A DNA stretch of 64,000 nucleotides from Streptomyces sp. SCSIO 30461 (GTDB lineage: Bacteria; Actinomycetota; Actinomycetes; Streptomycetales; Streptomycetaceae). Below are positions 1-64,000 of the stretch, piece by piece; position 1 is the stretch's first letter; each line of letters starts with the position of its first letter. The position numbers were made by a program, and so were the translations under genes. The stretch covers positions 7,234,001 to 7,298,000 of the forward strand of contig NZ_CP146101.1 in NCBI RefSeq assembly GCF_037023745.1, read 5' to 3'. The notes beneath the pieces were generated by a model. That model saw nothing but the letters and a program-made list of their open reading frames with translations. It did no database searches and had not been told where the DNA came from.

Positions 1-697
1 AGATCACCGTGCAGAACAGCGCGGCGGGCGTCCCGGTGCCGAAGACCAGCACGAACGGCAGCAGGTAAGCGAACGCCGGGAGCACCTGCATGGTGTCCAG
101 CACCGGGCGCAGCGCCCGGTCGAAGCGGTCGAAGACTCCGGCGAGCAGTCCGATCAGCGCGCCGAGCAAGGCCGCCACCGCCACGGCCACCACCATGAGC
201 GCGATGGTGATCAGGGTGGCGTCCCACATGCCGAGCAGTCCGCACACGGCGAACGCGCCGAGCGCGGTGAGCGCCACACGGGCGCCGCGCGCGCCGAGTC
301 CGGCGGCACGCCAGGCGACCAGCACTCCGGCGGCGACCACGCCCAGCCAGCCGAGCGCGTCAAGGCCCTGGTACACGCCGTTGACCGCCTCGGTCGCCGT
401 GTTGGACAGGTGCAGCAGGAAGTAGAGGAAGAGGGGGTGGGTGTCTCGGTTGTCGATCACCCAGTCGTTGGCGCCGTCGAGCGGCGCCGAGATGTCCACG
501 GTCAGCGCCGTCGGCCAGGCCCCCCCGCCGAGCAGCAGTGCGCCGAGCACGATGAGCGCGGCGAGGGCGCCGCCGCCCGCGAGCAGTCCGCGCCGACGGC
601 GTACGAAGTCGCCGAGTCCGCCGGCCTGCCCGGGTGCCGCGTCCGCGGCTCCAGGCCTGTCGGCCTTCGTCACTGAGTCCACTGTGATGCCGCTCAT
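1..697 (-). CDS. Glycine betaine/proline ABC transporter permease (partial, cut by window edge)
   Basis: About 232 residues of an integral membrane protein are visible, running off the left edge. After a hydrophilic N-terminus of about 35 residues come a first membrane helix, a loop containing NDWVIDNRDTHPLF, and several more helices. The block TFGVFDRFDRALRPVLDTMQ is only approximated by what is here (GVFDRFDRALRPVLDTMQ), and it matches the cytoplasmic coupling region of ProW/OpuAB-type permeases that contacts the ATPase. The start is the ATG at 697, 64 bases downstream of the ATPase stop, so it is the last visible gene of the choline/betaine operon. The substrate-binding protein would be expected beyond the left edge. 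Family assignment rests on the coupling motif and the neighbouring ProV-like ATPase. Confidence 0.85.
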   Translation of the reverse strand, partial: MSGITVDSVTKADRPGAADAAPGQAGGLGDFVRRRRGLLAGGGALAALIVLGALLLGGGAWPTALTVDISAPLDGANDWVIDNRDTHPLFLYFLLHLSNTATEAVNGVYQGLDALGWLGVVAAGVLVAWRAAGLGARGARVALTALGAFAVCGLLGMWDATLITIALMVVAVAVAALLGALIGLLAGVFDRFDRALRPVLDTMQVLPAFAYLLPFVLVFGTGTPAALFCTVI

Positions 698-761
698 CCG
701 CACCACCTCGCCTTCTGAGCCTGCCAGGTCATGGCCGTTCGTCCCGGTCCGTCCTTGCCTG

Positions 762-1906
<1,145 letters not shown>

Positions 1907-1910
<4 letters not shown>

Positions 1911-3454
1911 CGGGTCTCACTCCCCGCTTCCTTCAGCAGTTCGGCACACTTCTCGCCCACCATCAGGACGCCGATCATCGGGTTCACGGCCGGCATCGTC
2001 GGGAAGACGGACGCGTCCGCGATACGGATTCCGTCCATGCCCCTGACCTTCAGGTCGGGAGCGACCACCGCGAGTTCATCGGCCGCGGCACCCATGCGGC
2101 AGGTGCCGGCCGGGTGGTAGACGGTGTGCGCGACCTTGCGCGCGTACTCGTTGAGCTCCTCGTCGCCCGTCACCTCAGGGCCGGGGCAGACCTCCCGCTT
2201 CAGCCAGCCCGCGAGCGGCTCGGCCTGGGCGATCTCACGGGCGATGCGGATGCCGTCCACGAGGGTGCGGCCGTCGTAGTCGTCCTCGTCCGTGAAGTAG
2301 CGGAAGTCGAGCGCGGGCTTGACCTCCGGGTCGGGGCTGGTGAGGTAGACCCGGCCGCGGCTGCGCGGCTTGGGGATGTTCGGCGTCATCGACACACCGT
2401 GCGGCGGGCGTTCGTAGCCGAGCCGCTCCGGATTGTCGGTGAACGGGATCTGGTAGAAGTGGAACATCAGGTCAGGGCCCTGGTGTTCGGGGTCCCGGCG
2501 GACGAACAGACCGGCGTCGGAGTCCATCGCCGAGTTCTCCGGAATCGGCCCGTGGGTCTCCCAGACGATCACCGACTCGGGGTGGTCGAGCAGGTTCTCG
2601 CCGACACCCGGCAGGTCGTGGACGGCGGGGATGCCCAGCGCCTCCAGGTCGGACTTGGGCCCGATTCCGGAGTGCATCAGCAGCCGCGGAGTGTCGACCG
2701 CGCCGGCGCAGACGATGACCTCGCGCCGCGCGGTGATCAGCCGCTCCTCGCCGTCCTTGCCGCGCACATGGACGCCGGTGGCGCGGGTGCCGTCCAGCTC
2801 CAGCCGGTAGGCCCAGGTCTCCAGCAGGATGGTGAGGTTGGGCCGCTCGTCCATGACCGGATGGAGATAGGCCACCGAAGCCGACGAGCGCTTGTTGTTC
2901 CCGGGGTGGTAGGCGAGGTCGAAGAAGCCGACACCGTCGTCGAACGGCTTCTTGTTGAAGCCCTCGACGCGAGGGACCCCGAGCGCGGACTGGGCGGCGT
3001 CCACGAAGTCGCGTGCGATCGCGTTACGGTCCGCCTCATCCACCGGCACGATGTTGTTGAGCAGCCGGTCGAAGTACGGGTCCATCGCCGCCGCGTTCCA
3101 GCCCTCGGCTCCGGACTCCGCCCATTCGTCCCAGTCGGACGGCAGCGGCTTGAAGGCGATGAGGGTGTTGTGCGACGAGCAGCCGCCGAGCACCCGGGCG
3201 CGGCTGTGCCGGATGTGCGAGTTGCCGCGTGGCTGCTCGGTGGTGGGGTAGTCGTAGTCCAGCTCCCCGCCGAGCAGACCCATCCAGCGGCGCAGGGTCA
3301 GCACGTCATCGCGGCCGACGTCGCTCGGACCGCCCTCGATGACGGCGACGGTGGTGTCCGGGTTCTCGGTGAGGCGGGAGGCGATCACCGAACCCGCGGT
3401 ACCGCCCCCGACCACGACATAGTCGTACTCGGGTATGTGCTTGGCCTTGTTCAT
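1907..3454 (-). CDS. GMC-family choline oxidase/dehydrogenase
   Basis: This 515-residue FAD enzyme should oxidise choline to betaine aldehyde. The N-terminus has the dinucleotide motif [10 protein letters not shown] and the C-terminus has [13 protein letters not shown] and AVNPMIG, which hold the catalytic His and Asn of GMC oxidases. The segment [14 protein letters not shown] resembles the SSHN motif whose His carries covalent FAD in Arthrobacter choline oxidase (CodA). E. coli BetA has a different sequence there, so an oxidase or a flavinylated dehydrogenase is more likely than a classical BetA. The reading frame stays open far upstream, but the ATG at 3454 fits the family start and lies 26 bases after the dehydrogenase stop. 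Confidence 0.88.
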
Positions 3455-3480
3455 GGTGTGTTTTCCGCTCCGCGTCTGTC

Positions 3481-4962
3481 TCAGCCTGCGAACCAGCGCA
3501 CGGGGCGCGGGGCGAGGTTCTGGTAGATGTGCTTGGTCTCGCGGTACTCGGCGAGCCCTGCCGGGCCCAGTTCCCGGCCGATGCCGGACTTGCCGAAACC
3601 GCCCCACTCCGCCTGCGGGAGGTAGGGGTGGAAGTCGTTGATCCAGACCGTGCCGTGGCGCAGCCGCCCGGCGACCCGCCTGGCACGCCCGGGGTCGCCG
3701 CTCCACACGGCGCCCGCGAGGCCGTACTCGGTGTCGTTGGCGAGGGCGACGGCCTCGTCCTCGGTGCGGAAGGTCTCCACGGTCAGGACCGGACCGAAGA
3801 CCTCCTCGCGGATCACCCGCATGCCGCGATGGCAGCGGTCGAGGACGGTGGGCCGGTAGAAGTAGCCGGGGCCTTCGGGCCGGATGCCGCCCGCGCGCAG
3901 CACGGCGCCTTCGGTCAGGGCGGACGCCACGTAGTCCTCGGTCCTGGCGAGCTGCTGCGCGGAGACGAGGGGGCCGCACTCGACGCCCTCGTCCGTGCCG
4001 CGGCCGATACGGATCTTCTCGGCGCGGCGGGCGAGCTCGTCGACGAAACGCTCGCGCAGGGACTCCTCGATGATCAGCCGGGAACCGGCCGAGCAGACCT
4101 GGCCGCTGTGGATGAAGGCGGCGTTGAGGGCCTGGTCCACGGCGGTGTCGAAGCCCGCGGCGGTGGCGCAGGCGTCGGCGAAGACCACGTTCGGGTTCTT
4201 GCCGCCGAGTTCCAGGGCGACCTTCTTGACGGTGTCGGCGGCGGCGCGCATGACCTTGGTGCCGCTGACGATGCCGCCGGTGAAGGACACGAGGTCGACA
4301 TCCGGGTGCTCGGCGAGGCGCGCGCCGACGGTGTCGCCGGCGCCGGTGACGATATTGGCGACACCGGCGGGGAGTCCCGCCTCCTGGAGCAGACGGATCA
4401 GCGCGACCGTGGTCAGCGGGGTGATCTCGCTGGGCTTGATCACGAAGGTGTTGCCGGCGGCGAGCGCCGGGGCGATCTTCCAGCTGGCCTGGAGCAGCGG
4501 GTAGTTCCAGGGCGTGATCAGCGCGCACACGCCCACGGGCTCATGCACGACCACGCTGTGGATCTCGCTGGAACCGGCGTCCACGACACGACCGGTCTCG
4601 TTCACGACCAGGTCGGCGAAGTACGCGAACGCGTCGGCGACGCAGTCGATGTCGACCCGACCTTCCTCCACCGTCTTGCCGGCGTCCTGGCTCTCGAGCA
4701 GCCCGAGCTGCTCGCGGTCACGGCGCAGCAGCCCCGCGACCCGCCGCAGCAGGGCGGCCCGCTCGGCCACCGGAGTCCGGGGCCAGTCACCGTGGTCGAA
4801 CGCGCGGCGCGCGGCGTCGATCGCTGCATCGGTATCCGCGACGCCACCCTCCGCCACGACGGCGAAGGCGGTGGCGTCGACGGGGTCGAGGATCTCTCGC
4901 GTGGCCCCGGAGGCAGCTTTGCGCCAATCTCCGTCCACGTGGATGGTCAGTTGTACCGACAC
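3481..4962 (-). CDS. betB: Betaine-aldehyde dehydrogenase
   Basis: This 493-residue NAD(P)-dependent aldehyde dehydrogenase should convert betaine aldehyde to glycine betaine. Visible motifs are the cofactor region ITPWNYPLLQASWKIAPAL, the general-base region LELGGKNPNVVF and the active-site Cys in HSGQVCSAGSR, followed by EEVFGPV. Length is typical of the class. It is the first gene of the minus-strand operon ahead of the choline oxidase and the betaine transporter, which supports betaine aldehyde as substrate. ALDH specificity cannot be proved from sequence alone, and other amino-aldehydes are possible. Confidence 0.88.
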   Translation of the reverse strand: MSVQLTIHVDGDWRKAASGATREILDPVDATAFAVVAEGGVADTDAAIDAARRAFDHGDWPRTPVAERAALLRRVAGLLRRDREQLGLLESQDAGKTVEEGRVDIDCVADAFAYFADLVVNETGRVVDAGSSEIHSVVVHEPVGVCALITPWNYPLLQASWKIAPALAAGNTFVIKPSEITPLTTVALIRLLQEAGLPAGVANIVTGAGDTVGARLAEHPDVDLVSFTGGIVSGTKVMRAAADTVKKVALELGGKNPNVVFADACATAAGFDTAVDQALNAAFIHSGQVCSAGSRLIIEESLRERFVDELARRAEKIRIGRGTDEGVECGPLVSAQQLARTEDYVASALTEGAVLRAGGIRPEGPGYFYRPTVLDRCHRGMRVIREEVFGPVLTVETFRTEDEAVALANDTEYGLAGAVWSGDPGRARRVAGRLRHGTVWINDFHPYLPQAEWGGFGKSGIGRELGPAGLAEYRETKHIYQNLAPRPVRWFAG

Positions 4963-5388
4963 GTCGCGTTTGGCCTTCCATTCCCGGTATGTCTCCCACC
5001 AGCAAAGACTGGTGAGCGGATCGCCTGCCCCGGGGTCGGGAAAGCATGCGTGGAGGCTGGCCGGAAGTGGCCGGCCTCACTCCTGTCGGGCAGACCGAGA
5101 GGCCTGGGACGCCGGGCGACGACACGAGGGGGCCGCGCTCCGGCAGAGGTCAGCACGTATGGCGCGACGGAGAGCGAGCGAGCACTACCGCTACGTGACA
5201 CATACGCCGGTGCCGGGCTCGACGGCTACCCGGTGCGGCCCCGGCAACCCCACCTGGTCAGCGGAGGCGGAAACACCAGCGACGAGGCGGAACACCGGCG
5301 TCCCGTGTGCCGGTGCCCTTTCGCCGCGCACCGCTACCGCGCACCACCGCTCGTACTCGGCGCCGATGGGTCGTGAACGCCCGGCAGG
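4963..5388. other. Intergenic region upstream of the choline/betaine operon
   Basis: No convincing gene is visible in this 426-base gap. It should hold the promoter of the betaine operon and the 3' end of the SixA-like gene. It contains two imperfect copies of GAGGCGGAACACCGGCG (5264-5281 and 5284-5300) on the plus strand, 20 bases apart, which could be an operator. A CCCCGGCAACCCC string at about 5239 superficially resembles SAM-riboswitch sequence, but no aptamer fold is evident and no plus-strand gene follows. Confidence 0.4.
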
Positions 5389-5934
5389 TCAGTCGTGCGA
5401 CGCCCTGGCCACGACGAACGACACCAGCCGGGCCGCTCCGGCGCCGAGTGCCGACCAGCCGGTGTCCACGGCGAACACGGCGAAGGCAGAGGTGGGGAAC
5501 TTCTCCGTCATCCAGGCGAGGGAGTCCGGGTCCGCGTCGCCGCTGAGCGCGGCGGCAAGCTCCTCGATGCCGGGGTTGTGGCCCACCAGCAGCGCCGTGA
5601 CCGTGTCCGGGGACACCTCGCGCAGCACGGCCATGAGCTCATCGGATCCGGCCTCGTACACCCGGTCGTCGTAGGTCACCGGCAGCTGCCCGCCACCTAG
5701 GGGCGCGGCTGCGTTCTCCCAGGTCTCGCGGGTGCGGCGGGACGGGGAGCAGATCACCAGATCCGGTACGCAGTCCATCTCGCGCAGCAACCGGCCGGCC
5801 TCCGCGGCGTCGTCACGGCCCTGCGGGGCCAGCGGGCGCTCATGGTCCTCGACGCCCTGAGGCCTCGCGGATTTGGCATGCCGCAGCAGCACCAGACGGA
5901 TGCCGCTCTGCTCGTTTCCGCTACCGGGAGTCAT
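5389..5934 (-). CDS. SixA-type phosphohistidine phosphatase (histidine phosphatase superfamily)
   Basis: The 181-residue protein begins with LVLLRHAKSARPQG, the RHG-type catalytic motif in the RHAKS form typical of SixA-like phosphatases. A second conserved segment, LLVGHNPGIEELAAALSG, supplies the second catalytic His. The Arg in LVICSPSRRTRETW completes the phosphate pocket. SixA enzymes dephosphorylate phosphohistidine on phosphotransfer proteins, but the target here is unknown. It is a single gene between the betaine operon and the mdh terminator. Confidence 0.88.
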   Translation of the reverse strand: MTPGSGNEQSGIRLVLLRHAKSARPQGVEDHERPLAPQGRDDAAEAGRLLREMDCVPDLVICSPSRRTRETWENAAAPLGGGQLPVTYDDRVYEAGSDELMAVLREVSPDTVTALLVGHNPGIEELAAALSGDADPDSLAWMTEKFPTSAFAVFAVDTGWSALGAGAARLVSFVVARASHD

Positions 5935-5964
5935 GGCCCCAGGTTGACACAGGGCCCGTCAAAG

Positions 5965-6004
5965 CGCTCTGGGGCGCCACACCGCGGTGTGGCGCCCCAG
6001 AGCG
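5965..6004 (-). terminator. 40-base perfect palindrome, terminator of mdh
   Basis: The sequence from 5965 to 6004 is completely self-complementary with no loop (arms CGCTCTGGGGCGCCACACCG). It lies 43 bases after the mdh stop and 30 bases before the next gene start, so it most likely ends mdh transcription. There is no T-tract, as is common for Streptomyces terminators. Confidence 0.8.
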
Positions 6005-6046
6005 AAGTTACTGAATGCGGCGGAAGCCGCATGGCATCCGAATGAA

Positions 6047-7090
<1,044 letters not shown>

Positions 7091-7096
7091 TCACCG

Positions 7097-7146
7097 CACC
7101 GGCGTGATCGATGCGTCGTGGCGATGAAGACACCGTCGTGATCGAT
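7097..7146. promoter_or_regulatory. Direct repeats upstream of mdh
   Basis: Two copies of CACCGKCGTGATCGAT begin at 7097 and 7131, 34 bases apart and roughly three helical turns, inside the 313-base gap between mdh and the XRE regulator gene. Their position 60-110 bases upstream of the mdh start suggests operator sites. The binding protein is unknown. The rest of the gap (7037-7349) shows no gene. Confidence 0.35.
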
Positions 7147-7329
7147 CTCTCGACGTGAAGAGATATCCGGCGTCAGGCTATCCGACCCGGAGCCACCCCA
7201 CTGCCGCCCCCTGCGCAGTGCCGCCCCCATGTGGTGCGGCTCACTCGGGCCGCACTCCGGCCGGCAGGGCGCGCGGGCGCGTTCGGGGGCGCGGCGGCAC
7301 GGAACGCGTGGGGCGCCCTGCGCCGCGCG

Positions 7330-7357
7330 CACTGCTCACTGCTCACTGCTCACTGCT
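7330..7357. repeat. Four tandem copies of CACTGCT
   Basis: Four perfect heptamers run from 7330 to 7357. On the minus strand each unit reads AGCAGTG, and the stop codon of the XRE/DUF2690 gene (7350-7352) lies within the array, so copy-number slippage could alter sequence at or after its C-terminus. Confidence 0.9.
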
Positions 7358-8387
7358 CGGTCGTACATCCCTTCGTCCCGGCCGTCAGGGTCGCGCAGGC
7401 CTTGGCCTCCGCCTCCGAAGTCGCCGCGACCATCGGGGTGTAGGCGTCGCCGTCCGCGTTGACCAGGCCGTTCTCCGCGGCGTCGCCCGCCGATATCGAT
7501 ACCGTGTCCCCCGCCGCCGCTTCGGTTATCCGCGCCCAGGCAGCCGCGCAGGTCTCGCTGTAGCGGACCTCGACCACGGCCGTACCGACGGTGGCTCGCG
7601 CGGAGGTCACGGCGAGCTGACCGCCACACCCCATGCTCTCCGGGTCCTGACCCGTGCAGTCGGCACCGGAGCACTTGACCCCTGCGGGCAGCTCGGGGGC
7701 GCTGATGCGGGGAGTGGCGGACGGCGCCTCGGCCACGGTCCGGCCTTCGGGCTTGTCACCACCACCCCCGAGGTCCGTCAGCAGTACGGCTGCCGCGACC
7801 ACCAGCAGCGCGCCGACGACACCTGCGATGAACAGCGGCGCCCTGCTGCGACCGCCTCGCCCACCCACCGCACCCGGCTCGGCGGCACGCCCTCCGGCAC
7901 GCTGCTGGGGAATGGAGTGCAGCCCACCCTCCCGAGCGGGACCGTGGGCATCACCGTACGCATCACCGCCAGGGCCGGACGCTTCCGCTGTCCTCGAGAA
8001 GCCTGCCCTCGGGCCGGATCCGCCCGACAGGCCCGGCGCGTCCGCGCCGAACTCCCCGAGCGCCGCCCGTGCCTGCGAAATGCGGATGGCCTCCATCGTC
8101 ATGTCGTGCCGCATCTCGGAGCGGCTCCAGGCACGCTCCGCCAGCTCCCACATGGTGGTGAGGTGGGCCGGGTTCGTACCCGTCACCTCGGCGAGCGCCA
8201 CGATCGCGCGCTTGGGTGCGAGCAGCCGGCCGTTCAGATAGCGCTCCCACGACGTCTTGCTGAATCCCGTCCGGTCCGAGACGGCCGCGACGCTCAGCCC
8301 ACTGCGGTCCACGAGCCGCCGCAGCTGGTTGGCGAATTCCTTGACCTGAGGGTCCAGCTCTTCCGGTAGCGCCTTCCAACGAGGCAT
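7350..8387 (-). CDS. XRE-family helix-turn-helix membrane protein with DUF2690 domain
   Basis: This 345-residue protein starts with a helix-turn-helix of about 70 residues (LRRLVDRSGLSVAAVSDRTG and following). A disordered Gly/Pro/Arg-rich linker leads to one membrane helix near residues 175-195 (APLFIAGVVGALLVVAAAVLL). The C-terminus is a Cys-containing domain: CSGADCTGQDPESMGCGG then a region ending EVRYSETCAAAWARI. This matches the DUF2690 architecture common in Streptomyces. The likely role is a membrane-anchored regulator with an outward domain; DNA targets and signal are unknown. It is monocistronic. Confidence 0.85.
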   Translation of the reverse strand: MPRWKALPEELDPQVKEFANQLRRLVDRSGLSVAAVSDRTGFSKTSWERYLNGRLLAPKRAIVALAEVTGTNPAHLTTMWELAERAWSRSEMRHDMTMEAIRISQARAALGEFGADAPGLSGGSGPRAGFSRTAEASGPGGDAYGDAHGPAREGGLHSIPQQRAGGRAAEPGAVGGRGGRSRAPLFIAGVVGALLVVAAAVLLTDLGGGGDKPEGRTVAEAPSATPRISAPELPAGVKCSGADCTGQDPESMGCGGQLAVTSARATVGTAVVEVRYSETCAAAWARITEAAAGDTVSISAGDAAENGLVNADGDAYTPMVAATSEAEAKACATLTAGTKGCTTEQ

Positions 8388-9103
8388 TGCTCCCCCTTGT
8401 CCCCCCGACGTGCCTGATGTGCCCCGCGCTGTAGTGCCCCTGCCACAACCCCGGGTCGCCGGGAGGGACGCGCAGAGTCAGGATGTTAGTTCCTATGCCC
8501 CGGGCGCACGGGGGCATTCGGGACATATACGCACGCCCATGTGTGCTCGCGTCCAGAAAGCCCGCCCCAGTCTCGCATCCGCGCGCCACGTTCACACCAC
8601 GGCGGAATCGTCACCTCCGCGCCACAGACACCTGATCGCGCTTGCGTCACGCTTGGCGCGCGCATGACGCTGTTGCCCATGGCGGCGCCCGTCCTCCCAC
8701 GGGGGAGAGGGCGGGCCCGTCACAGCGCGGCAGCGCACAAGCCGAACGAGCACGACACAGGCGTCGGACGAGCACGAGCGCGGCCACGAGCACCCCCGCC
8801 ACCCCAGCCGCCGACAGCACGAACGAAGCCACAACACCCGCACGGCGGTGCACCCGAGCCGTCCACGGGCAGGCGATCCCGGAGCGATCCACCGCAGAAC
8901 GAGCCGTCCCCGAGCGGGCCGCCGGACACCGCCGCCTCTCCCAGGGAGGGCTCGGCCGGACTCGACCCTCGTTTGCCACCACCTCGGCCGACCTGCGTCC
9001 CATAAGATCCCCAGCCGTCGGTTTTCCCTGGATAGACGCGGAGTTGGCGCCGGGGGAGGCAGTAGCCGGCGTCGTGCGCCCGCCGGGGCCTGCGGGACAG
9101 CCC
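8388..9103. other. Long intergenic region with no convincing gene
   Basis: This 716-base stretch lies between the DUF3017 gene and the XRE regulator gene. The best open frame is minus-strand 8647-9003 (118 codons with one hydrophobic stretch, ASFVLSAAGVAGVLVAALVL). Its third-position GC is only moderate, no good ribosome site precedes it and overlapping frames are equally open, so I do not call it. The part adjoining 8387 should hold the promoter of the XRE gene. A segment around 9040-9110 rich in short GC palindromic words looks like a spacer 3' of the DUF3017 gene. Confidence 0.4.
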
Positions 9104-9793
9104 TTAGCGAAGGGTGAAGCGGACCGCGTCCTCCAAGAACGGGATCTCCAGCCAGGGCTCGGGTTGAGCCATCAGCGCGAGCAGCACGATCACGACTCCG
9201 AGCAACCCGTACGTGACCATGTCGGTGAACCGTGAACGCACCGCCAGCATGCCCACGGAGGGCAGCACTCGCCGCAGCACCGCTCCGGTGAGCAAGGCGA
9301 CACCGACGAGCACCGTGCCGACGCGGAACGACTGCGGGAACGGGTCGGTGCCGACGATCAGCAGTCCGAGCGCCGCCAGCCCGATCACCGTGAGCAGCGG
9401 CCACTGGCGGGCCGGCGCCGGGGCGTCTCCGGGTGCCGCCCGCCCGCCGCCCTCCGGGCGGGCGGTGTCACGGGTGACCTTGGGCGGACGACGGGACCGG
9501 GACGCGCTCGCCTGCCGGACTTCCCCTTCGCCGCCTCCGGAGGAGTCCGAATGCCCCTCCGGGGACGGCTCGTCACGCGTCACGCCGGACACCGCGTCAG
9601 CCGGCTGGACGCGTGGTTCGTCACGACCCACCCCACTCGGCTCGTCACTCGCTCGGTCGAGCAACGGCTCGCTGCTCGTTCCTTCGTGCGGCGGCTCGCA
9701 ACTCGTTCCGTCGAGCGATTCAAGCGGTTCGTCCGTGTCTTCCGATTCGGCGTCACGATCCGGGGTGTCCGGCCCCGGTGCGGGCTTGCCCAT
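9104..9793 (-). CDS. DUF3017 membrane protein
   Basis: The 229-residue protein has a long acidic and Ser/Pro/Glu-rich disordered N-terminus (about 120 residues) with recurring DEPS-type words. Two or three membrane helices follow (LLTVIGLAALGLLIVGT, VGTVLVGVALLTGAVLRRVL, YGLLGVVIVLLALM). The compact helical C-terminus corresponds to DUF3017, a small actinobacterial membrane family usually next to folD. It begins six bases after the folD stop, so the two are one operon. Function is unknown. Confidence 0.8.
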   Translation of the reverse strand: MGKPAPGPDTPDRDAESEDTDEPLESLDGTSCEPPHEGTSSEPLLDRASDEPSGVGRDEPRVQPADAVSGVTRDEPSPEGHSDSSGGGEGEVRQASASRSRRPPKVTRDTARPEGGGRAAPGDAPAPARQWPLLTVIGLAALGLLIVGTDPFPQSFRVGTVLVGVALLTGAVLRRVLPSVGMLAVRSRFTDMVTYGLLGVVIVLLALMAQPEPWLEIPFLEDAVRFTLR

Positions 9794-9799
9794 GACCGC

Positions 9800-10666
9800 T
9801 CAGCCCGTGGCGCCGGCTGCGGCCCGCTCGGCCGCCTCGACAACATTGACCAGCAGTTGCGCACGGGTCATCGGGCCGACGCCGCCGGGGTTCGGAGCGA
9901 CCCAGCCCGCCACCTCCGCGACACCGGGGTGCACATCGCCGACGATCTTCCCGCTCTCGTCGCGGCTGACACCCACGTCGAGCACAGCGGCGCCCGGCTT
10001 CACGTCTTCCGGCTTCACCAGGTGCGGCACACCCGCGGCGGCGACGATGATGTCGGCCTGCCGAATCTGGGCGGACAGGTCGCGGGTGCCGGTGTGGCAC
10101 TGCGTCACCGTCGCGTTCTCGGACTTGCGAGTCAGCAGCAGCGGCATCGGTCGCCCGATGGTGACCCCACGCCCCACGACCACGACATGCGCACCGTTGA
10201 TCTCCACGCCGTGACGGCGCAGCAGCGTAATGATGCCCGCCGGGGTGCAGGGCAGCGGCGCCTTCTCGTTGAGCACCAGGCGCCCCAGGTTCATGGGGTG
10301 CAGCCCGTCCGCGTCCTTGGCCGGGTCCATCAACTCCAGCACACGATTGGTGTCGATGCCCTTGGGCAGCGGCAACTGCACGATGTAGCCCGTGCACTCG
10401 GGGTTGTCGTTGAGCTCCCGGACGACCGCCTCGATCTCCTCCTGCGAGGCGGTGGCGGGCAGTTCGCGCTGGATGGACGCGATGCCCACCTGCGCGCAGT
10501 CACGGTGCTTTCCAGCCACGTACTTCTGGCTGCCGACGTCCTCACCGACGAGCAGCGTTCCCAGGCCGGGCGTGACGCCCGCAGCCTTGAGCGCCGCCAC
10601 GCGGGCGGTCAGATCGGACTTGATAGCGGCTGCAGCGGCCTTGCCATCGAGAATCTGGGCGGTCAT
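9800..10666 (-). CDS. folD: Bifunctional methylenetetrahydrofolate dehydrogenase/cyclohydrolase
   Basis: FolD (288 residues from the chosen start) interconverts methylene-, methenyl- and formyl-THF and so supplies the purine enzymes PurN and PurH encoded nearby. Diagnostic motifs are [15 protein letters not shown] with the catalytic Lys, [10 protein letters not shown], the NADP-binding [17 protein letters not shown] and the C-terminal [11 protein letters not shown]. The frame stays open 27 codons further upstream. The ATG at 10666 is preferred because GAGGA sits seven bases before it and homologues begin with an [12 protein letters not shown] sequence. Confidence 0.95.
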
Positions 10667-10730
10667 GAGCCCATCCTCGCGGATGACCCCTGTCCTGTTC
10701 CAATTCGGGTCACCACCCGGCGACACGAGA

Positions 10731-10744
10731 TTGCACTTATGCAA
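10731..10744. promoter_or_regulatory. Inverted repeat between folD and the RDD gene
   Basis: TTGCACTTATGCAA is an inverted repeat with five-base arms (TTGCA and TGCAA). It lies in the divergent gap between folD (minus) and the RDD protein gene (plus), 65 bases from the folD start. The position and symmetry fit an operator, but no regulator is recognised. Confidence 0.35.
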
Positions 10745-10887
10745 CACATACTCTTATCGGCTGGACAAAAAACCGGTCATTCGACCACGATGTCCTGGCG
10801 CAGTGTCGGGGGGCAAACCGCTAGTTTTCGTGACTCTCCTCCGTCAGGACCGCGCCGTCCCCGCAATCCAACGGAGGAATCCTCGCC

Positions 10888-11616
10888 ATGAGCTTCGGCG
10901 ACCCGAACAACCCCTACGGGCAGCAGCCCCAGCAGCCGCCTCAGGGCCAGCCCGGGTACGGTTACCCGCAGCAGGCGCCGCAGGGCATCCCCCAGCAGGG
11001 CTACGGCTACCCGCAGCAGCCTGGGCAGTACCCGCAGGCTCCGCAGGCCCCCGGCACGATCCAGGCGAACAACGGCTACATCAACATCCCGGCGCTGGGC
11101 ACCGTCGAGATCGCCACGATGGGACGCCGACTCGGCGCCCGACTGATCGACGGCGTCATTTACACAGTCGTCTACTTCATCCTCAGCGCGATCGGCCTCG
11201 CGGGCGCCAGCAGCGCGGCGAACGACCTCCAGGAGTGCAGCAAGCTCGATCCGCTGACCCCTGCTTACGAGACCTGCATGAACGACGCCTCCGAGGCCGC
11301 CGGCGGCGTGTTCGCCGCGATGTTCGGCTTCATCATGATCTTCGCCCTCGTCGGGCTGCTCTACGAGTGGCTGATGGTCGCGTTCTTCGGCGGCACCGTC
11401 GGCAAGATGGCCCTCGGGCTGAAGGTCGTGAAGGAGAACACGGGTCAGGTCCCGGGCGTCGGCGGCGGCTTCATCCGATGGATCATCCCGATGGCCGGTG
11501 CGCTGCTCTGCGGTATCGGCCAGCTGCTGGTCTACCTGTCCCCCTTCTTCGACAACTCGGGCAAGGTCCAGGGCTGGCACGACCGCGCCGCCGGCACCCT
11601 GGTCGTCAAGAAGTAA
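10888..11616 (+). CDS. RDD-family membrane protein
   Basis: The 242-residue protein has an N-terminal Pro/Gln/Gly/Tyr repeat region of about 60 residues (PQQPPQGQPGYGYPQQ type), then an RDD domain from about residue 75. The domain opens with the Arg/Asp signature MGRRLGARLIDGVIY and has three hydrophobic helices. A good GGAGGA ribosome site precedes the ATG. RDD proteins are small membrane proteins of mostly unresolved role, and some act in ion exchange. The P/Q-rich tail is typical of Streptomyces members. It is divergent from folD and convergent with purH. Confidence 0.88.
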   Translation: MSFGDPNNPYGQQPQQPPQGQPGYGYPQQAPQGIPQQGYGYPQQPGQYPQAPQAPGTIQANNGYINIPALGTVEIATMGRRLGARLIDGVIYTVVYFILSAIGLAGASSAANDLQECSKLDPLTPAYETCMNDASEAAGGVFAAMFGFIMIFALVGLLYEWLMVAFFGGTVGKMALGLKVVKENTGQVPGVGGGFIRWIIPMAGALLCGIGQLLVYLSPFFDNSGKVQGWHDRAAGTLVVKK

Positions 11617-11650
11617 CACCCGCGCCGCGTCACCACCCGACGCGGCGATG

Positions 11651-11700
11651 AAGGCCGTAGCCCCGCCATCCGGCGAATTCCAGGGGCTACGGCCTTTCGG
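11651..11700. terminator. Bidirectional hairpin between the RDD gene and purH
   Basis: AAGGCCGTAGCCCC (11651-11664) pairs with GGGGCTACGGCCTT (11683-11696), a 14-base perfect stem with an 18-base loop and TTT on its right side. It sits between two convergent genes and can serve both. Confidence 0.85.
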
Positions 11701-11710
11701 TGTCCACCGG

Positions 11711-13276
11711 TCAGTGGAAGAAGTGACGCGTCCCTGTGAAGTACATGGTCACGCCCGCGTTCTTCGCGGCCTCGACGACCTGCTCGTCCCGCACCGAACC
11801 GCCCGGCTGTACCACGGCTCTGACGCCCGCCGCGGTCAGGATCTCCAGACCGTCCGGGAAGGGGAAGAACGCGTCCGACGCGGCGTAGGAGCCGGCCGCG
11901 CGCTCCTCACCCGCACGCTCCACCGCCAGTTTCGCGGAGTCGACACGGTTGACCTGGCCCATGCCCACGCCCACCGAAGCACCGTCCTTGGCGAGCAGGA
12001 TCGCGTTGGACTTCACCGCGCGGCAGGCGCGCCAGGCGAAGGCGAGTTCCGCCAGCTGAGCAGAGTCCAACGCGTCGCCGGTGGCCAGCGTCCAGTTCGC
12101 CGGGTCGTCGCCGTCCGCCTGGAGCCGGTCGGTCACCTGCAGCAGGGCGCCACCGTCGACCGGCTTGACCTCGACCGGTGCCGCGGGGGCAGCGGGGCAG
12201 CGCAGCACGCGGATGTTCTTCTTGCGGGCGAGGACCTCGACCGCACCGTCCTCGTAGCCGGGGGCCACGATGACCTCGGTGAAGATCTCGGCGACCTGCT
12301 CGGCCATCGCCACGGAGACCGGGCGGTTGACAGCGATCACCCCGCCGAACGCCGACAGCGGGTCGCAGGCATGCGCCTTGCGGTGCGCTTCGGCGACATC
12401 GGCGCCGATCGCGATACCGCAGGGATTGGCGTGCTTGATGATGGCCACGCACGGCTCGGTGTGGTCGTACGCGGCGCGCCGCGCGGCCTCCGTGTCCGTG
12501 TAGTTGTTGAACGACATCTCCTTGCCGTGCAGTTGCTCGGCCTGCGCGAGCCCGCCACCCGCCTCGGTGACGTACAGCGCGGCGTCCTGGTGGGGGTTCT
12601 CGCCGTAGCGCAGCACGTTGGAACGCCGGTAGGTGGCGCCGATGAAGTCAGGGAAGCCGCTGTCCTCGGCTGTGGCGTACGAGGACGCGAACCAGGACGC
12701 CACGGCCACGTCGTAAGCGGCCGTGTGCTGGAACGCTTCGGCGGCGAGGCGCTTGCGGGCGGTCAGGTCGAAGCCGCCGGCGGCGACGGCGGTCAGTACG
12801 TCGGCGTAACGCGCGGGGCTGGTGACGACCGCAACGGAAGGGTGGTTCTTGGCGGCGGCGCGGACCATCGAAGGGCCGCCGATGTCGATCTGCTCGACGC
12901 ACTCATCGGGGCTCGCACCCGAGGCCACGGTCTCGCGGAAGGGGTAGAGATTCACCACGACGAGGTCGAACGGTTCGACGCCAAGCTCCGCGAGCTGCTC
13001 ACGGTGCGCGTCGAGGCGCAGATCGGCGAGGATCCCGGCGTGCACGCGCGGGTGCAGTGTCTTTACCCGGCCGTCGAGGCACTCGGGGAATCCGGTGAGC
13101 TCCTCCACCTTGGTGACCGGGACACCGGCGGCGGCGATGCGGCCCGCGGTCGATCCGGTGGAGACCAGCTCCACCCCGGCCTCGTGCAGCCCGCGGGCGA
13201 GCTCCTCCAGGCCGGACTTGTCGTAGACGCTGACCAGCGCGCGCCGGATGGGCCGCTTCATGGTTTCGGCGGTCAC
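11711..13276 (-). CDS. purH: Bifunctional AICAR formyltransferase/IMP cyclohydrolase
   Basis: This 521-residue enzyme performs the last two steps of IMP synthesis. The N-terminal cyclohydrolase (MGS-like) domain shows [28 protein letters not shown] and [15 protein letters not shown]. The formyltransferase half carries the catalytic KHANPCG segment and the conserved C-terminal TGTRHFFH. The start is a GTG overlapping the purN stop as GTGA, so the two are coupled. 10-formyl-THF for this step comes from the folD product encoded just downstream. Confidence 0.97.
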
Positions 13277-13896
13277 GGGATAACTACCTTTCGTCCCTCA
13301 ATGCGGTAGCCGTTGCGGGCCAGACGCCCCACGACATCGACGAGCAGCTGACGCTCGACTTCCTTGATGCGCTCATGAAGAGCGGCTTCATCGTCCTCGT
13401 CCCGTACGTGCACCACGCCCTGCGCGATGATCGGACCGGTGTCGACGCCGTCGTCGACGAAGTGGACGGTGCATCCGGTGACCCTGACGCCGTACGCGAG
13501 CGCGTCGCGGACGCCGTGAGCCCCGGGAAAGCTGGGCAACAGGGCGGGGTGCGTGTTCACGAACCGGCCGCCGAAACGGGCGAGGAAGGCCTCGCCGACG
13601 ATCTTCATGAAGCCCGCGGACACCACGAGGTCCGGCTCGTGGGCAGCGGTCGCCTCGGTCAGCGCGCGGTCCCACTCCTCGCGGGTGGCGTGGTCCTTGA
13701 CCCTGCACACGAAGGTGGGGAGCCCGGCGCGCTCGGCGCGCTCGAGACCGGCGATCCCGTCGCGGTCGGCGCCGACGGCGACGATCTCGGCGCCGAAGCC
13801 TGCGGGCCCCCCGGGATAGGCGTGGATGGCGTCGAGCAGCGCCTGGAGGTTGGTGCCGGATCCGGAGACCAGGACGACGAGGCGGGCGACGGCCAC
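13273..13896 (-). CDS. purN: Phosphoribosylglycinamide formyltransferase
   Basis: PurN formylates GAR with 10-formyl-THF in the third step of purine synthesis. Motifs are [18 protein letters not shown], the catalytic [12 protein letters not shown] and [15 protein letters not shown] with the conserved Asp. The start is uncertain. The GTG at 13896 gives 207 residues, a normal length, with an AAGAG-like ribosome site. The ATG at 13950 would give 225 residues but has no ribosome site and lies inside an inverted repeat. The stop overlaps purH by four bases. Confidence 0.94.
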
Positions 13897-13936
13897 GGGG
13901 ACTCTTTTCGCGTTGCGGTACAGCGGGCGTGATTGC

Positions 13937-13956
13937 GTTTGTATGGTCATACGAAC
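13937..13956. promoter_or_regulatory. 20-base inverted repeat upstream of purN
   Basis: GTTTGTATGGTCATACGAAC has 8 of 10 positions symmetric, around a perfect GTATGNNCATAC core. It lies about 40 bases upstream of the preferred purN start, in an AT-richer patch within the divergent gap to the next plus-strand gene. It resembles a TetR-type operator. The adjacent 13957-14158 region holds no other obvious element. Confidence 0.4.
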
Positions 13957-14158
13957 AAAACGAGTCCGGTGATACGGGGAACTCTACGAAGCCGTCGACC
14001 GTCAGCAACGATACCGGCACACCAAGCGGCCCCCACGGGACGGGGGCGTGGCCGGGAGGTAGCGTCTGGGGCAGGGCACTTCCGCGGACGGAAGTGCTCG
14101 AGCACAGCCGGAGACCCGGCGGTACTCAGCAGTAGCCAGAGGGGAAGACACTCGTCAC

Positions 14159-14992
14159 ATGCCGTCCACGCCGGACCGAAGCCGCCGCATGGCTCTCCGC
14201 TTCCCGCTCGCTCGCGAGCAGCGCTCCCTGATGCTGGGGTCCACGCTGCTGCGTGATCGCCAGTCCGCGGAACCCACGGAGGAGTCCCGAGACGACAGCA
14301 ACCCCTTCGCCCCGCCCCCCGAGGGCTCGCCCGACCGGCCGTGGCAGCCGCGGCAGGGAGCCGGGGGCGAGGGAGACGGCACCGACGAGGGCGACGGCAG
14401 CCAAGGCGGCAGGGGTTCGTCGTCGGGCTGGAGCGGCGGCCAGTGGAGCAGCCGCCAGCCGGGACGCTCATCGGGCGGCGGCTTCGGCGGCAGGCCCGGC
14501 GGGCAGGGCGGGCCCGAGGGCGGCGGCCCGGGGAGCGGTATGCGCTGGGATCCGACGGACCCGGCGCAACGACGAGCCCGTTACGCCCTGCTCGCGGGCA
14601 TGTGGGCGTTCTTCTTCGTGCTCTTCGACCTCGCGGAGATCGCCCTGCTGCTCGGCGTGCTGGCGCTGTACTGGGGCGGTAGCTCACTGCGCGCCAAGTC
14701 GCGCCGCGAGGCCTCGGCGGCGAACGCAGCGAGCGTGGCCGGCGGCTCGGGGGCGGCGGCCGGCGGTGCGGGCGCTCAGGCGGGTGGGGGTAGACCCCAG
14801 GTGACAGCCGCGGTCAGCGGCATGGTCATGGCGGTAGTCGCGCTCCTGATGGTGGCCACGACCTTCACGATGCAGCTCGTCTACAAGGACTTCTACACCT
14901 GCCGGGACGACGCCCTCACCAAGTCGGGCCAGCTCGCGTGCAACGAGCTGCTGCCCGATTCACTGCGCAAGGTGATCGGCGTCCAGGAGTAG
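14159..14992 (+). CDS. Gly-rich membrane protein of unknown function
   Basis: The predicted 277-residue protein has a disordered Gly/Ser/Pro-rich N-terminal half. Two membrane helices follow (about 143-165, WAFFFVLFDLAEIALLLGVLALYW; and about 222-242), and the C-terminus is a short conserved-looking YKDFYTCRDDALTKSGQL tail. The true start is unclear: GAGGGGAAG lies 13 bases before the ATG at 14159, and a start further in is possible. It ends exactly where the convergent PerM-like gene ends, with no intergenic base. No function is recognised. Confidence 0.65.
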   Translation: MPSTPDRSRRMALRFPLAREQRSLMLGSTLLRDRQSAEPTEESRDDSNPFAPPPEGSPDRPWQPRQGAGGEGDGTDEGDGSQGGRGSSSGWSGGQWSSRQPGRSSGGGFGGRPGGQGGPEGGGPGSGMRWDPTDPAQRRARYALLAGMWAFFFVLFDLAEIALLLGVLALYWGGSSLRAKSRREASAANAASVAGGSGAAAGGAGAQAGGGRPQVTAAVSGMVMAVVALLMVATTFTMQLVYKDFYTCRDDALTKSGQLACNELLPDSLRKVIGVQE

Positions 14993-16726
14993 TCAGGGCC
15001 GGTCATGCCGGACCCCAGGGGCGGCATCAGGGTCCGGCCTGGGGCTCTGGGCCGCCGGAGCCGAGCCCGTCTCCGCACCCGCGCCCCCACCCCCTTCGGG
15101 ATGCGGGCAGCCCGCGGCTGCATCCACGCCGGGTTCCGTCTCCGTATCGGGTTCCGTATGCGTGTCGGCGCCCGCACAGTCGGGTGCGGATGCGGAACCC
15201 GACACGGAACCCGACACGGATACGGATACGGCTTCCGAGTCGGAACCGTCCTGCTCCGGAGCCCCCGGTCCGGCACCCACCCCAGCCCCCGGCACCGGCT
15301 CCGCACCGGCGGCAGGCAGCTCCGGGCCGGTCCCGCCCCCCGTGCTCCGCTCCAGAGCCGCGAGCTTCAGCGCCGCCCGCTTCGACACCGACGAGCAGAC
15401 CTCGCGGAGCGAAGCCACCGGCCCGTCGCCGCGGGACTCGCGGCGCATGCGCCAGGTGTGCGCACCGACCGCAGCCGGGACGCCGACCGCCGCCGTCCAG
15501 ACGAACGCCGCCGCGCCGGTGAGCCACCAGACCGGACCGAAGGCGGCCAGCCTCCCTGTCCCCAGCGGGCCGCCGGCCCAAGCCGCCAGCAGCGCCATGA
15601 GCGCCGCACACAGCGCGGCGGAGAGCAGGGCGACGCGGGCTGTCTCACGGCGTCCCCAGGAGCCGTCCTTACCGTCACCCCGGTTGCCGCCGTCCACCGC
15701 GCGCCCGGCGTACGCCGCACGGCTCGCACACCGGGCGATGACACCGCCCGCCGCCACGGGCACGGCGGCACACGCCGCCATCAGCGGCGCCTCAAGGCCG
15801 TGCGCCGGCATCGCCGCGAGCAGCGGGAAGTGGAGCTGCCCGGGGTCTCCCGTGACGGCGAGCGGCCCCGCCGCGCCGCCTGTGCCGAGCGCAAAGCCGG
15901 GACCGAGAGCGAACGCGGCCCCCCACACGGCGGCGTTCGGCACGAGGGTCAGGGCCAGCACCACCACCGCGATGCGCCCGGGCCAGTCCGCCGCGAGCCA
16001 TACGAGGGACTCCCCCGCCGACTGCCTGTGCCACGCCAGGGACACCCCGAGCAACAGGGCACCACCGCCCGCCAGGGTCGCGGTCGCCGCACCCGCCGCA
16101 CGCAGCGCGACGACGCACCGGATGCGTACGCGGGGGGTGCACAGGGCCTCGGGCACCCAATCGGGGAGTGGTCCGAGCGGTCGCCCGCAGGCCGTCCAGG
16201 CACCTGCCGCCGCCGACAGGGTGGTCACGGCGGGCAGGTGCACCGCAGTGCTGAGCGGTTCGGCTGCGAGGGCGCCACCAGTGGAGTGCACCGCCACAAC
16301 CGCGGCGATCGTCAGATATCCGCAGGTCACCCCGGCCAGCACCAGCCCCACCGCGCCTCGGGCGCCTGCCCCCGATTCGAGCGTGTCACGCACCGCGCGG
16401 TGCGCCGCCCACACGGGCAGCACCACCAGGAGCAGCGGTACGACCCCGACGGGCGCGGGGGCGCCCGAAAGAGTGTCCGCTCGGACGAGTTCCGCGCCAT
16501 GCGCCAGCAGCCACAACCCGGAGGCCACATGCAGCGCTCCACGCGGTCCGCTGTCCGGATAGGGCGAGCTGATCCACATCAGGGTCACCGGGACCGCCAG
16601 CGCGCCGAAGCCGAGCCCGGCCGCCATCACACCTCGCAGCACGGCTGCCGTGAGCAGGACGGCGGGCGGCCGGGCACCCTGTACGGCCACCGCTTCCGCG
16701 GGGCTGCGGTCAGTCATCTGGGTCAC
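14993..16726 (-). CDS. DUF6350/PerM-like polytopic membrane protein
   Basis: This 577-residue integral membrane protein has around ten hydrophobic segments and a disordered C-terminal tail of about 120 residues rich in Gly/Pro/Glu and Ser-Val repeats. Its position beside purN, purH and sucCD matches PerM (Rv0955) of M. tuberculosis, which belongs to the same family and supports divisome stability. Family membership is inferred from context and topology. The frame stays open upstream, but the sequence becomes membrane-like only after the GTG at 16726; the ATG at 16717 is an alternative start. The tail DNA has GTTCCGTATCGG-like repeats near 15120-15240. Confidence 0.8.
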   Translation of the reverse strand: MTQMTDRSPAEAVAVQGARPPAVLLTAAVLRGVMAAGLGFGALAVPVTLMWISSPYPDSGPRGALHVASGLWLLAHGAELVRADTLSGAPAPVGVVPLLLVVLPVWAAHRAVRDTLESGAGARGAVGLVLAGVTCGYLTIAAVVAVHSTGGALAAEPLSTAVHLPAVTTLSAAAGAWTACGRPLGPLPDWVPEALCTPRVRIRCVVALRAAGAATATLAGGGALLLGVSLAWHRQSAGESLVWLAADWPGRIAVVVLALTLVPNAAVWGAAFALGPGFALGTGGAAGPLAVTGDPGQLHFPLLAAMPAHGLEAPLMAACAAVPVAAGGVIARCASRAAYAGRAVDGGNRGDGKDGSWGRRETARVALLSAALCAALMALLAAWAGGPLGTGRLAAFGPVWWLTGAAAFVWTAAVGVPAAVGAHTWRMRRESRGDGPVASLREVCSSVSKRAALKLAALERSTGGGTGPELPAAGAEPVPGAGVGAGPGAPEQDGSDSEAVSVSVSGSVSGSASAPDCAGADTHTEPDTETEPGVDAAAGCPHPEGGGGAGAETGSAPAAQSPRPDPDAAPGVRHDRP

Positions 16727-16847
16727 TCGGCCATGCTGCCAAGATGGCCCGATTGATCCGGGTAACGAGCAAATAGCCGTGGTGTCGCAGAAGATACTTT
16801 TATGTACCGTTCGTAACGGCACCGTCACCGACCCCCATGGAGCCTCC

Positions 16848-18365
16848 ATGAGGCGAAGCACCCCGGACCCCGCCGAGAACCGTGAGAACGCCGAGAAGCG
16901 CGAGAAGGGTGAGCAGCACGAGCAGGGCGAGCAGCACGAGCAGGGCGAGCAGGGCGAGAACGCCGAAGCGGCCGAGGGTCCCAAGCCGCCACCCAGGACC
17001 GGCGAACCCGCCACGCACACCAAGCACGCCGCCAAACTGCCGCCTCCCAAAGAGCGACGCCGACTGCGCGAGTCCAAGTCCCTCAGCGAGGAGCAGCTCG
17101 CACAGGCCGTCGGAGTCACCCGGGCGACGGTCCGCTCCTGGGAAACCGGTCGGATCAGCCCGCGCGGACGCAAACGCGTGGCCTACGCCAGGCTGCTCGC
17201 CTCGTATCAGGCGGAGCTGGCGGCGAAGGACACGCCCGTCGCCCAGGCGGAGCGGGAAGCCGGCTGGGCGGAGGCCACCCGGGACCAGGACGACCGCACC
17301 GATGACACCCTGGTGCTGCCGAAGGTCGGCACGGAGCCACCGGCAGCGGCGGCGAGTGAGGCGGAGCCCGGGGAGGCCGCGCGGGACCACGAGCCGACAC
17401 CTGGGCGTGCCACCGCGTCCGAGACCACTTCCATATCCGCGGCGAGCACCCACGCGGTCGAGGACCGCGTCCACCCTCACCTGGCCCAGCTCGCCGCCGA
17501 GCTGCTGCACCCCTCGCCGCACCCCGTGGGGGAACCCGCACCCAGGACCTCCGAGCAAGCATTCGACCTGCTGTACAGACGCACGATCTCCTGCCTGGTA
17601 CGACAGACCTATCTGCTCACCGGCAACCGGGAATTCTCCCTGGAGGCGGTCGAGAACGCCTTTCACCGAGCGTGGCAACGCTGGCCCGAAGTGGCCGTCG
17701 ACCCCGATCCTGCAGGTTGGTTGCGGGTAGCAGCGTACGAGTACGCGATGTCGCCCTGGCACCGGCTCCGCCGCGGCCACCGCACGGAGCCCGACCGCCC
17801 CGAAGGCCCGGAGAGCCCGGCACGCACCGGCCCGTCGGCCAGCCGGACGCTCCGCGACGCCCTGCTCTCGCTGCCGCCCTCGTACCGTCGCGCCCTGCTG
17901 CTGTACGACGGGCTCGGGCTCGACCTTCCCGAGACCGCCGCGGAGACGGAGGCGAGCACCCCGGCTGCCGCCACCCGGCTGCTGAACGCGCGCGCGGCCG
18001 TCGCCGAGCGTGTTCCCGAGCTGCGGGAGCCGGACGCGCTGCACGAAGGACTGGCCGGACTCGCAGCGGCCCTGCCCGCACCCGAGTTCGCACCCGCGAG
18101 TGAGATGCGGGCGTGCAGCGAGAAGCGCACGCAGTTCTGGACCCGCGCCTCGTACGGACTCGCCGCCGCCATACTAGGGGCCTCGTTGCTGAGCATGATC
18201 TTCAGCGGTGTCCGCGAGGCCACCGGGAGCCCGGGCCACTCGGTCGGCGGGGTGCCGTCGAACCCGGGGCCGATGGCGGAGACTCCGGACAGCACCGAAC
18301 TGCGTCAGCTGCTCCGGGACCATCCGCTGAACGGACCGGGGCGGCTCACCCCGTGTATCGGTTGA
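16848..18365 (+). CDS. XRE helix-turn-helix fused to an ECF sigma-like region and a membrane anchor
   Basis: This is a 505-residue protein of unusual architecture. Residues 1-60 are low complexity with EQHEQG repeats. Residues 70-122 form an XRE-type helix-turn-helix (LSEEQLAQAVGVTRATVRSWETG). Residues about 235-425 resemble sigma regions 2 and 4 of ECF factors (FDLLYRRTISCLVRQTYLLT, then LLSLPPSYRRALLLYDGLGL and the recognition-helix-like part after it). A single membrane helix follows near residue 455 (YGLAAAILGASLLSMIF) with a short outward tail. The start chosen is the ATG at 16848. It probably acts as a membrane-tethered transcription regulator. Region 4 looks divergent, so it may not be a working sigma factor. 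Confidence 0.7.
   Translation: MRRSTPDPAENRENAEKREKGEQHEQGEQHEQGEQGENAEAAEGPKPPPRTGEPATHTKHAAKLPPPKERRRLRESKSLSEEQLAQAVGVTRATVRSWETGRISPRGRKRVAYARLLASYQAELAAKDTPVAQAEREAGWAEATRDQDDRTDDTLVLPKVGTEPPAAAASEAEPGEAARDHEPTPGRATASETTSISAASTHAVEDRVHPHLAQLAAELLHPSPHPVGEPAPRTSEQAFDLLYRRTISCLVRQTYLLTGNREFSLEAVENAFHRAWQRWPEVAVDPDPAGWLRVAAYEYAMSPWHRLRRGHRTEPDRPEGPESPARTGPSASRTLRDALLSLPPSYRRALLLYDGLGLDLPETAAETEASTPAAATRLLNARAAVAERVPELREPDALHEGLAGLAAALPAPEFAPASEMRACSEKRTQFWTRASYGLAAAILGASLLSMIFSGVREATGSPGHSVGGVPSNPGPMAETPDSTELRQLLRDHPLNGPGRLTPCIG
16911..16958. repeat. Short tandem repeats in the 5' end of the XRE-sigma gene
   Basis: Repeats of GAGCAGCACGAGCAGGGC, built from 9-base units, run from 16911 to 16958 and encode alternating EQH and EQG triplets. 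The repeat keeps the frame, so length variants would remain in frame. Confidence 0.8.
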
Positions 18366-18415
18366 TCGACCTCGACGCGAGGGGACGCGGGACGACCAAG
18401 GCCCGGGAACGCGTA

Positions 18416-18454
18416 AAGGGGCCCGCGCCCGGTCTCCCGGAGCGCGGGCCCCTT
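18416..18454. terminator. Bidirectional hairpin between the XRE-sigma gene and sucD
   Basis: AAGGGGCCCGCGC (18416-18428) pairs with GCGCGGGCCCCTT (18442-18454), a 13-base perfect stem with a 13-base loop. It lies between two convergent genes. Confidence 0.85.
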
Positions 18455-18499
18455 CCTGTCCTGGGCCGCTGGGGCCTGCCGGCCTCGGTCGGACGAGGC

Positions 18500-19384
18500 T
18501 CAGCCCGCGAGGATCTCGCGCGCCAGCTTGGCCGTCTCGGTCGGCGTCTTGCCGACCTTCACGCCGGCGGCCTCCAGGGCCTCCTTCTTCGCCTGTGCGG
18601 TGCCGGAGGAGCCGGAGACGATGGCACCCGCGTGGCCCATGGTCTTGCCCTCGGGGGCGGTGAAGCCCGCGACGTAGCCGACGACCGGCTTGGTGACGTT
18701 CGCCTTGATGAAGTCGGCCGCACGCTCCTCGGCGTCGCCACCGATCTCGCCGATCATCACGATCAGGTCCGTGTCGGGGTCGGCCTCGAAGGCGGCCAGG
18801 GCGTCGATGTGGGTGGTGCCGATGATCGGGTCACCGCCGATGCCGACGCAGGAGCTGAAGCCGATGTCACGCAGCTCGTACATCATCTGGTAGGTCAGCG
18901 TGCCGGACTTGGACACAAGGCCGATGCGTCCGGGCTTGGTGATGTCGGCCGGGATGATGCCGGCGTTCGACTGACCGGGGGTGATCAGACCCGGGCAGTT
19001 CGGGCCGATGATGCGGGTCTTGTTGCCCTTGGCGCCCGCGTGCGCCCAGAACTGGGCGGTGTCGTGCACCGCGACGCCCTCGGTGATGACGACCGCGAGG
19101 CCGATCTCGGCGTCGATCGCCTCGATGACCGCGTCCTTGGTGAACTTCTCCGGGACGAAGATGACCGTCACGTCGGCGCCGGTCTTCTCGACGGCCTCGG
19201 CGACGGAGCCGAAGACGGGGACCTCGGTGCCATCGAAGTCGACCGTGGTGCCCGCCTTGCGCGGGTTCACGCCACCGACAATGTTGGTGCCGGAAGCCAG
19301 CATGCGCTTGGTGTGCTTCTGGCCCTCGGAGCCGGTCATGCCCTGGACGATGACCTTGGATTCCTTGGTGAGGAAGATAGCCAT
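18500..19384 (-). CDS. sucD: Succinyl-CoA ligase, alpha subunit
   Basis: This 294-residue subunit binds CoA and carries the phosphohistidine for the substrate-level phosphorylation step of the TCA cycle. It has [19 protein letters not shown] at the N-terminus (CoA-binding), [19 protein letters not shown] in the middle and the active-site His in [19 protein letters not shown]. The open frame extends upstream, but the ATG at 19384 matches the family start. It follows sucC by 25 bases in the same operon. Confidence 0.97.
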
Positions 19385-19409
19385 GGTGAGTCTGTGACCT
19401 CGTCCCTTG

Positions 19410-20588
19410 TTACTTGGCAGCAGCCAGCTCGGCGGCCTTGTCGGCCGCGCCGTCCATGGTGTCCACACGCTGCACGAGCGGGTGGTTGCGGTCGTCCAGG
19501 ATCTGGCGACCCAGCTCCGCATTGTTGCCGTCGAGCCGCACGACCAGCGGCTTCGTGACGGCCTCGCCCTTGGACTCGAGGAGCTCCAGGGCCTGCACGA
19601 TGCCGTTGGCGACCGCGTCGCAGGCGGTGATGCCGCCGAAGACATTGACGAAGACGGACTTGACGTCCGGGTCGCCGAGAATGATCTCCAGGCCGTTGGC
19701 CATGACCTCGGCGGAGGCGCCACCACCGATGTCGAGGAAGTTGGCGGGCTTCACACCGCTGTGGTTCTCACCGGCGTACGCGACGACGTCAAGGGTCGAC
19801 ATGACCAGACCCGCGCCGTTGCCGATGATGCCGACCTCACCGTCGAGCTTGACGTAGTTGAGGCCCTTGGCCTTGGCGGCGGCCTCGAGCGGGTTGGCCG
19901 CGGCCTTGTCCTCCAGCTCGGCGTGCTCGGGGTGCCGGAACTCGGCGTTGGCGTCCAGGGACACCTTCCCGTCGAGGGCGAGGACACGGCCGTCGGCGAG
20001 CTTGGCCAGAGGGTTGACCTCGACGAGGAGGGCGTCCTCCGCGATGAAGGTCTTCCACAGCGTCACGAGGATCTCGGCGACCTGCTCGGCCACCTCGGCC
20101 GGGAACTTGGCGGCTTCCACGATCTCGCGGGCCTTGTCCCGGTCCACGCCGTCGTTGGCGTCGACCGGGATCTTGGCGAGCTTCTCGGGGGTCGTCGCCG
20201 CGACTTCCTCGATGTCCATGCCACCCGCGACCGAGGCCATGGCCAGGAAGGTGCGGTTGGTGCGGTCGAGGAGGTACGAGACGTAGTACTCGTCGGCGAT
20301 CTCGGGAGCCGTCTCGGCGATCATCACCTTGTGGACCGTGTGGCCCTTGATGTCCATACCGAGGATGTCCGTGGCGCGGGCGACGGCCTCGTCCGGCGTG
20401 CCGGCCAGCTTGACGCCACCGGCCTTGCCGCGGCCGCCCACCTTCACCTGTGCCTTGACGACCGAACGGCCGCCCATTCGCTCGGTCGCCTCGCGCGCCG
20501 CCTCAGGCGTGTCGATGACTTCACCGGCCAGCACCGGTACACCGTGCTTGGCGAAGAGGTCCCTCGCCTGGTACTCGAACAGGTCCAC
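19410..20588 (-). CDS. sucC: Succinyl-CoA ligase, beta subunit
   Basis: This 392-residue ATP-grasp subunit starts with the classic [19 protein letters not shown] sequence and has [20 protein letters not shown] near residue 50. The C-terminal domain contains [19 protein letters not shown], the NxFGGI signature of the nucleotide and succinate site. First gene of the sucCD operon; a CRP-like site lies about 195 bases upstream of its start. Confidence 0.97.
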
Positions 20589-20781
20589 GCGCGTCCGTCC
20601 CTTTGCTTCTAATCGTCGCAGTTGTGATTCGCGGTTCGTTGTCTGCGTGGGCGTGCCGCGAAGGGCAACGTGACTGCGCTGTCACTAGGGAGGCGTACAC
20701 GGTGGCCGGGCACGCGGCATGTCCGTCTCGCAGCGTATCCCCGAGGGCCTTGGGTCCCTAAATCGCAGATCACAGAGCGGC

Positions 20782-20797
20782 GGTGATACCGGTCACA
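20782..20797. promoter_or_regulatory. CRP-like site upstream of sucC
   Basis: GGTGATACCGGTCACA fits the cAMP-receptor-protein consensus TGTGA-N6-TCACA at 9 of 10 positions. It lies in the 312-base gap 20589-20900 between sucC and the exported-protein gene. No gene is visible in that gap. Streptomyces Crp is known to use this type of site, but binding here is inferred. Confidence 0.4.
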
Positions 20798-20900
20798 GGC
20801 AGCGTACGCAGCGGGCGGCCCCCACCCCAATGGAGGCCGCCCGTGAAGCCGCAGAGCGGGGAACCGCCGAATCGCCCGGCGCAGGTCAGCGGGGGCTGAC

Positions 20901-21812
20901 TCAGCGCACGTGGATCACATGCTCGGTGACGTGCCGGGTGGCACTGTCGGCGTAACTCGGGGTAGTGGCCGTGACAGCGTCCTGGGCGCCGGAGACCGCG
21001 TGGGACACGACAGGCGTGGCGACGGCCGTGTCGGTCAGGTCCTGGGCGAATGGCCGCGACTCACCGGCCACCCCGCCGGCGAAGGAGCCGGTCGAATCAC
21101 CCACACCGTGGGCGACGGGCCTGACCTGATCGGCGACGGTTCCGACAAGCGGTGCGACCGACCCGGTCACCCCACCGGCGAACGGCCCCACCTCGGCGAC
21201 GACCCCGCGCGCGAAGAGCGGCACGTCTGCGGTGACGCCCGTGGCGAGACCACCGGCGTCACCGACTGCCTGACCGGCGACCGGGGCGACACTGGCCACG
21301 GCCCGGCCCGCTATCGGAGGCAGGGCGTCCTGCGCCGTCTCGTCCACGGCAGGGCCGGCCGCATCGATCGCGGAGTGGGCGTGCGCCGGCGCCTGCTCGA
21401 ACTCCGAGACGAACGCGGACAGCGGACCGAACAGGTAGTCGATCTCGGTGTCGATCGACGTCGACTCGGCCGTGGCTTCGATGCGCTGACGGACTTCGCC
21501 ACGTGCCCGGTCCCGTGCCCGGTCCGCGGCCGACACCGCCGAAGCCGCGGGCGCCGACGCCACGGGCTTGGACGCGGCAGCGTCCCGCGCCGTACCGGTG
21601 GCCGCGGACACGGCCCGCGAGCGGTCGACGTCTGCGGCCTCCGCGAGGTCCCGGATGTCCGCGGACTTGTCCTGGGCCAGGTCGGCGGCCTGGTCCGGGG
21701 TGGAGAGGGACGGCGAGGACAGCTCGTCCGCAGCGGCTGCGGCGGTGCCGACGGCCCACATACCGGCGGCACCGGCCGCGACGGCGATGGAACGGCGGAT
21801 GTTCTTGTTCAT
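20901..21812 (-). CDS. Exported Ala/Val-rich protein of unknown function
   Basis: This 303-residue protein has a signal peptide (MNKNIRRSIAVAAGAAGMWA, then TAAAAADE). The next 130 residues are Ala- and charge-rich and likely helical. The C-terminal half is a loosely periodic array of short blocks of the type VAPVAGQAV, VGPFAGGV and VAPLVGTV, spaced about 20 residues. It ends in HVTEHVIHVR. No catalytic motif is visible. It follows another exported protein gene by 84 bases on the same strand. The repeats suggest a surface or spore-coat structural role, but that is only a guess. Confidence 0.75.
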   Translation of the reverse strand: MNKNIRRSIAVAAGAAGMWAVGTAAAAADELSSPSLSTPDQAADLAQDKSADIRDLAEAADVDRSRAVSAATGTARDAAASKPVASAPAASAVSAADRARDRARGEVRQRIEATAESTSIDTEIDYLFGPLSAFVSEFEQAPAHAHSAIDAAGPAVDETAQDALPPIAGRAVASVAPVAGQAVGDAGGLATGVTADVPLFARGVVAEVGPFAGGVTGSVAPLVGTVADQVRPVAHGVGDSTGSFAGGVAGESRPFAQDLTDTAVATPVVSHAVSGAQDAVTATTPSYADSATRHVTEHVIHVR

Positions 21813-21896
21813 ATCGGGTGTTTCCTTCGGATCCGAGGGTCGGGCAGACCTGCTCCGCCCCCGCGCGGCAGGTCTCAGGCGGGGGAAAGGCCTGCC

Positions 21897-22931
21897 CTAT
21901 CCGGGGAATTCGAGGATGTCGCGGTGGCACTCACGCAGCCCGGCGCCATCGGCCGGCTGCCTGGATCCACGCATGAGGACGAACGCCGCACCACGTGAGA
22001 ACCATGCGCCCTGAGGGTCACCCGAGCGGTGCGGGTGACCGTCACCGGCGACCTGGAGTACGGCGCTTCCACCCGGCCCTCCGGGTGCGCCCGGTGCGCG
22101 ACCGGGCGCCGTCGGAAGGCTCCCGCCGCGCCCGAGAAAGGCGTCGGCGAGGTACTGCGCAGGAGGGCCCGGCGGGGCGGTTCGCGGGGCCATGTCCGAG
22201 AACTCGGGTGCGGGTGCGGGTGCGGGTGCGACGAGCTGACCCTCCGCCGCGGACCCTGCGGAAACCGGACTGCGCCCCGGCACCGGAACAACGGTCGCCA
22301 CCGGGACGGTCACGGCGACGGGCACGAACTGCCCCCCGCCAAGCCCGTCCCCGACGGCCACCGGGCACGTCCGCCCGGCCATGAGCCGACCGGCTGTACG
22401 GGTGGTCGTGGTGACGGCCTCACGGAAGGGCTCGGCCTCCGCGACCGGCTCGACCACCCGCAGGGCAACAGGCGTGACGGCCCGCTTGACCGCCGTCCCG
22501 ACAGCCGCCGCTCCGGCCCGGGTCGCCACCGCGGCCCCGTCACGTCCGGCCGTCGACCGCGACGGCTCCACCGAATCCGCCGACGGCTCCGAACCCACCG
22601 ACGACTCAAGGTCCACCGGCTGCCGCGGTGTCTCCTGCCTCGCCATCGACGTACCGTCCAGCCCACCGCCGTCCAACTCTGTGCCGTCCGGCCGGGAGGC
22701 CTCCAGGCCGGTGTCATCGGCCCTGTCCATCGGTTCGTTCGCGACCACGCGCTCCAGCAGCTTCTCCGCACCGGGCCGTTCCGCCGCCTGCGCCTCGGTG
22801 CCAAGGGCCAGCCCCAGCACCGTCAGCCCGGCGACGAGCAGCAACACCCGCACAGCGCACACCGCATAGCGCCGTGCCACCTCACGCACAGGGCGCGCGG
22901 CGGCTGCGGGCAGCGCAGCGGTGGACAACAA
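21897..22931 (-). CDS. Exported or membrane-anchored low-complexity protein of unknown function
   Basis: This 344-residue protein has an N-terminal hydrophobic segment (VRVLLLVAGLTVLGLALG followed by TEAQAAE) that looks like a signal peptide or anchor. A disordered acidic/Ser region and a Val/Pro-rich stretch with repeated PVAV and VPV words follow. The last 45 residues are more defined: GAWFSRGAAFVLMRGSRQ, then ECHRDILEFPG at the C-terminus. It lies upstream of, and probably cotranscribed with, the exported protein gene at 20901. No known domain is recognised. Confidence 0.7.
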   Translation of the reverse strand: MLSTAALPAAAARPVREVARRYAVCAVRVLLLVAGLTVLGLALGTEAQAAERPGAEKLLERVVANEPMDRADDTGLEASRPDGTELDGGGLDGTSMARQETPRQPVDLESSVGSEPSADSVEPSRSTAGRDGAAVATRAGAAAVGTAVKRAVTPVALRVVEPVAEAEPFREAVTTTTRTAGRLMAGRTCPVAVGDGLGGGQFVPVAVTVPVATVVPVPGRSPVSAGSAAEGQLVAPAPAPAPEFSDMAPRTAPPGPPAQYLADAFLGRGGSLPTAPGRAPGAPGGPGGSAVLQVAGDGHPHRSGDPQGAWFSRGAAFVLMRGSRQPADGAGLRECHRDILEFPG

Positions 22932-23025
22932 AACGGGTCAAGCCCTCCCCGGTAGCGGAGGGTGGCCCTCCGATGGCAACGGGACGATGCTCGCATGGGA
23001 CTGCGGGGGTCACGCAAGTCCCTTG

Positions 23026-24210
23026 TTACTGATGGGTCGCCATGTCCGGTATGGGCAGGGGCCGCTTTTCTATCGCGGCAGCCATGATCTCTGGGAAGAG
23101 GTCGGGGGTGCAGGCAAAGGCAGGCGCTCCCAGTGCGGCCAGCGCCGCCGCGTGCTCCCTGTCGTACGCCGGAGCGCCTTCGTCGGAGAGTGCAAGCAGG
23201 GCGACGAACTGCACTCCGGACGCCTTCATCGCCGCCACCCGCTTCAGCATCTCGTCGCGTATGCCGCCCTCGTAGAGGTCGCTGATGAGGACGACGACGG
23301 TGTCCGCGGGGCGGGTGATCTGCGACTGGCAGTAGGCCAGCGCGCGGTTGATGTCGGTGCCGCCACCGAGCTGGGTGCCGAACAGCACATCGACCGGGTC
23401 GTCCAGCTGGTCCGTCAGATCCACGACAGCCGTGTCGAAGACCACCAGCCGGGTCGCGATCGAACGCATCGACGCGAGCACGGCGCCGAACACCGATGCG
23501 TACACCACCGATGCCGCCATGGAGCCGGACTGGTCGATGCAGAGCACGACGTCCTTCTTCACGGACTGCGCCGCGCGACCGTAACCGATGAGTCGGTCGG
23601 GGATGACCGTGCGGTGCTCCGGGAGGTAGTTCTTGAGGTTCGCCCGTATCGTGCGGCCCCAGTCGATGTCCCGGTGGCGCGGCCGGTTGACGCGGGCGCT
23701 GCGGTCCAGCGCTCCGGTGAGGGTCGCGCGGGTGCGCGTGGCCAGCCGCTTCTCCAGGTCGTCCACGACCTTGCGCACCACGGCCCTGGCGGTCTCCCTG
23801 GTCGTCTCGGGCATGGCCTTGTTCAGGGAGAGCAGCGTGCCGACCAGGTGTACGTCGGCCTCGACCGCCTCCAGCATCTCCGGTTCCAGCAGCAGGGTGC
23901 TGAGGCCGAGCCGGTCGATCGCGTCGCGCTGCATGACCTGGACGACGGAGCTCGGGAAGTACGTACGGATGTCCCCGAGCCAGCGCGCCACATTGGGTGC
24001 CGATCCCTCAAGGCCGGCCGAGCGCTTTCCGGTGCCGCGCTCCTGGCTGTTCCCCTTGCCGTAGAGGGCGCCCAGTGCCGCGTCCATGCCGACGTCCGTA
24101 CCGGCCAGGGCGCAGCCGGTGCCGTCGGCCACCCCGCCGCCGAGCACCAGACGCCAGCGCCTGAGGCGCTCGTCACCGGTCTGCATGGCATCGGCCGCTG
24201 CCGCGGTCAT
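23026..24210 (-). CDS. VWA-domain protein (CoxE-like) of a MoxR system
   Basis: This 394-residue protein has a helical N-terminal half and a von Willebrand A domain from about residue 222. The metal site is complete: DQSGSM (DxSxS), a Thr in GGGTDINRA and SDLYEGG. It has no signal peptide, so it is cytoplasmic. VWA partners of MoxR AAA ATPases usually bridge the ATPase to its substrate, as in cobalt chelatase and CoxDE. It overlaps the upstream DUF5682 gene by ATGA and is the last gene of a three-gene operon. Confidence 0.9.
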   Translation of the reverse strand: MTAAAADAMQTGDERLRRWRLVLGGGVADGTGCALAGTDVGMDAALGALYGKGNSQERGTGKRSAGLEGSAPNVARWLGDIRTYFPSSVVQVMQRDAIDRLGLSTLLLEPEMLEAVEADVHLVGTLLSLNKAMPETTRETARAVVRKVVDDLEKRLATRTRATLTGALDRSARVNRPRHRDIDWGRTIRANLKNYLPEHRTVIPDRLIGYGRAAQSVKKDVVLCIDQSGSMAASVVYASVFGAVLASMRSIATRLVVFDTAVVDLTDQLDDPVDVLFGTQLGGGTDINRALAYCQSQITRPADTVVVLISDLYEGGIRDEMLKRVAAMKASGVQFVALLALSDEGAPAYDREHAAALAALGAPAFACTPDLFPEIMAAAIEKRPLPIPDMATHQ

Positions 24211-26585
24211 ACGCGGTCCCCCTCCAGGATCAGTCTCAGTACGGGCAGCACGGCATCGGCTCGTGCCTCGTCGATTCCGGCGCCGAAACCAGGCGCTCCG
24301 GGCTCCCCCGCGGCGGGCACCGTGCCCGAAGCCGCCGGGCCGCGGCGCACCAGCTCCCCGAGGGTGCGCCGGACACCGGGTTCATACGCCGAGAACGTAC
24401 GCCGCAGCAGCGGCAGTACGTCCGTGAACGCGTCCGGGGGCACGGACGTCAGCCAGGCGTCGACCAGTCCGAGCAGCCGCTCGTCATGGACCAGCAGCAT
24501 CCCCCCGCCCGCCGTACCGCCGACGAAGCCCTCGATCCAGGCGGCGGCGTCGGCGGGCGGGGTACCGGGTGAGAGCGCGAGGCTCATCAACCGGGCCGCC
24601 TCGTCCTCGTCGAGGCGGCCTTCGTCCAGCAGGAGCCGTGCCGCGCGCCCTCGTATCACCCCGGGCACGCTGTCGCGCACCGCCAGCTTGCGCAGCACCT
24701 CCGTCCAGCGCGCGCTCAGCTCATCGCTGCCGGCCAGCAAACCGATAGCGGTGTGCACGCCGTCGAGGTGGCCGCGCATCTCGACGGCGCCATCCGTGTC
24801 GAGTCCCGTACACGCAGGCGGCAGGCCCACACAGATCCGCTCGGCGAGCCCGGTCGCCACTTCCCCGAGTGCCGCCGTACCGGTGGCCCGCACGTCCCCG
24901 TAGCGCAGGGAGCGGGCGAGCGCGGGGAGAGCCTGGGCGAGGTGGCCTACATCGGCGTCCAGAGCCGCCCGGTCGGCGAGCGCCTTCATCACCACCGGAA
25001 GGGCGTCCGGTAGTTCGGCCAGCAGACAGCGCTCGGCCAGGGTGGTCACGTCGGCGAGCGCGGTCGCCGACGCGGCATCCGACTCGGCTCGCGCGGTGGC
25101 CGCGCCGAGCACCGTGGTGCCCCAGACCCCCGCCTCGGCGACCTTGACGAACAGCTCGGGTTCCCAGCGCAGCCGCCAGGTCTCCCGAAAGGTGCCGGAG
25201 GAGCCCCGGCCGGCCGCCGGGGCACCCCAGTCGACACCCAGCAGCCGCAGCCGGTGCAGCAGCCTGCTGCGAGCGGCGTCGGTCTGCTTGCGCAGATCGA
25301 GCTCCAACTCCCTTTCCAGCAGCTCCGGTTTAAGCCGCAGACCGCGCTGGAGCCGGGCCAGGTCGCGCTGGAGCGGGACGGCCGGCGCGGAGTCGGGCAC
25401 CTCTCCCAGCACATCGCCGATGACCAGCCGGTCGCGGACGAGCTCCAACGGCACATCGGAGCCCTCGCACATCACCGCGCGTACGGCGTCGGTCGTCTCG
25501 CCCAGACCGGCGAGCGGACGGCCGCGCATCGCGGCCAGTGTCCCGGCGAGCCGTACGGCCTCGATGACATGCGCCGACGAGACGAACCGGTCCTCGTCCC
25601 TGAGCAGTCCGGCGACCTTGGTCATCCAGCGCTCGACGGGACGGTCGGTCGCGCCGAACAGGTGCGCGTACCAGCCTGGCGAGTCGATTCCCGCTCCGTA
25701 GCCCGTGCGCCGGGCGAGCCTGCGGTGGGTCCAGGGCACCCAGGTGGTCTCGGTCCTGACCTTGGGCAGGCCCTTCAGCAGGGCACGGTCCGCGGTGACC
25801 GTGGACTTCGCGGTGAGCGCGGGGACGTGCCAGGCGCCGCAGACGACGGCGACCTCATGGCCGAACTCCCTGCGTGTCGCGCGCAGCTGGACCCGCATAT
25901 ACGCCTCACGCACCAGGTCACGGTCCCGCCCACCGTGCCCGTACTCCTCACGCAGAGCGGCCATGGCCTCGCCGACCACCGCGAACGACGCGAGCGGGTC
26001 GACCTGGGCGGCCCCACCGCTCTCGCCGCGGTGCTCGACCACGTCCTCCCACCAGCGCTCCGGATCGTCGTATCCGGCGGTCTCGGCGAGCACCGCGAGC
26101 GGATCGATCCGCAGCGACGCCGCCTCGTCGTCGCCACCGGGGTGCGCCTCGTCCTCGTCGTCGCCCCAGGTGGGGTCCGCGGCCGCGGCCAGCGAGTGGG
26201 CGGCGGGTAGGTCGATGAACCGGACCGGCACGTCGTGTCCTTGGGCCCAGCGGATGGCGACCCATTCCGGCGAGAACGCGGCCATGGGCCAGAAGGCCGC
26301 ACGTCCCGGATCGTCCACGGCGTGGGCGAGCAGGGCGACGGGCGGGACCATGGCCGGGTCGGCGGCGAGCGGCAGCAGGGTGTCGCCCTCGGGCGGCCCC
26401 TCGATCAGCACCGCACGAGGCATGGCGGCGTCGAGTGCCGCCCGCACGGCCCGCGCCGAACCCGGGCCGTGGTGCCGTACCCCCAGCACCAAGGGCTCAC
26501 GCCCCGGCCACCGCTTCTCCCCTCCGGAAGCGGTGACGGCCGCGGGTCCTGTGCCGTGCCCCGCCGTGGTGACGGCTGTCGTCAT
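24207..26585 (-). CDS. DUF5682 protein with TIKI/TraB-like motifs
   Basis: This 792-residue protein is an uncharacterised family (DUF5682) found with MoxR/VWA pairs. The N-terminal third opens with VLGVRHHGPGSARAVRAAL and then RAVLIEGPPEG. Near residue 240 it has EVAVVCGAWHVPAL. This order of a G-x-x-H strand, a Glu on the next strand and a late GAxH matches the TIKI/TraB/ChaN-like fold, in which these residues bind metal. The C-terminal two thirds is helical and repeat-like. It overlaps MoxR upstream and VWA downstream by four bases each, so the three products are likely made in equal amounts and act as a complex. Confidence 0.82.
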   Translation of the reverse strand: MTTAVTTAGHGTGPAAVTASGGEKRWPGREPLVLGVRHHGPGSARAVRAALDAAMPRAVLIEGPPEGDTLLPLAADPAMVPPVALLAHAVDDPGRAAFWPMAAFSPEWVAIRWAQGHDVPVRFIDLPAAHSLAAAADPTWGDDEDEAHPGGDDEAASLRIDPLAVLAETAGYDDPERWWEDVVEHRGESGGAAQVDPLASFAVVGEAMAALREEYGHGGRDRDLVREAYMRVQLRATRREFGHEVAVVCGAWHVPALTAKSTVTADRALLKGLPKVRTETTWVPWTHRRLARRTGYGAGIDSPGWYAHLFGATDRPVERWMTKVAGLLRDEDRFVSSAHVIEAVRLAGTLAAMRGRPLAGLGETTDAVRAVMCEGSDVPLELVRDRLVIGDVLGEVPDSAPAVPLQRDLARLQRGLRLKPELLERELELDLRKQTDAARSRLLHRLRLLGVDWGAPAAGRGSSGTFRETWRLRWEPELFVKVAEAGVWGTTVLGAATARAESDAASATALADVTTLAERCLLAELPDALPVVMKALADRAALDADVGHLAQALPALARSLRYGDVRATGTAALGEVATGLAERICVGLPPACTGLDTDGAVEMRGHLDGVHTAIGLLAGSDELSARWTEVLRKLAVRDSVPGVIRGRAARLLLDEGRLDEDEAARLMSLALSPGTPPADAAAWIEGFVGGTAGGGMLLVHDERLLGLVDAWLTSVPPDAFTDVLPLLRRTFSAYEPGVRRTLGELVRRGPAASGTVPAAGEPGAPGFGAGIDEARADAVLPVLRLILEGDRV

Positions 26586-27694
26586 GCGCTCACCTCACGG
26601 CAGGCGCGGTAGAAGTCCTTCCAGCCGTCCCGTTCACGCACGACCGTCTCCAGATATTCCTGCCAGATGACACGGTCCGCCGCCGGATCGCGGACCACCG
26701 CGCCGAGGATGCCCGCCGCCACATCACCGGGCCGCAGCACGCCGTCACCGAAGTGGGAGGCCAGCGCGAGGCCGTTGGTGACGACGGAGATCGCCTCGGC
26801 CGTGGAGAGTGTTCCCGAGGGGGACTTGAGCCTGGTCCGGCCGTCGGTGGACATCCCGTCCCGCAGCTCGCGGAAGACCGTGACGACCCGGCGGATCTCG
26901 TCGACGCCCTCGGGCACGGCGGGCAGATCGAGCGAGCGCCCTATCTGGTCGACTCGCCGGGAGACGATGTCGACCTCGTCGTCCGCGGTGGCGGGCAGCG
27001 GCAGCACCACCGTGTTGAACCGGCGGCGCAGCGCGCTCGACAGATCATTGACCCCACGGTCCCGGTCGTTGGCCGTGGCGATGAGGTTGAATCCGCGGAC
27101 CGCCTGCACTTCCTGGCCCAGCTCGGGAATCGGCAGGGTCTTCTCCGACAGGATGGTGATGAGCGTGTCCTGAACATCCGCGGGGATGCGGGTGAGCTCC
27201 TCGACGCGTGCCGTCATGCCCTCGGACATGGCCCGCATCACCGGGCTGGGCACCAGGGCGTCCCGGCTCGGGCCGTGGGCGAGCAACTGGGCGTAGTTCC
27301 ACCCGTAGCGGATGGCCTCCTCCGGAGTGCCCGCCGTGCCCTGCACCAGCAGCGTGGAATCTCCGCTGACGGCCGCGGCGAGGTGCTCGGAGACCCAGGT
27401 CTTGGCCGTGCCGGGCACGCCGAGCAGAAGAAGAGCGCGGTCGGTGGCGAGCGTGGTGACCGCGACTTCGACGATCCGGCGCGGTCCCACGTACTTCGGC
27501 GTGATCACCGTCCCGTCGGACAGGATGCCGCCGAGCAGATACGTGGCCACGGCCCACGGCGACAGCCGCCAGTGGGCCGGCCGCGGCCGGTCGTCTGCCG
27601 CGGCAATGGCCTTGAGCTCATCGGCGAAGGCGTCTTCGGCATGGGGTCGCAGGACCTCGGTGTCTGCCTCGGCTCGGTTTTCGGGCATGGTCAT
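26582..27694 (-). CDS. MoxR-family AAA ATPase
   Basis: This 370-residue ATPase has Walker A GVPGTAKT (about residue 94). A MoxR-type helix insertion follows, then IPADVQDTLITILSEKTLPI, the sensor-1 region NLIATANDRDRGVNDL and the ALRRRF arginine finger. The C-terminal lid ends at CREVSA. The ATG at 27694 follows a near-ideal GGAGGGG ribosome site with a four-base spacer, so it heads the operon with the DUF5682 and VWA genes. MoxR ATPases remodel partner proteins with VWA adaptors; the client here is unknown. Confidence 0.93.
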   Translation of the reverse strand: MTMPENRAEADTEVLRPHAEDAFADELKAIAAADDRPRPAHWRLSPWAVATYLLGGILSDGTVITPKYVGPRRIVEVAVTTLATDRALLLLGVPGTAKTWVSEHLAAAVSGDSTLLVQGTAGTPEEAIRYGWNYAQLLAHGPSRDALVPSPVMRAMSEGMTARVEELTRIPADVQDTLITILSEKTLPIPELGQEVQAVRGFNLIATANDRDRGVNDLSSALRRRFNTVVLPLPATADDEVDIVSRRVDQIGRSLDLPAVPEGVDEIRRVVTVFRELRDGMSTDGRTRLKSPSGTLSTAEAISVVTNGLALASHFGDGVLRPGDVAAGILGAVVRDPAADRVIWQEYLETVVRERDGWKDFYRACREVSA

Positions 27695-27900
27695 GTATCC
27701 CCTCCAGATCGTTCGACCGGATGTGGATTCCACGGTGCACCACGGCACTGACAATCGGGCCGCTTCCCTGGAGCGCGGCCGAAGTCGGGGGTGTGCGCGC
27801 GGGGTTGCCGCGAGCCCGGGCGCCGAGCCGCCCACACCGCCGGATCGGGGGAACGCGCTGGTCGGCACGATTGTCAGTGGCGGGTCGTAGCGTCGTTCCC
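27695..27900. promoter_or_regulatory. Divergent promoter region of the MoxR module
   Basis: This 206-base gap separates the minus-strand MoxR-DUF5682-VWA operon from the plus-strand SWIM-DUF5691 pair and must carry both promoters. The AT-richer part near 27690-27735 is the likely MoxR side. No strong inverted repeat was found. A shared regulatory region would let both arms respond to one signal. Confidence 0.5.
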
Positions 27901-29265
27901 ATGAATCAGCAGGGGGTTCGCTGGACTGCGGAGCAGGTGCTCGCACTGTCTCCTGACGTCGCGTCACGCAAGGCGGGAAGCAAACTCGGCACTGCCGGCC
28001 CGTGGTCGGGCACGGGCTGCGGCGCGTCCGGAGCCGTCTGGGGCCTGTGCAAGGGCAGCGGCAGCAGGCCGTATCAGACGATCGTCGACATCGCCGGTGC
28101 CACCGGCCCCGCGTACAAGTGCAGTTGCCCGAGCCGGAAGTTCCCTTGCAAGCACGCGCTGGGACTGCTGCTGCTCTGGTCGGGCGACGAAGCGGCGGTC
28201 TCGGACGGGGAGGTGCCCGACTGGGCCGACGAGTGGCTCTGCGGGCGGCGCGGGCGCGCCGCCCGGAAGGAGGAGGGGGGCGCGAGCGGCGGCCGGTCCG
28301 CGAAGTCGGCCGACCCGGAGGCGGCACGACGGCGGGCCGATCGCCGGGCGGCTCGTATCACCGCCGGGGCGACGGAACTGGAGCAGCGGCTGGCCGATGT
28401 GCTGCGCGGCGGGCTGGCCGAGGCCGAACAGGCCGGATACGGGCTGTGGGAGGAGACGGCCGCCCGCATGGTCGACGCCCAGGCTCCCGGACTCGCTTCA
28501 CGGGTCCGCGAGTTGGGTGCGGTGCCGGGCTCCGGGCCGGGCTGGCCGGTGCGGTTGCTCGAGGAGTGCGCGCTGCTCCACCTCCTGGACCGGGCGTGGC
28601 TGGACCGCGCACGGCTGCCGGAGCCACTGGCGGCGACCGTGCGGACCAAGGTCGGACTGACCTCGCCCCCTGAAGCCCCCGCGGTCAGGGACGACTGGCT
28701 GGTGCTCGCGCAGTACGACACCTCGGACGGCAAGATCACCACTCGTCGGATATGGCTGCACGGCCGCGGCACCGGCCGCACGGCACTGCTCCTCTCCTAT
28801 GGAGCGGCCGGGCGGGCGCCGCAACTGGCCCTTCCGGTGGGACTGACGATCGACGCCGAGCTGACTCCGCATGCGGGAGCCAGGCAGTTGCGCGCCGATG
28901 TCGGGCAGCGGTTCGGGCAGCCGTCCCCGATCACGGCGCCGCCTCCGGGGCACACCGCGGCGGAGGGGATCGCCGCCTACGGCGCGGCTCTGAGCGAGGA
29001 CCCCTGGCTGGACTCCTGGCCGTGCACGCTGTCCGGGGTGGTCCCGATACCCGGAGACGACCACTGGCAACTGGCCGACGCCGACGGCCGCTCCGCGCTG
29101 CCGGTCGCCGCGCCGGTTCTGTCCCGCACCGGGTTGTGGCGACTCGCCGCCCTCTCGGGCGGCGGCCCCGTCACGGTCTTCGGCGAGCTCGGCCACCGGG
29201 GCTTCACACCCCTGGCCGCATGGTCGGACGGAAACGCCGAGACGGTCGCCCTCACCGGCGAGTGA
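27901..29265 (+). CDS. SWIM zinc-finger protein of the MoxR module
   Basis: The protein is 454 residues from the ATG at 27901. Near residue 75 it has CSCPSRKFPCKH, the CxCx(n)CxH pattern of a SWIM zinc finger, a DNA- or protein-binding module. A Gly/Arg-rich linker and a helical region follow. The C-terminal half has beta-rich segments with no familiar signature. The frame stays open upstream, but this ATG matches the start of the conserved sequence. It is divergent from the MoxR operon and upstream of the DUF5691 gene. Confidence 0.87.
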   Translation: MNQQGVRWTAEQVLALSPDVASRKAGSKLGTAGPWSGTGCGASGAVWGLCKGSGSRPYQTIVDIAGATGPAYKCSCPSRKFPCKHALGLLLLWSGDEAAVSDGEVPDWADEWLCGRRGRAARKEEGGASGGRSAKSADPEAARRRADRRAARITAGATELEQRLADVLRGGLAEAEQAGYGLWEETAARMVDAQAPGLASRVRELGAVPGSGPGWPVRLLEECALLHLLDRAWLDRARLPEPLAATVRTKVGLTSPPEAPAVRDDWLVLAQYDTSDGKITTRRIWLHGRGTGRTALLLSYGAAGRAPQLALPVGLTIDAELTPHAGARQLRADVGQRFGQPSPITAPPPGHTAAEGIAAYGAALSEDPWLDSWPCTLSGVVPIPGDDHWQLADADGRSALPVAAPVLSRTGLWRLAALSGGGPVTVFGELGHRGFTPLAAWSDGNAETVALTGE

Positions 29266-29472
29266 GCCGGAGCGGGGAAGCGCCCTGCGGTCGGGGCTCC
29301 GCCTTCGGAGGGAAGGCACGAGCCGACTCGGGGCGCGTCCCACCTGCCTCGCGCTGCTTCCCGCCGATCGCCGGCAGGAAGACCGAGTCCGAAGACCGAC
29401 CACATCACGCGGTCTCGTCCGAACGGCCAGACGCCCGAACGCCCGAACCGCATGACGCACCACGGAGGACCG

Positions 29473-31113
29473 ATGACCGGCACCACCCGCGCCACGGACT
29501 GGGAAGAGCTCGTCACATCGGCTCTTCTCGGCACCGATCGGCGGACCCCGCCCACCACCGTCCTGTCGCCCGGCGTGGAAGCTCCCGTGGCTCTGCTGGA
29601 CATGGCCGCCGTGCACACCGTGCGGCGGCGGGCCGGACTCACGCCGGCTCCCGCACGCCCGATTCCGCAGCCGGCCCCGCAGGACACCCGGCCACCACTG
29701 CCCCAGCCCGCCCGGCAGCGACTCGCGCAGTTGCTGGCCGACCGCGCCGTGCCCGGAGGAGCCGGAGGCCGCCGCGGCACCGCGCCCGATCTGACGGAAC
29801 TGCTGCCGCAGTGGCTGGCCGCCACCAACGAGAAGGGGTATCGCGCGCCGGCCTCCGCCCTGCCGGCACTGCTCGAAGCCGCGCGTGCCCGCACCGACCT
29901 GCGCCCCGCGGCACTGCGCTTCGCCGGACCGCGGGGGCTCTGGCTCGCGGGGCTCAACAGCGACTGGAAGTTCGCCCTGCGCGGGGCATGGGGTCCTGCC
30001 ACGGCGGGCGGTCCCGGGGGAGGTGCCGCGCTGCCCGCCCCTGAGGACATCGCGGGTGTGCGGAAGCTGTGGGACGAGGGCCTGTTCGCCGAACGCGTCG
30101 GCGTCCTCACGTCCGTACGGGCCCATGACCCGGCCGCGGCCCTGGCCCTGCTGTCCGAGACCTGGTCGACCGAGCGGGCCGAGGACCGCCTCATGTTCCT
30201 CGACGCACTGCGCACGGGACTGTCCGACTCGGACGAGCCCTTCCTCGAGCTGGCGCTCTCCGACCGCAGCCGCAATGTACGAGCCACGGCAGCCGAGCTG
30301 CTCTCGGCCCTACCCGACTCGGCTCTCGCCGAGCGGATGGCGGAACGGGTGATCAGCTGCGTCGCACTGGACAGATCCGACGGCACGGCCACCATCACCG
30401 TCGAGGCACCGCACGAATGCGATGCCGCGATGCAGCGGGACGGCGTCGTGCCGGTACCCCCGTCTGGCCGGGGTGAACGATCATGGTGGCTGGCACAGTT
30501 GGTCGAGTCCGCCCCGCTGGCGATCTGGCAGCAGCGGCTCGGCGGGCGCGCCCCGGGCGAAATCGTGGCACTGCCCGTCGCCGACGGCTGGGGAGACGAG
30601 TTGCACGCCGGCTGGTGCCGAGCGGCAGTACGCCAGCGGGACCCGGAGTGGTCCCGCGCACTGCTCGGCGCACCAGCCGCACCACCGGCGAACGGCCCCG
30701 GCACCTCGTCCCTGGCTGAGCGGGCTAAGCTGCTGGCCGCCCTGTCGGAGCGGGAGCGGGCGGACTGGGTCGCGGCGTTCATATCCGCGCACGGGCTGTC
30801 GGAGGCGTTCCAACTGCTGGGTGTCTGCACAGTGCCGTGGGCTGGTCCGCTGGGCCGCGCGGTGGTGGACGCGCTCGACATCGCCCGCGACGCCGGCAGC
30901 TACCCCTGGAGCTTCAGCGGTGTGATGGGCCTCGCCGAACGCTGCCTGGACCCCGGGGAAGCGGCTCGCCTCGAACTGCTGACCGCCACACCGGACGAGG
31001 CGGAAGGCTCGTCACCGGGGGCGGGGGGCTACTGGTCGGAGGCCTTCCAGCGACTGGTCTCCACCCTGCGGCTGCGGGCGGTGATGCACGCCGAGCTGGC
31101 AACGGAGGGGTAG
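29473..31113 (+). CDS. DUF5691 protein of the MoxR module
   Basis: The protein is 546 residues from the ATG at 29473, which has GGAGGA three bases upstream; a start seven codons earlier is possible but lacks that site. The opening WEELVTSALLGTDRRTPP and helical repeats in the middle (LLSETWSTERAEDRLMFLDAL, LSDRSRNVRATAAELLSALP) suggest a HEAT-like solenoid scaffold. No catalytic motif is seen. It lies 207 bases after the SWIM gene on the same strand. The co-occurrence of DUF5691 with SWIM, MoxR, VWA and DUF5682 genes supports one functional unit. Confidence 0.85.
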   Translation: MTGTTRATDWEELVTSALLGTDRRTPPTTVLSPGVEAPVALLDMAAVHTVRRRAGLTPAPARPIPQPAPQDTRPPLPQPARQRLAQLLADRAVPGGAGGRRGTAPDLTELLPQWLAATNEKGYRAPASALPALLEAARARTDLRPAALRFAGPRGLWLAGLNSDWKFALRGAWGPATAGGPGGGAALPAPEDIAGVRKLWDEGLFAERVGVLTSVRAHDPAAALALLSETWSTERAEDRLMFLDALRTGLSDSDEPFLELALSDRSRNVRATAAELLSALPDSALAERMAERVISCVALDRSDGTATITVEAPHECDAAMQRDGVVPVPPSGRGERSWWLAQLVESAPLAIWQQRLGGRAPGEIVALPVADGWGDELHAGWCRAAVRQRDPEWSRALLGAPAAPPANGPGTSSLAERAKLLAALSERERADWVAAFISAHGLSEAFQLLGVCTVPWAGPLGRAVVDALDIARDAGSYPWSFSGVMGLAERCLDPGEAARLELLTATPDEAEGSSPGAGGYWSEAFQRLVSTLRLRAVMHAELATEG

Positions 31114-31323
31114 CCGCAGGGCCGGGGCGCTGTTCACAGGGTCCCGGAGGGACGTGCTGTATGCGCGGGCGCCGGGGCCGTCGCCCCCGTCGGGCGCGCC
31201 GCCAGCGTCGGGGGCAGGCCCTGCGGGCAGGCTCCGAGTCCGTACCGTCCACGGGCGGACGGAAACGGGATGGCCAGGGTCCGGCACCGCACCGGGGGCG
31301 TTGCGGGGTGGGCCTGCCACAGG

Positions 31324-31737
31324 TCAGGCGTCGGCCGGGTGCCGGACGTTCGCGTTGACCCATTCCACGATGGAGGCCGTCGTGGCACCCGGGGTGAAGA
31401 TCGCGGCCACGCCTTTCTCCTTGAGCGGGGGGATGTCCTCCTCCGGAATGATTCCGCCACCGAAGACCTTGATGTCCTCCGCGTCTCGCTCCTTCAGCAG
31501 CTCCAGCACCTTGGCGAAGAGCGTGTTGTGCGCGCCGGAGAGGATGGAAAGCCCGATCGCGTCGGCGTCCTCCTGGATCGCGGTGTCCACGATCTGCTCC
31601 GGGGTCTGGTGGAGCCCGGTGTAGATGACCTCCATTCCAGCGTCGCGCAGCGCCCGCGCGATCACCTTCGCGCCGCGATCGTGGCCGTCGAGACCCGGCT
31701 TGGCCACCACCACGCGGATCGGACCGGTCACACCCAT
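31324..31737 (-). CDS. icmB: Cobalamin-binding small subunit of isobutyryl-CoA mutase type
   Basis: The protein is 137 residues from the ATG at 31737, which GGAGG precedes. It is a free-standing B12-binding domain with [18 protein letters not shown] (the DxHxxG motif for base-off cobalamin), GLSILSGAH and [11 protein letters not shown]. The length and sequence match IcmB of Streptomyces, which pairs with IcmA to interconvert isobutyryl- and n-butyryl-CoA. No large mutase subunit is in this window, and a similar small subunit of another acyl-CoA mutase is an alternative. Confidence 0.85.
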
Positions 31738-32127
31738 CACTGCCTCCACATCCCGACTGTGCCGCCGTTGGCACGAGCCCCGCACCCCGACGCCGGAAGG
31801 ACCCGGCGGGGGTGAACGAACGTTATCTACAGCATCCCGCAACCGCTCGTTTCGCGGTGGACAGGGAGGGGGAAATCACACGTGGGACATATTCGCCACG
31901 CGCCGCATCCGACCCCGTACCGAGCGGTCCGCAGTCGTCGGGCCGGATCGCACCGGGAGTCTGCGAGCGCCAGGGAGCCGTCAGGCCATCGCCGCAGCGC
32001 CGTACGGTCGCACCGCCATACAGCCGCACCGCGCACCGTATGACTCGCGCGACGCGGTCTGCCGGTCTCCCTACGAGGGCCACGGGGGACGGAGCCGTCG
32101 ACCCGTGCGCCATTCGGGAGGTCGGCC
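31738..32127. other. Intergenic region between icmB and the lipase gene
   Basis: This 390-base divergent gap shows no convincing gene. It holds the promoters of icmB (minus) and the lipase (plus). An AT-richer patch near 31815-31830, reading TAGATA on the minus strand, is a possible -10 for icmB. No clear hairpin is present. Confidence 0.4.
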
Positions 32128-33006
32128 ATGGGGTTGCTGCCGCTCTTGCGCTTGCCGCACTTCCGTCTGCCGGTCACGCTGCTCCGCGCCACCGTCCTCG
32201 AGTTGACGATCCTGGCCGGGCATCTGGTGCTGTATCCGTCGGGCATCGGTCAGGAGCGGCCAGACCACCCGAGGCCGGGGCGCCCCGATGGATGCGGCAC
32301 GACCGAACCGGCATGTGCCGTGACGGACGCGCACGCCCTGCCCGGCCGGCAGACGGCCGAGCTTCCGCCGACCGTGCTCCTCCACGGCTTCATCGACAAC
32401 CGTTCCGTCTTCGTCCTGCTGCGCCGCCATCTGGCCCGCGACGGAAGACGTTCCATAGAGTCGCTCAACTACTCGCCGCTGACCTGTGACATACGGAGCG
32501 CCGCCGAACTGCTGGGCCGCCATGTCGAGGAGATCTGCGCCCGCACCGGCCGTCCCGAGGTGGACATCGTCGGGCACAGCCTCGGCGGCCTGATCGCCCG
32601 CTACTACGTCCAGCGCCTCGGTGGCGACCGCAGGGTCCGCACGCTGGTCACCCTCGGCACTCCCCATTCCGGGACCAGCGTCGTCCCGATCGCGAGCGCT
32701 CACCCCCTGGTGCGCCAAATGCGCCCCGGCTCGGACGTGGTGGAGGAGCTCAAGCTGCCCGCCCCGGACTGCCGGACTCGCTTCGTCGGATTCTGGAGCG
32801 ACCTGGACCAACTGATGGTTCCGCTCGAAACGGCCCGCATCGATCACCCGGATCTACGGGTGATGAACGTGCGTGTGAGCGGTATCGGCCACCTCGCCCT
32901 CCCCGTGCACCCGACCGTCGCGGCACGCATCCGGGAGGCACTTGAGCCATCGGAGTCGGGCGCGGAAGCCGGGTCGGGGACGGCCGGAGCCGTGTCCGTC
33001 GCCTGA
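32128..33006 (+). CDS. Alpha/beta-hydrolase lipase
   Basis: This 292-residue protein has PPTVLLHGFIDNRSVF at the oxyanion strand, the nucleophile elbow VDIVGHSLGGLIARYY and a late GIGHLALP that holds the catalytic His. The acid is probably the Asp in WSDLDQLM. An N-terminal hydrophobic stretch (LRATVLELTILAGHLVLYP) could anchor or export it. A GGAGG site stands before the ATG. It is annotated as a triacylglycerol lipase-like esterase; the physiological substrate is unknown. Confidence 0.88.
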   Translation: MGLLPLLRLPHFRLPVTLLRATVLELTILAGHLVLYPSGIGQERPDHPRPGRPDGCGTTEPACAVTDAHALPGRQTAELPPTVLLHGFIDNRSVFVLLRRHLARDGRRSIESLNYSPLTCDIRSAAELLGRHVEEICARTGRPEVDIVGHSLGGLIARYYVQRLGGDRRVRTLVTLGTPHSGTSVVPIASAHPLVRQMRPGSDVVEELKLPAPDCRTRFVGFWSDLDQLMVPLETARIDHPDLRVMNVRVSGIGHLALPVHPTVAARIREALEPSESGAEAGSGTAGAVSVA

Positions 33007-33232
33007 CGCCCGACACCTGAACAGACTTCGAACAGTCATCGAACGTAAGGCCAAAGCTCTTCCTGGTCCCCACCGAAAGACGGCCGAATGCCCGTTTCCC
33101 GCCTGCGCGGAACCAACGGAAGATTGTCGGCGTCGCATACTGCCGGGTACAGTCGCGCCCACTGCGTTCCTCGGGTCCCCAGAGTGGGTGACTCCGGATC
33201 CTGGTCCTGCTGTCGAGGCGAGAGAGAAGTTG

Positions 33233-34870
33233 GTGAACGACCAGCACCCCGACGCCGGGTACGACTCCTACCCCACCGGCAGCTTCGACACCGATCCGCT
33301 CTTCGGCTCGCTTCCCGGCGACTACGCGTACGCCACGGGAACCACCGGAGATACCGGCAGCACGGGGCAGCACGACACGACGCAGTGGCAGTCGGCGACG
33401 GCGACTTACGACAGCTACGCGACCGCCCAGGGACAGGAACACCAGCAGTACGACACCACCGGCCAGTGGGACACCAACGTCTGGAACCAGACAGGCCAGT
33501 TCGAGACCGCAGCGGCCGCCTTCGCCTATGACGCGACGGGCCAGTGGCCCTCAGCGGGCGGATACGGCACCACGTCCCATGAAACCGGCACATACGACGC
33601 GACCGCCTGGAACTCGGGCACGGGCAGCGGTGTCGGCCTCGGCGCGGAGCAGGGCATCGACGCCTACCAGACGCATACGCAGACTCAGACCCAGTACGCC
33701 GAATACGGCCAGTATTCGGCGCCCACCGGCCACCCGGAGCACGCCGAATACGCCGAGTACACGGGGCACCCCGGCGAGTACACCGAGCACACCGGCTACT
33801 ACACCGAGCACGCCCCCCTGCCCGAGCAGTTCTCCCCCGAGAACGGCTTCCAGGCCGCACCCGGCCTCCACGAGGCGGACCGCTACGAAACCGGGCACAT
33901 CGGGACCGAAGATGCCGGGACCGAAGACCCCGGTGCCGAACACTTCGAGACCTCGCCGGGCGCCGGCGACCGCGACCTGGACACCGAGTCGCCGGATGGC
34001 CACCACGATCTCCCGGGCGGCCGGCACTTCGAGGGCTACGACGAGGCCGAGATCGTCGCCGCGGCCAGGACCGTGACCGCCCCGGCGGTGTCCATCCCCG
34101 CGCCCAGGCCCGCCCGCCGCGGTGGCAGCCGCGGCCGTCGGCGCACCCCGGCCAAGCGCTCCGCGATGCTCACCGTTGCCGTGCCCTCCGTGTGTGTCAT
34201 GGGTGTCGCCGGCGTGGCAGCGGCATCGGTGGGCGGACTCTCCGGAGACAAGGAGAGCACCGGCAAGACCACGGTCACAGCCGCCGATCCCACATCGGTG
34301 CAGTCGGTCCCGGCCAACAGCAAGCTCGACACCCAGCTCGCCGCACTCAGCGCGGACGCCCGCGACTTCGGCGATCGCGCCAGCCGCACCCAGGAGCGCA
34401 TCGACCTCAAGGCGCGCCAGGAGGCTGACCGCAAGAAGCGCGAGGCGGAGGCCGCCCGCCGTGAGGCGCTGCGCCCCAAGTTCGCCCTCCCCGTCAGCCA
34501 GTCCGGGCTCAGCGCCTATTTCGGCCAGGCAGGCGTCAACTGGATGTCCATGCACACAGGCATCGACTTCCCCGTCTCCTACGGGACGCCGGTGAAGGCC
34601 GCCACCGACGGCACCGTGCGCACCCAGTGGAACAGCGCCTACGGCAACATGGCCATCGTCACAGCCGCCGACGGCACGGAAACCTGGTACTGCCATCTCA
34701 GTAGCACCAAAATCCGTTCCGGATCGGTCAAAGCCGGTGATGTCATCGCCTTCTCCGGCAACTCGGGCAACTCCACCGGACCGCACCTGCACTTCGAGGT
34801 CCGACCGGGCGGCGGTGACGCGATAAACCCGCTGTCGTGGTTGCGCAGCCACGGGCTCGACCCGACCTGA
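33233..34870 (+). CDS. M23 (LytM-type) peptidase with long disordered N-terminus and membrane anchor
   Basis: The protein is 545 residues from the GTG at 33233 (a TTG one codon earlier is possible). Residues 1-270 are low complexity, rich in Thr/Tyr/Gln/Glu/His. A membrane segment follows (AMLTVAVPSVCVMGVAGVAAAS, positions about 300-325), then a short coiled coil (RQEADRKKREAEAARREA). The C-terminal M23 domain has HTGIDFPVSYGTPV, YCHLS and HLHFEVRPGG, giving a complete zinc site. It should cut peptidoglycan cross-links at the wall. It is convergent with pcrA, an order similar to Rv0949-Rv0950c. Confidence 0.9.
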   Translation: MNDQHPDAGYDSYPTGSFDTDPLFGSLPGDYAYATGTTGDTGSTGQHDTTQWQSATATYDSYATAQGQEHQQYDTTGQWDTNVWNQTGQFETAAAAFAYDATGQWPSAGGYGTTSHETGTYDATAWNSGTGSGVGLGAEQGIDAYQTHTQTQTQYAEYGQYSAPTGHPEHAEYAEYTGHPGEYTEHTGYYTEHAPLPEQFSPENGFQAAPGLHEADRYETGHIGTEDAGTEDPGAEHFETSPGAGDRDLDTESPDGHHDLPGGRHFEGYDEAEIVAAARTVTAPAVSIPAPRPARRGGSRGRRRTPAKRSAMLTVAVPSVCVMGVAGVAAASVGGLSGDKESTGKTTVTAADPTSVQSVPANSKLDTQLAALSADARDFGDRASRTQERIDLKARQEADRKKREAEAARREALRPKFALPVSQSGLSAYFGQAGVNWMSMHTGIDFPVSYGTPVKAATDGTVRTQWNSAYGNMAIVTAADGTETWYCHLSSTKIRSGSVKAGDVIAFSGNSGNSTGPHLHFEVRPGGGDAINPLSWLRSHGLDPT

Positions 34871-34910
34871 TCCCACCGCACTGGGGGAAAGCCGACTCCG
34901 CGCCGTCTTC

Positions 34911-34939
34911 GGGGGTGCGGCGACCACCGCGGCACCCCC
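34911..34939. terminator. Possible hairpin between the M23 peptidase gene and pcrA
   Basis: GGGGGTGC (34911-34918) pairs with GCACCCCC (34932-34939) in the 86-base gap between two convergent genes. The eight-base stem with a GC-rich loop could terminate both. Confidence 0.5.
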
Positions 34940-34956
34940 GCCACGGGACTCCTCCG

Positions 34957-37452
34957 CTACAACTTCTCGACCGGTGCGTACCGCAGCAGCAACCGCTTCG
35001 GCTTGGCATCGCCGAAGTCGATCGTCGCCTGGGCGTCCGCGCCCGATCCCGTCACCGCCATCACCGTGCCGAGACCGAACTGGTCATGCGTCACCCGGTC
35101 GCCTACCGCCAGCGCGATCACCGGCTTGTCGGCCGCACGACGGGTCGCGAAGCCCGAAGGGCCGGAACGCGACCGCGACGAGGAGAGCGACGAAGTGATC
35201 CCCGAGACCGGCCCTGCCGGGGCGGACATCGGCCCCGTCCGCTTCCAGTCCAGATGCGCGTCCGGGATCTCCTCCAGGAAGCGCGACGGCGGGTTGTACG
35301 AGGGCTGACCCCAGGCGCTGCGCAGCGAAGAACGGGTCAGATAGAGCCGCTCACGAGCTCTGGTGATTCCCACGTACGCCAGGCGCCGCTCCTCCTCCAG
35401 CTCCTTGGTCTGACCCAGCGCCCGCATATGCGGGAAAACCCCGTCCTCCATGCCGGTGAGGAACACGACCGGGAACTCCAGGCCCTTCGCCGTGTGCAGC
35501 GTCATCAGCGTGATGACTCCGCTGCCCTCTTCGTCCTCGTCCGGGATCTGATCGGAGTCGGCGACCAGTGCGACCTGCTCCAGGAACTCGGCGAGCGTGC
35601 CGGAACCCCCGTCGGCTCCGCGCTCCTGTTCGAACTCGAGAGCGACCGCCGCAAGCTCCTGGAGGTTCTCGATACGGGTCTCGTCCTGCGGATCCGTGGA
35701 CGCCTGAAGCTCGGCGAGATAGCCGGTGCGCTCCAGCACCGCCTCAAGAACCGTGGCCGGACCCGCGCCCGACTCCACGATCGTGCGCAGCTCCTCCATC
35801 AGCGTGTTGAAGCGCTTGACCGCGTTGGCCGAACGGGCGGCCATACCGTACGCCTCGTCCACGCGCCGCAGCGCCTGGGGGAAGGTGATCTTCTCGCGCA
35901 GCACGAGGGCATCGATCATCGCCTCGGCGCGCTCACCGATACCGCGCTTGGGGACGTTCAGGATCCGGCGCAGCGGGACGTTGTCCTCGGGGTTGGCGAG
36001 GACCCGCAGATAGGCGAGGACGTCCCGGACCTCCTTGCGCTCGTAGAAGCGCACCCCGCCGACGACCTTGTAGGGCAGGCCGACACGGATGAAGATCTCC
36101 TCGAAGACACGGGATTGGGCGTTGGTCCGGTAGAAGACGGCGACATCGCCCGCCTTGGCATCGCCTGCGTCCGTCAGCCGGTCGATCTCGTCGGCGACGA
36201 ACTGCGCCTCGTCGTGTTCGGTGTCGGCGACATAGCCGGTGATCTGCGCGCCCGCACCCGCATTGGTCCACAGGTTCTTGGGGCGGCGGCTCTCGTTGCG
36301 CTCGATGACCGCGTTGGCGGCGGAGAGGATCGTCTGAGTGGAGCGGTAGTTCTGCTCCAGCAGGATCGTGGTGGCGTCCGGGTAGTCCTCCTCGAACTGG
36401 AGGATGTTGCGGATCGTGGCACCACGGAAGGCGTAGATCGACTGGTCGGCGTCACCGACGACACACAGTTCGGCGGCGGGCAGGTCCTCGTACCCCTCGC
36501 CGACCAGCTCGCGCACCAGGGTGTACTGGGCGTGGTTGGTGTCCTGGTACTCGTCCACCAGGACGTGGCGGAAGCGGCGCCGATAGTGCTCGGCGACGTC
36601 AGGGAACGCCTGGAGCAGATGGACGGTGGTCATGATGATGTCGTCGAAGTCCAGGGCGTTCGCCTCGCGCAGCCGCGCCTGGTACATCCGGTACGCCTCG
36701 GCCAGGGTCTTCTCGAAGCCGCCTCCGGCCTGGAGGGCGCCCCCCGCGACCTGATCGGCGTAGGCCTCCTCGTCGATCAGCTCGTTCTTCAGGTTCGAGA
36801 TCTTGGCGCTGAAGGACTTCGGCGGGAACTTCTTCGGGTCGAGGTCGAGATCACGGCAGACCAGGGCCATCAGCCGCTTGGAATCGGCGGCGTCGTAGAT
36901 CGAGAACGACGACGTGAAACCGAGCTTCTTGCTCTCGCGACGCAGGATGCGGACGCAGGCACTGTGGAAGGTGGACACCCACATCGCGTTGGCGCGCGGG
37001 CCCACGAGCTGCTCGACCCGTTCCTTCATCTCGCCGGCGGCCTTGTTGGTGAAGGTGATGGCCAGTATCTGCCCTGGGTGCACATTGCGGGTCGCCAGCA
37101 GATGCGCGATCCGGTGGGTCAGCACCCGGGTCTTCCCGGAGCCGGCTCCGGCGACGATGAGCAGGGGCGAGCCGGTGTGGACGACGGCGGCACCCTGCTG
37201 CTCGTTCAGCCCGTCGAGCAGCGCGGCGGGGTCCACGGCCGGGCGCGGAACACCGCTGCGGTAGTACTCGTCCCTGGTCGGAGGCACGTCGAAGCGCCCG
37301 TCGAAGAGGTCGTGCGGGACTTCTTCGGCGGGGCCATGCTCGTCCGGCTCGTCCGGCTCGTCGTACTCGTCGCGCTCCGGAGGCGGGGGTTCCTCCGAGG
37401 CCGCCGAGCGCTGGAGGCCGGCCAGGAAGCTTTCGTCAAAGAGGCTGCTCAT
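34957..37452 (-). CDS. pcrA: ATP-dependent DNA helicase PcrA/UvrD
   Basis: This 831-residue SF1A helicase has Walker A AGAGSGKTRVLTHRIAHLL, motif II VDEYQDTNHAQYTLV, motif III DADQSIYAFRGA and motif VI VGITRARERLYLTRS. The C-terminal Tudor-like module (VGDRVTHDQFGLGTVMAV) is the RNA-polymerase-contacting domain typical of PcrA/UvrD1. It acts in nucleotide-excision repair and in clearing replication-transcription conflicts. An acidic/Pro-rich N-terminal segment of about 60 residues precedes the helicase core. It is monocistronic. Confidence 0.97.
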   Translation of the reverse strand: MSSLFDESFLAGLQRSAASEEPPPPERDEYDEPDEPDEHGPAEEVPHDLFDGRFDVPPTRDEYYRSGVPRPAVDPAALLDGLNEQQGAAVVHTGSPLLIVAGAGSGKTRVLTHRIAHLLATRNVHPGQILAITFTNKAAGEMKERVEQLVGPRANAMWVSTFHSACVRILRRESKKLGFTSSFSIYDAADSKRLMALVCRDLDLDPKKFPPKSFSAKISNLKNELIDEEAYADQVAGGALQAGGGFEKTLAEAYRMYQARLREANALDFDDIIMTTVHLLQAFPDVAEHYRRRFRHVLVDEYQDTNHAQYTLVRELVGEGYEDLPAAELCVVGDADQSIYAFRGATIRNILQFEEDYPDATTILLEQNYRSTQTILSAANAVIERNESRRPKNLWTNAGAGAQITGYVADTEHDEAQFVADEIDRLTDAGDAKAGDVAVFYRTNAQSRVFEEIFIRVGLPYKVVGGVRFYERKEVRDVLAYLRVLANPEDNVPLRRILNVPKRGIGERAEAMIDALVLREKITFPQALRRVDEAYGMAARSANAVKRFNTLMEELRTIVESGAGPATVLEAVLERTGYLAELQASTDPQDETRIENLQELAAVALEFEQERGADGGSGTLAEFLEQVALVADSDQIPDEDEEGSGVITLMTLHTAKGLEFPVVFLTGMEDGVFPHMRALGQTKELEEERRLAYVGITRARERLYLTRSSLRSAWGQPSYNPPSRFLEEIPDAHLDWKRTGPMSAPAGPVSGITSSLSSSRSRSGPSGFATRRAADKPVIALAVGDRVTHDQFGLGTVMAVTGSGADAQATIDFGDAKPKRLLLRYAPVEKL

Positions 37453-37699
37453 CGCTCTACGAGTCTAGGCCGCCGCACCGACAGTCCGTCGCCTTCCCCC
37501 CGATCCCCCGCTTCGATCCCGCCAAAGTCCCACCGATGTCCGACCCGGCTACCCCGGTCACGATAAGTGAAGTTGCGGCCACGACACGCCAAGGTCACGG
37601 AAATGTATCGGACATAATGCGCACCGACCTTCACAAGAGCGCCACAGTTTGGCTAGCGTGCTCGCCCAGGCAGCCCGTACCCCCGCGGCGACAAACGCC

Positions 37700-37885
37700 A
37701 ATCGGGCCGCTCGCGCCGAATCCGACCATTCCGCAAGGAAAGTGAGGAACCGGGGACCCAACCCTCCTGCGCCGACCAGCACAAGAGGGGCTCCACCGGG
37801 GTGAATCGGGCCAAGCCCAGCAAGGCCCGTAGGACAACCTTCCGTTCCGTCCGAACCCGACAGCTAACCCGGTAGGCGGCAAACG
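37700..37885 (+). promoter_or_regulatory. c-di-AMP riboswitch (ydaO-yuaA type)
   Basis: The leader of the NlpC/P60 gene carries the conserved ydaO signature in order: GCCGAATCCG (37715-37724), GAGGAACCGGGG, GGGGTGAATC (37797-37806), then CCCGACAGCTAACCCGGT and GGCGGC (about 37875-37880), closing the P1 helix with the early GCCG. This is the c-di-AMP class known upstream of Streptomyces cell-wall hydrolase genes such as rpfA. It ends six bases before the ribosome site. High c-di-AMP would be expected to repress the gene. The rest of the gap, 37453-37699, holds the promoter and nothing else visible. Confidence 0.92.
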
Positions 37886-37900
37886 GAAGGAGATGCCGTC

Positions 37901-39037
37901 TTGGCATCGCACCGCAAGGCGACGCATGCCCGTACGGGTACACGCACGAAGAGTCCCGCCGTCGGGTTCACGACGGCGGCCATCGCGGGAGTGACCTTGC
38001 TCTCCGCGCAGAGTGCCCGGGCCGAACCGCGGCCCAGTGTCGACGAGGTCCAGAAGAAGGTCGACGACCTCTACCGCCAGGCCGGCACCGCGACTCAGCA
38101 GTACAACCGCGCGAAAGAGGAAACGGCGCAGCAGCGCCGCAAGGTGGACCGGCTACTCGACGACGACGCGGAGCGCACGGAGTCCCTTAACGAAGCCCGG
38201 CGCGCGCTCGGATCGTACGCCACCGCCCAGTACCGCGCGGGCACGGTCACGCCGACCGCCGCGCTGCTCCTCTCGGACAGCCCCCAGCAGTACTTCGACC
38301 AGACGCGTCTGACGGACCGGCTCTCCGAGGAGCAGCGCGAGGCGGTCACCGATTTCGAGGAGCAGCGGTCCGCGGCGACGGAGCAACGCGCGGAGGCGAC
38401 CTGGAGCCTGGATGCGCTCAGCGCCTCGCAGGCGTCGCTGCGCACCACCAAGGAGACGGTGCAGCGCAAGCTCGCCGACGCGCGGGAGCTGCTGGGGACG
38501 CTGACGGCGGAGGAGAAGGCACGGCTCGCGGAGCTTGAGCGCCGGCAGGAGGAGAAGGCCCGTCGCAAGGCCGAGGCGAAGGCCCAGGCCGAAGCTGAGT
38601 CCAGGGCGGCGGCCGAGGCCGAAACCGAACAGCGGGCACAACCGCAGCAGGAGGGCACCGGCACGAGCACGGCCGCCGGTTCGTACGCCGCCAAGGCTCA
38701 GAAGGTGCTGTCCTTCGCACGCACCCAGCTGGGCAAGCCGTACGTCTGGGGGGCGACGGGCCCCAGCTCCTACGACTGCTCCGGCTTCACCCAGGCCGCT
38801 TGGCGCGCCGCCGGTGTCGATCTGCCCCGCACCACCTGGGATCAGGTCGAGGTGGGGCAGCGGGTGGCGGCCAAGGACCTCGTGCCCGGTGACCTCGTGT
38901 TCTTCTACGACGACATCAGCCACGTCGGGATCTATGTCGGCAACGGCCAGATGATCCATGCCCCGAAGCCGGGTGCGAACATCCGCGAGGAGTCGATCTA
39001 CCACATGCCGATCCACGGGAGTGTGCGGCCGGTCTGA
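37901..39037 (+). CDS. Secreted NlpC/P60 peptidoglycan endopeptidase (riboswitch-controlled)
   Basis: This 378-residue protein has a signal peptide (GFTTAAIAGVTLLSAQSARA), a long coiled coil of about 200 residues rich in Glu/Ala/Arg and a C-terminal NlpC/P60 domain. The catalytic Cys is in YDCSGFTQAAW and the His in HVGIYVGNGQMIHAP. The start is TTG at 37901 behind GAAGGAG, consistent with the residue order MASHRKATHAR. It should cleave peptide cross-links in the wall. The c-di-AMP riboswitch upstream sets it apart from its near-twin at 39738. Confidence 0.92.
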   Translation: MASHRKATHARTGTRTKSPAVGFTTAAIAGVTLLSAQSARAEPRPSVDEVQKKVDDLYRQAGTATQQYNRAKEETAQQRRKVDRLLDDDAERTESLNEARRALGSYATAQYRAGTVTPTAALLLSDSPQQYFDQTRLTDRLSEEQREAVTDFEEQRSAATEQRAEATWSLDALSASQASLRTTKETVQRKLADARELLGTLTAEEKARLAELERRQEEKARRKAEAKAQAEAESRAAAEAETEQRAQPQQEGTGTSTAAGSYAAKAQKVLSFARTQLGKPYVWGATGPSSYDCSGFTQAAWRAAGVDLPRTTWDQVEVGQRVAAKDLVPGDLVFFYDDISHVGIYVGNGQMIHAPKPGANIREESIYHMPIHGSVRPV

Positions 39038-39060
39038 TCCCGAACCGCGCCCCGAACGAC

Positions 39061-39097
39061 GCAACGGGCGCCCCTCGTCGTGAGGGGCGCCCGTTGC
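39061..39097. terminator. Terminator after the first NlpC/P60 gene
   Basis: GCAACGGGCGCCCCTC (39061-39076) and GAGGGGCGCCCGTTGC (39082-39097) form a perfect 16-base stem around a GTCGT loop. It also ends the convergent small membrane protein gene. Confidence 0.9.
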
Positions 39098-39131
39098 CTG
39101 CCAGGTCAGGTCGAGGACGGGTCAGCTCGGC

Positions 39132-39485
39132 TCAGGTCCAGAGAGTCGCGATGAAGATGTTGGCGACGGTCAGGACGCCGACCGCGCCGAACACCGCCTT
39201 GTCCACCCGCTCCTCGTCCCGCTTCACATAGACGAGCCCGAGGATCACCACCAGCACCGCGAGCTTGATGCCGACCTTGAGGTTGTTCACCGTCTGGTCG
39301 TCCGCCTCATTGAGCCCCACCAGCGCCACACCCGTGACCAGCATCGTCAGTGCCCCGTGGAGCATCGCCGGGGTGAAGCGGGCCGTCCCGGCGCCCATCG
39401 CCTTCATCTGGGTCAGGAAACCACCGAGCAGCGCGGCGATACCGATGATGTGCAGCGCGACGAAGACATTGATGAGTACGTCCAT
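39132..39485 (-). CDS. Small four-helix membrane protein
   Basis: This 117-residue protein is almost entirely hydrophobic with four predicted helices (VFVALHIIGIAALLGGFLT, LHGALTMLVTGVALVGL, LKVGIKLAVLVVILGLVYV, AVFGAVGVLTVANIFIATLW). The His in ALHIIG and in MLHGAL recalls small heme- or copper-linked membrane families, but no binding site can be asserted. It lies between two NlpC/P60 genes on the opposite strand. Function is unknown. Confidence 0.78.
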   Translation of the reverse strand: MDVLINVFVALHIIGIAALLGGFLTQMKAMGAGTARFTPAMLHGALTMLVTGVALVGLNEADDQTVNNLKVGIKLAVLVVILGLVYVKRDEERVDKAVFGAVGVLTVANIFIATLWT

Positions 39486-39737
39486 GGCACCGGAGCCTAG
39501 CCCCCCGATCGGAAACCGACTATAGCGGGCCGACTTCCATCAATACCGGTCATGTCGACCCATCCGCTCACCAGGTCGGTCTAGCGTCCTCCCCCAGGTG
39601 ATCGACCTGCCGGCTTCATACCGGTCAGCAGACTCGACCGCCGCGCCGAAGGATCCGGCGGCGGGCCGCTTCCCCTGGGCGGACCGCCGCCGGAACCGTA
39701 CGGAACGACCTACCGGACACCGGAAGGACTGGCCTTC

Positions 39738-40790
39738 GTGGCAGCGCACCGCAGACCCAAGCAGCGCAACCTGGGCGGCACCGCCGCCCGCACCGCTCTC
39801 ACCGTCGCGCTGGCGGGTGCCGCGACCGGCACTCTCTTCGAGGGCGCAGGACACGCCGACCCCGGTTCCACCCCGGAACGACTGAAGGCGAAGGCAGACA
39901 CCCTGTACCGGGAGGCGGAGGAGGCGACCGAGCGGTACAACGGCGCCAAGGAGGCCGCCGCAGAAGCCCGGACCGCGCTCGACGGACTGCGTGACGAGGC
40001 CGCCCGGCGCACCGCACGGCTCAATGCCGCCCGCGACGCGCTCGGCTCGATCGCCACCGCCCAGTATCGGGCGGGTGGTATCGACCCTGCCGTACAACTG
40101 GCCCTCAGCTCCGACCCGGACGCCTATCTCGCAGGCGCGGAATACGCCGAGCGGGCCGGATCCCGGCAGGTCGCCACGCTGGCCGGGATCCGCGAGGAGA
40201 ACCGGGAGCTGGCCCAGCTGCGCGCGGAGGCCGACGGGCGCCTCGCCGAGCTGACGGCACGCCAGGATGAACTCGCCCGGCACCGCAAGGCCGTACGCGA
40301 GAAGCTCGCCGCCGCCCAATCCGTCCTGGCCCGGATGGCTCCCGCTGAGCAGGTCGCCTACGCGAGCGGGGACAGCACGCCGCCCGGCCGGGCCGACCGC
40401 GACGACGCACCCGGCGGCGCGGTCGTCGCCGACGCCCCCAATCCCCGGGCGGCTCAGGCCATCGCGTACGCATACGGAGCGCTGGGCAAGCCCTACGTCT
40501 GGGGCGCGACGGGGCCCTCCGCATACGACTGCTCAGGGCTCACCCAGGCAGCCTGGCGTTCGGCCGGAGTGTCCCTGCCCCGGACCACCTACACCCAGAT
40601 CGACTCCGGACACAGGGTGCCGCGTTCCCAGCTCGCACCCGGTGACCTGGTGTTCTTCTATTCCGGTGTCTCGCATGTGGGCCTCTATATCGGCAACGGC
40701 CAGATGATCCACGCCCCACGGCCGGGCGCACCCGTGCGGGTCGCGCCCATCGACGAGATGCCGTTCGCCGGCGCGACACGCGTCGCCTGA
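39738..40790 (+). CDS. Secreted NlpC/P60 peptidoglycan endopeptidase (second copy)
   Basis: This 350-residue protein has an exported N-terminus (TALTVALAGAATGTLFEGAG), a coiled-coil middle and an NlpC/P60 domain with YDCSGLTQAAW and HVGLYIGNGQMIHAP. It is a paralogue of the protein encoded at 37901, with the same domain order and closely similar catalytic segments. GTG start at 39738 behind GGAAGG. The upstream 39486-39737 region lacks the ydaO signature, so regulation differs. Confidence 0.92.
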   Translation: MAAHRRPKQRNLGGTAARTALTVALAGAATGTLFEGAGHADPGSTPERLKAKADTLYREAEEATERYNGAKEAAAEARTALDGLRDEAARRTARLNAARDALGSIATAQYRAGGIDPAVQLALSSDPDAYLAGAEYAERAGSRQVATLAGIREENRELAQLRAEADGRLAELTARQDELARHRKAVREKLAAAQSVLARMAPAEQVAYASGDSTPPGRADRDDAPGGAVVADAPNPRAAQAIAYAYGALGKPYVWGATGPSAYDCSGLTQAAWRSAGVSLPRTTYTQIDSGHRVPRSQLAPGDLVFFYSGVSHVGLYIGNGQMIHAPRPGAPVRVAPIDEMPFAGATRVA

Positions 40791-40821
40791 GTCGTCTCGC
40801 CGTGCCCTTCGCCAGGTGGGG

Positions 40822-41517
40822 TCACACCAGCCGTCGTGCCGTGGCCCACCTCGTCAACTCATGGCGATTCGACAGCTGGAGCTTCCTGAGGACCGCCGAC
40901 ACATGCGACTCGACGGTCTTCACCGAGATGAAGAGCTGCTTGGCGATCTCCTTGTACGCATATCCGCGGGCGATCAGCCGCAGCACCTCCCGCTCCCGCT
41001 GGGTGAGCCGGTCGAGATCCTCGTCCACCGGAGGCGCGTCGGTCGAGGCGAACGCGTCCAGCACGAAACCCGCGAGCCGTGGTGAGAACACCGCGTCCCC
41101 GTCCTGGACCCGGAAGACCGAGTCGACCAGGTCGCTGCCGGTGATGGTCTTGGTGACATAGCCGCGCGCGCCGCCGCGGATCACCCCGATCACGTCCTCC
41201 GCCGCGTCCGACACCGAGAGCGCGAGGAAGCGCACCGGATGCTCCCCGCCCATCAGTCCCGCGCAGCGGCGCAGCACCTCCACCCCGCCGCCGCCGGGAA
41301 GGTGGACATCGAGGAGCACGACCTCGGGGCGGGTGGCCGTGATCACGGTGACCGCCTGGTCGACGTCGGCGGCCTCGCCGACCACCTCGACGCCGGTCTC
41401 ATCCGTGCGGCCGATCTCGGCCTGCACACCTGCCCGGAACATCCGGTGGTCGTCAACGAGCACGACCCGTACGCGACGCTCCGCACCCCGCTCGCCCCCA
41501 TCGGTCTGCTCGGTCAT
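40822..41517 (-). CDS. NarL/LuxR-family response regulator
   Basis: This 231-residue protein has a receiver domain (VRVVLVDDHRMFRAGVQAEI, phospho-acceptor Asp in VVLLDVHLPGGGG, conserved Thr/Ser and Lys in YVTKTITGSD). The C-terminal LuxR helix-turn-helix is LTQREREVLRLIARGYAYKEIAKQLFISVKTVESHVS in outline. Its ATG overlaps the kinase stop as ATGA, so the pair is translationally coupled. The likely target is the divergent PspC/LiaF-like gene and its own operon. Confidence 0.94.
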   Translation of the reverse strand: MTEQTDGGERGAERRVRVVLVDDHRMFRAGVQAEIGRTDETGVEVVGEAADVDQAVTVITATRPEVVLLDVHLPGGGGVEVLRRCAGLMGGEHPVRFLALSVSDAAEDVIGVIRGGARGYVTKTITGSDLVDSVFRVQDGDAVFSPRLAGFVLDAFASTDAPPVDEDLDRLTQREREVLRLIARGYAYKEIAKQLFISVKTVESHVSAVLRKLQLSNRHELTRWATARRLV

Positions 41518-42866
41518 CCGTCCGCCTCTCGCTGTCCTGGGGATGCCCCGTGGGCTGTGTCCTGGGGGGTGCCGTGCGGAGTCCCTTCGCGGGTCTCCGT
41601 CTCCCGCTCCATCTCAAGCTCCACCTCGGTGCCCCCGCCGGGCACCGAGCGCAACCGCGCCGTGCCGCCATTGCGCTGCATCCGCCCGATGATCGATTCT
41701 CTTACGCCCATCCGGTCCTCGGGAACCGTATCGGGGTCGAAGCCCGGTCCTCTGTCCCGTACGGAGACGAAGACGGTACGACCCTCGACCTCCGCGTAGA
41801 CCTGCACAGCGCCACCCTCGCCACCGTACTTCGCGGCATTCACCATCGCCTCGCGCGCGGCCTGCATCTGTGCCACCAGCCGCTCATCGAGCGGGCAGTC
41901 GCCCACGACGACGACCTCCAGCGGTACGCCGTGCTTGTCCTCCACCTCGGCGGCGGCCTTCTTCACCGCGTCCGACACGGTGGCGGGCTCCTCGTCCGCC
42001 TCCTTGCCGGTTCCCTCGGGGCGATAGAGCCAGTTACGCAGCTCACGCTCCTGGGCCCTGGCCAGTCTGCGTACCTCACCGGCGTCGTCCGCGTTCCGCT
42101 GTATCAGGGTGAGGGTGTGCAGGACGGAGTCGTGCACATGGGCCGCGACCTCGGCGCGCTCCTGGGCGCGGATGCGCATCAGACGCTCTTCGGACAGGTC
42201 CTGGGTCATCCGCACCAGCCAGGGGCCAACAAGCAGCCCGACCCCGACGATCACGGCGATCGCCGCCGTCATGACGTTGCCGAACTGGGCGGCCGAGCCC
42301 CGGACGACGACAAAGACGGTCAGGCCCATCCCGACCAGAGCGACCCCGGCGAGACCGCGTGCCAGCTGGAACAGCCGACGGCGGGTGCCGTCGCCGGTCC
42401 AACGGGCTCGGCGTGCGTTGTCCGCCTGGCGCCACACCAGGACGAGGCCGGTGCCTATCAGGAGTACCGGCCAGACATAGCGGTTGACGGGGCCGCCCAG
42501 GTCGACGTTGACAACGAACGAGACCGCCCCGATCAGCAGGCCGAACAACGCGAACAGCTGGCCTTTGTCGGGCTTGCGCAGCCGTCGTCTGCCATCGGAC
42601 GTGGTCTCGAACACCGGCTTCGACTCGGCGGACCGGCCGCCGACGCCGAGTGGCACGACGATCCAGAACACCGCGTACAGCAGCGCGCCCAGTCCGTCGG
42701 CCATGAAGAGGCAGAAGAAGATCAGCCGGACCCAGACCACTGGCAGCCCGAGATGGCCCGCGAGGCCGCGCGCGACACCGCCGAGCCACCGTCCATCGGC
42801 GCTGCGGTACAGCTTGCGGACGGACGGCTCGTCGGCTTCCGGCAGGTGGGTGACTGCGGCTGGCAT
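41514..42866 (-). CDS. PspC-fused sensor histidine kinase
   Basis: The protein is 450 residues from the ATG at 42866. The N-terminus is a PspC domain (LYRSADGRWLGGVARGLAGH, then membrane helices). More membrane helices, a HisKA_3 region with the phospho-acceptor His in AAHVHDSVLHTLTLIQR and an HATPase domain (REAMVNAAKYGGEGG, VRDRGPGFD) follow. The architecture is typical of actinobacterial envelope-stress kinases of the DesK/LiaS type. It is paired with the response regulator gene and divergent from another PspC gene. Confidence 0.93.
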   Translation of the reverse strand: MPAAVTHLPEADEPSVRKLYRSADGRWLGGVARGLAGHLGLPVVWVRLIFFCLFMADGLGALLYAVFWIVVPLGVGGRSAESKPVFETTSDGRRRLRKPDKGQLFALFGLLIGAVSFVVNVDLGGPVNRYVWPVLLIGTGLVLVWRQADNARRARWTGDGTRRRLFQLARGLAGVALVGMGLTVFVVVRGSAAQFGNVMTAAIAVIVGVGLLVGPWLVRMTQDLSEERLMRIRAQERAEVAAHVHDSVLHTLTLIQRNADDAGEVRRLARAQERELRNWLYRPEGTGKEADEEPATVSDAVKKAAAEVEDKHGVPLEVVVVGDCPLDERLVAQMQAAREAMVNAAKYGGEGGAVQVYAEVEGRTVFVSVRDRGPGFDPDTVPEDRMGVRESIIGRMQRNGGTARLRSVPGGGTEVELEMERETETREGTPHGTPQDTAHGASPGQREADG

Positions 42867-43016
42867 GCCCCGATGGTCACACGTCCGCCCTGCCCCGGGC
42901 ATCAGGGCCGTCCCCGAGACCGTCCCTGATCCCCGGATTCCCGGAGGGGGAATATCAGGGACGGGCCAGGGTCGGGACGACTGCCGCCGGGCGTCGGAGC
43001 CGGTCACCATGGAGTC
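42867..43016. promoter_or_regulatory. Divergent promoter between two PspC-domain genes
   Basis: This 150-base gap must contain promoters for the kinase operon (minus) and the PspC/LiaF-like gene (plus). GATCCCCGGATTCCCGGAGGGGAATATCAGGGA near its centre is imperfectly symmetric (CCCC...GGGG words). It is a good candidate site for the coupled response regulator. Confidence 0.45.
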
Positions 43017-44408
43017 ATGACTCAGCCGACCGCTCCTTCCCCGGCGCCACCGCGGGAGCAGCAGCCCCAACTGCGCCGGACTCCGCGGCAGAAGGTCGTG
43101 TCCGGTGTCTGCGGCGGGCTCGGGCGCTACTGCGACATCGACCCGGTGATCTTCCGGATCGTCATCGCGGTGCTGGCGGTGATGGGCGGCGTCGGTCTGA
43201 TCGTCTACGGATTCGCCTGGCTGATGTTGCCCCTGGACGGGGAGGAGGAGAACGAGGCCCGCAGGGCCCTGTCCGGCCGGGTGGACGGCGCGGCATTGAT
43301 CGCGGTGCTGATGGCCCTGCTCGGCTGCGCGCTGTTCCTGTCGATGATCGGCAACGGCACCATGCTCGGATTCGCCGCGATGCTGTCGATCGCCATGGCT
43401 GCCGCTGCGGTCTGGTCGCAGCGGCGCAGCCTGGCGACGTCCGACGGCGGCCGGCTCGACCCCGCTACGGCGCACGCCGTGAAGGAAGCACCGCCGGAGA
43501 CCAAAGCCCCGCCGGCACCGGGTGGGCCGTCATGGTGGCGTGACCCGATCGTCAAGGACGGCTCGACAGGGCCGGTGGCCACCGGCTATCTGTGGGGGCC
43601 ACCGGAAGCGGTGGCCGCTGACCGGACCATGGCGACGCCCCGACAGCCGGGGGTGCGAGGGGACGGCGACCACGCTCAGGAGCCGATATCCGGCCGGTTC
43701 CCGGGCCCGGTGGGAGGCCCTGCCGCAGCACCGCCACGCGGGCCGCGCGGCATCGGGGGACCGGTGTTCCTGCTGGCGCTGCTGGCGGGCGCCCTCGGCG
43801 CTCGGCTGAGCTGGGAGTCAAAGCCGCTGGGCACCAGCCTGGAGATCGGCTTCGCCTGCGCTCTCGCGGTCTTCTGCCTGGGGCTGCTGACGAGCAGTCT
43901 TCTCGGGCGCAGGCGCGGGGGCACCATCCTGCTGACCGTGGTCACCGCCCTGCTGCTGTTCGGCTCGTCCTTGCTGCCGAAGGAGATCGGCACCCGGTGG
44001 ATGCGCACGGACTGGCAGCCGACGACCATCGCGGCGATCGCCCCGCGCTATGAACTCGGCAGCGGCGACGCCCGGCTCGACCTGGGCGGCCTCGCCGTCC
44101 CGGCCCGGTCGACCGTGAACACCACGGTCGAGGTGGGTGCGGGCAGGCTGAGGGTGGTGATACCGCAGGACGCGACGGTGAAGATCACCGCCAAGGCCGG
44201 GCTCGGGGTGCTCAGGCTGTCGGACGAGCACCGCGAGGACGTGGACGTGGGCCCGGACCGCCGACGGACGGTCACGCTGTCCCCGGCCGGGCAGGCAGCC
44301 GGGAAGCCGGGTGACAGACCAGACGAGAAGCCGGCTCCGACGGGGACGCTCACGCTCGATCTCGAGGTCGGCCTCGGACTGGTGGAGGTGACCCGTGCCA
44401 TGCCATGA
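43017..44408 (+). CDS. PspC-domain membrane protein with LiaF-like C-terminus
   Basis: This 463-residue protein has an N-terminal PspC domain (LRRTPRQKVVSGVCGGLGRY, then a membrane helix), more helices and a Pro/Gly/Ala-rich cytosolic linker. Further helices are FLLALLAGALGARLSW and FACALAVFCLGLLTSSLLG. A C-terminal beta domain (VEVGAGRLRVVIPQDATVKI, AGLGVLRLS) resembles the LiaF/toast-rack domains of envelope-stress sensors. It is divergent from the PspC kinase gene and probably part of the same stress response. Confidence 0.87.
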   Translation: MTQPTAPSPAPPREQQPQLRRTPRQKVVSGVCGGLGRYCDIDPVIFRIVIAVLAVMGGVGLIVYGFAWLMLPLDGEEENEARRALSGRVDGAALIAVLMALLGCALFLSMIGNGTMLGFAAMLSIAMAAAAVWSQRRSLATSDGGRLDPATAHAVKEAPPETKAPPAPGGPSWWRDPIVKDGSTGPVATGYLWGPPEAVAADRTMATPRQPGVRGDGDHAQEPISGRFPGPVGGPAAAPPRGPRGIGGPVFLLALLAGALGARLSWESKPLGTSLEIGFACALAVFCLGLLTSSLLGRRRGGTILLTVVTALLLFGSSLLPKEIGTRWMRTDWQPTTIAAIAPRYELGSGDARLDLGGLAVPARSTVNTTVEVGAGRLRVVIPQDATVKITAKAGLGVLRLSDEHREDVDVGPDRRRTVTLSPAGQAAGKPGDRPDEKPAPTGTLTLDLEVGLGLVEVTRAMP

Positions 44409-44417
44409 GTTCAGGCC

Positions 44418-44954
44418 TCAGCGGCTCAGGCGGCGCCGATCAGCGATGGCGGCATCGACGGAGAGCACCGAGGCACCGGCCAGCACCAGTGGCACCCAGC
44501 AAAACATGTACGGGAGATCATTGCCGTAGTAGTACGGCGACGTCTGCCAGCTCACGGTCAGCCACAGACTCAGTGAGATCAGCGCGCCGCCGAATGCGGC
44601 GAGCCGTGCCAGGAGTCCGATCAGGGTGCCGATGCCGACGGCGAGTTCACCGACGGCGATGGCGTAGCCGAAGCCCGAGGGGTTCTTCAGGGCCAGGTCG
44701 ACCAGCCCGGGGATCGCCGAGGAGCCTCGGACCGACCTCATGAGTTCGCCGATCGAGCCCGTCCCGCTCGCCGACAGGAACGCCTGGTCGAGGAGCTTGT
44801 CGAGCCCGGCGTAGATGAAGGTGACGCCGAGGAAGAGCCTCAGGGGCAGCAGTGCGTAGCGCTGCGCGGTGCTCTTCCAACCGTCGTCGCCGGCCCGCCG
44901 CTCGTCGATCAGCCCGTACGTTGTCATCGTCGTCGTCCGGTCCATATGCGCCAT
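44418..44954 (-). CDS. DoxX-family membrane protein
   Basis: The protein is 178 residues from the ATG at 44954, which a GGAGG site precedes; a start 14 codons earlier has no such site. It has four helices with the DoxX pattern (LPLRLFLGVTFIYAGLDKLL, then GELAVGIGTLIGLLARLAAF). DoxX proteins are small quinone- or thiosulfate-linked membrane subunits, or of unknown role. The gene ends nine bases from the convergent PspC gene, with no room for a separate terminator. Confidence 0.88.
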   Translation of the reverse strand: MAHMDRTTTMTTYGLIDERRAGDDGWKSTAQRYALLPLRLFLGVTFIYAGLDKLLDQAFLSASGTGSIGELMRSVRGSSAIPGLVDLALKNPSGFGYAIAVGELAVGIGTLIGLLARLAAFGGALISLSLWLTVSWQTSPYYYGNDLPYMFCWVPLVLAGASVLSVDAAIADRRRLSR

Positions 44955-45045
44955 CGTCGCCTCCGCGTCGTACCCGGCTGGAACGATTCTTCCCACGATC
45001 CGCAGATATGACTACGCAACTGACGGCCGTATGGCTCAGCGTGGT

Positions 45046-46341
45046 TCAGTCCGTCACGTCGATGCTCATCCGGTTGGACTCGGCACCCACCGCCGTCACC
45101 ACCTGCACATCGACCCGTCCGGGTTCGACATCGACCGGGACCGGAACCCTGATGCTGGTGTCGGTCGGATTGGTGAACCCTCCGGCCACGGGCACCAGCG
45201 GGACATGCACATGGACCGAGCCGATGCGCACCGTCATCCGGGCCAGCCGGTCCGGGGTGCCCGCGCCCGGGGGGACGAAGCCCGCACCGCGGATCTCGAT
45301 GTCGTCCCCGGTCCTGATGGGACCGTCGAGGTCGCCTGGTTCACGAGCACGCACGACCGAGAGCACGACGGGCCGGGAGCCCTCGGCGTACTTCCCGGCC
45401 AGATAGACGAAGGCGGAGACCAGCGCCAGGGCGGTCACGCTCCAGGGGAGCCTCGGCAGCCCGCCAGGGTCCCGGACGAGCAGGACCGCCGCATAGCTCA
45501 GGCTCGCCGCGGTGACCAGCACATACTGGGCGTCCGTGAAGCTACCGCGCCCGGCGTCGTCGCAGAGCAGATCGGCGGGGCGCGGATGGTCGGCCTGCAC
45601 CTTCTGCACCCGCTGCGTGAGCACGCGCACGAGGACGACCCGGCGCACGACCACGGCGATCAGGCACACCACGGTCACCACGACCAGCAGGGCGGCACCC
45701 GGCACGAGCCCGGACCCGCCACCCGAGCCGCCACCGGCCGCCACCGCGGGCCCGGCCTGCGGCGCACCCGTCGCAGCCAGCCGCAGAGCCAGGAACAGCA
45801 CGGCGGCAGCCGCGAAGAACACCCAGGATCCGGCCACCACCCGCGAGGTGGACAGGCGGTTGTCCTCGCCGACCAGTGGGGCGAGCAGACCGCCGTGGGC
45901 CCGGTGCAGGCAGGCGGTACCGGTGAGCAGCACAGCGCAGGAGAGTACGGCCGCCAGCGCGGCCGTACGGGTCGGTCCCCAGCCGGTGCCGATGGCGGTC
46001 CCGGCGAGAGGCACCAGGGACAACCCTGCACAGCCCCAGACCACGAGCAGCGTGCGCCGCCAGACTCGGTGGAGCCAAGCCGCCCCCGCCGCCCTGCCGC
46101 GTTCGGCGACCGTACGGGCCGACGCCGTCAGCTCATCCGAGATCCACTGGCGGGAGGCCCCTTCGGAGTAGGCGACCTGCGCGGGCAGCCCATGCCCCGA
46201 AGCGAGCTCGTCCCGGCGCGCACCGAACTCGGCCACCGCACGCCGGTGCCCCTGACGCGCGCCATGCGGACAGTCCCCGCAACTGCAACCGCCGCCGTGC
46301 ACGCTGTACCCCGCCTCTTGCACCGCCACGGCGCGTCGCAC
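45046..46341 (-). CDS. Membrane protein with N-terminal Cys cluster and C-terminal beta domain, unknown
   Basis: This 431-residue protein starts with a Cys-containing segment (GGGCSCGDCPHG) that looks like a metal site. Two pairs of hydrophobic helices follow (about 95-150 and 170-240), then a further pair around 285-325. The last 110 residues are soluble and beta-rich (GDDIEIRGAGFVPPGAG..., ending VGAESNRMSIDVTD), reminiscent of an IPT/TIG-type Ig fold. It is upstream of the DoxX gene on the same strand. Function is not recognised. Confidence 0.72.
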   Translation of the reverse strand: MRRAVAVQEAGYSVHGGGCSCGDCPHGARQGHRRAVAEFGARRDELASGHGLPAQVAYSEGASRQWISDELTASARTVAERGRAAGAAWLHRVWRRTLLVVWGCAGLSLVPLAGTAIGTGWGPTRTAALAAVLSCAVLLTGTACLHRAHGGLLAPLVGEDNRLSTSRVVAGSWVFFAAAAVLFLALRLAATGAPQAGPAVAAGGGSGGGSGLVPGAALLVVVTVVCLIAVVVRRVVLVRVLTQRVQKVQADHPRPADLLCDDAGRGSFTDAQYVLVTAASLSYAAVLLVRDPGGLPRLPWSVTALALVSAFVYLAGKYAEGSRPVVLSVVRAREPGDLDGPIRTGDDIEIRGAGFVPPGAGTPDRLARMTVRIGSVHVHVPLVPVAGGFTNPTDTSIRVPVPVDVEPGRVDVQVVTAVGAESNRMSIDVTD

Positions 46342-46479
46342 CCTTCCACCAGAGCTGAGCAGCTGAGCAACAACCTTTTGCTGAAAAGGAATTGTGCCGT
46401 ACCGGTGGTCACCGGAAGTGCCTTACAAGACGATACGCGGGCAATGCGAGGGTGATTGACGAACGATCAAATTGACGTA

Positions 46480-47310
46480 CTACGACATGAGTTCGGGTTC
46501 GGCATCGCTCACGCGCCGCCACAACGGCTGATAGCTGATCCACGCGACCAGATCGCCACCGAGCTGCTCGCGCGTGGCCACCGCGTCCCGATGCGCAATG
46601 GGCACCGGCTTCCCCGCCGCCCTCGCCGCGAGCTGCACCTGGGCGCAGCGCTCCATCGCGATGAACCACCAGGCGGCGGCGTCGACGGAGTCGCCTACGG
46701 TCAGCAGCCCGTGGTTGCGCAGGATGATCCCCTTGCCAACGCCGAGCGCGAGGGCGATACCGCGCCCCTCGGCGGGGTTGACGTTCACCCCCGTGTAGGC
46801 GTCGTACAGCGCGTGGTCCTCGTAGAAGGCACAGGCTTCCTGGGTGATCGGTTCGATGAACTCCCCCAGCGCCGCCAGCGCCCGTCCGTACACGGAGTGC
46901 GTGTGCGCGACGGCCACGACCCCGGGCCGTGCCCGGTGCACCTCGGCGTGCACGGCGAACGCCGCCTGGTTGACGCGCTGGGTGCCTTCGACGACCTGCC
47001 CTTCCTCGTTGACCAGGACCAGTCTGCCCGCGGTCATCGTGGCGAACGGTTCCCCGAAGGGGTTCACCCAGAAGCAGTCGTCGAATTCGGGATCGCGCGC
47101 GGTGATGTGCCCGGAGACCCCTTCCTCGTACCCGAGCCCCGCGAACACCCGCAGTGCCCCGGCGAGCCGCTGCTTGCGGTGGGCACGTTCCTCGGCGATG
47201 GACTCGTGTAAGGGCGGCAGGGCGAACCGCAGCCGGTCGGCGGACACGGGAACGGGAGCAGGGCCGGGAGCAGGAGCAGGGGCGGGTGCCTTCGCCGGGG
47301 TCTCGTCCAT
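46480..47310 (-). CDS. Class II aldolase/adducin-family protein
   Basis: The protein is 276 residues from the ATG at 47310; the first 25 residues are a Pro/Ala repeat. The aldolase core has YEEGVSGHITARDP, HAEVHRARPGVVAVAHTHSVYGRAL with the zinc-binding His pair, and ILRNHGLLTVGDSVDAA with the third His. It may act on a phosphorylated or free sugar acid, or on a methylthioribulose-type substrate, but the substrate is unknown. It stands between a Uma2-type gene and the unknown membrane protein gene, all on the minus strand. Confidence 0.88.
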   Translation of the reverse strand: MDETPAKAPAPAPAPGPAPVPVSADRLRFALPPLHESIAEERAHRKQRLAGALRVFAGLGYEEGVSGHITARDPEFDDCFWVNPFGEPFATMTAGRLVLVNEEGQVVEGTQRVNQAAFAVHAEVHRARPGVVAVAHTHSVYGRALAALGEFIEPITQEACAFYEDHALYDAYTGVNVNPAEGRGIALALGVGKGIILRNHGLLTVGDSVDAAAWWFIAMERCAQVQLAARAAGKPVPIAHRDAVATREQLGGDLVAWISYQPLWRRVSDAEPELMS

Positions 47311-47368
47311 GCGGCGGAAGGTAGCGCCGCTCACCCCAACTGGCCAGAGAGGCGACGCGCCTCGGGGA

Positions 47369-47953
47369 TCAGAGCTTGTCGATCTCGGTGAGGTCGATGT
47401 CGATGTCGAAGGGGACGGAGATCTTGAGGCGGTCCTGGAAGATGCCGGTGGACACATAGGCGCGCGACACCTTGTCGAGTTCGAAGACATGGACCACCGG
47501 CCGCTCGTCCTCGCCCGTCATCTCGACTCGCCAGAAATAGGGGATGCCGGCCCCGGCGTACTTGTGGGGCTTGGTGTCGCTGTCGCGGGCCTCGGAGTCG
47601 GGAGAGACCACCTCGACCGCCAGCAGCACGTCCCGTGCCTGGAAGTACGTCTGCGCCCGGCTGCGCGCCGCTGCCGCACGGACCACCGACACATCCGGCT
47701 CCGGACCGTTGCGCTTGTCGACCACCACGGTCATCTCGCGGCGGACCTTGAGCTCGGGTGGCGCGGTGCTCCGCAGTCCGTTCACCAGCAGGTCGATCGC
47801 AATGCTGTGGAAATCCCGCTGCGGACTCACGAAGACCAGGCTCCCGTCGATCAGCTCGGTGTGCGGCGGGAGGTCGGACAGGGTGAGCAGGTCGTCCACC
47901 GTGTAGCCGTCGCGCGGCGGCACCGGCCAGTGGTGCGAGATCTCTGCGCTCAT
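47369..47953 (-). CDS. Uma2-family (DUF820) PD-(D/E)XK-like protein
   Basis: The protein is 194 residues from the ATG at 47953, which GGGAG precedes; a start four codons upstream is also possible. The core has HTELIDGSLVFVSPQRDFHS, EPDVSVVRA with its Asp, and VLLAVEVVSPDSEARDSDTKPHKYAGAGI. The EVVSPDS...D...K pattern is the restriction-endonuclease-like signature of Uma2 proteins. These are frequent in Streptomyces and mostly uncharacterised; nuclease activity is inferred. Confidence 0.85.
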   Translation of the reverse strand: MSAEISHHWPVPPRDGYTVDDLLTLSDLPPHTELIDGSLVFVSPQRDFHSIAIDLLVNGLRSTAPPELKVRREMTVVVDKRNGPEPDVSVVRAAAARSRAQTYFQARDVLLAVEVVSPDSEARDSDTKPHKYAGAGIPYFWRVEMTGEDERPVVHVFELDKVSRAYVSTGIFQDRLKISVPFDIDIDLTEIDKL

Positions 47954-48005
47954 GAGTGCTCCCATGGCCGTGATTCTGGTCCGTGCGATCAGACTACCCA
48001 CCGCG

Positions 48006-48051
48006 AACGCCGACGCCGCCGCTCAAACGAATGAGCGACGGCGTCGGCGTT
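48006..48051 (-). terminator. Terminator of guaA
   Basis: AACGCCGACGCCGCCGCTC (48006-48024) pairs with 48033-48051 with one mismatch around an eight-base AAACGAAT loop. It lies 16 bases after the guaA stop. Confidence 0.85.
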
Positions 48052-48066
48052 GACCGGCGGGGAGGC

Positions 48067-49680
48067 TCACTCCCACTCGATGGTGCCCGGGGGCTTGGAG
48101 GTCACATCGAGGACGACGCGGTTGACGTCGGCGACCTCGTTGGTGATGCGGGTGGAGATCTTCGCCAGCACCTCGTACGGCATCCGGGTCCAGTCCGCCG
48201 TCATGGCGTCCTCGGACGAGACCGGGCGGAGCACGATCGGGTGGCCGTAGGTGCGGCCGTCACCCTGCACGCCGACCGAACGCACATCGGCGAGCAGGAC
48301 CACCGGGCACTGCCAGATCTCACGGTCGAGACCGGCCGTCGTGAGCTCTTCACGGGCGATGGCGTCGGCCTCGCGCAGCAGGTCGAGCCGCTCCTTGGTG
48401 ACCTCGCCGACGATGCGGATGCCGAGGCCGGGGCCAGGGAACGGCTGGCGGTGGACGATCTCCTCCGGGAGGCCGAGTTCCTGGCCGACCATCCGGACCT
48501 CGTCCTTGAACAGCTTGCGCAGCGGCTCGATCAGCTCGAACTCGAGGTCCTCGGGGAGGCCGCCGACATTGTGGTGGGACTTGATGTTCGCGGTACCGGT
48601 GCCGCCTCCGGACTCCACCACATCGGGGTAGAGCGTGCCCTGCACCAGGAACTGGACGGGCTCGTCGCCGTGCGCGCCCGCCTCGGCGACGATCTCGGCC
48701 TGCGCCTGCTCGAAGACCCGGATGAACTCCCGGCCGATGATCTTGCGCTTCTGCTCGGGGTCGGACACCCCGGCCAGCGCGTCGAGGAAACGCTGCTGGG
48801 CGTCGACGACCTTCAGGGAGACCCCGGTCGCGGCGACGAAGTCCTTCTCGACCTGCTCGGTCTCGCCCTTGCGCATCAGACCGTGGTCGACGTAGACGCA
48901 GGTCAGCTGGGAGCCGATGGCCTTCTGCACGAGGGCGGCGGCGACGGCCGAGTCCACCCCGCCGGACAGCCCGCAGATGGCGCGCTTGGCGCCGACCTGC
49001 TCGCGGATCGCGGCGACCTGCTCCTCGATGACATTGCCGGTGGTCCAGGTCGGCTCGATGCCGGCACCCCGGTAGAGGAAGTGCTCCAGGACCTGCTGGC
49101 CGTACGTCGAGTGCATCACCTCGGGGTGGTACTGCACGCCGTAGAGCTTCTTCGCGTCGTTCTCGAAGGCGGCGACCGGGACCACGTCGGTGGACGCGGT
49201 GACGGTGAAGCCCTCGGGCGCGGCGGAGCAGGCGTCACCGTGCGACATCCACACCGGCTGCTCGGCCGGGGTGCCCTCGAAGAGGGTGGAGCCGGGCTTG
49301 CTGACGTGCATGCCGGTACGGCCGTACTCGCGGGCGCCGGAGTTGTCGACGGTGCCGCCGAGGGTCCGCGCCATCAGCTGGAAGCCGTAGCACATACCGA
49401 AGACGGGCACGCCGGCCTCGAAGAGCGCACGGTCGAGCTGCGGGGCACCCTCCTCGTACACGGACGAGGGACCACCGGAGAGGATGATCGCGGCCGGGTT
49501 CTTCGCCAGCATCTCGGAGACCGGCATCGTGGACGGCACGATCTCGCTGTAGACCCGGGCCTCGCGGACTCGGCGGGCGATGAGCTGGGCGTACTGGGCG
49601 CCGAAGTCGACAACGAGGACGGCGCGGACATCGTCCGGGCTGTCGTTGTCGGGCGCGGCAGCGGTGGGCGCTGAGGACAC
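48067..49680 (-). CDS. guaA: GMP synthase (glutamine-hydrolysing)
   Basis: This 537-residue enzyme aminates XMP to GMP. The class I glutamine amidotransferase domain has [18 protein letters not shown], the nucleophile in [11 protein letters not shown] and the His/Glu pair in YHPEVMHST. The synthetase domain has the PP-loop [18 protein letters not shown], and the C-terminal dimer domain ends PPGTIEWE. It starts with GTG at 49680. Confidence 0.97.
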
Positions 49681-49829
49681 TACGGCGGCCTTCCGGCGTG
49701 CTGGGCGGGGGTTCTGTTTGTTGATTCTACCGGCGGCGCCGAGCCTCGCCGGGCCCCTGTTCGTATCACCATCCGAATCGCCCGGCCGCCCGGCTGGCTC
49801 CGAAGCGGCCCTGAAGGCATACTGGGGCT
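49681..49829. promoter_or_regulatory. Divergent promoter region of guaA and the chorismate mutase leader
   Basis: No gene is visible. On the plus strand CATACT (49818-49823) is a candidate -10 placed so that transcription would begin at or near the leader-peptide ATG at 49830. The minus-strand promoter for guaA must also lie here. Confidence 0.4.
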
Positions 49830-49901
49830 ATGCGCAAGCACCCGACCTTCGTCTTTACCTATGGCATCCGGCCCGCCGGCTGCCATGGTCGTGCTGCTTG
49901 A
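49830..49901 (+). CDS. Candidate Phe/Tyr attenuator leader peptide upstream of chorismate mutase
   Basis: A 23-codon open frame (ATG at 49830, TGA at 49899-49901) encodes a peptide with TFVFTYG in its middle: two Phe and one Tyr within seven codons. It is followed by a strong GC hairpin at 49926-49952 and then the gene for chorismate mutase, the branch enzyme that makes prephenate for Phe and Tyr. This arrangement is that of transcription attenuation. GGCCCG (49870-49875) could pair with CGGGCC (49931-49936) as an anti-terminator. Low Phe- or Tyr-tRNA would then raise chorismate mutase expression. Confidence 0.55.
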   Translation: MRKHPTFVFTYGIRPAGCHGRAA

Positions 49902-49925
49902 GCAACTGACAAGCGACTTCCCAGG

Positions 49926-49952
49926 CGCCCCGGGCCGACAAGGCCCGGGGCG
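49926..49952 (+). terminator. Putative attenuator hairpin
   Basis: CGCCCCGGGCC (49926-49936) and GGCCCGGGGCG (49942-49952) form a perfect 11-base stem with a GACAA loop followed by TTCT. It lies between the leader peptide and the chorismate mutase start, so it would act on transcription of that gene rather than after another one. Confidence 0.75.
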
Positions 49953-50023
49953 TTCTGCGTTGCGGGCGGTGTCGTCCGGCGCTTCCGGGGCGTCTTGGAC
50001 CATCCACCAAGGAGACCTCCGCC

Positions 50024-50317
50024 ATGGCCCTCACCACCACCTCCGCACCCGAGACCGGCGCGCGCACCCCCGAGGCAGCCGCGCTCATCGATGACGCGCG
50101 TGAGCGCATCGACACACTCGACGACAGGATCATCGGCCTGATCCAGGAACGGATGGCCGTCTCGGCTGTCATCCAGGCGGCCAGGATCGCCTCGGGCGGC
50201 CGCCGGGTGAACCTCGCCCGCGAGATGGAGGTGCTGAGCAGGTACCGGGGCGCGCTGGGCAAGCCGGGTACGCCGCTGGCGATGACGCTGCTCGAACTGT
50301 GCCGCGGTCGTGTCTGA
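50024..50317 (+). CDS. Chorismate mutase (AroQ type)
   Basis: This 97-residue all-helical enzyme has IDDARERIDTLDDRIIGLIQ and ERMAVSAVIQAARIASGGRR with the Arg and Lys/Arg residues of the AroQ active site, then REMEVLSRYRGALG. It converts chorismate to prephenate for Phe and Tyr. GGAG lies upstream of the ATG. In M. tuberculosis a chorismate mutase (Rv0948c) adjoins uvrD1, and here the gene is in the same larger neighbourhood. It is probably under the attenuator described at 49830. Confidence 0.9.
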   Translation: MALTTTSAPETGARTPEAAALIDDARERIDTLDDRIIGLIQERMAVSAVIQAARIASGGRRVNLAREMEVLSRYRGALGKPGTPLAMTLLELCRGRV

Positions 50318-50522
50318 CGCCAGGTGTTCCGGGCCCCGTTCTCACCCGTACGGCGCGTGACCGGGGACCTGCGGGCTTCGTTGGTCCCGGTGTCCGTCCC
50401 AGCCGGCGGCGGGCCCGATGGAAGAACCACGCATGGCTCCGCCGGGGCGTGTGGCACACCTCAGGTGTGTCGTGGGACCTCGCCCCGGCGTGCGTGACCG
50501 GTCGGCAGGGGACAGCAGCCCG

Positions 50523-50579
50523 GTCACCCCGACTGCGGTCGGCTCCGGGCACGCCCGGGACCGACCGCAGTCGGGTCAC
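50523..50579. terminator. Hairpin between chorismate mutase and the LAXTG protein gene
   Basis: The arm at 50523-50542 (core GACTGCGGTCGG) pairs with CCGACCGCAGTC and the following bases (50561-50579), giving an approximately 19-base stem with one bulge. It lies between convergent genes. The remainder of 50318-50616 shows no gene. Confidence 0.82.
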
Positions 50580-50616
50580 TGTCCGCTACTCGCCGCTCGC
50601 CGTCGCCGTACGGCCT

Positions 50617-52347
50617 CTACCGCTGTGCGGCGCGCCTGCGGTTCTTGGCGTACAGGACGGTGCCGAGTGCCAGCGCCGCCGCGGCGGCGCCGCCGGTGAG
50701 CAGGACCGTGGTGCCGGTCGAGGCGAGCCCGCCGCCGGTCCCGGAGCCCGAGCCGGAGGTGGAGCCCGAGCCGGACGTGCCCCCCGATTCCTCGGTGCCG
50801 CCGCTCGTTGCGCCCTCGGTGCTCGAACCGCCGGCGGAACCGCCGGTCGAGCCACCCGTGGAACCGCTGGAGCCGGCGGTGGCTCCCGATTCGTCCTTGC
50901 CGTTCAGGACGATCTTGGCGGTGTTGTTGCGCATGTCCGGGTCGAAGTGCAGCGCGGGCTGCTCGTCGTACCAGTTACGCACGGTGACGGAGCCGGTAGC
51001 CTGCTTCACGACCTTCTCGATCTTCATCTCGAAGGGCAGCGCGAAGTTCTCCTTCTCCAGCACCACCATCGGGACGGCGCAGAAGTAGCGGGACGCGCCG
51101 AGCTGCTTCTCGCGCAGGTCTCCGGAGGCGGTGGCGGCGCGGCAGATCTTCGGCTTCTCGGTGACCTTGGCGCCCTGCGGCACCTTTACGTCGACGGTGC
51201 CGATGGCCTCACCGGAGCGCAGGTAGGCGATCCAGGCGGGGCCGTTGTTGCGGAAGCCGATGGTCGTCCTGACCGTCTCACCGGCCGCCGCCTTCTCGAC
51301 GCTCGCGCCGTACGCGACGAAGTCCGCGGTGTTCTCGGCGCGGATCGATTGTTCCTGCTGGTTGTCCCAGGGGTCGAGGTCCGCGCCGCGCGCCGCGGCC
51401 GACATCTTCTTCAGCGTGAGGGGCGCACCGGTGCCCCTGGTGAACGAGGCCCCACCGCGCTCCTCCTTGAGCGCGCTCGGGCTCATCTCCTCGACGCGGT
51501 AGATGAAGTCCTCGTAGAAGGCGTGCTTGGTCGCCTTGACGGTGAAGGGCTCCGTCAGCTCGTAGACCGCGCCCGCCTCGAAGGGCCCGTCGAGCACGCA
51601 GACCGCCTTCGAGTACGCCGTCCCGAAGAAGTCATCTCCGTCCTTGGCGTACTCGCAGTTGGTGTAGCGCTCGGGGATCTCGATGCCGTGCGAGTACATG
51701 AGCGTGATCAGGACGCCCTGGGCGGCGGAGGTGCCGCTGTTGGCGAAGGCGAGCCTGGCGGGCTGGGCATCGCCCGGCTTGACCTCCTCCTTCAGCTTGA
51801 GCGGCTTCATGACCAGGTCCACACCACCGACCTCGACCCTGGTCGAGTGGGAGGTGAAGGTCGCGCCCTCGGCCTGGCCGGTGACCTTGATGGTCCCGGA
51901 CACGCCGACCTCGCTTCCCTTCGCCGCGGTGATCTCCAGGCGGGCGACACTGCTGAGCCCCGGCCAGACACCCCAGTCGTGGCAGACTCCGAGCGTCCCG
52001 GTGATCTTGCAGTCGGCGCTGCCCGCGCCCTCGGGGTCGAAGCGGACGTCCGCGACACCGGCCAGACCGCTCAGGTCGAGGGTGACGGTGTACTCACCCT
52101 CGAAGAAGCCCTCTTCCTCGTCCTCGGAGGGGTTGTCCACAGTGAAGTCGACGACCGCCTTCCTCGGCTTGCCGGACGCGGGGTACGCGTGCAGGCCCAC
52201 ATCGGATGGGCCGCTGAGGGTGAAGACCGGGTCCGACTCGGCCGCCTGGGCGGGTACGGCGGCGAGACCGGTTACGGCCAGCAGCCCGGCGGCAGCCAGG
52301 CCGGCTGCGCCGCGGCGCAGCCCGGCCGGGGCGGAAAGGCGTCTCAT
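50617..52347 (-). CDS. LAXTG-anchored cell-surface protein
   Basis: This 576-residue protein has a signal peptide (AAGLAAAGLLAVTGLAAVPA then AESD). About 430 residues of beta-rich, Ig-like extracellular sequence follow (VDFTVDNPSEDEEE, FANSGTSAAQGVLITLMYSHG, FRNNGPAWIAYLRSG), then a Gly/Ser/Thr spacer. It ends with LASTG, a hydrophobic helix and RRRAAQR, the class E sortase signal of Streptomyces. No sortase gene is in this window. A CRP-like palindrome lies about 145 bases upstream. Ligand or role is unknown. Confidence 0.9.
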   Translation of the reverse strand: MRRLSAPAGLRRGAAGLAAAGLLAVTGLAAVPAQAAESDPVFTLSGPSDVGLHAYPASGKPRKAVVDFTVDNPSEDEEEGFFEGEYTVTLDLSGLAGVADVRFDPEGAGSADCKITGTLGVCHDWGVWPGLSSVARLEITAAKGSEVGVSGTIKVTGQAEGATFTSHSTRVEVGGVDLVMKPLKLKEEVKPGDAQPARLAFANSGTSAAQGVLITLMYSHGIEIPERYTNCEYAKDGDDFFGTAYSKAVCVLDGPFEAGAVYELTEPFTVKATKHAFYEDFIYRVEEMSPSALKEERGGASFTRGTGAPLTLKKMSAAARGADLDPWDNQQEQSIRAENTADFVAYGASVEKAAAGETVRTTIGFRNNGPAWIAYLRSGEAIGTVDVKVPQGAKVTEKPKICRAATASGDLREKQLGASRYFCAVPMVVLEKENFALPFEMKIEKVVKQATGSVTVRNWYDEQPALHFDPDMRNNTAKIVLNGKDESGATAGSSGSTGGSTGGSAGGSSTEGATSGGTEESGGTSGSGSTSGSGSGTGGGLASTGTTVLLTGGAAAAALALGTVLYAKNRRRAAQR

Positions 52348-52490
52348 CTACGACCTCGTGATCGGTGCGACGGGTGCGGCAGGCACTACCCGTGTGTCAG
52401 CTGTGTCAGCGCTGAGTTCGACCCGCATGAGGTGCACATGGTTGTCCGTGTATAGGTCACGGAACGACTACGACCGCCCCAGCCAAGGGC

Positions 52491-52506
52491 TGTGACACCA
52501 GTCACA
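52491..52506. promoter_or_regulatory. CRP-like palindrome upstream of the LAXTG protein gene
   Basis: TGTGACACCAGTCACA is a perfect match to TGTGA-N6-TCACA. It lies 144 bases upstream of the surface-protein start and 40 bases from the likely -10. Streptomyces Crp uses this motif, but binding is inferred. Confidence 0.6.
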
Positions 52507-52676
52507 TAAGTTTTGTGTGAGTTCCGGGGCAACCCTTCACGCCGGTCACACGTCATGCATGCGGAACCAACATTTCCGGCTCCCCTTCACGCCTCGCCCC
52601 GGCCCAGGCCGGCACGGTGCACCCGACACGTGCCACCTCGCCGACCACCGGACAGGACCGCGGAGGCCACAAAGCA

Positions 52677-52716
52677 AGAGAGGCGCTGCACTCGGAGGGG
52701 GGTGCAGCGCCTCTCT
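52677..52716 (-). terminator. Terminator of the ChoD-like gene
   Basis: AGAGAGGCGCTGCAC pairs with GTGCAGCGCCTCTCT around a nine-base loop (52677-52716). It stands 44 bases downstream of the GMC oxidoreductase stop. Confidence 0.85.
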
Positions 52717-52759
52717 CATGTCCGCGGTCGGTGGGCCGTCCCGAGCCTCGCCCGGCGCG

Positions 52760-54679
52760 TCACTTCTTCGGCGGGACCGCCGGAATCCCCAGGAACGGCA
52801 GATTCAGCGCGCCGAAGGCATCCGCCGGCACTGCCGGGGCCTTCGGCGCCACCGGCGCCAGTCGCTCGTATGCCGCGCTCTGCTCCGGGCGGGTGTCCTC
52901 CTCGCCCTTGTTGGGCCAGAACGACATCGCCCGCTCGGCCTGGGCCGTGATCGTCAGGGACGGATTCACACCGAGGTTCGCGGAGACCGCCGCACCGTCG
53001 ACGACCGAGATTCCCGGGTGGCCGTAGAGCCGGTGGTACGGGTCGATCACTCCGGACTCGGCGGAGGCGCCGATCGGACAGCCACCCAGGAAGTGCGCGG
53101 TGATCGGGGCGCCGACCAGCTCACCTATGTTGGAGCCGGCGAAGCCGTTGATCTCCTTGGCGAGCAGCGTGGCTGCCTCGGTGGCGATGGCGATCTGCGT
53201 GGGGTTCGGCGCTCCGTGTCCCTGGCGGGCGGTGAGCAGGCCCTTGCCGAGGCCCTTCGGCTTGCGGTACGTGGTCAACGAGTTGTCCAGCGACTGCATG
53301 ACCAGGCCGATGATGGAGCGCTCGGACCATCGGCGGTTCGAGAGAGCGCGCATCGCCAGCCAGGGATGCCGGGCGATGCGCCCGGTCCAGCGCGCGACCC
53401 GGTGCTTGGCGCTGAAGGGCACCTGGAGCACGGTGACGCCGCCCATGGCGTTGGAGCCCTTGCCGTAGCGGACCGGCTCGATGTGGGTGTCGGCGTCCGG
53501 GTGGATCGACGATGTGATCGCAACACCGCGGGTGAAGTCGACCTTCTTCGCGCCGTGCGCCTTCCGGTAACGGCGGTTGTCGGTTTGGGCGCCGACGATC
53601 GCCTCGGAGTTGGTGCGGGTCATCTCACCGAGCCGCGCCGAGATCCGAGGCAGCAGACCGGTGTCCTTCATCCGGTGCAGCAGGCTCTGGGTGCCGTACG
53701 TCCCGGCGGCGACGACGACCCGCCGCGCCGTGAACGTGCGCCCGTGGCCCTTGCGCTTCTTGTCGGTGGGCAGGGTCCTGACCGCGAAGCCGCCGCGCGA
53801 GTCCTCGGTGACGGCGACGACCGAGGTCATGGGGTGGATGACCGCACCCACCTGCTCGGCGAGGTGGAGGTAGTTCTCGTTGAGGGTGTTCTTGGCTCCG
53901 TGGCGGCAGCCGGTCATGCACTCGCCGCACTCGGTGCAGGCACGGCGCGTGGGGCCCGCACCGCCGAAGTACGGGTCGGGCACCTCCGCACCGGGCTGGA
54001 CCTTCGCGGTGCCGGTGCCGTCCTCGGTGGCGGCGTCCTTGCCGTCGCCGAAGAAGACGCCCACCGGCGCCATGTGGAAGGTGTCACCTACGCCCATGGC
54101 CTCGGCGGTCGCCTTGAGGTGCACGTCGGACAAGGTCATGGTCGGGTTGAGTCGCACGCCCAGCATCCGCTTGGCCTGGTCGTAGTACGGCTTCAGCTCG
54201 TCCTGCCAGTCGGTGATGTCCTTCCACTGCGGGTCGTTGAAGAACGGGGCGGGCGGCACGTACAGCGTGTTGGCGTAGTTCAGGGAGCCGCCGCCGACCC
54301 CCGCGCCCGCCAGCACCATCACATTGCCCAGCAGATGGATGCGCTGGATGCCGAAGAGGCCGAGGGCCGGGGCCCACAGGTAGTTGCGCAGGTCCCAGGA
54401 GTTCTTGGGCAGGGTCTCGCGGGTGAAGCGGCGGCCCGCCTCGAGGACGCCCACGCGGTAGCCCTTCTCGCTGAGGCGCAGGGCCGAGACCGAGCCGCCG
54501 AATCCGGAGCCGATGACGACGACGTCGTAGTCGTATGCGGAGTCGGCTTCGCTCACGTCGCTCCCGTCGTTCCCGTCGTTCACGTCGCTCCCGTCGTTCC
54601 CGTCGTTCCCGTCGCTCCCGTCGTTCCCGTCGTTCCCGTCCTGGTTCCGGGCTGCTGAGGACGCAGGAAGATCGGACAT
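52760..54679 (-). CDS. choD: ChoD-like GMC oxidoreductase with a Cys cluster
   Basis: This 639-residue FAD protein closely resembles mycobacterial ChoD. It has VVVIGSGFGGSVSALRLSEKGYRVGVLEAG, LAGAGVGGGSLNYANTLYVP, CTECGECMTGCRHGAKNTL and a C-terminal GHPGISVVDGAAVSANLG segment. The Cys pattern CxxCxxCxxxC is unusual for a GMC enzyme and could bind an iron-sulfur cluster. ChoD was annotated as cholesterol oxidase, but its true substrate is uncertain. The ATG at 54679 has a GAGGAG site; residues 14-40 come from a 9-base minisatellite (NDGNDGSD units). A GTG at 54556 is an alternative start that would exclude the repeats. Confidence 0.85.
   Translation of the reverse strand: MSDLPASSAARNQDGNDGNDGSDGNDGNDGSDVNDGNDGSDVSEADSAYDYDVVVIGSGFGGSVSALRLSEKGYRVGVLEAGRRFTRETLPKNSWDLRNYLWAPALGLFGIQRIHLLGNVMVLAGAGVGGGSLNYANTLYVPPAPFFNDPQWKDITDWQDELKPYYDQAKRMLGVRLNPTMTLSDVHLKATAEAMGVGDTFHMAPVGVFFGDGKDAATEDGTGTAKVQPGAEVPDPYFGGAGPTRRACTECGECMTGCRHGAKNTLNENYLHLAEQVGAVIHPMTSVVAVTEDSRGGFAVRTLPTDKKRKGHGRTFTARRVVVAAGTYGTQSLLHRMKDTGLLPRISARLGEMTRTNSEAIVGAQTDNRRYRKAHGAKKVDFTRGVAITSSIHPDADTHIEPVRYGKGSNAMGGVTVLQVPFSAKHRVARWTGRIARHPWLAMRALSNRRWSERSIIGLVMQSLDNSLTTYRKPKGLGKGLLTARQGHGAPNPTQIAIATEAATLLAKEINGFAGSNIGELVGAPITAHFLGGCPIGASAESGVIDPYHRLYGHPGISVVDGAAVSANLGVNPSLTITAQAERAMSFWPNKGEEDTRPEQSAAYERLAPVAPKAPAVPADAFGALNLPFLGIPAVPPKK
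54556..54636. repeat. 9-base minisatellite (27-base higher-order unit, three copies) in the choD-like gene
   Basis: Nine tandem copies of CGTCGYTCM run from 54556 to 54636, organised as three 27-base blocks (CGTCGCTCC, CGTCGTTCC, CGTCGTTCM). They encode Asn/Asp/Gly-rich repeats at the N-terminus and preserve frame. Unit copy number is likely variable between strains. Confidence 0.9.
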
Positions 54680-54760
54680 GGCTCTCCTCGGTGCGGGTGC
54701 GGGGTACGGCTGGTACGCGGTGGCGCGGCGGGTACGGGGCGGCTGCGGGGCCCGGAGGGA

Positions 54761-56386
54761 CTACCGGAGGCGCAGGGCCTTCATCGCCTTCAGGGACGTG
54801 GTCATCAGGGCGGCGAACTTCTCGTCGTCCATACCGAAGGACGGGGCGAGCGGCATCAGCCGCTGGTGGGCGACGGTCTGGGCCTCCGTGTACTTGAGGA
54901 TGCCCTCCGAACCGTGCCTGCGGCCGAGGCCGGAGTCCTTCATGCCGCCCATCGGCGCCCGGACACTGCCGTACGCGGGCGCGTAGCCCTCGTTGATGTT
55001 GACGGTGCCGGTACGCAGCCGGGCGGCGACGGCGTGGCCGCGTCGGCCGTCCTTCGTCCACACACTGGCGTTCAGCCCGTAGGCGGTGGCGTTGGCCTGC
55101 TCGATCACGTCGTCCTCGTCCGTGAAGCGGTAGATCGAGACGACCGGCCCGAAGGTCTCCTCCCCGCATACGGCCATCGGCGCCTCGACGCCGTCGAGGA
55201 TGGTCGGCTCGTAGAAGTACGGGCCGATGTCGGTACGGTGGACACCGCCCGCGACGACGGTCGCGCCCTTGGCCACGGCCTCCTCGACATGGCGCTTGAC
55301 GTTCTCGAGCTGGCGCTCGCCGACCAGGGAACCCATCTCGGCGCCGTAGGCGAGGGAGCGGCCGAGGCGCATCGCCTTGGTGCGGGCCGCGAAGCGCTCC
55401 AGGAAGGCATCGGCGATCGACTCGTGCACGTACAGCCGCTCGATGGAGATGCAGAGCTGTCCGGCAGAGGAGAAGCAGGCGCGGATGGCGCCGGCCGCGG
55501 CCTTGTCCACGTCGGCGTCGTGCAGCACCAGCATCGCGTTCTTGCCGCCGAGTTCGAGGGTGACCCCGACGAGACGGGCGGCGGCACCCTGTGCGACCTC
55601 GCGTCCGGTGCGGGTGGAGCCGGTGAACGAGACGTAGTCGGCGTGCTTGACGACCTCGGGGCCGATGACGGGGCCCTCGCCGAGCACGACCTGGAAGACC
55701 CCGGCCGGGAGCCCCGCCTCGATCAGCAGGTCGCGGGCCCACAGCGCGGTGAGCGCGGTCTCGGTGTCGGGCTTCATCACGACGGCGTTGCCCGAGACGA
55801 ACGCGGGCAGGGCGTCGCCCACGGACAGCTCGAACGGATAATTCCAGGGAGCGATCTGGCCGACCACTCCGCGCGGCTGGCGCAGCTCGGTGGTCTTGGT
55901 GAGCAGCGGCACGGCGCCGGTGTGCCGCTTCGGTTTCAGATACGCCGGCGCCATGCGCCCGTAGTGCCGGGCCGCGATGGCGACACCCAGCACCTCTTCC
56001 TGGGCGTGCAGCCTGGCCTTGCCGGTCTCCAGCTGGATCAGGTCCAGCACCTCGGCCTGGCGCGCGAGCACCAGGTCGTGGAAGCGCAGCAGCACGGCGG
56101 CTCGGGCTCGCGCGGAGGTCGCGGCCCAGGCCGGCTGGGCGGCGCGGGCACGGACGAACGCCTCGGCCACGTCGTCGGGCGTGGACTCGGGCAGATCTGC
56201 GAGCTTCTCCCCGGTGAAGGGTGTGTGATTGGCGGTGCGGCCCGTACCGACGACACCACGTGTGAGCTGGGCGACCACCTCGGGCGTGACCACATCGGCC
56301 GCGGTGCGCGCCCCGGCCGGGGCGGCGGCGACCGGGTTGGTGCCGAGGGGGCTGGAGTGGGGAGCGAGGGCCTGCGAGTCCGTCAT
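54761..56386 (-). CDS. gabD2: Succinate-semialdehyde dehydrogenase
   Basis: The protein is 541 residues from the ATG at 56386. Aldehyde dehydrogenase motifs are GQIAPWNYPFELSVGDALPA, VTLELGGKNAMLVLHDADVD and the active-site Cys in CFSSAGQLCISIERL, followed by EETFGPVVSI. The sequence class is that of GabD2-type NADP enzymes of actinobacteria that oxidise succinate semialdehyde from GABA or from 2-oxoglutarate decarboxylation. It is upstream of the ChoD-like gene with an 81-base gap. The longer frame upstream lacks family similarity. Confidence 0.87.
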   Translation of the reverse strand: MTDSQALAPHSSPLGTNPVAAAPAGARTAADVVTPEVVAQLTRGVVGTGRTANHTPFTGEKLADLPESTPDDVAEAFVRARAAQPAWAATSARARAAVLLRFHDLVLARQAEVLDLIQLETGKARLHAQEEVLGVAIAARHYGRMAPAYLKPKRHTGAVPLLTKTTELRQPRGVVGQIAPWNYPFELSVGDALPAFVSGNAVVMKPDTETALTALWARDLLIEAGLPAGVFQVVLGEGPVIGPEVVKHADYVSFTGSTRTGREVAQGAAARLVGVTLELGGKNAMLVLHDADVDKAAAGAIRACFSSAGQLCISIERLYVHESIADAFLERFAARTKAMRLGRSLAYGAEMGSLVGERQLENVKRHVEEAVAKGATVVAGGVHRTDIGPYFYEPTILDGVEAPMAVCGEETFGPVVSIYRFTDEDDVIEQANATAYGLNASVWTKDGRRGHAVAARLRTGTVNINEGYAPAYGSVRAPMGGMKDSGLGRRHGSEGILKYTEAQTVAHQRLMPLAPSFGMDDEKFAALMTTSLKAMKALRLR

Positions 56387-56460
56387 GAGGGCGAGAGTAT
56401 GACGCAATCCCACCTTTGGGTACCCGTCGGTAACAGCTTTTCGAGAGCTCCACACATCAC

Positions 56461-56500
56461 GCCAGTGATCGCTGGCAAATAAGCCCTGATCAGGGGCTTA
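56461..56500. promoter_or_regulatory. Two adjacent inverted repeats upstream of gabD2
   Basis: GCCAGTGATCGCTGGC (56461-56476) has five-base arms around TGATCG. Immediately after it, TAAGCCC...GGGCTTA (56480-56500) has seven-base arms. The first is about 75 bases upstream of the gabD2 start and looks like an operator. The second is a short hairpin that may end transcription of the kinase gene at 56610. The rest of 56387-56609 shows nothing. Confidence 0.4.
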
Positions 56501-56609
56501 CCGCTGTAGCGGGCGCTGGCAGATCACATTTCACACTCACCGGGCAGAGGTAGGGCGCGCGGGCAGGGCGGCGGGAGTCGACACGGCGGACGCGGCGGCG
56601 GGACGGGGG

Positions 56610-58328
56610 TCAGTCGTCCGACGGAGGGGGCTGCCAGCTCCGGAGCACGATGTCGAACTGCTGTCTGATCTTGGACCAGTTCCCGGCCGGGCCGGACATG
56701 TAGACGGCGTACTCCGTGCCGTCATCCGCGTAGTACACCTGGTCGATCGCACGGCGCTTGCCGGGGTGGTCCTTGGTCTCGGTCCAGGTGAACTCCCAGA
56801 GCGCCGACTCGGCGTGGTCGCGGAAGACGTTGGAGTGCAGGGTCAGCCGCTTGTACTCGGGCAGTCGCTTCTCGACGGTCTTCTCCACGTCGAGCATGTG
56901 CATGTACGGGTTCTCGAAGTCAGGCGAGGGATCGATGCTGACACGGATGCGGTGGCGGCCGTTGTCGGGTGTGTAGTCGATCTGGTTGCCGTCCAGCTGG
57001 CGCACCCAGCCGTTCGGTACGAGCAGACTGAAGCCCTCGGGGTCCGTGGTCCGGGTGAAGCCGTCCGGGGACTCTCCGGACGGGACCCCTCCCGTGCTCC
57101 CGGTGGGGTCCTGGGACCGGGGCGTGGTGGACGAACCGGGCCCGTCGGCCTCCGTACCCGTGCCGCGGTCGGCGTACTCGACGGCTGCGTATGCGGCTCC
57201 TCCGGCGACGGCCGCCACCACGGTCACGGAGAGCAGCGCCCTGCGCCAGCGGCCTGGGCGCTTCGCGGGTCGCTGCCGGGCGGGGTGCCCGGGCGGGCCG
57301 CCCAGCGGGGCACCGGGCGCGCCGTGCACACCATGGGCGCCGGGTGCGGTCCGCGAATGACTCACGGACGGATGCGCGGACGGATGTACGGAGGGGTTCA
57401 CGGTCGGGGTCAGTCCGCCCGGGGCGGGAAGCTGCGCGGTCGCGACCCCCGCGTCCCCCCGACTCACCGACCGCGTCGGCACATACGCCTGCGCCGACTG
57501 GGGCCTGCGTCCCTCCATGACCTCCAGCAGCATCCGTTCGAGCTCGGCGGCCGACGGACGGTCCTCGGGCTCCTTGCACAGCAGGGCCGTGATGACCGGT
57601 CCCAGCGCACCGGCCTTCCCCGAGGGCGTGGGCTCCTCGGTCACCACGGCCTGCATCGTCGACAGCGGCGAGGTACGGCGGAACGGCGAGGTGCCCTCGA
57701 CCGCCGTATAGAGCGTGGCGCCGAGTGACCACAGGTCGGAGGCGGGCCCCGGGTCGGCGCCACGGACCCGCTCGGGGGCGAGATAGTCGATGGAACCGAC
57801 TATCTCACCGGTCCTGGTGATGGTGGAATCACCCTCGATGGCGGCGATCCCGAAGTCGGTGAGCAGGGCCCTGCCGTCCGAAGCGAGCAGCACGTTCCCC
57901 GGCTTGACGTCACGGTGCAGCACCCCGGCCGCGTGCGCGGCGCTCAGTGCGCCCAGCACATGCAGACCGACCCTGGCCGTCTCGGCCACCGGCATGGGGC
58001 CCGACTCCTTGGCCGCGTCGGCGAGTGACGGCCCGTCGACGTACTGCATGACGATCCAGGGGCGCCCGTCGTACTCGAGGACATCGTGCACGGTGACGAC
58101 ACCCGGGTGGGAGATGCGTGCGGCCGCCCGGGCCTCCTTCTGGGTGCGGGCATGCAGCACGGCCCGGTCGGACTCGGAGACGTAGAGACCGGCCGTGAGT
58201 TCCTTCACCGCGACGGTTCTGTGGAGGAGTTCGTCCTGGGCGCGCCACACCTTGCCCATGCCGCCGCGACCGATGCTCTCCGTGAGCCGGTACCTCCCGG
58301 CCAGCAGCAGTCCCGCTCCTGTACTCAT
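56610..58328 (-). CDS. Membrane Ser/Thr protein kinase with extracytoplasmic sensor domain
   Basis: The protein is 572 residues from the ATG at 58328 (GGAG upstream; a GTG three codons earlier is possible). The kinase domain is complete: glycine loop SIGRGGMGKVW, Lys in VAVKELT, HRDVKPGNVLL, DFGIAAIEGD and APERVRGADPG. A Pro-rich linker and one membrane helix near residue 355 (ALLSVTVVAAVAGGAAYAAV) lead to an outward domain starting DPEGFSLLVPNGWVRQ. It has no PASTA repeats, so it is not PknB-like. It is the last of three kinase genes in a row. Confidence 0.93.
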   Translation of the reverse strand: MSTGAGLLLAGRYRLTESIGRGGMGKVWRAQDELLHRTVAVKELTAGLYVSESDRAVLHARTQKEARAAARISHPGVVTVHDVLEYDGRPWIVMQYVDGPSLADAAKESGPMPVAETARVGLHVLGALSAAHAAGVLHRDVKPGNVLLASDGRALLTDFGIAAIEGDSTITRTGEIVGSIDYLAPERVRGADPGPASDLWSLGATLYTAVEGTSPFRRTSPLSTMQAVVTEEPTPSGKAGALGPVITALLCKEPEDRPSAAELERMLLEVMEGRRPQSAQAYVPTRSVSRGDAGVATAQLPAPGGLTPTVNPSVHPSAHPSVSHSRTAPGAHGVHGAPGAPLGGPPGHPARQRPAKRPGRWRRALLSVTVVAAVAGGAAYAAVEYADRGTGTEADGPGSSTTPRSQDPTGSTGGVPSGESPDGFTRTTDPEGFSLLVPNGWVRQLDGNQIDYTPDNGRHRIRVSIDPSPDFENPYMHMLDVEKTVEKRLPEYKRLTLHSNVFRDHAESALWEFTWTETKDHPGKRRAIDQVYYADDGTEYAVYMSGPAGNWSKIRQQFDIVLRSWQPPPSDD

Positions 58329-58558
58329 GCTCTCCACGCGTCCCCGCCCCGTTCCTTGGAATGACAGGTTACGAAGGGGAGGTACATCCAGGGAACAGAG
58401 GGCGGCTCACCAACTCGCACCGTTACTCGATGGTTGCGACTCGCGGTCACCTCCGCCCGGACACCGAGGGGACGATGGCACTCATTGCGGTCAAGTGGGA
58501 TGCGCGACTGATGCCGTTGAACACGCAACGTCACAAAGGCGGGTCGCCGGGACAAGCG

Positions 58559-61264
58559 TCAGCGGCCCGGACGATACGACTTCGTCGCCTGCTGGTAGAT
58601 CTCGGTGATGTCGTCGCGCTGGCCCTCGGGTCCGATGACCTGGATGACGTGGTACCGATCGCCCACGATCATCGCGAGGTTGCGGACGTAGACCTCGCGT
58701 CCGCCGCTGTCCTGCCAGGTGAACTGCCCTTCGGCCATGGCCTGCTTGCCGACGTCGATACGGCGCAGCCCGGAAGCCGACGACCAGGTCGATTCCCGGA
58801 AGGGCTGCAACTCGCGCTCGGTGCCGCGCTGATAGGCCATCGGGTCCGACCCGTTCTCCTGGACCGTGTCACGGCCTGGCACGACGATGAGCGTGAAGTC
58901 CCCGCCGGTGTAGCGGACCTGGCCGCTGTCGTTGAGGGACCGCCGCTGCCAGGTCTCGTCGACCGCGATCCGGAAGCCCTCCGGGTCGTCGCGCAGCACA
59001 TATCCGTCGGCGAGTTCGACGGCCGGACCCGAGGCTTCCGGTTTCCCGCCGACCGGGGTCTGCGAGGGCTGTCGGGTCCCGGCCTCGGAGGGCGGGCTGC
59101 CGGGGCCGGGGAGCACGCTGCCGGCGACGGCCTGGTCGGAAGCCCCTCCGGACTGCCCCGACGACGGCTTCTGGCCCCCCGCCTTGGGCATGAACAGCAC
59201 GGCGTACGCGATGGCCGCCGCGAGTACCAGCAGGATCAGCACCAGCAGCAGCCGGCCGAGCGAACGCGGGCTGCGGCCCGAGCGCGGACCACGCGGCTCC
59301 CTGAACCGCGCAGGCTCTGCCGCCTGCCTTGCCTGCCTCGGCTTTCTGTGGCGGTGCCGTCCGTGAGTGGCGTCGGGCAGACCGCCGCGGCGTCGCCGGA
59401 CCAACTCACCGCGGCGGCGCACGACGGGCAACCGCGTACCGTCCGCCGACGGCAGCGGTATCACCGCCACGCCCGCGTCGGGCTCTGGCGCGGATCTGAT
59501 CAGCGAGCGCAACCAGCCGCGCAGCTCCTCGAAGTCGGGGCGCTCGGTGGGGTCCTGGCGCAACAGCGACTCGACGACCGGGCGCAGCGGTCCGCACTCC
59601 TCGGCGAACGCGGGCGGCTCGGCGCAGACCATCTGGACGAGCTCGGTCGCACTCTCCTCCGGGTACGGGGCGTGGCCCTGCACGGCGCGGAACAGCAGTG
59701 CGCCCAATGCCCAGAGGTCGGTGGTGGGTCCGACCGGTGGGGCGAGTTGCCAGGTCCCGTGCACGGGGCCGGCCTGCTCGGGCGCCCAGCGTTCGGTCAC
59801 CGCGCCGACGACGGCGATCCTCGCCTGACGGGCGCGTTCGGCGGCGAGGGGGGTCGCGGGGCCCCGGTACCCGGGAGCCGACGAGCCCTCCGCGGCGACG
59901 GCCTCGTCCCAGGCCGCGGCGCCGCGGCCGGTGCCGGAGGTGGAGCCGGGGACACCGGTGGCACCGGGTCGCGCGCCGTGCGACGCCTGGACGGGCAGCC
60001 GCTGGGCGTCAGCACGCAGGGCGTCGGCTCCGGAGGCACCACGGCCGTACGGGGACGCACCGCCCCCGGCGGCGACCGGCGTGGAGCCGTCCACGCCGAC
60101 ATGCGGGCCATCGCGCCACGTACCGGCCAACCGGGCGCGGGGCGGCCCGCTCGGGTACCCCTCGAAGTCCCCGTCGTCGTCGGCGTCGGCGTCGGCGTCG
60201 TAGGCATCACAGGCGTCGTCCACCAGGTCGTGCGCGCCGCCGCCTGCTGCCGGGCGCGACCACCAGTTGGGACCCGGCACGGGTACGGGGGCCGACGCGG
60301 GCCCGTCGGACACACCCGGGTGGTGCAGACGCCCGACACCGCGGCCACCGCCCTGTCGCGGTTCCCCGGCGTGCGGGGCACGGGTGTCGCTCGTGGCGTC
60401 GGAGCCCTCACCGAAGCCGTAGCCGTAGTCCTGGGATGTGTACGGGGCCCTCGCACCGGGCTGCCAGGGCAGCGGTGCGGTCTCGGCGGGCAGCGCGGGC
60501 GGGCCGGACCGGTCAGTGGCGGACGGAGCCGAAGGGTCCGAACGGTCCGAACGGTCCGAACGGTCCGGCAGGTCGAACGGGGCGGACGAGCGCGGCAGGT
60601 GGTCCGGCTGCGCTTCGATCACCTCGCCGCCCGGGTCCGGCACCGGGGCGTAGCCGCACAGGGCCTCCTCAGCGGCACCCGCGGCGAGGCCGGTCAGAAC
60701 CACCCGGCCGTCGTCGCAGACCAGGACCGTGCGAACGGTGACGTTGCGGTGTGTCCAGCCATGAGCGTGCAGGGCTCGCAGCGCGGTGAGGACGTCCGAA
60801 CCGATCTCGGCGGCCCGGTAGGGGCTCAGCGGCCTCTCGGCGAGCAGCGCCGCGAGCGGGCGGGCCGCGATCAGTTCGCTCACTATCCAGAGCGAACCGC
60901 TCTCGGCGAACACGTCGAAGACCTGGTCGAGCAGCGGGTGGTCGGGGATCTGGGCGGCGGCCTGGGCCGCCTCGACGGCCCGTCGCACCGCCGGATCGGC
61001 GGGGCGCCGGGTGGCACCCGCGGCGGCGCGCGGCGATCCCACGTATCCGTAGCCCTGCCGGTGCCCCTGCCCGTAGCCTGCCGTCTGGCCCGTGGTGTCG
61101 AGCACTTCCGCGTCCACGACCTCCGGCAGCGGCAGCTGCCGGACGACGACCTCCTGGCCGCTGTAGGTGTCGAAGGCGCGGGTCTCCACGAGTTCGTACC
61201 CATCGGACGGTGGAAGCGGCAGACGGTAGCGCTCAGCGAGCACCCGTCCCGCGTAGTCGTCCAC
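58559..61264 (-). CDS. Membrane pseudokinase with extracytoplasmic sensor domain
   Basis: The protein is 901 residues from the GTG at 61264, chosen for the GGAGG site; the frame opens seven codons earlier. The kinase fold is recognisable but catalytic residues are lost. There is no glycine loop, the VAIK Lys is Arg in VVVRQLPLPE, the HRD loop reads HGWTHRNVTVRTVLV and DFG is replaced by LTGLA. Long disordered linkers follow, then one membrane helix (LLLVLILLVLAAAIAYAVLF) and an outward domain starting DPEGFRIAVDETWQRR that resembles those of the two flanking active kinases. Most likely a regulatory partner of those kinases. Confidence 0.88.
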   Translation of the reverse strand: MDDYAGRVLAERYRLPLPPSDGYELVETRAFDTYSGQEVVVRQLPLPEVVDAEVLDTTGQTAGYGQGHRQGYGYVGSPRAAAGATRRPADPAVRRAVEAAQAAAQIPDHPLLDQVFDVFAESGSLWIVSELIAARPLAALLAERPLSPYRAAEIGSDVLTALRALHAHGWTHRNVTVRTVLVCDDGRVVLTGLAAGAAEEALCGYAPVPDPGGEVIEAQPDHLPRSSAPFDLPDRSDRSDRSDPSAPSATDRSGPPALPAETAPLPWQPGARAPYTSQDYGYGFGEGSDATSDTRAPHAGEPRQGGGRGVGRLHHPGVSDGPASAPVPVPGPNWWSRPAAGGGAHDLVDDACDAYDADADADDDGDFEGYPSGPPRARLAGTWRDGPHVGVDGSTPVAAGGGASPYGRGASGADALRADAQRLPVQASHGARPGATGVPGSTSGTGRGAAAWDEAVAAEGSSAPGYRGPATPLAAERARQARIAVVGAVTERWAPEQAGPVHGTWQLAPPVGPTTDLWALGALLFRAVQGHAPYPEESATELVQMVCAEPPAFAEECGPLRPVVESLLRQDPTERPDFEELRGWLRSLIRSAPEPDAGVAVIPLPSADGTRLPVVRRRGELVRRRRGGLPDATHGRHRHRKPRQARQAAEPARFREPRGPRSGRSPRSLGRLLLVLILLVLAAAIAYAVLFMPKAGGQKPSSGQSGGASDQAVAGSVLPGPGSPPSEAGTRQPSQTPVGGKPEASGPAVELADGYVLRDDPEGFRIAVDETWQRRSLNDSGQVRYTGGDFTLIVVPGRDTVQENGSDPMAYQRGTERELQPFRESTWSSASGLRRIDVGKQAMAEGQFTWQDSGGREVYVRNLAMIVGDRYHVIQVIGPEGQRDDITEIYQQATKSYRPGR

Positions 61265-61387
61265 GACGCCTCCCCACCAGCGCACAGCCCCCCGGTCTCG
61301 AAGACGCTACGAACCGTCAAAACCGTTCACCCGCACGGCCGCTTGCGACTGCGTATGGTCTTCGGTCTCTCACGATACGTGGCTTGT

Positions 61388-63742
61388 TCAGTACTTGGGG
61401 GAGAACGTCGCGAACGCCGTATCGCGCAGCGTTGCGCACTCCTTCCCATCCCATTCGCTCGCCTTGCAGCTGACCATGATCGAGTAGCCGTGGCCGGCGT
61501 CGACCTTGAAACCGCGGTTGAGCACCCGCACGCGCTGTCCGCCCTGGTTGCGCTCGAAGCTCCAGTCGGCTGCCGTCGGATAGCCCTTGTAGTCCACGGA
61601 ACCGATGCCGAGGGTCTTGTAGCCGTCGCTGCTGGCGCTCACGGCCGCGACCGCCTGGGTCCATGCCAGCTTCGCGTCCCCGCCGGGGCTGCCGGTGAAG
61701 TCGACCTGGACCCGGGGGAAGGCGCCCTTGGCGGTGTTGAAAATGCCGCCCGAGTTCTCGCCCGCGATATTGGTCATCCGGAAGTTCACCGGCATGGCCA
61801 TGGAGAAGTTGAACTGGTCGTTCGTCACCATGGCGTATCCGGCCGGGAGTCCGCCCGACGCACCGCCACCACCCGCGGAGTCGCCCGTGGTGGGGCCGCC
61901 GGACGGCTGCGTACCCGCGGTGCCTCCCGCCGTGTCCTTGCCCGTCGCATCGCCGCCCGCGGTGGCCTTTCCGCCGTCGACGCCCTGCTCCGGGTCGCCC
62001 TTGGTGCCGTCGGCACCGCTGCCGCCCTTGTTCCCGCCTTCGCCGCCGGCGGCGGCGCCTCCGGCGGCCGTGCCGTTACCCGCCTTGCCCTGTCCCCCGG
62101 TCTTGTCGTCGTCGCCGTTGAACGCGACGGCGAGCACCGTGGCGAGCACGGCCAGCGCGGCGACCAGCGCGATGACCACCAGGGTGCGGCGGGGCACCAC
62201 ATCGGTGATCGGAGCCCGAACGGGTGCCGTCCGGGTGCCCGTCGCAGCAACCGTCGCTGACTCGGGCACGGGCTCCTGGTCGGGCTTCGCCGCCGCGTTC
62301 CGCACGGAGCGCAGGGCACTGCGCACCCTTTCGGCAGCCGCGTCGGCCGCGTCCTTGGTGCGTTCCTTGGCCCGGTCCTTGGCGCCGTCCCCGCCACGCT
62401 CCTTCGCCGGTGCGGTGGGCTCGGGCGGCAGCGGCGGCAGGCCCACCACCCGGGTCGCCTCGGGTGACGGCTCGGGCTCGGCGACAGCCGGGGCCTCGGG
62501 CATCCGGATGACGTCCAGCAGCAGGGCACGGGCACCCGCGTCGTCGAGCCGCTGTGCCGGGTCCTTGGCCAGCAGCCCGTAGATGACCTCTTCCAGCGGG
62601 CCCGCGTTCTTGGGCGGGTCGAGCGGCTCGGTCATGACGGCGGTGAGGGTGGCGATCGCTGAGCCCTTGTCATACGGCGGGCAGCCCTCGACGCTCGCGT
62701 ACAGCAGACCGCCGAGCGACCAGAGGTCCGCAGCGGGGCCGGGCTTGTGGCCGCGGGCGCGCTCCGGCGAAATGTAGGAGGGCGCGCCGACGAGCATGCC
62801 GGTGGACGTGATGGACGGGTCGCCTTCGACCTGTGCGATGCCGAAGTCGGTGAGGACGACCCGTCCGTCGGTCTCGATGAGTACGTTGGACGGCTTCACA
62901 TCCCGATGCAGAATGCCCTCGCGGTGCGCTGAGCGCAGCACATCGAGGATCGCGAGACCGACCTCGGCAGCCCGGCGCGGCGTCAGAAGCCCGTCCTCGC
63001 GGACCACTTCCGCGAGCGACTTGCCCTCGACGAGCTCCATCACGATCCAGGGGCGGTCATCCTCGTCCACCACGTCGTAGACCGTCACCGCGTTGGTGTT
63101 GCGGATCCGGGCGATCGCCTTGGCCTCGCGCAGGGTCCGGGTGATGAGCCGGCGCTTCTCGTCCTCGTCGATGCTGCTGGTGAAGCGCAGCTCCTTCACG
63201 GCGACGGTGCGTCCGAGCGTTTCGTCGACGGCACGCCACACGGTGCCCATGCCGCCTCGCCCGAGCACCCCGCCGATCCGGTAGCGCCCACCGAGCAACC
63301 GGCCTTCGGCCGATGGCCTCATCGCGGCGGGCGTGCCGCGTCCGGCAACGGATGAGGCTCCGCCCTTGCCCACCCGCGGACCCTCGGCGCCCGTCCTCGA
63401 ATCCGCGCCGCCGGTATCCGTGGACTTCTCGACGTCCGTGGACTTCTCGACGTCCTTGAACTCCTCGATGACCGTGGACTTCCTGACATCATCGGGCTCT
63501 TCGACGCCCGTGGACTCCTCAGCGTCCCCGGCGTCCTTGGGCGCTTCGGCGACCTTCACGTCCGCGTCCGCGACGCTTCCGGCCGACCCGGCGCCATCCG
63601 ATGGCCTCGCGTCCGCCGCCTTCTTGTCCGCTTCCGTGCCCGAGCCCACGTCAGAGCTCTTCGCACCGGCGCCATCGGCGTCCTGGTCAGCGTCCCGCAA
63701 GGGCTCCGGTGTCGTGTCCCGCGACTGCTCCGCCTCCGACAT
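61388..63742 (-). CDS. Membrane Ser/Thr protein kinase
   Basis: The protein is 784 residues from the ATG at 63742, which GAGGGG precedes. An acidic, repeat-rich N-terminal region of about 150 residues (KSTDVEKSTD units) precedes the kinase domain. The domain is complete: VLGRGGMGTVW, VAVKELR, ILHRDVKPSNVLI, LTDFGIAQVEGDPSI and SPERARGHKPG. A membrane helix (LVVIALVAALAVLATVLAVAF) and a Gly-rich spacer lead to an outward domain starting NDQFNFSMAMPVNFRMT. It is the first gene of a three-kinase tandem, 103 bases upstream of the pseudokinase stop's reading region start at 61286. Confidence 0.93.
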   Translation of the reverse strand: MSEAEQSRDTTPEPLRDADQDADGAGAKSSDVGSGTEADKKAADARPSDGAGSAGSVADADVKVAEAPKDAGDAEESTGVEEPDDVRKSTVIEEFKDVEKSTDVEKSTDTGGADSRTGAEGPRVGKGGASSVAGRGTPAAMRPSAEGRLLGGRYRIGGVLGRGGMGTVWRAVDETLGRTVAVKELRFTSSIDEDEKRRLITRTLREAKAIARIRNTNAVTVYDVVDEDDRPWIVMELVEGKSLAEVVREDGLLTPRRAAEVGLAILDVLRSAHREGILHRDVKPSNVLIETDGRVVLTDFGIAQVEGDPSITSTGMLVGAPSYISPERARGHKPGPAADLWSLGGLLYASVEGCPPYDKGSAIATLTAVMTEPLDPPKNAGPLEEVIYGLLAKDPAQRLDDAGARALLLDVIRMPEAPAVAEPEPSPEATRVVGLPPLPPEPTAPAKERGGDGAKDRAKERTKDAADAAAERVRSALRSVRNAAAKPDQEPVPESATVAATGTRTAPVRAPITDVVPRRTLVVIALVAALAVLATVLAVAFNGDDDKTGGQGKAGNGTAAGGAAAGGEGGNKGGSGADGTKGDPEQGVDGGKATAGGDATGKDTAGGTAGTQPSGGPTTGDSAGGGGASGGLPAGYAMVTNDQFNFSMAMPVNFRMTNIAGENSGGIFNTAKGAFPRVQVDFTGSPGGDAKLAWTQAVAAVSASSDGYKTLGIGSVDYKGYPTAADWSFERNQGGQRVRVLNRGFKVDAGHGYSIMVSCKASEWDGKECATLRDTAFATFSPKY

Positions 63743-64000
63743 GCGTCCCCTCTGCGATCCCTGATCCCCGCCCGCGTATGCCGCTCCACGCGATGCGGTA
63801 ACGCGCCCTGGAAGAGTCCTCATTCTCTCTTATTCCAGGACCGCCGGTGCTCCCGGGTCCGCCGTGCGTCAGTACAGGCGTGCGGAGGGGCACTCCGCAC
63901 GCCTCCCAGGAGTTGGGGTCCGCGGCGCGATCCGAAACACCGGGAGACGAGGGAACCGGCCGGTACGTCAGGAGTCTGCCCGAGTGGCACACACCTGCCC
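63743..64000. other. Right-edge region upstream of the kinase cluster
   Basis: No full gene is visible in these 258 bases. A minus-strand frame ending at 63968-63970 (…CATRADS then TGA) could be the 3' end of a gene beginning beyond the window. The promoter of the kinase tandem should lie near 63750-63840, where an AT-richer stretch (CTCTCTTATTCC) is found. Confidence 0.35.
63876..63904 (-). terminator. Hairpin at the right edge
   Basis: AGGCGTGCGGA (63876-63886) and TCCGCACGCCT (63894-63904) form a perfect 11-base stem with a seven-base loop. It lies 64 bases downstream of the possible gene tail at 63968 and upstream of the kinase start, so it probably ends the gene to the right. Confidence 0.75.

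Follow-up and report, generated by a model that had tools for sequence, protein, structure and literature searches.

Does the short reading frame that precedes the chorismate mutase (CM) gene of Streptomyces sp. SCSIO 30461 belong to a transcription attenuator that reports on the supply of phenylalanine and tyrosine? The locus lies in the stretch of DNA analysed here, hereafter the window, which spans 64,000 nucleotides of the 8.05 Mb chromosome. An earlier note on the letters had drawn attention to a 23-codon frame containing TFVFTYG, a perfect 11-bp GC hairpin 25 bases behind it and a CM gene 71 bases further on. The leader and hairpin are indeed present upstream of the gene, and the frame lies where the note had placed it (Table 1). 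The hairpin arms, CGCCCCGGGCC (49926-49936) and GGCCCGGGGCG (49942-49952), pair perfectly, although the spacing had been miscounted, there being 24 nt between the stop codon and the hairpin. The 71 nt from the hairpin to the CM start agree with the sequence, and the identity of the gene is borne out by matches to NCBIfam NF005894, a type II chorismate mutase (E 7.2e-36), and to Pfam CM_2 (E 2.4e-8); its closest named matches are nearly all from Streptomyces. It has its own ribosome-binding site, AAGGAG, at 50009-50014.

Table 1. Features of the leader region and its neighbours, in window coordinates
Feature	Position	Strand	Basis
guaA (GMP synthase), divergent neighbour, outside the switch	48067..49680	-	
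-10 element CATACT, ending 6 nt before the leader ATG	49818..49823	+	alignment, 130 rows
Phe/Tyr leader frame, 23 codons, MRKHPTFVFTYGIRPAGCHGRAA; ATG 49830, stop TGA 49899-49901	49830..49901	+	
First Phe codon, TTC	49848..49850	+	codon count, 128 loci
Putative sensor Phe codon, the rare TTT	49854..49856	+	130 of 130 rows
Putative sensor Tyr codon, TAT; last two bases inside the 1:2 stem	49860..49862	+	130 of 130 rows
Predicted 1:2 (protector) hairpin: ATGGCA 49861-49866 with TGCCAT 49881-49886; inner CCGG 49868-49871 with CCGG 49876-49879	49861..49886	+	folding
Predicted antiterminator: CGGCCCG 49869-49875 with CGGGCCG 49931-49937	49869..49937	+	folding, swaps
Antiterminator, further pairs: 49878-49880, 49882-49884 and 49886-49888 with 49921-49929			
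Antiterminator, apical stem holding the end of the leader frame: 49895-49900 with 49910-49915			
Terminator-like hairpin, 11 bp, loop GACAA, then weak tail TTCTGCGTTG	49926..49952	+	folding, covariation
CM gene, the controlled gene in the proposed reading	50024..50317	+	NCBIfam and Pfam matches
			

Conservation of the leader and its codons

A DNA search of the genus with positions 49700-50317, a query that includes the CM gene, found matches in 149 of 150 genomes. Where the match was split, similarity was higher over the leader piece than over the gene (e.g. 91 versus 76%, 90 versus 75% and 88 versus 81%). For a base-by-base comparison we aligned 130 rows, comprising the window and 129 loci: 30 from genomes of the genus, the window's own included, 80 named records chosen as best CM matches and 19 of 20 more divergent loci picked deliberately; the missing one, L116, ends before the leader block and gave no match. 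Identity is high from the -10 element throughout the leader and hairpin; downstream it falls at once, and only a short block near 49962-49966 is kept there.

Of the 130 rows, 129 open the frame with ATG or GTG, and a script found it uninterrupted between the aligned start and a nearby stop in 128 of the 129 loci. Its sole exception, L118, was missed by an exact motif search and is in frame from an ATG of its own. The string TTT-ACC-TAT-GGC is invariant save for one base in one row (AGC in L118). Outside F-x-F-T-Y-G and the C-terminal end, by contrast, the peptide is variable. Indeed, the CGGCCCG segment is read as RPA in some leaders and as GPS in others, because it sits one base apart between species; as the reading changes while the RNA segment stays, it is the RNA segment, and not the peptide, that is kept. 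Alignment across Streptomyces was the comparison on which, according to the earlier note, the proposal could fail: the leader frame and its Phe and Tyr codons are conserved there, and the locus thus appears to possess the short frame with end-product codons that is one mark of such a switch.

Within the -10 element, A49819, A49821 and T49823 are invariant in all 130 rows, and T49820 is kept in 126. In the available sections of PMC8079986, the -10 consensus of Streptomyces lividans is given as TAnnnT, mostly with 5-7 nt to the start site. We infer that transcription starts at or adjoining the leader ATG, from a leaderless promoter; the earlier suggestion of a leaderless peptide gains from the retention of these -10 bases. 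A parser that demanded TAnnnT kept only 62 of 222 loci, because the element here is CATACT, and was abandoned for a widened version that parsed 207 of the 222.

The Phe codons of the leader are not used alike. The first is TTC in 118, a Tyr TAC in 4 and another codon in 6 of 128 loci (L118 being left out). In the table of 207 parsed loci (222 examined, with some genomes present twice), the Phe codon adjoining the Tyr codon is TTT in 205, versus 215 TTC and 9 TTT among the remaining Phe codons of these leaders. This table is conditional in its figures for TAT, the -10 element and the frame, since a locus entered it only if the parser saw a Tyr-like anchor, a start in frame and a site resembling a -10 element; the figures from the 130 rows and 129 loci are free of that condition. 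Across 35 GC3-rich open reading frames of the window, TTT accounts for 4 and TTC for 327 of 331 Phe codons. The constancy of TAT is due in part to its pairing with GCCAT in the 1:2 stem; in loci of family f37, TAC is accompanied by GCCGT. No pairing was found that explains TTT at 49854-49856. Both Phe codons are probably decoded by a single tRNA-Phe, in which case decoding speed, rather than the choice of isoacceptor, would set the sensitivity. A near-invariant TTT in a genome that hardly uses it offers a clean, testable case of the tuning of an attenuator by a rare codon.

Some neighbouring features may be recorded here. Between the CM gene and a convergent gene lies a long inverted repeat, CCGACTGCGGTCGG ... 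CCGACCGCAGTCGG (50528-50575), which resembles a shared bidirectional terminator. The convergent frame (50617-52347, minus strand, 576 aa) has Gly/Ser/Thr-rich repeats followed by an LASTG end, a hydrophobic stretch and KNRRRAAQR, a predicted ending as in sortase-anchored surface proteins. Beyond it, the frame at 52760-54679 (minus strand) resembles a GMC-type oxidoreductase and has a series of GND/GSD repeats at its N terminus.

Alternative pairings of the leader RNA

Folded as a whole, the leader is predicted to adopt the 1:2 hairpin together with the terminator. The leader and hairpin fold better than chance (z -5.07; none of 200 shuffles as good); with the right arm removed, z is -1.13 and 26 of 200 shuffles are as good. 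The 1:2 hairpin has a mean minimum free energy of -18.1, compared with -9.6 for block-shuffled sequences. The earlier note had suggested that GGCCCG at the end of the leader could pair with the left arm of the hairpin, and CGGCCCG (49869-49875) is indeed complementary to CGGGCCG (49931-49937), which comprises part of the left arm and the first base of the loop. To represent a ribosome, the bases under it were masked, a footprint of +12 being the rule of thumb. Masked to TTT+12 and with the right arm absent, the RNA is predicted to form the long antiterminator with the left arm (-32.9 kcal/mol; 49866-49937); with TAT in the A site only part of it forms (-23.9); and with the mask extended to the stop codon the terminator remains. 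When each of the 129 distinct sequences was masked to the Tyr-Gly motif, the left arm paired with the leader segment in every one, with a mean of 13.3 paired arm bases; block-shuffled controls averaged 5.3 and had at least 5 in 354 of 645 cases.

The terminator-like hairpin co-varies. Among 36 diverse sequences, 33 cells with double changes were counted (32 in the terminator), versus 8.7 in shuffles (0 of 500 as good); set A1, of 32 Streptomyces sequences, has few of them, 3 cells over the 1:2 hairpin and the terminator together. The leader segment and left arm also change together: Streptomyces mostly pairs CGGCCCG with CGGGCCG, other genera pair GGTCCGG with CCGGACC or AACCCGG with CCGGGTT, and family f37 has the leader GGAGTCCGG with the arm CCGGGCTCC. 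Counting double changes of the antiterminator in fixed columns of A1 gave no clear excess (a score reached by 61 of 500 shuffles); because the register of CGGCCCG shifts by one base between species, this count is uninformative, and it was dropped in favour of duplex energies with swapped partners.

Cognate pairs of leader segment and arm outperform swapped ones, both over 90 combinations (0 of 5,000) and over 13 arm types (0 of 20,000). With one sequence from each of 21 hand-picked lineages (22 were named, and L299, which has no hairpin, was dropped), the mean was -19.70 for cognate versus -16.54 for swapped partners (sd 0.51), and none of 20,000 permutations, which ignore relatedness, was as good. 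The leader segment scored z -8.0, compared with 0.6, -0.9 and 1.4 for three control segments. A further control, the 20 nt that follow the terminator, gave z -3.3 (1 of 2,000), and therefore relatedness inflates the swap test to some extent. Two exceptions were seen: L227 (g3), whose own pairing is worse than that with most swapped partners, and a Streptomyces clade with CGGTCC arms, which fits other arms better than its own. In that clade (L120:442-570, L111, L114, L122, L124, L128 and L235) the arms are exchanged, with CGGTCC on the left and GGACCG on the right, and the leader is still GGTCCGG, a better match for GGACC-type arms than for its own left arm; the geometry of antitermination is possibly altered here. 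Overall, the energies, the swaps and the covariation of the hairpin favour conservation of both alternative pairings, as the earlier note had envisaged, and the model is of a mutually exclusive antiterminator and terminator that share an arm and co-vary, with poor agreement in L227 and the CGGTCC clade.

Distribution and downstream genes

Two models were used in searches, R1 built from Streptomyces leaders and R2, which is broader. In its own genome the element has one strong full-length R1 copy; no second copy was seen there, the other eight matches (E up to 1) being hairpin fragments or reverse-strand matches at the same place. Among 121 genomes of the family Streptomycetaceae, R1 gave full-length matches in 16 of the 17 sampled genera; the remaining one, g14, yielded only two weak matches (L217 and L218), which proved to be unrelated. 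Of 43 family loci, 38 have a CM gene by tblastn, and L217, L218, L219, L238 and L239 are secondary or weak matches. A CM-protein search covered 15 family genomes, namely eight of the 19 without an R1 match and seven with a weak one (E 0.0004-0.004; the listing gave the extent of the R1 match for one of the seven): no CM was found in 13, and the other two gave weak hits (29 and 31% identity).

From the longer R1 and R2 match lists, 57 loci were taken in other families of the class. Of these, 8 have CM downstream (families f31, f35, f37, f46 and f48), 35 precede a type I DAHP synthase (f14, f17, f28 and f38) and at 14 neither gene was seen; the DAHP synthase assignments were made from translations, one locus being tested against profiles (NF006421, TIGR01361). 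In all, 19 of 100 loci were dropped, neither gene being seen (L208, L217, L218, L219, L238, L239, L277, L278, L292-L298, L300, L303, L308 and L311); matches to the terminator alone also occur in such searches. By all comparative tests except a few, sequence conservation indicates that the Phe/Tyr leader before CM is well conserved and widespread, and the gene that it precedes belongs to the biosynthesis of the amino acids it would sense.

The codons differ with the gene downstream. Up to the Y-G motif, CM leaders contain a mean of 2.11 Phe, 1.14 Tyr and 0.03 Trp (149 distinct), versus 1.97 Phe, 1.10 Tyr and 1.03 Trp in DAHP synthase leaders (31 distinct, from 34 of 35 loci parsed; in the newer loci the start chosen was that giving the most aromatic residues, at least three being required). 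Trp codons are present in 27 of the 31 distinct DAHP synthase leaders and in 5 of the 149 CM leaders, a contrast carried mainly by f17, with f14 in support; f28, f38 and L286 (f17) are without Trp. The Trp codons match the step controlled, since DAHP synthase also supplies the Trp branch, whereas the CM product leads to Phe and Tyr. The aromatic leaders before type I DAHP synthase in f17 (loci L201-L203, L206, L207, L211-L216, L279-L291, L304-L307, L309 and L310) read, for example, MQRNFWRFYGYRP... or MRTAFWFWYGDGP..., and several have T-runs past the hairpin.

As regards descent, a third, sequence-only model, R3, was built from family CM leaders with the terminator left out and was run on 49 loci (8 CM, 24 DAHP synthase and 17 dropped). 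Among the CM leaders it found both of f37 (5.4e-8 and 1.8e-6) and one of f31 (0.0017), and among the DAHP synthase leaders both of f28 (0.005); a sixth match, L211 (E 0.61), lies away from the leader. In this set the leaders of f17, f14, f38, f35, f46 and f48 all escaped it, as did the dropped loci. As R3 misses the f17 leaders, common descent with the CM leaders is unsupported there, and these DAHP synthase leaders may have arisen by convergence. We would give even odds to the broader view that Actinobacteria share a large, undescribed group of leaderless aromatic attenuators, their codons tuned to the controlled step and the sensor Phe codon kept as UUU. Its further part, that the codons are Phe/Tyr before CM and mostly Phe/Trp/Tyr before DAHP synthase, we hold in the same equal balance. 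The shift in codons between the two kinds of leader amounts to a natural experiment on what leaders sense.

Proposed mechanism and relation to known systems

The explanation that we prefer, with a probability of roughly 0.87, is ribosome-mediated transcription attenuation on a leaderless transcript, responding to Phe in the first place and Tyr in the second. The frame, its codons, the gene, and the possible pairings with their covariation are legible in the sequence; the start site, termination, stalling and direction of response would be as follows. A ribosome would load on the leaderless 5' end and translate the 23-codon leader. With tRNA-Phe and tRNA-Tyr charged, it would reach the stop codon, cover approximately 49868-49911 and open the apical stem, whereupon the left arm would pair with the right arm and RNA polymerase would terminate. 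Were tRNA-Phe (at TTT) or tRNA-Tyr (at TAT) uncharged, the ribosome would stall and thereby cover one half of the 1:2 hairpin; the CGGCCCG segment, now released, would pair with the left arm, forming the antiterminator, and CM would be transcribed. Without translation, the 1:2 and 3:4 hairpins would form and transcription would stop. Phe is probably the main signal, because in the folding model a stall at TTT frees the whole antiterminator segment (-32.9 kcal/mol) and a stall at TAT only part of it (-23.9). Counting against attenuation, mutation of the candidate codons in the S. coelicolor ilvB leader had no effect, as related in the accessible part of PMC1262725.

The weakest point of attenuation by intrinsic termination is the U-poor tail, seen in the window and in many Streptomyces. 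A simple terminator scanner found no site at the hairpin, which argues against termination, and of the features expected of an intrinsic terminator the window presents a co-varying hairpin with a weak U-tract. The leader peptide might therefore work chiefly by way of CM translation, Rho or mRNA stability, and some actinobacterial cys leaders are likewise described as lacking obvious terminators in the available text of PMC1262725. We regard this as unlikely: few parts of the locus are as constant as the GC hairpin, which also co-varies, T-runs follow it in several relatives from other families (for example, TTTTTT in L216), and the ribosome-binding site of CM lies some 56 nt further on, outside both structures. 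The T count over the 10 nt after the stem is similar for both kinds of gene (mean 3.6 for family CM loci versus 4.3 for 12 DAHP synthase loci).

Strong conservation of nucleotides beyond the codons and past the stop, within Streptomyces, is what a small-molecule riboswitch or T-box-like RNA with an incidental short frame might display; yet the post-stop block is lost in the other families examined while the in-frame aromatic codons are retained, codon content tracks the downstream gene, and neither a T-box nor any other Rfam family matches at the leader at gathering score, so that we consider such an RNA very unlikely. The only Rfam match in the window is a c-di-AMP (ydaO/yuaA) riboswitch (RF00379; 70.2 bits; 37704-37894, plus strand); directly past it, a frame from approximately 37902 begins in the manner of a secreted protein, with an apparent signal peptide and coiled coil. 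Hardly credible, in our view, is that the frame encodes a conserved small protein that has a function and a terminator to itself, with CM expressed from another promoter: the peptide is conserved in frame in the aligned Streptomyces loci, but it varies outside the motif and C-terminal end, the RPA/GPS change leaves the RNA segment intact, and across other families the peptides have hardly anything in common except aromatic residues and, in many cases, Y-G.

As to precedent, the earlier note knew of no Phe/Tyr leader for CM. This stands for Streptomyces, in that a search of part of the literature brought up no recognisable description of a CM leader in the genus; more widely, an actinobacterial Phe leader, AroR, and the pheL-pheA pair are precedents. 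In their available sections, a catalogue of eight S. lividans leaders has none for CM (PMC8079986), a 2005 survey of Actinobacteria reports, apart from Trp, Cys, Leu/Ile and T-boxes, no conserved structures ahead of amino acid pathways (PMC1262725), and PMC8914203, PMC13236596, PMC4833913 and PMC12125101 do not mention a CM leader. The 96 novel premature transcripts of S. clavuligerus, given in the accessible part of PMC8269248, may include it. The type of switch is classical, and what is widespread and without an earlier description that we found is a Phe/Tyr leader before CM; it would add regulation where the shikimate pathway branches towards Phe and Tyr, in a genus noted for its antibiotics.

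Compared with the pheL leader of Escherichia coli, the kind of mechanism is the same, a Phe leader controlling CM activity, whereas pheL is preceded by a ribosome-binding site and is not known to be related in sequence. The gene under pheL, pheA, also differs in encoding a fused chorismate mutase-prephenate dehydratase (PMC11802643, available text). Nearer in phylogeny, AroR of Corynebacterium glutamicum is likewise an actinobacterial leader with Phe and Tyr regulatory codons (Phe-Tyr-Phe); compared by description rather than by sequence, it differs in preceding the aroF (DAHP synthase) operon instead of CM, and Phe limitation reportedly enhances transcription, Tyr being without effect (Neshat et al. 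2014, as presented in the accessible parts of PMC4046766 and PMC11802643). Within the genus itself, the trpE and trpS leaders share the arrangement of a leaderless short peptide followed by hairpins, but they carry Trp codons and control other genes (PMC8079986 and PMC1262725, available sections).
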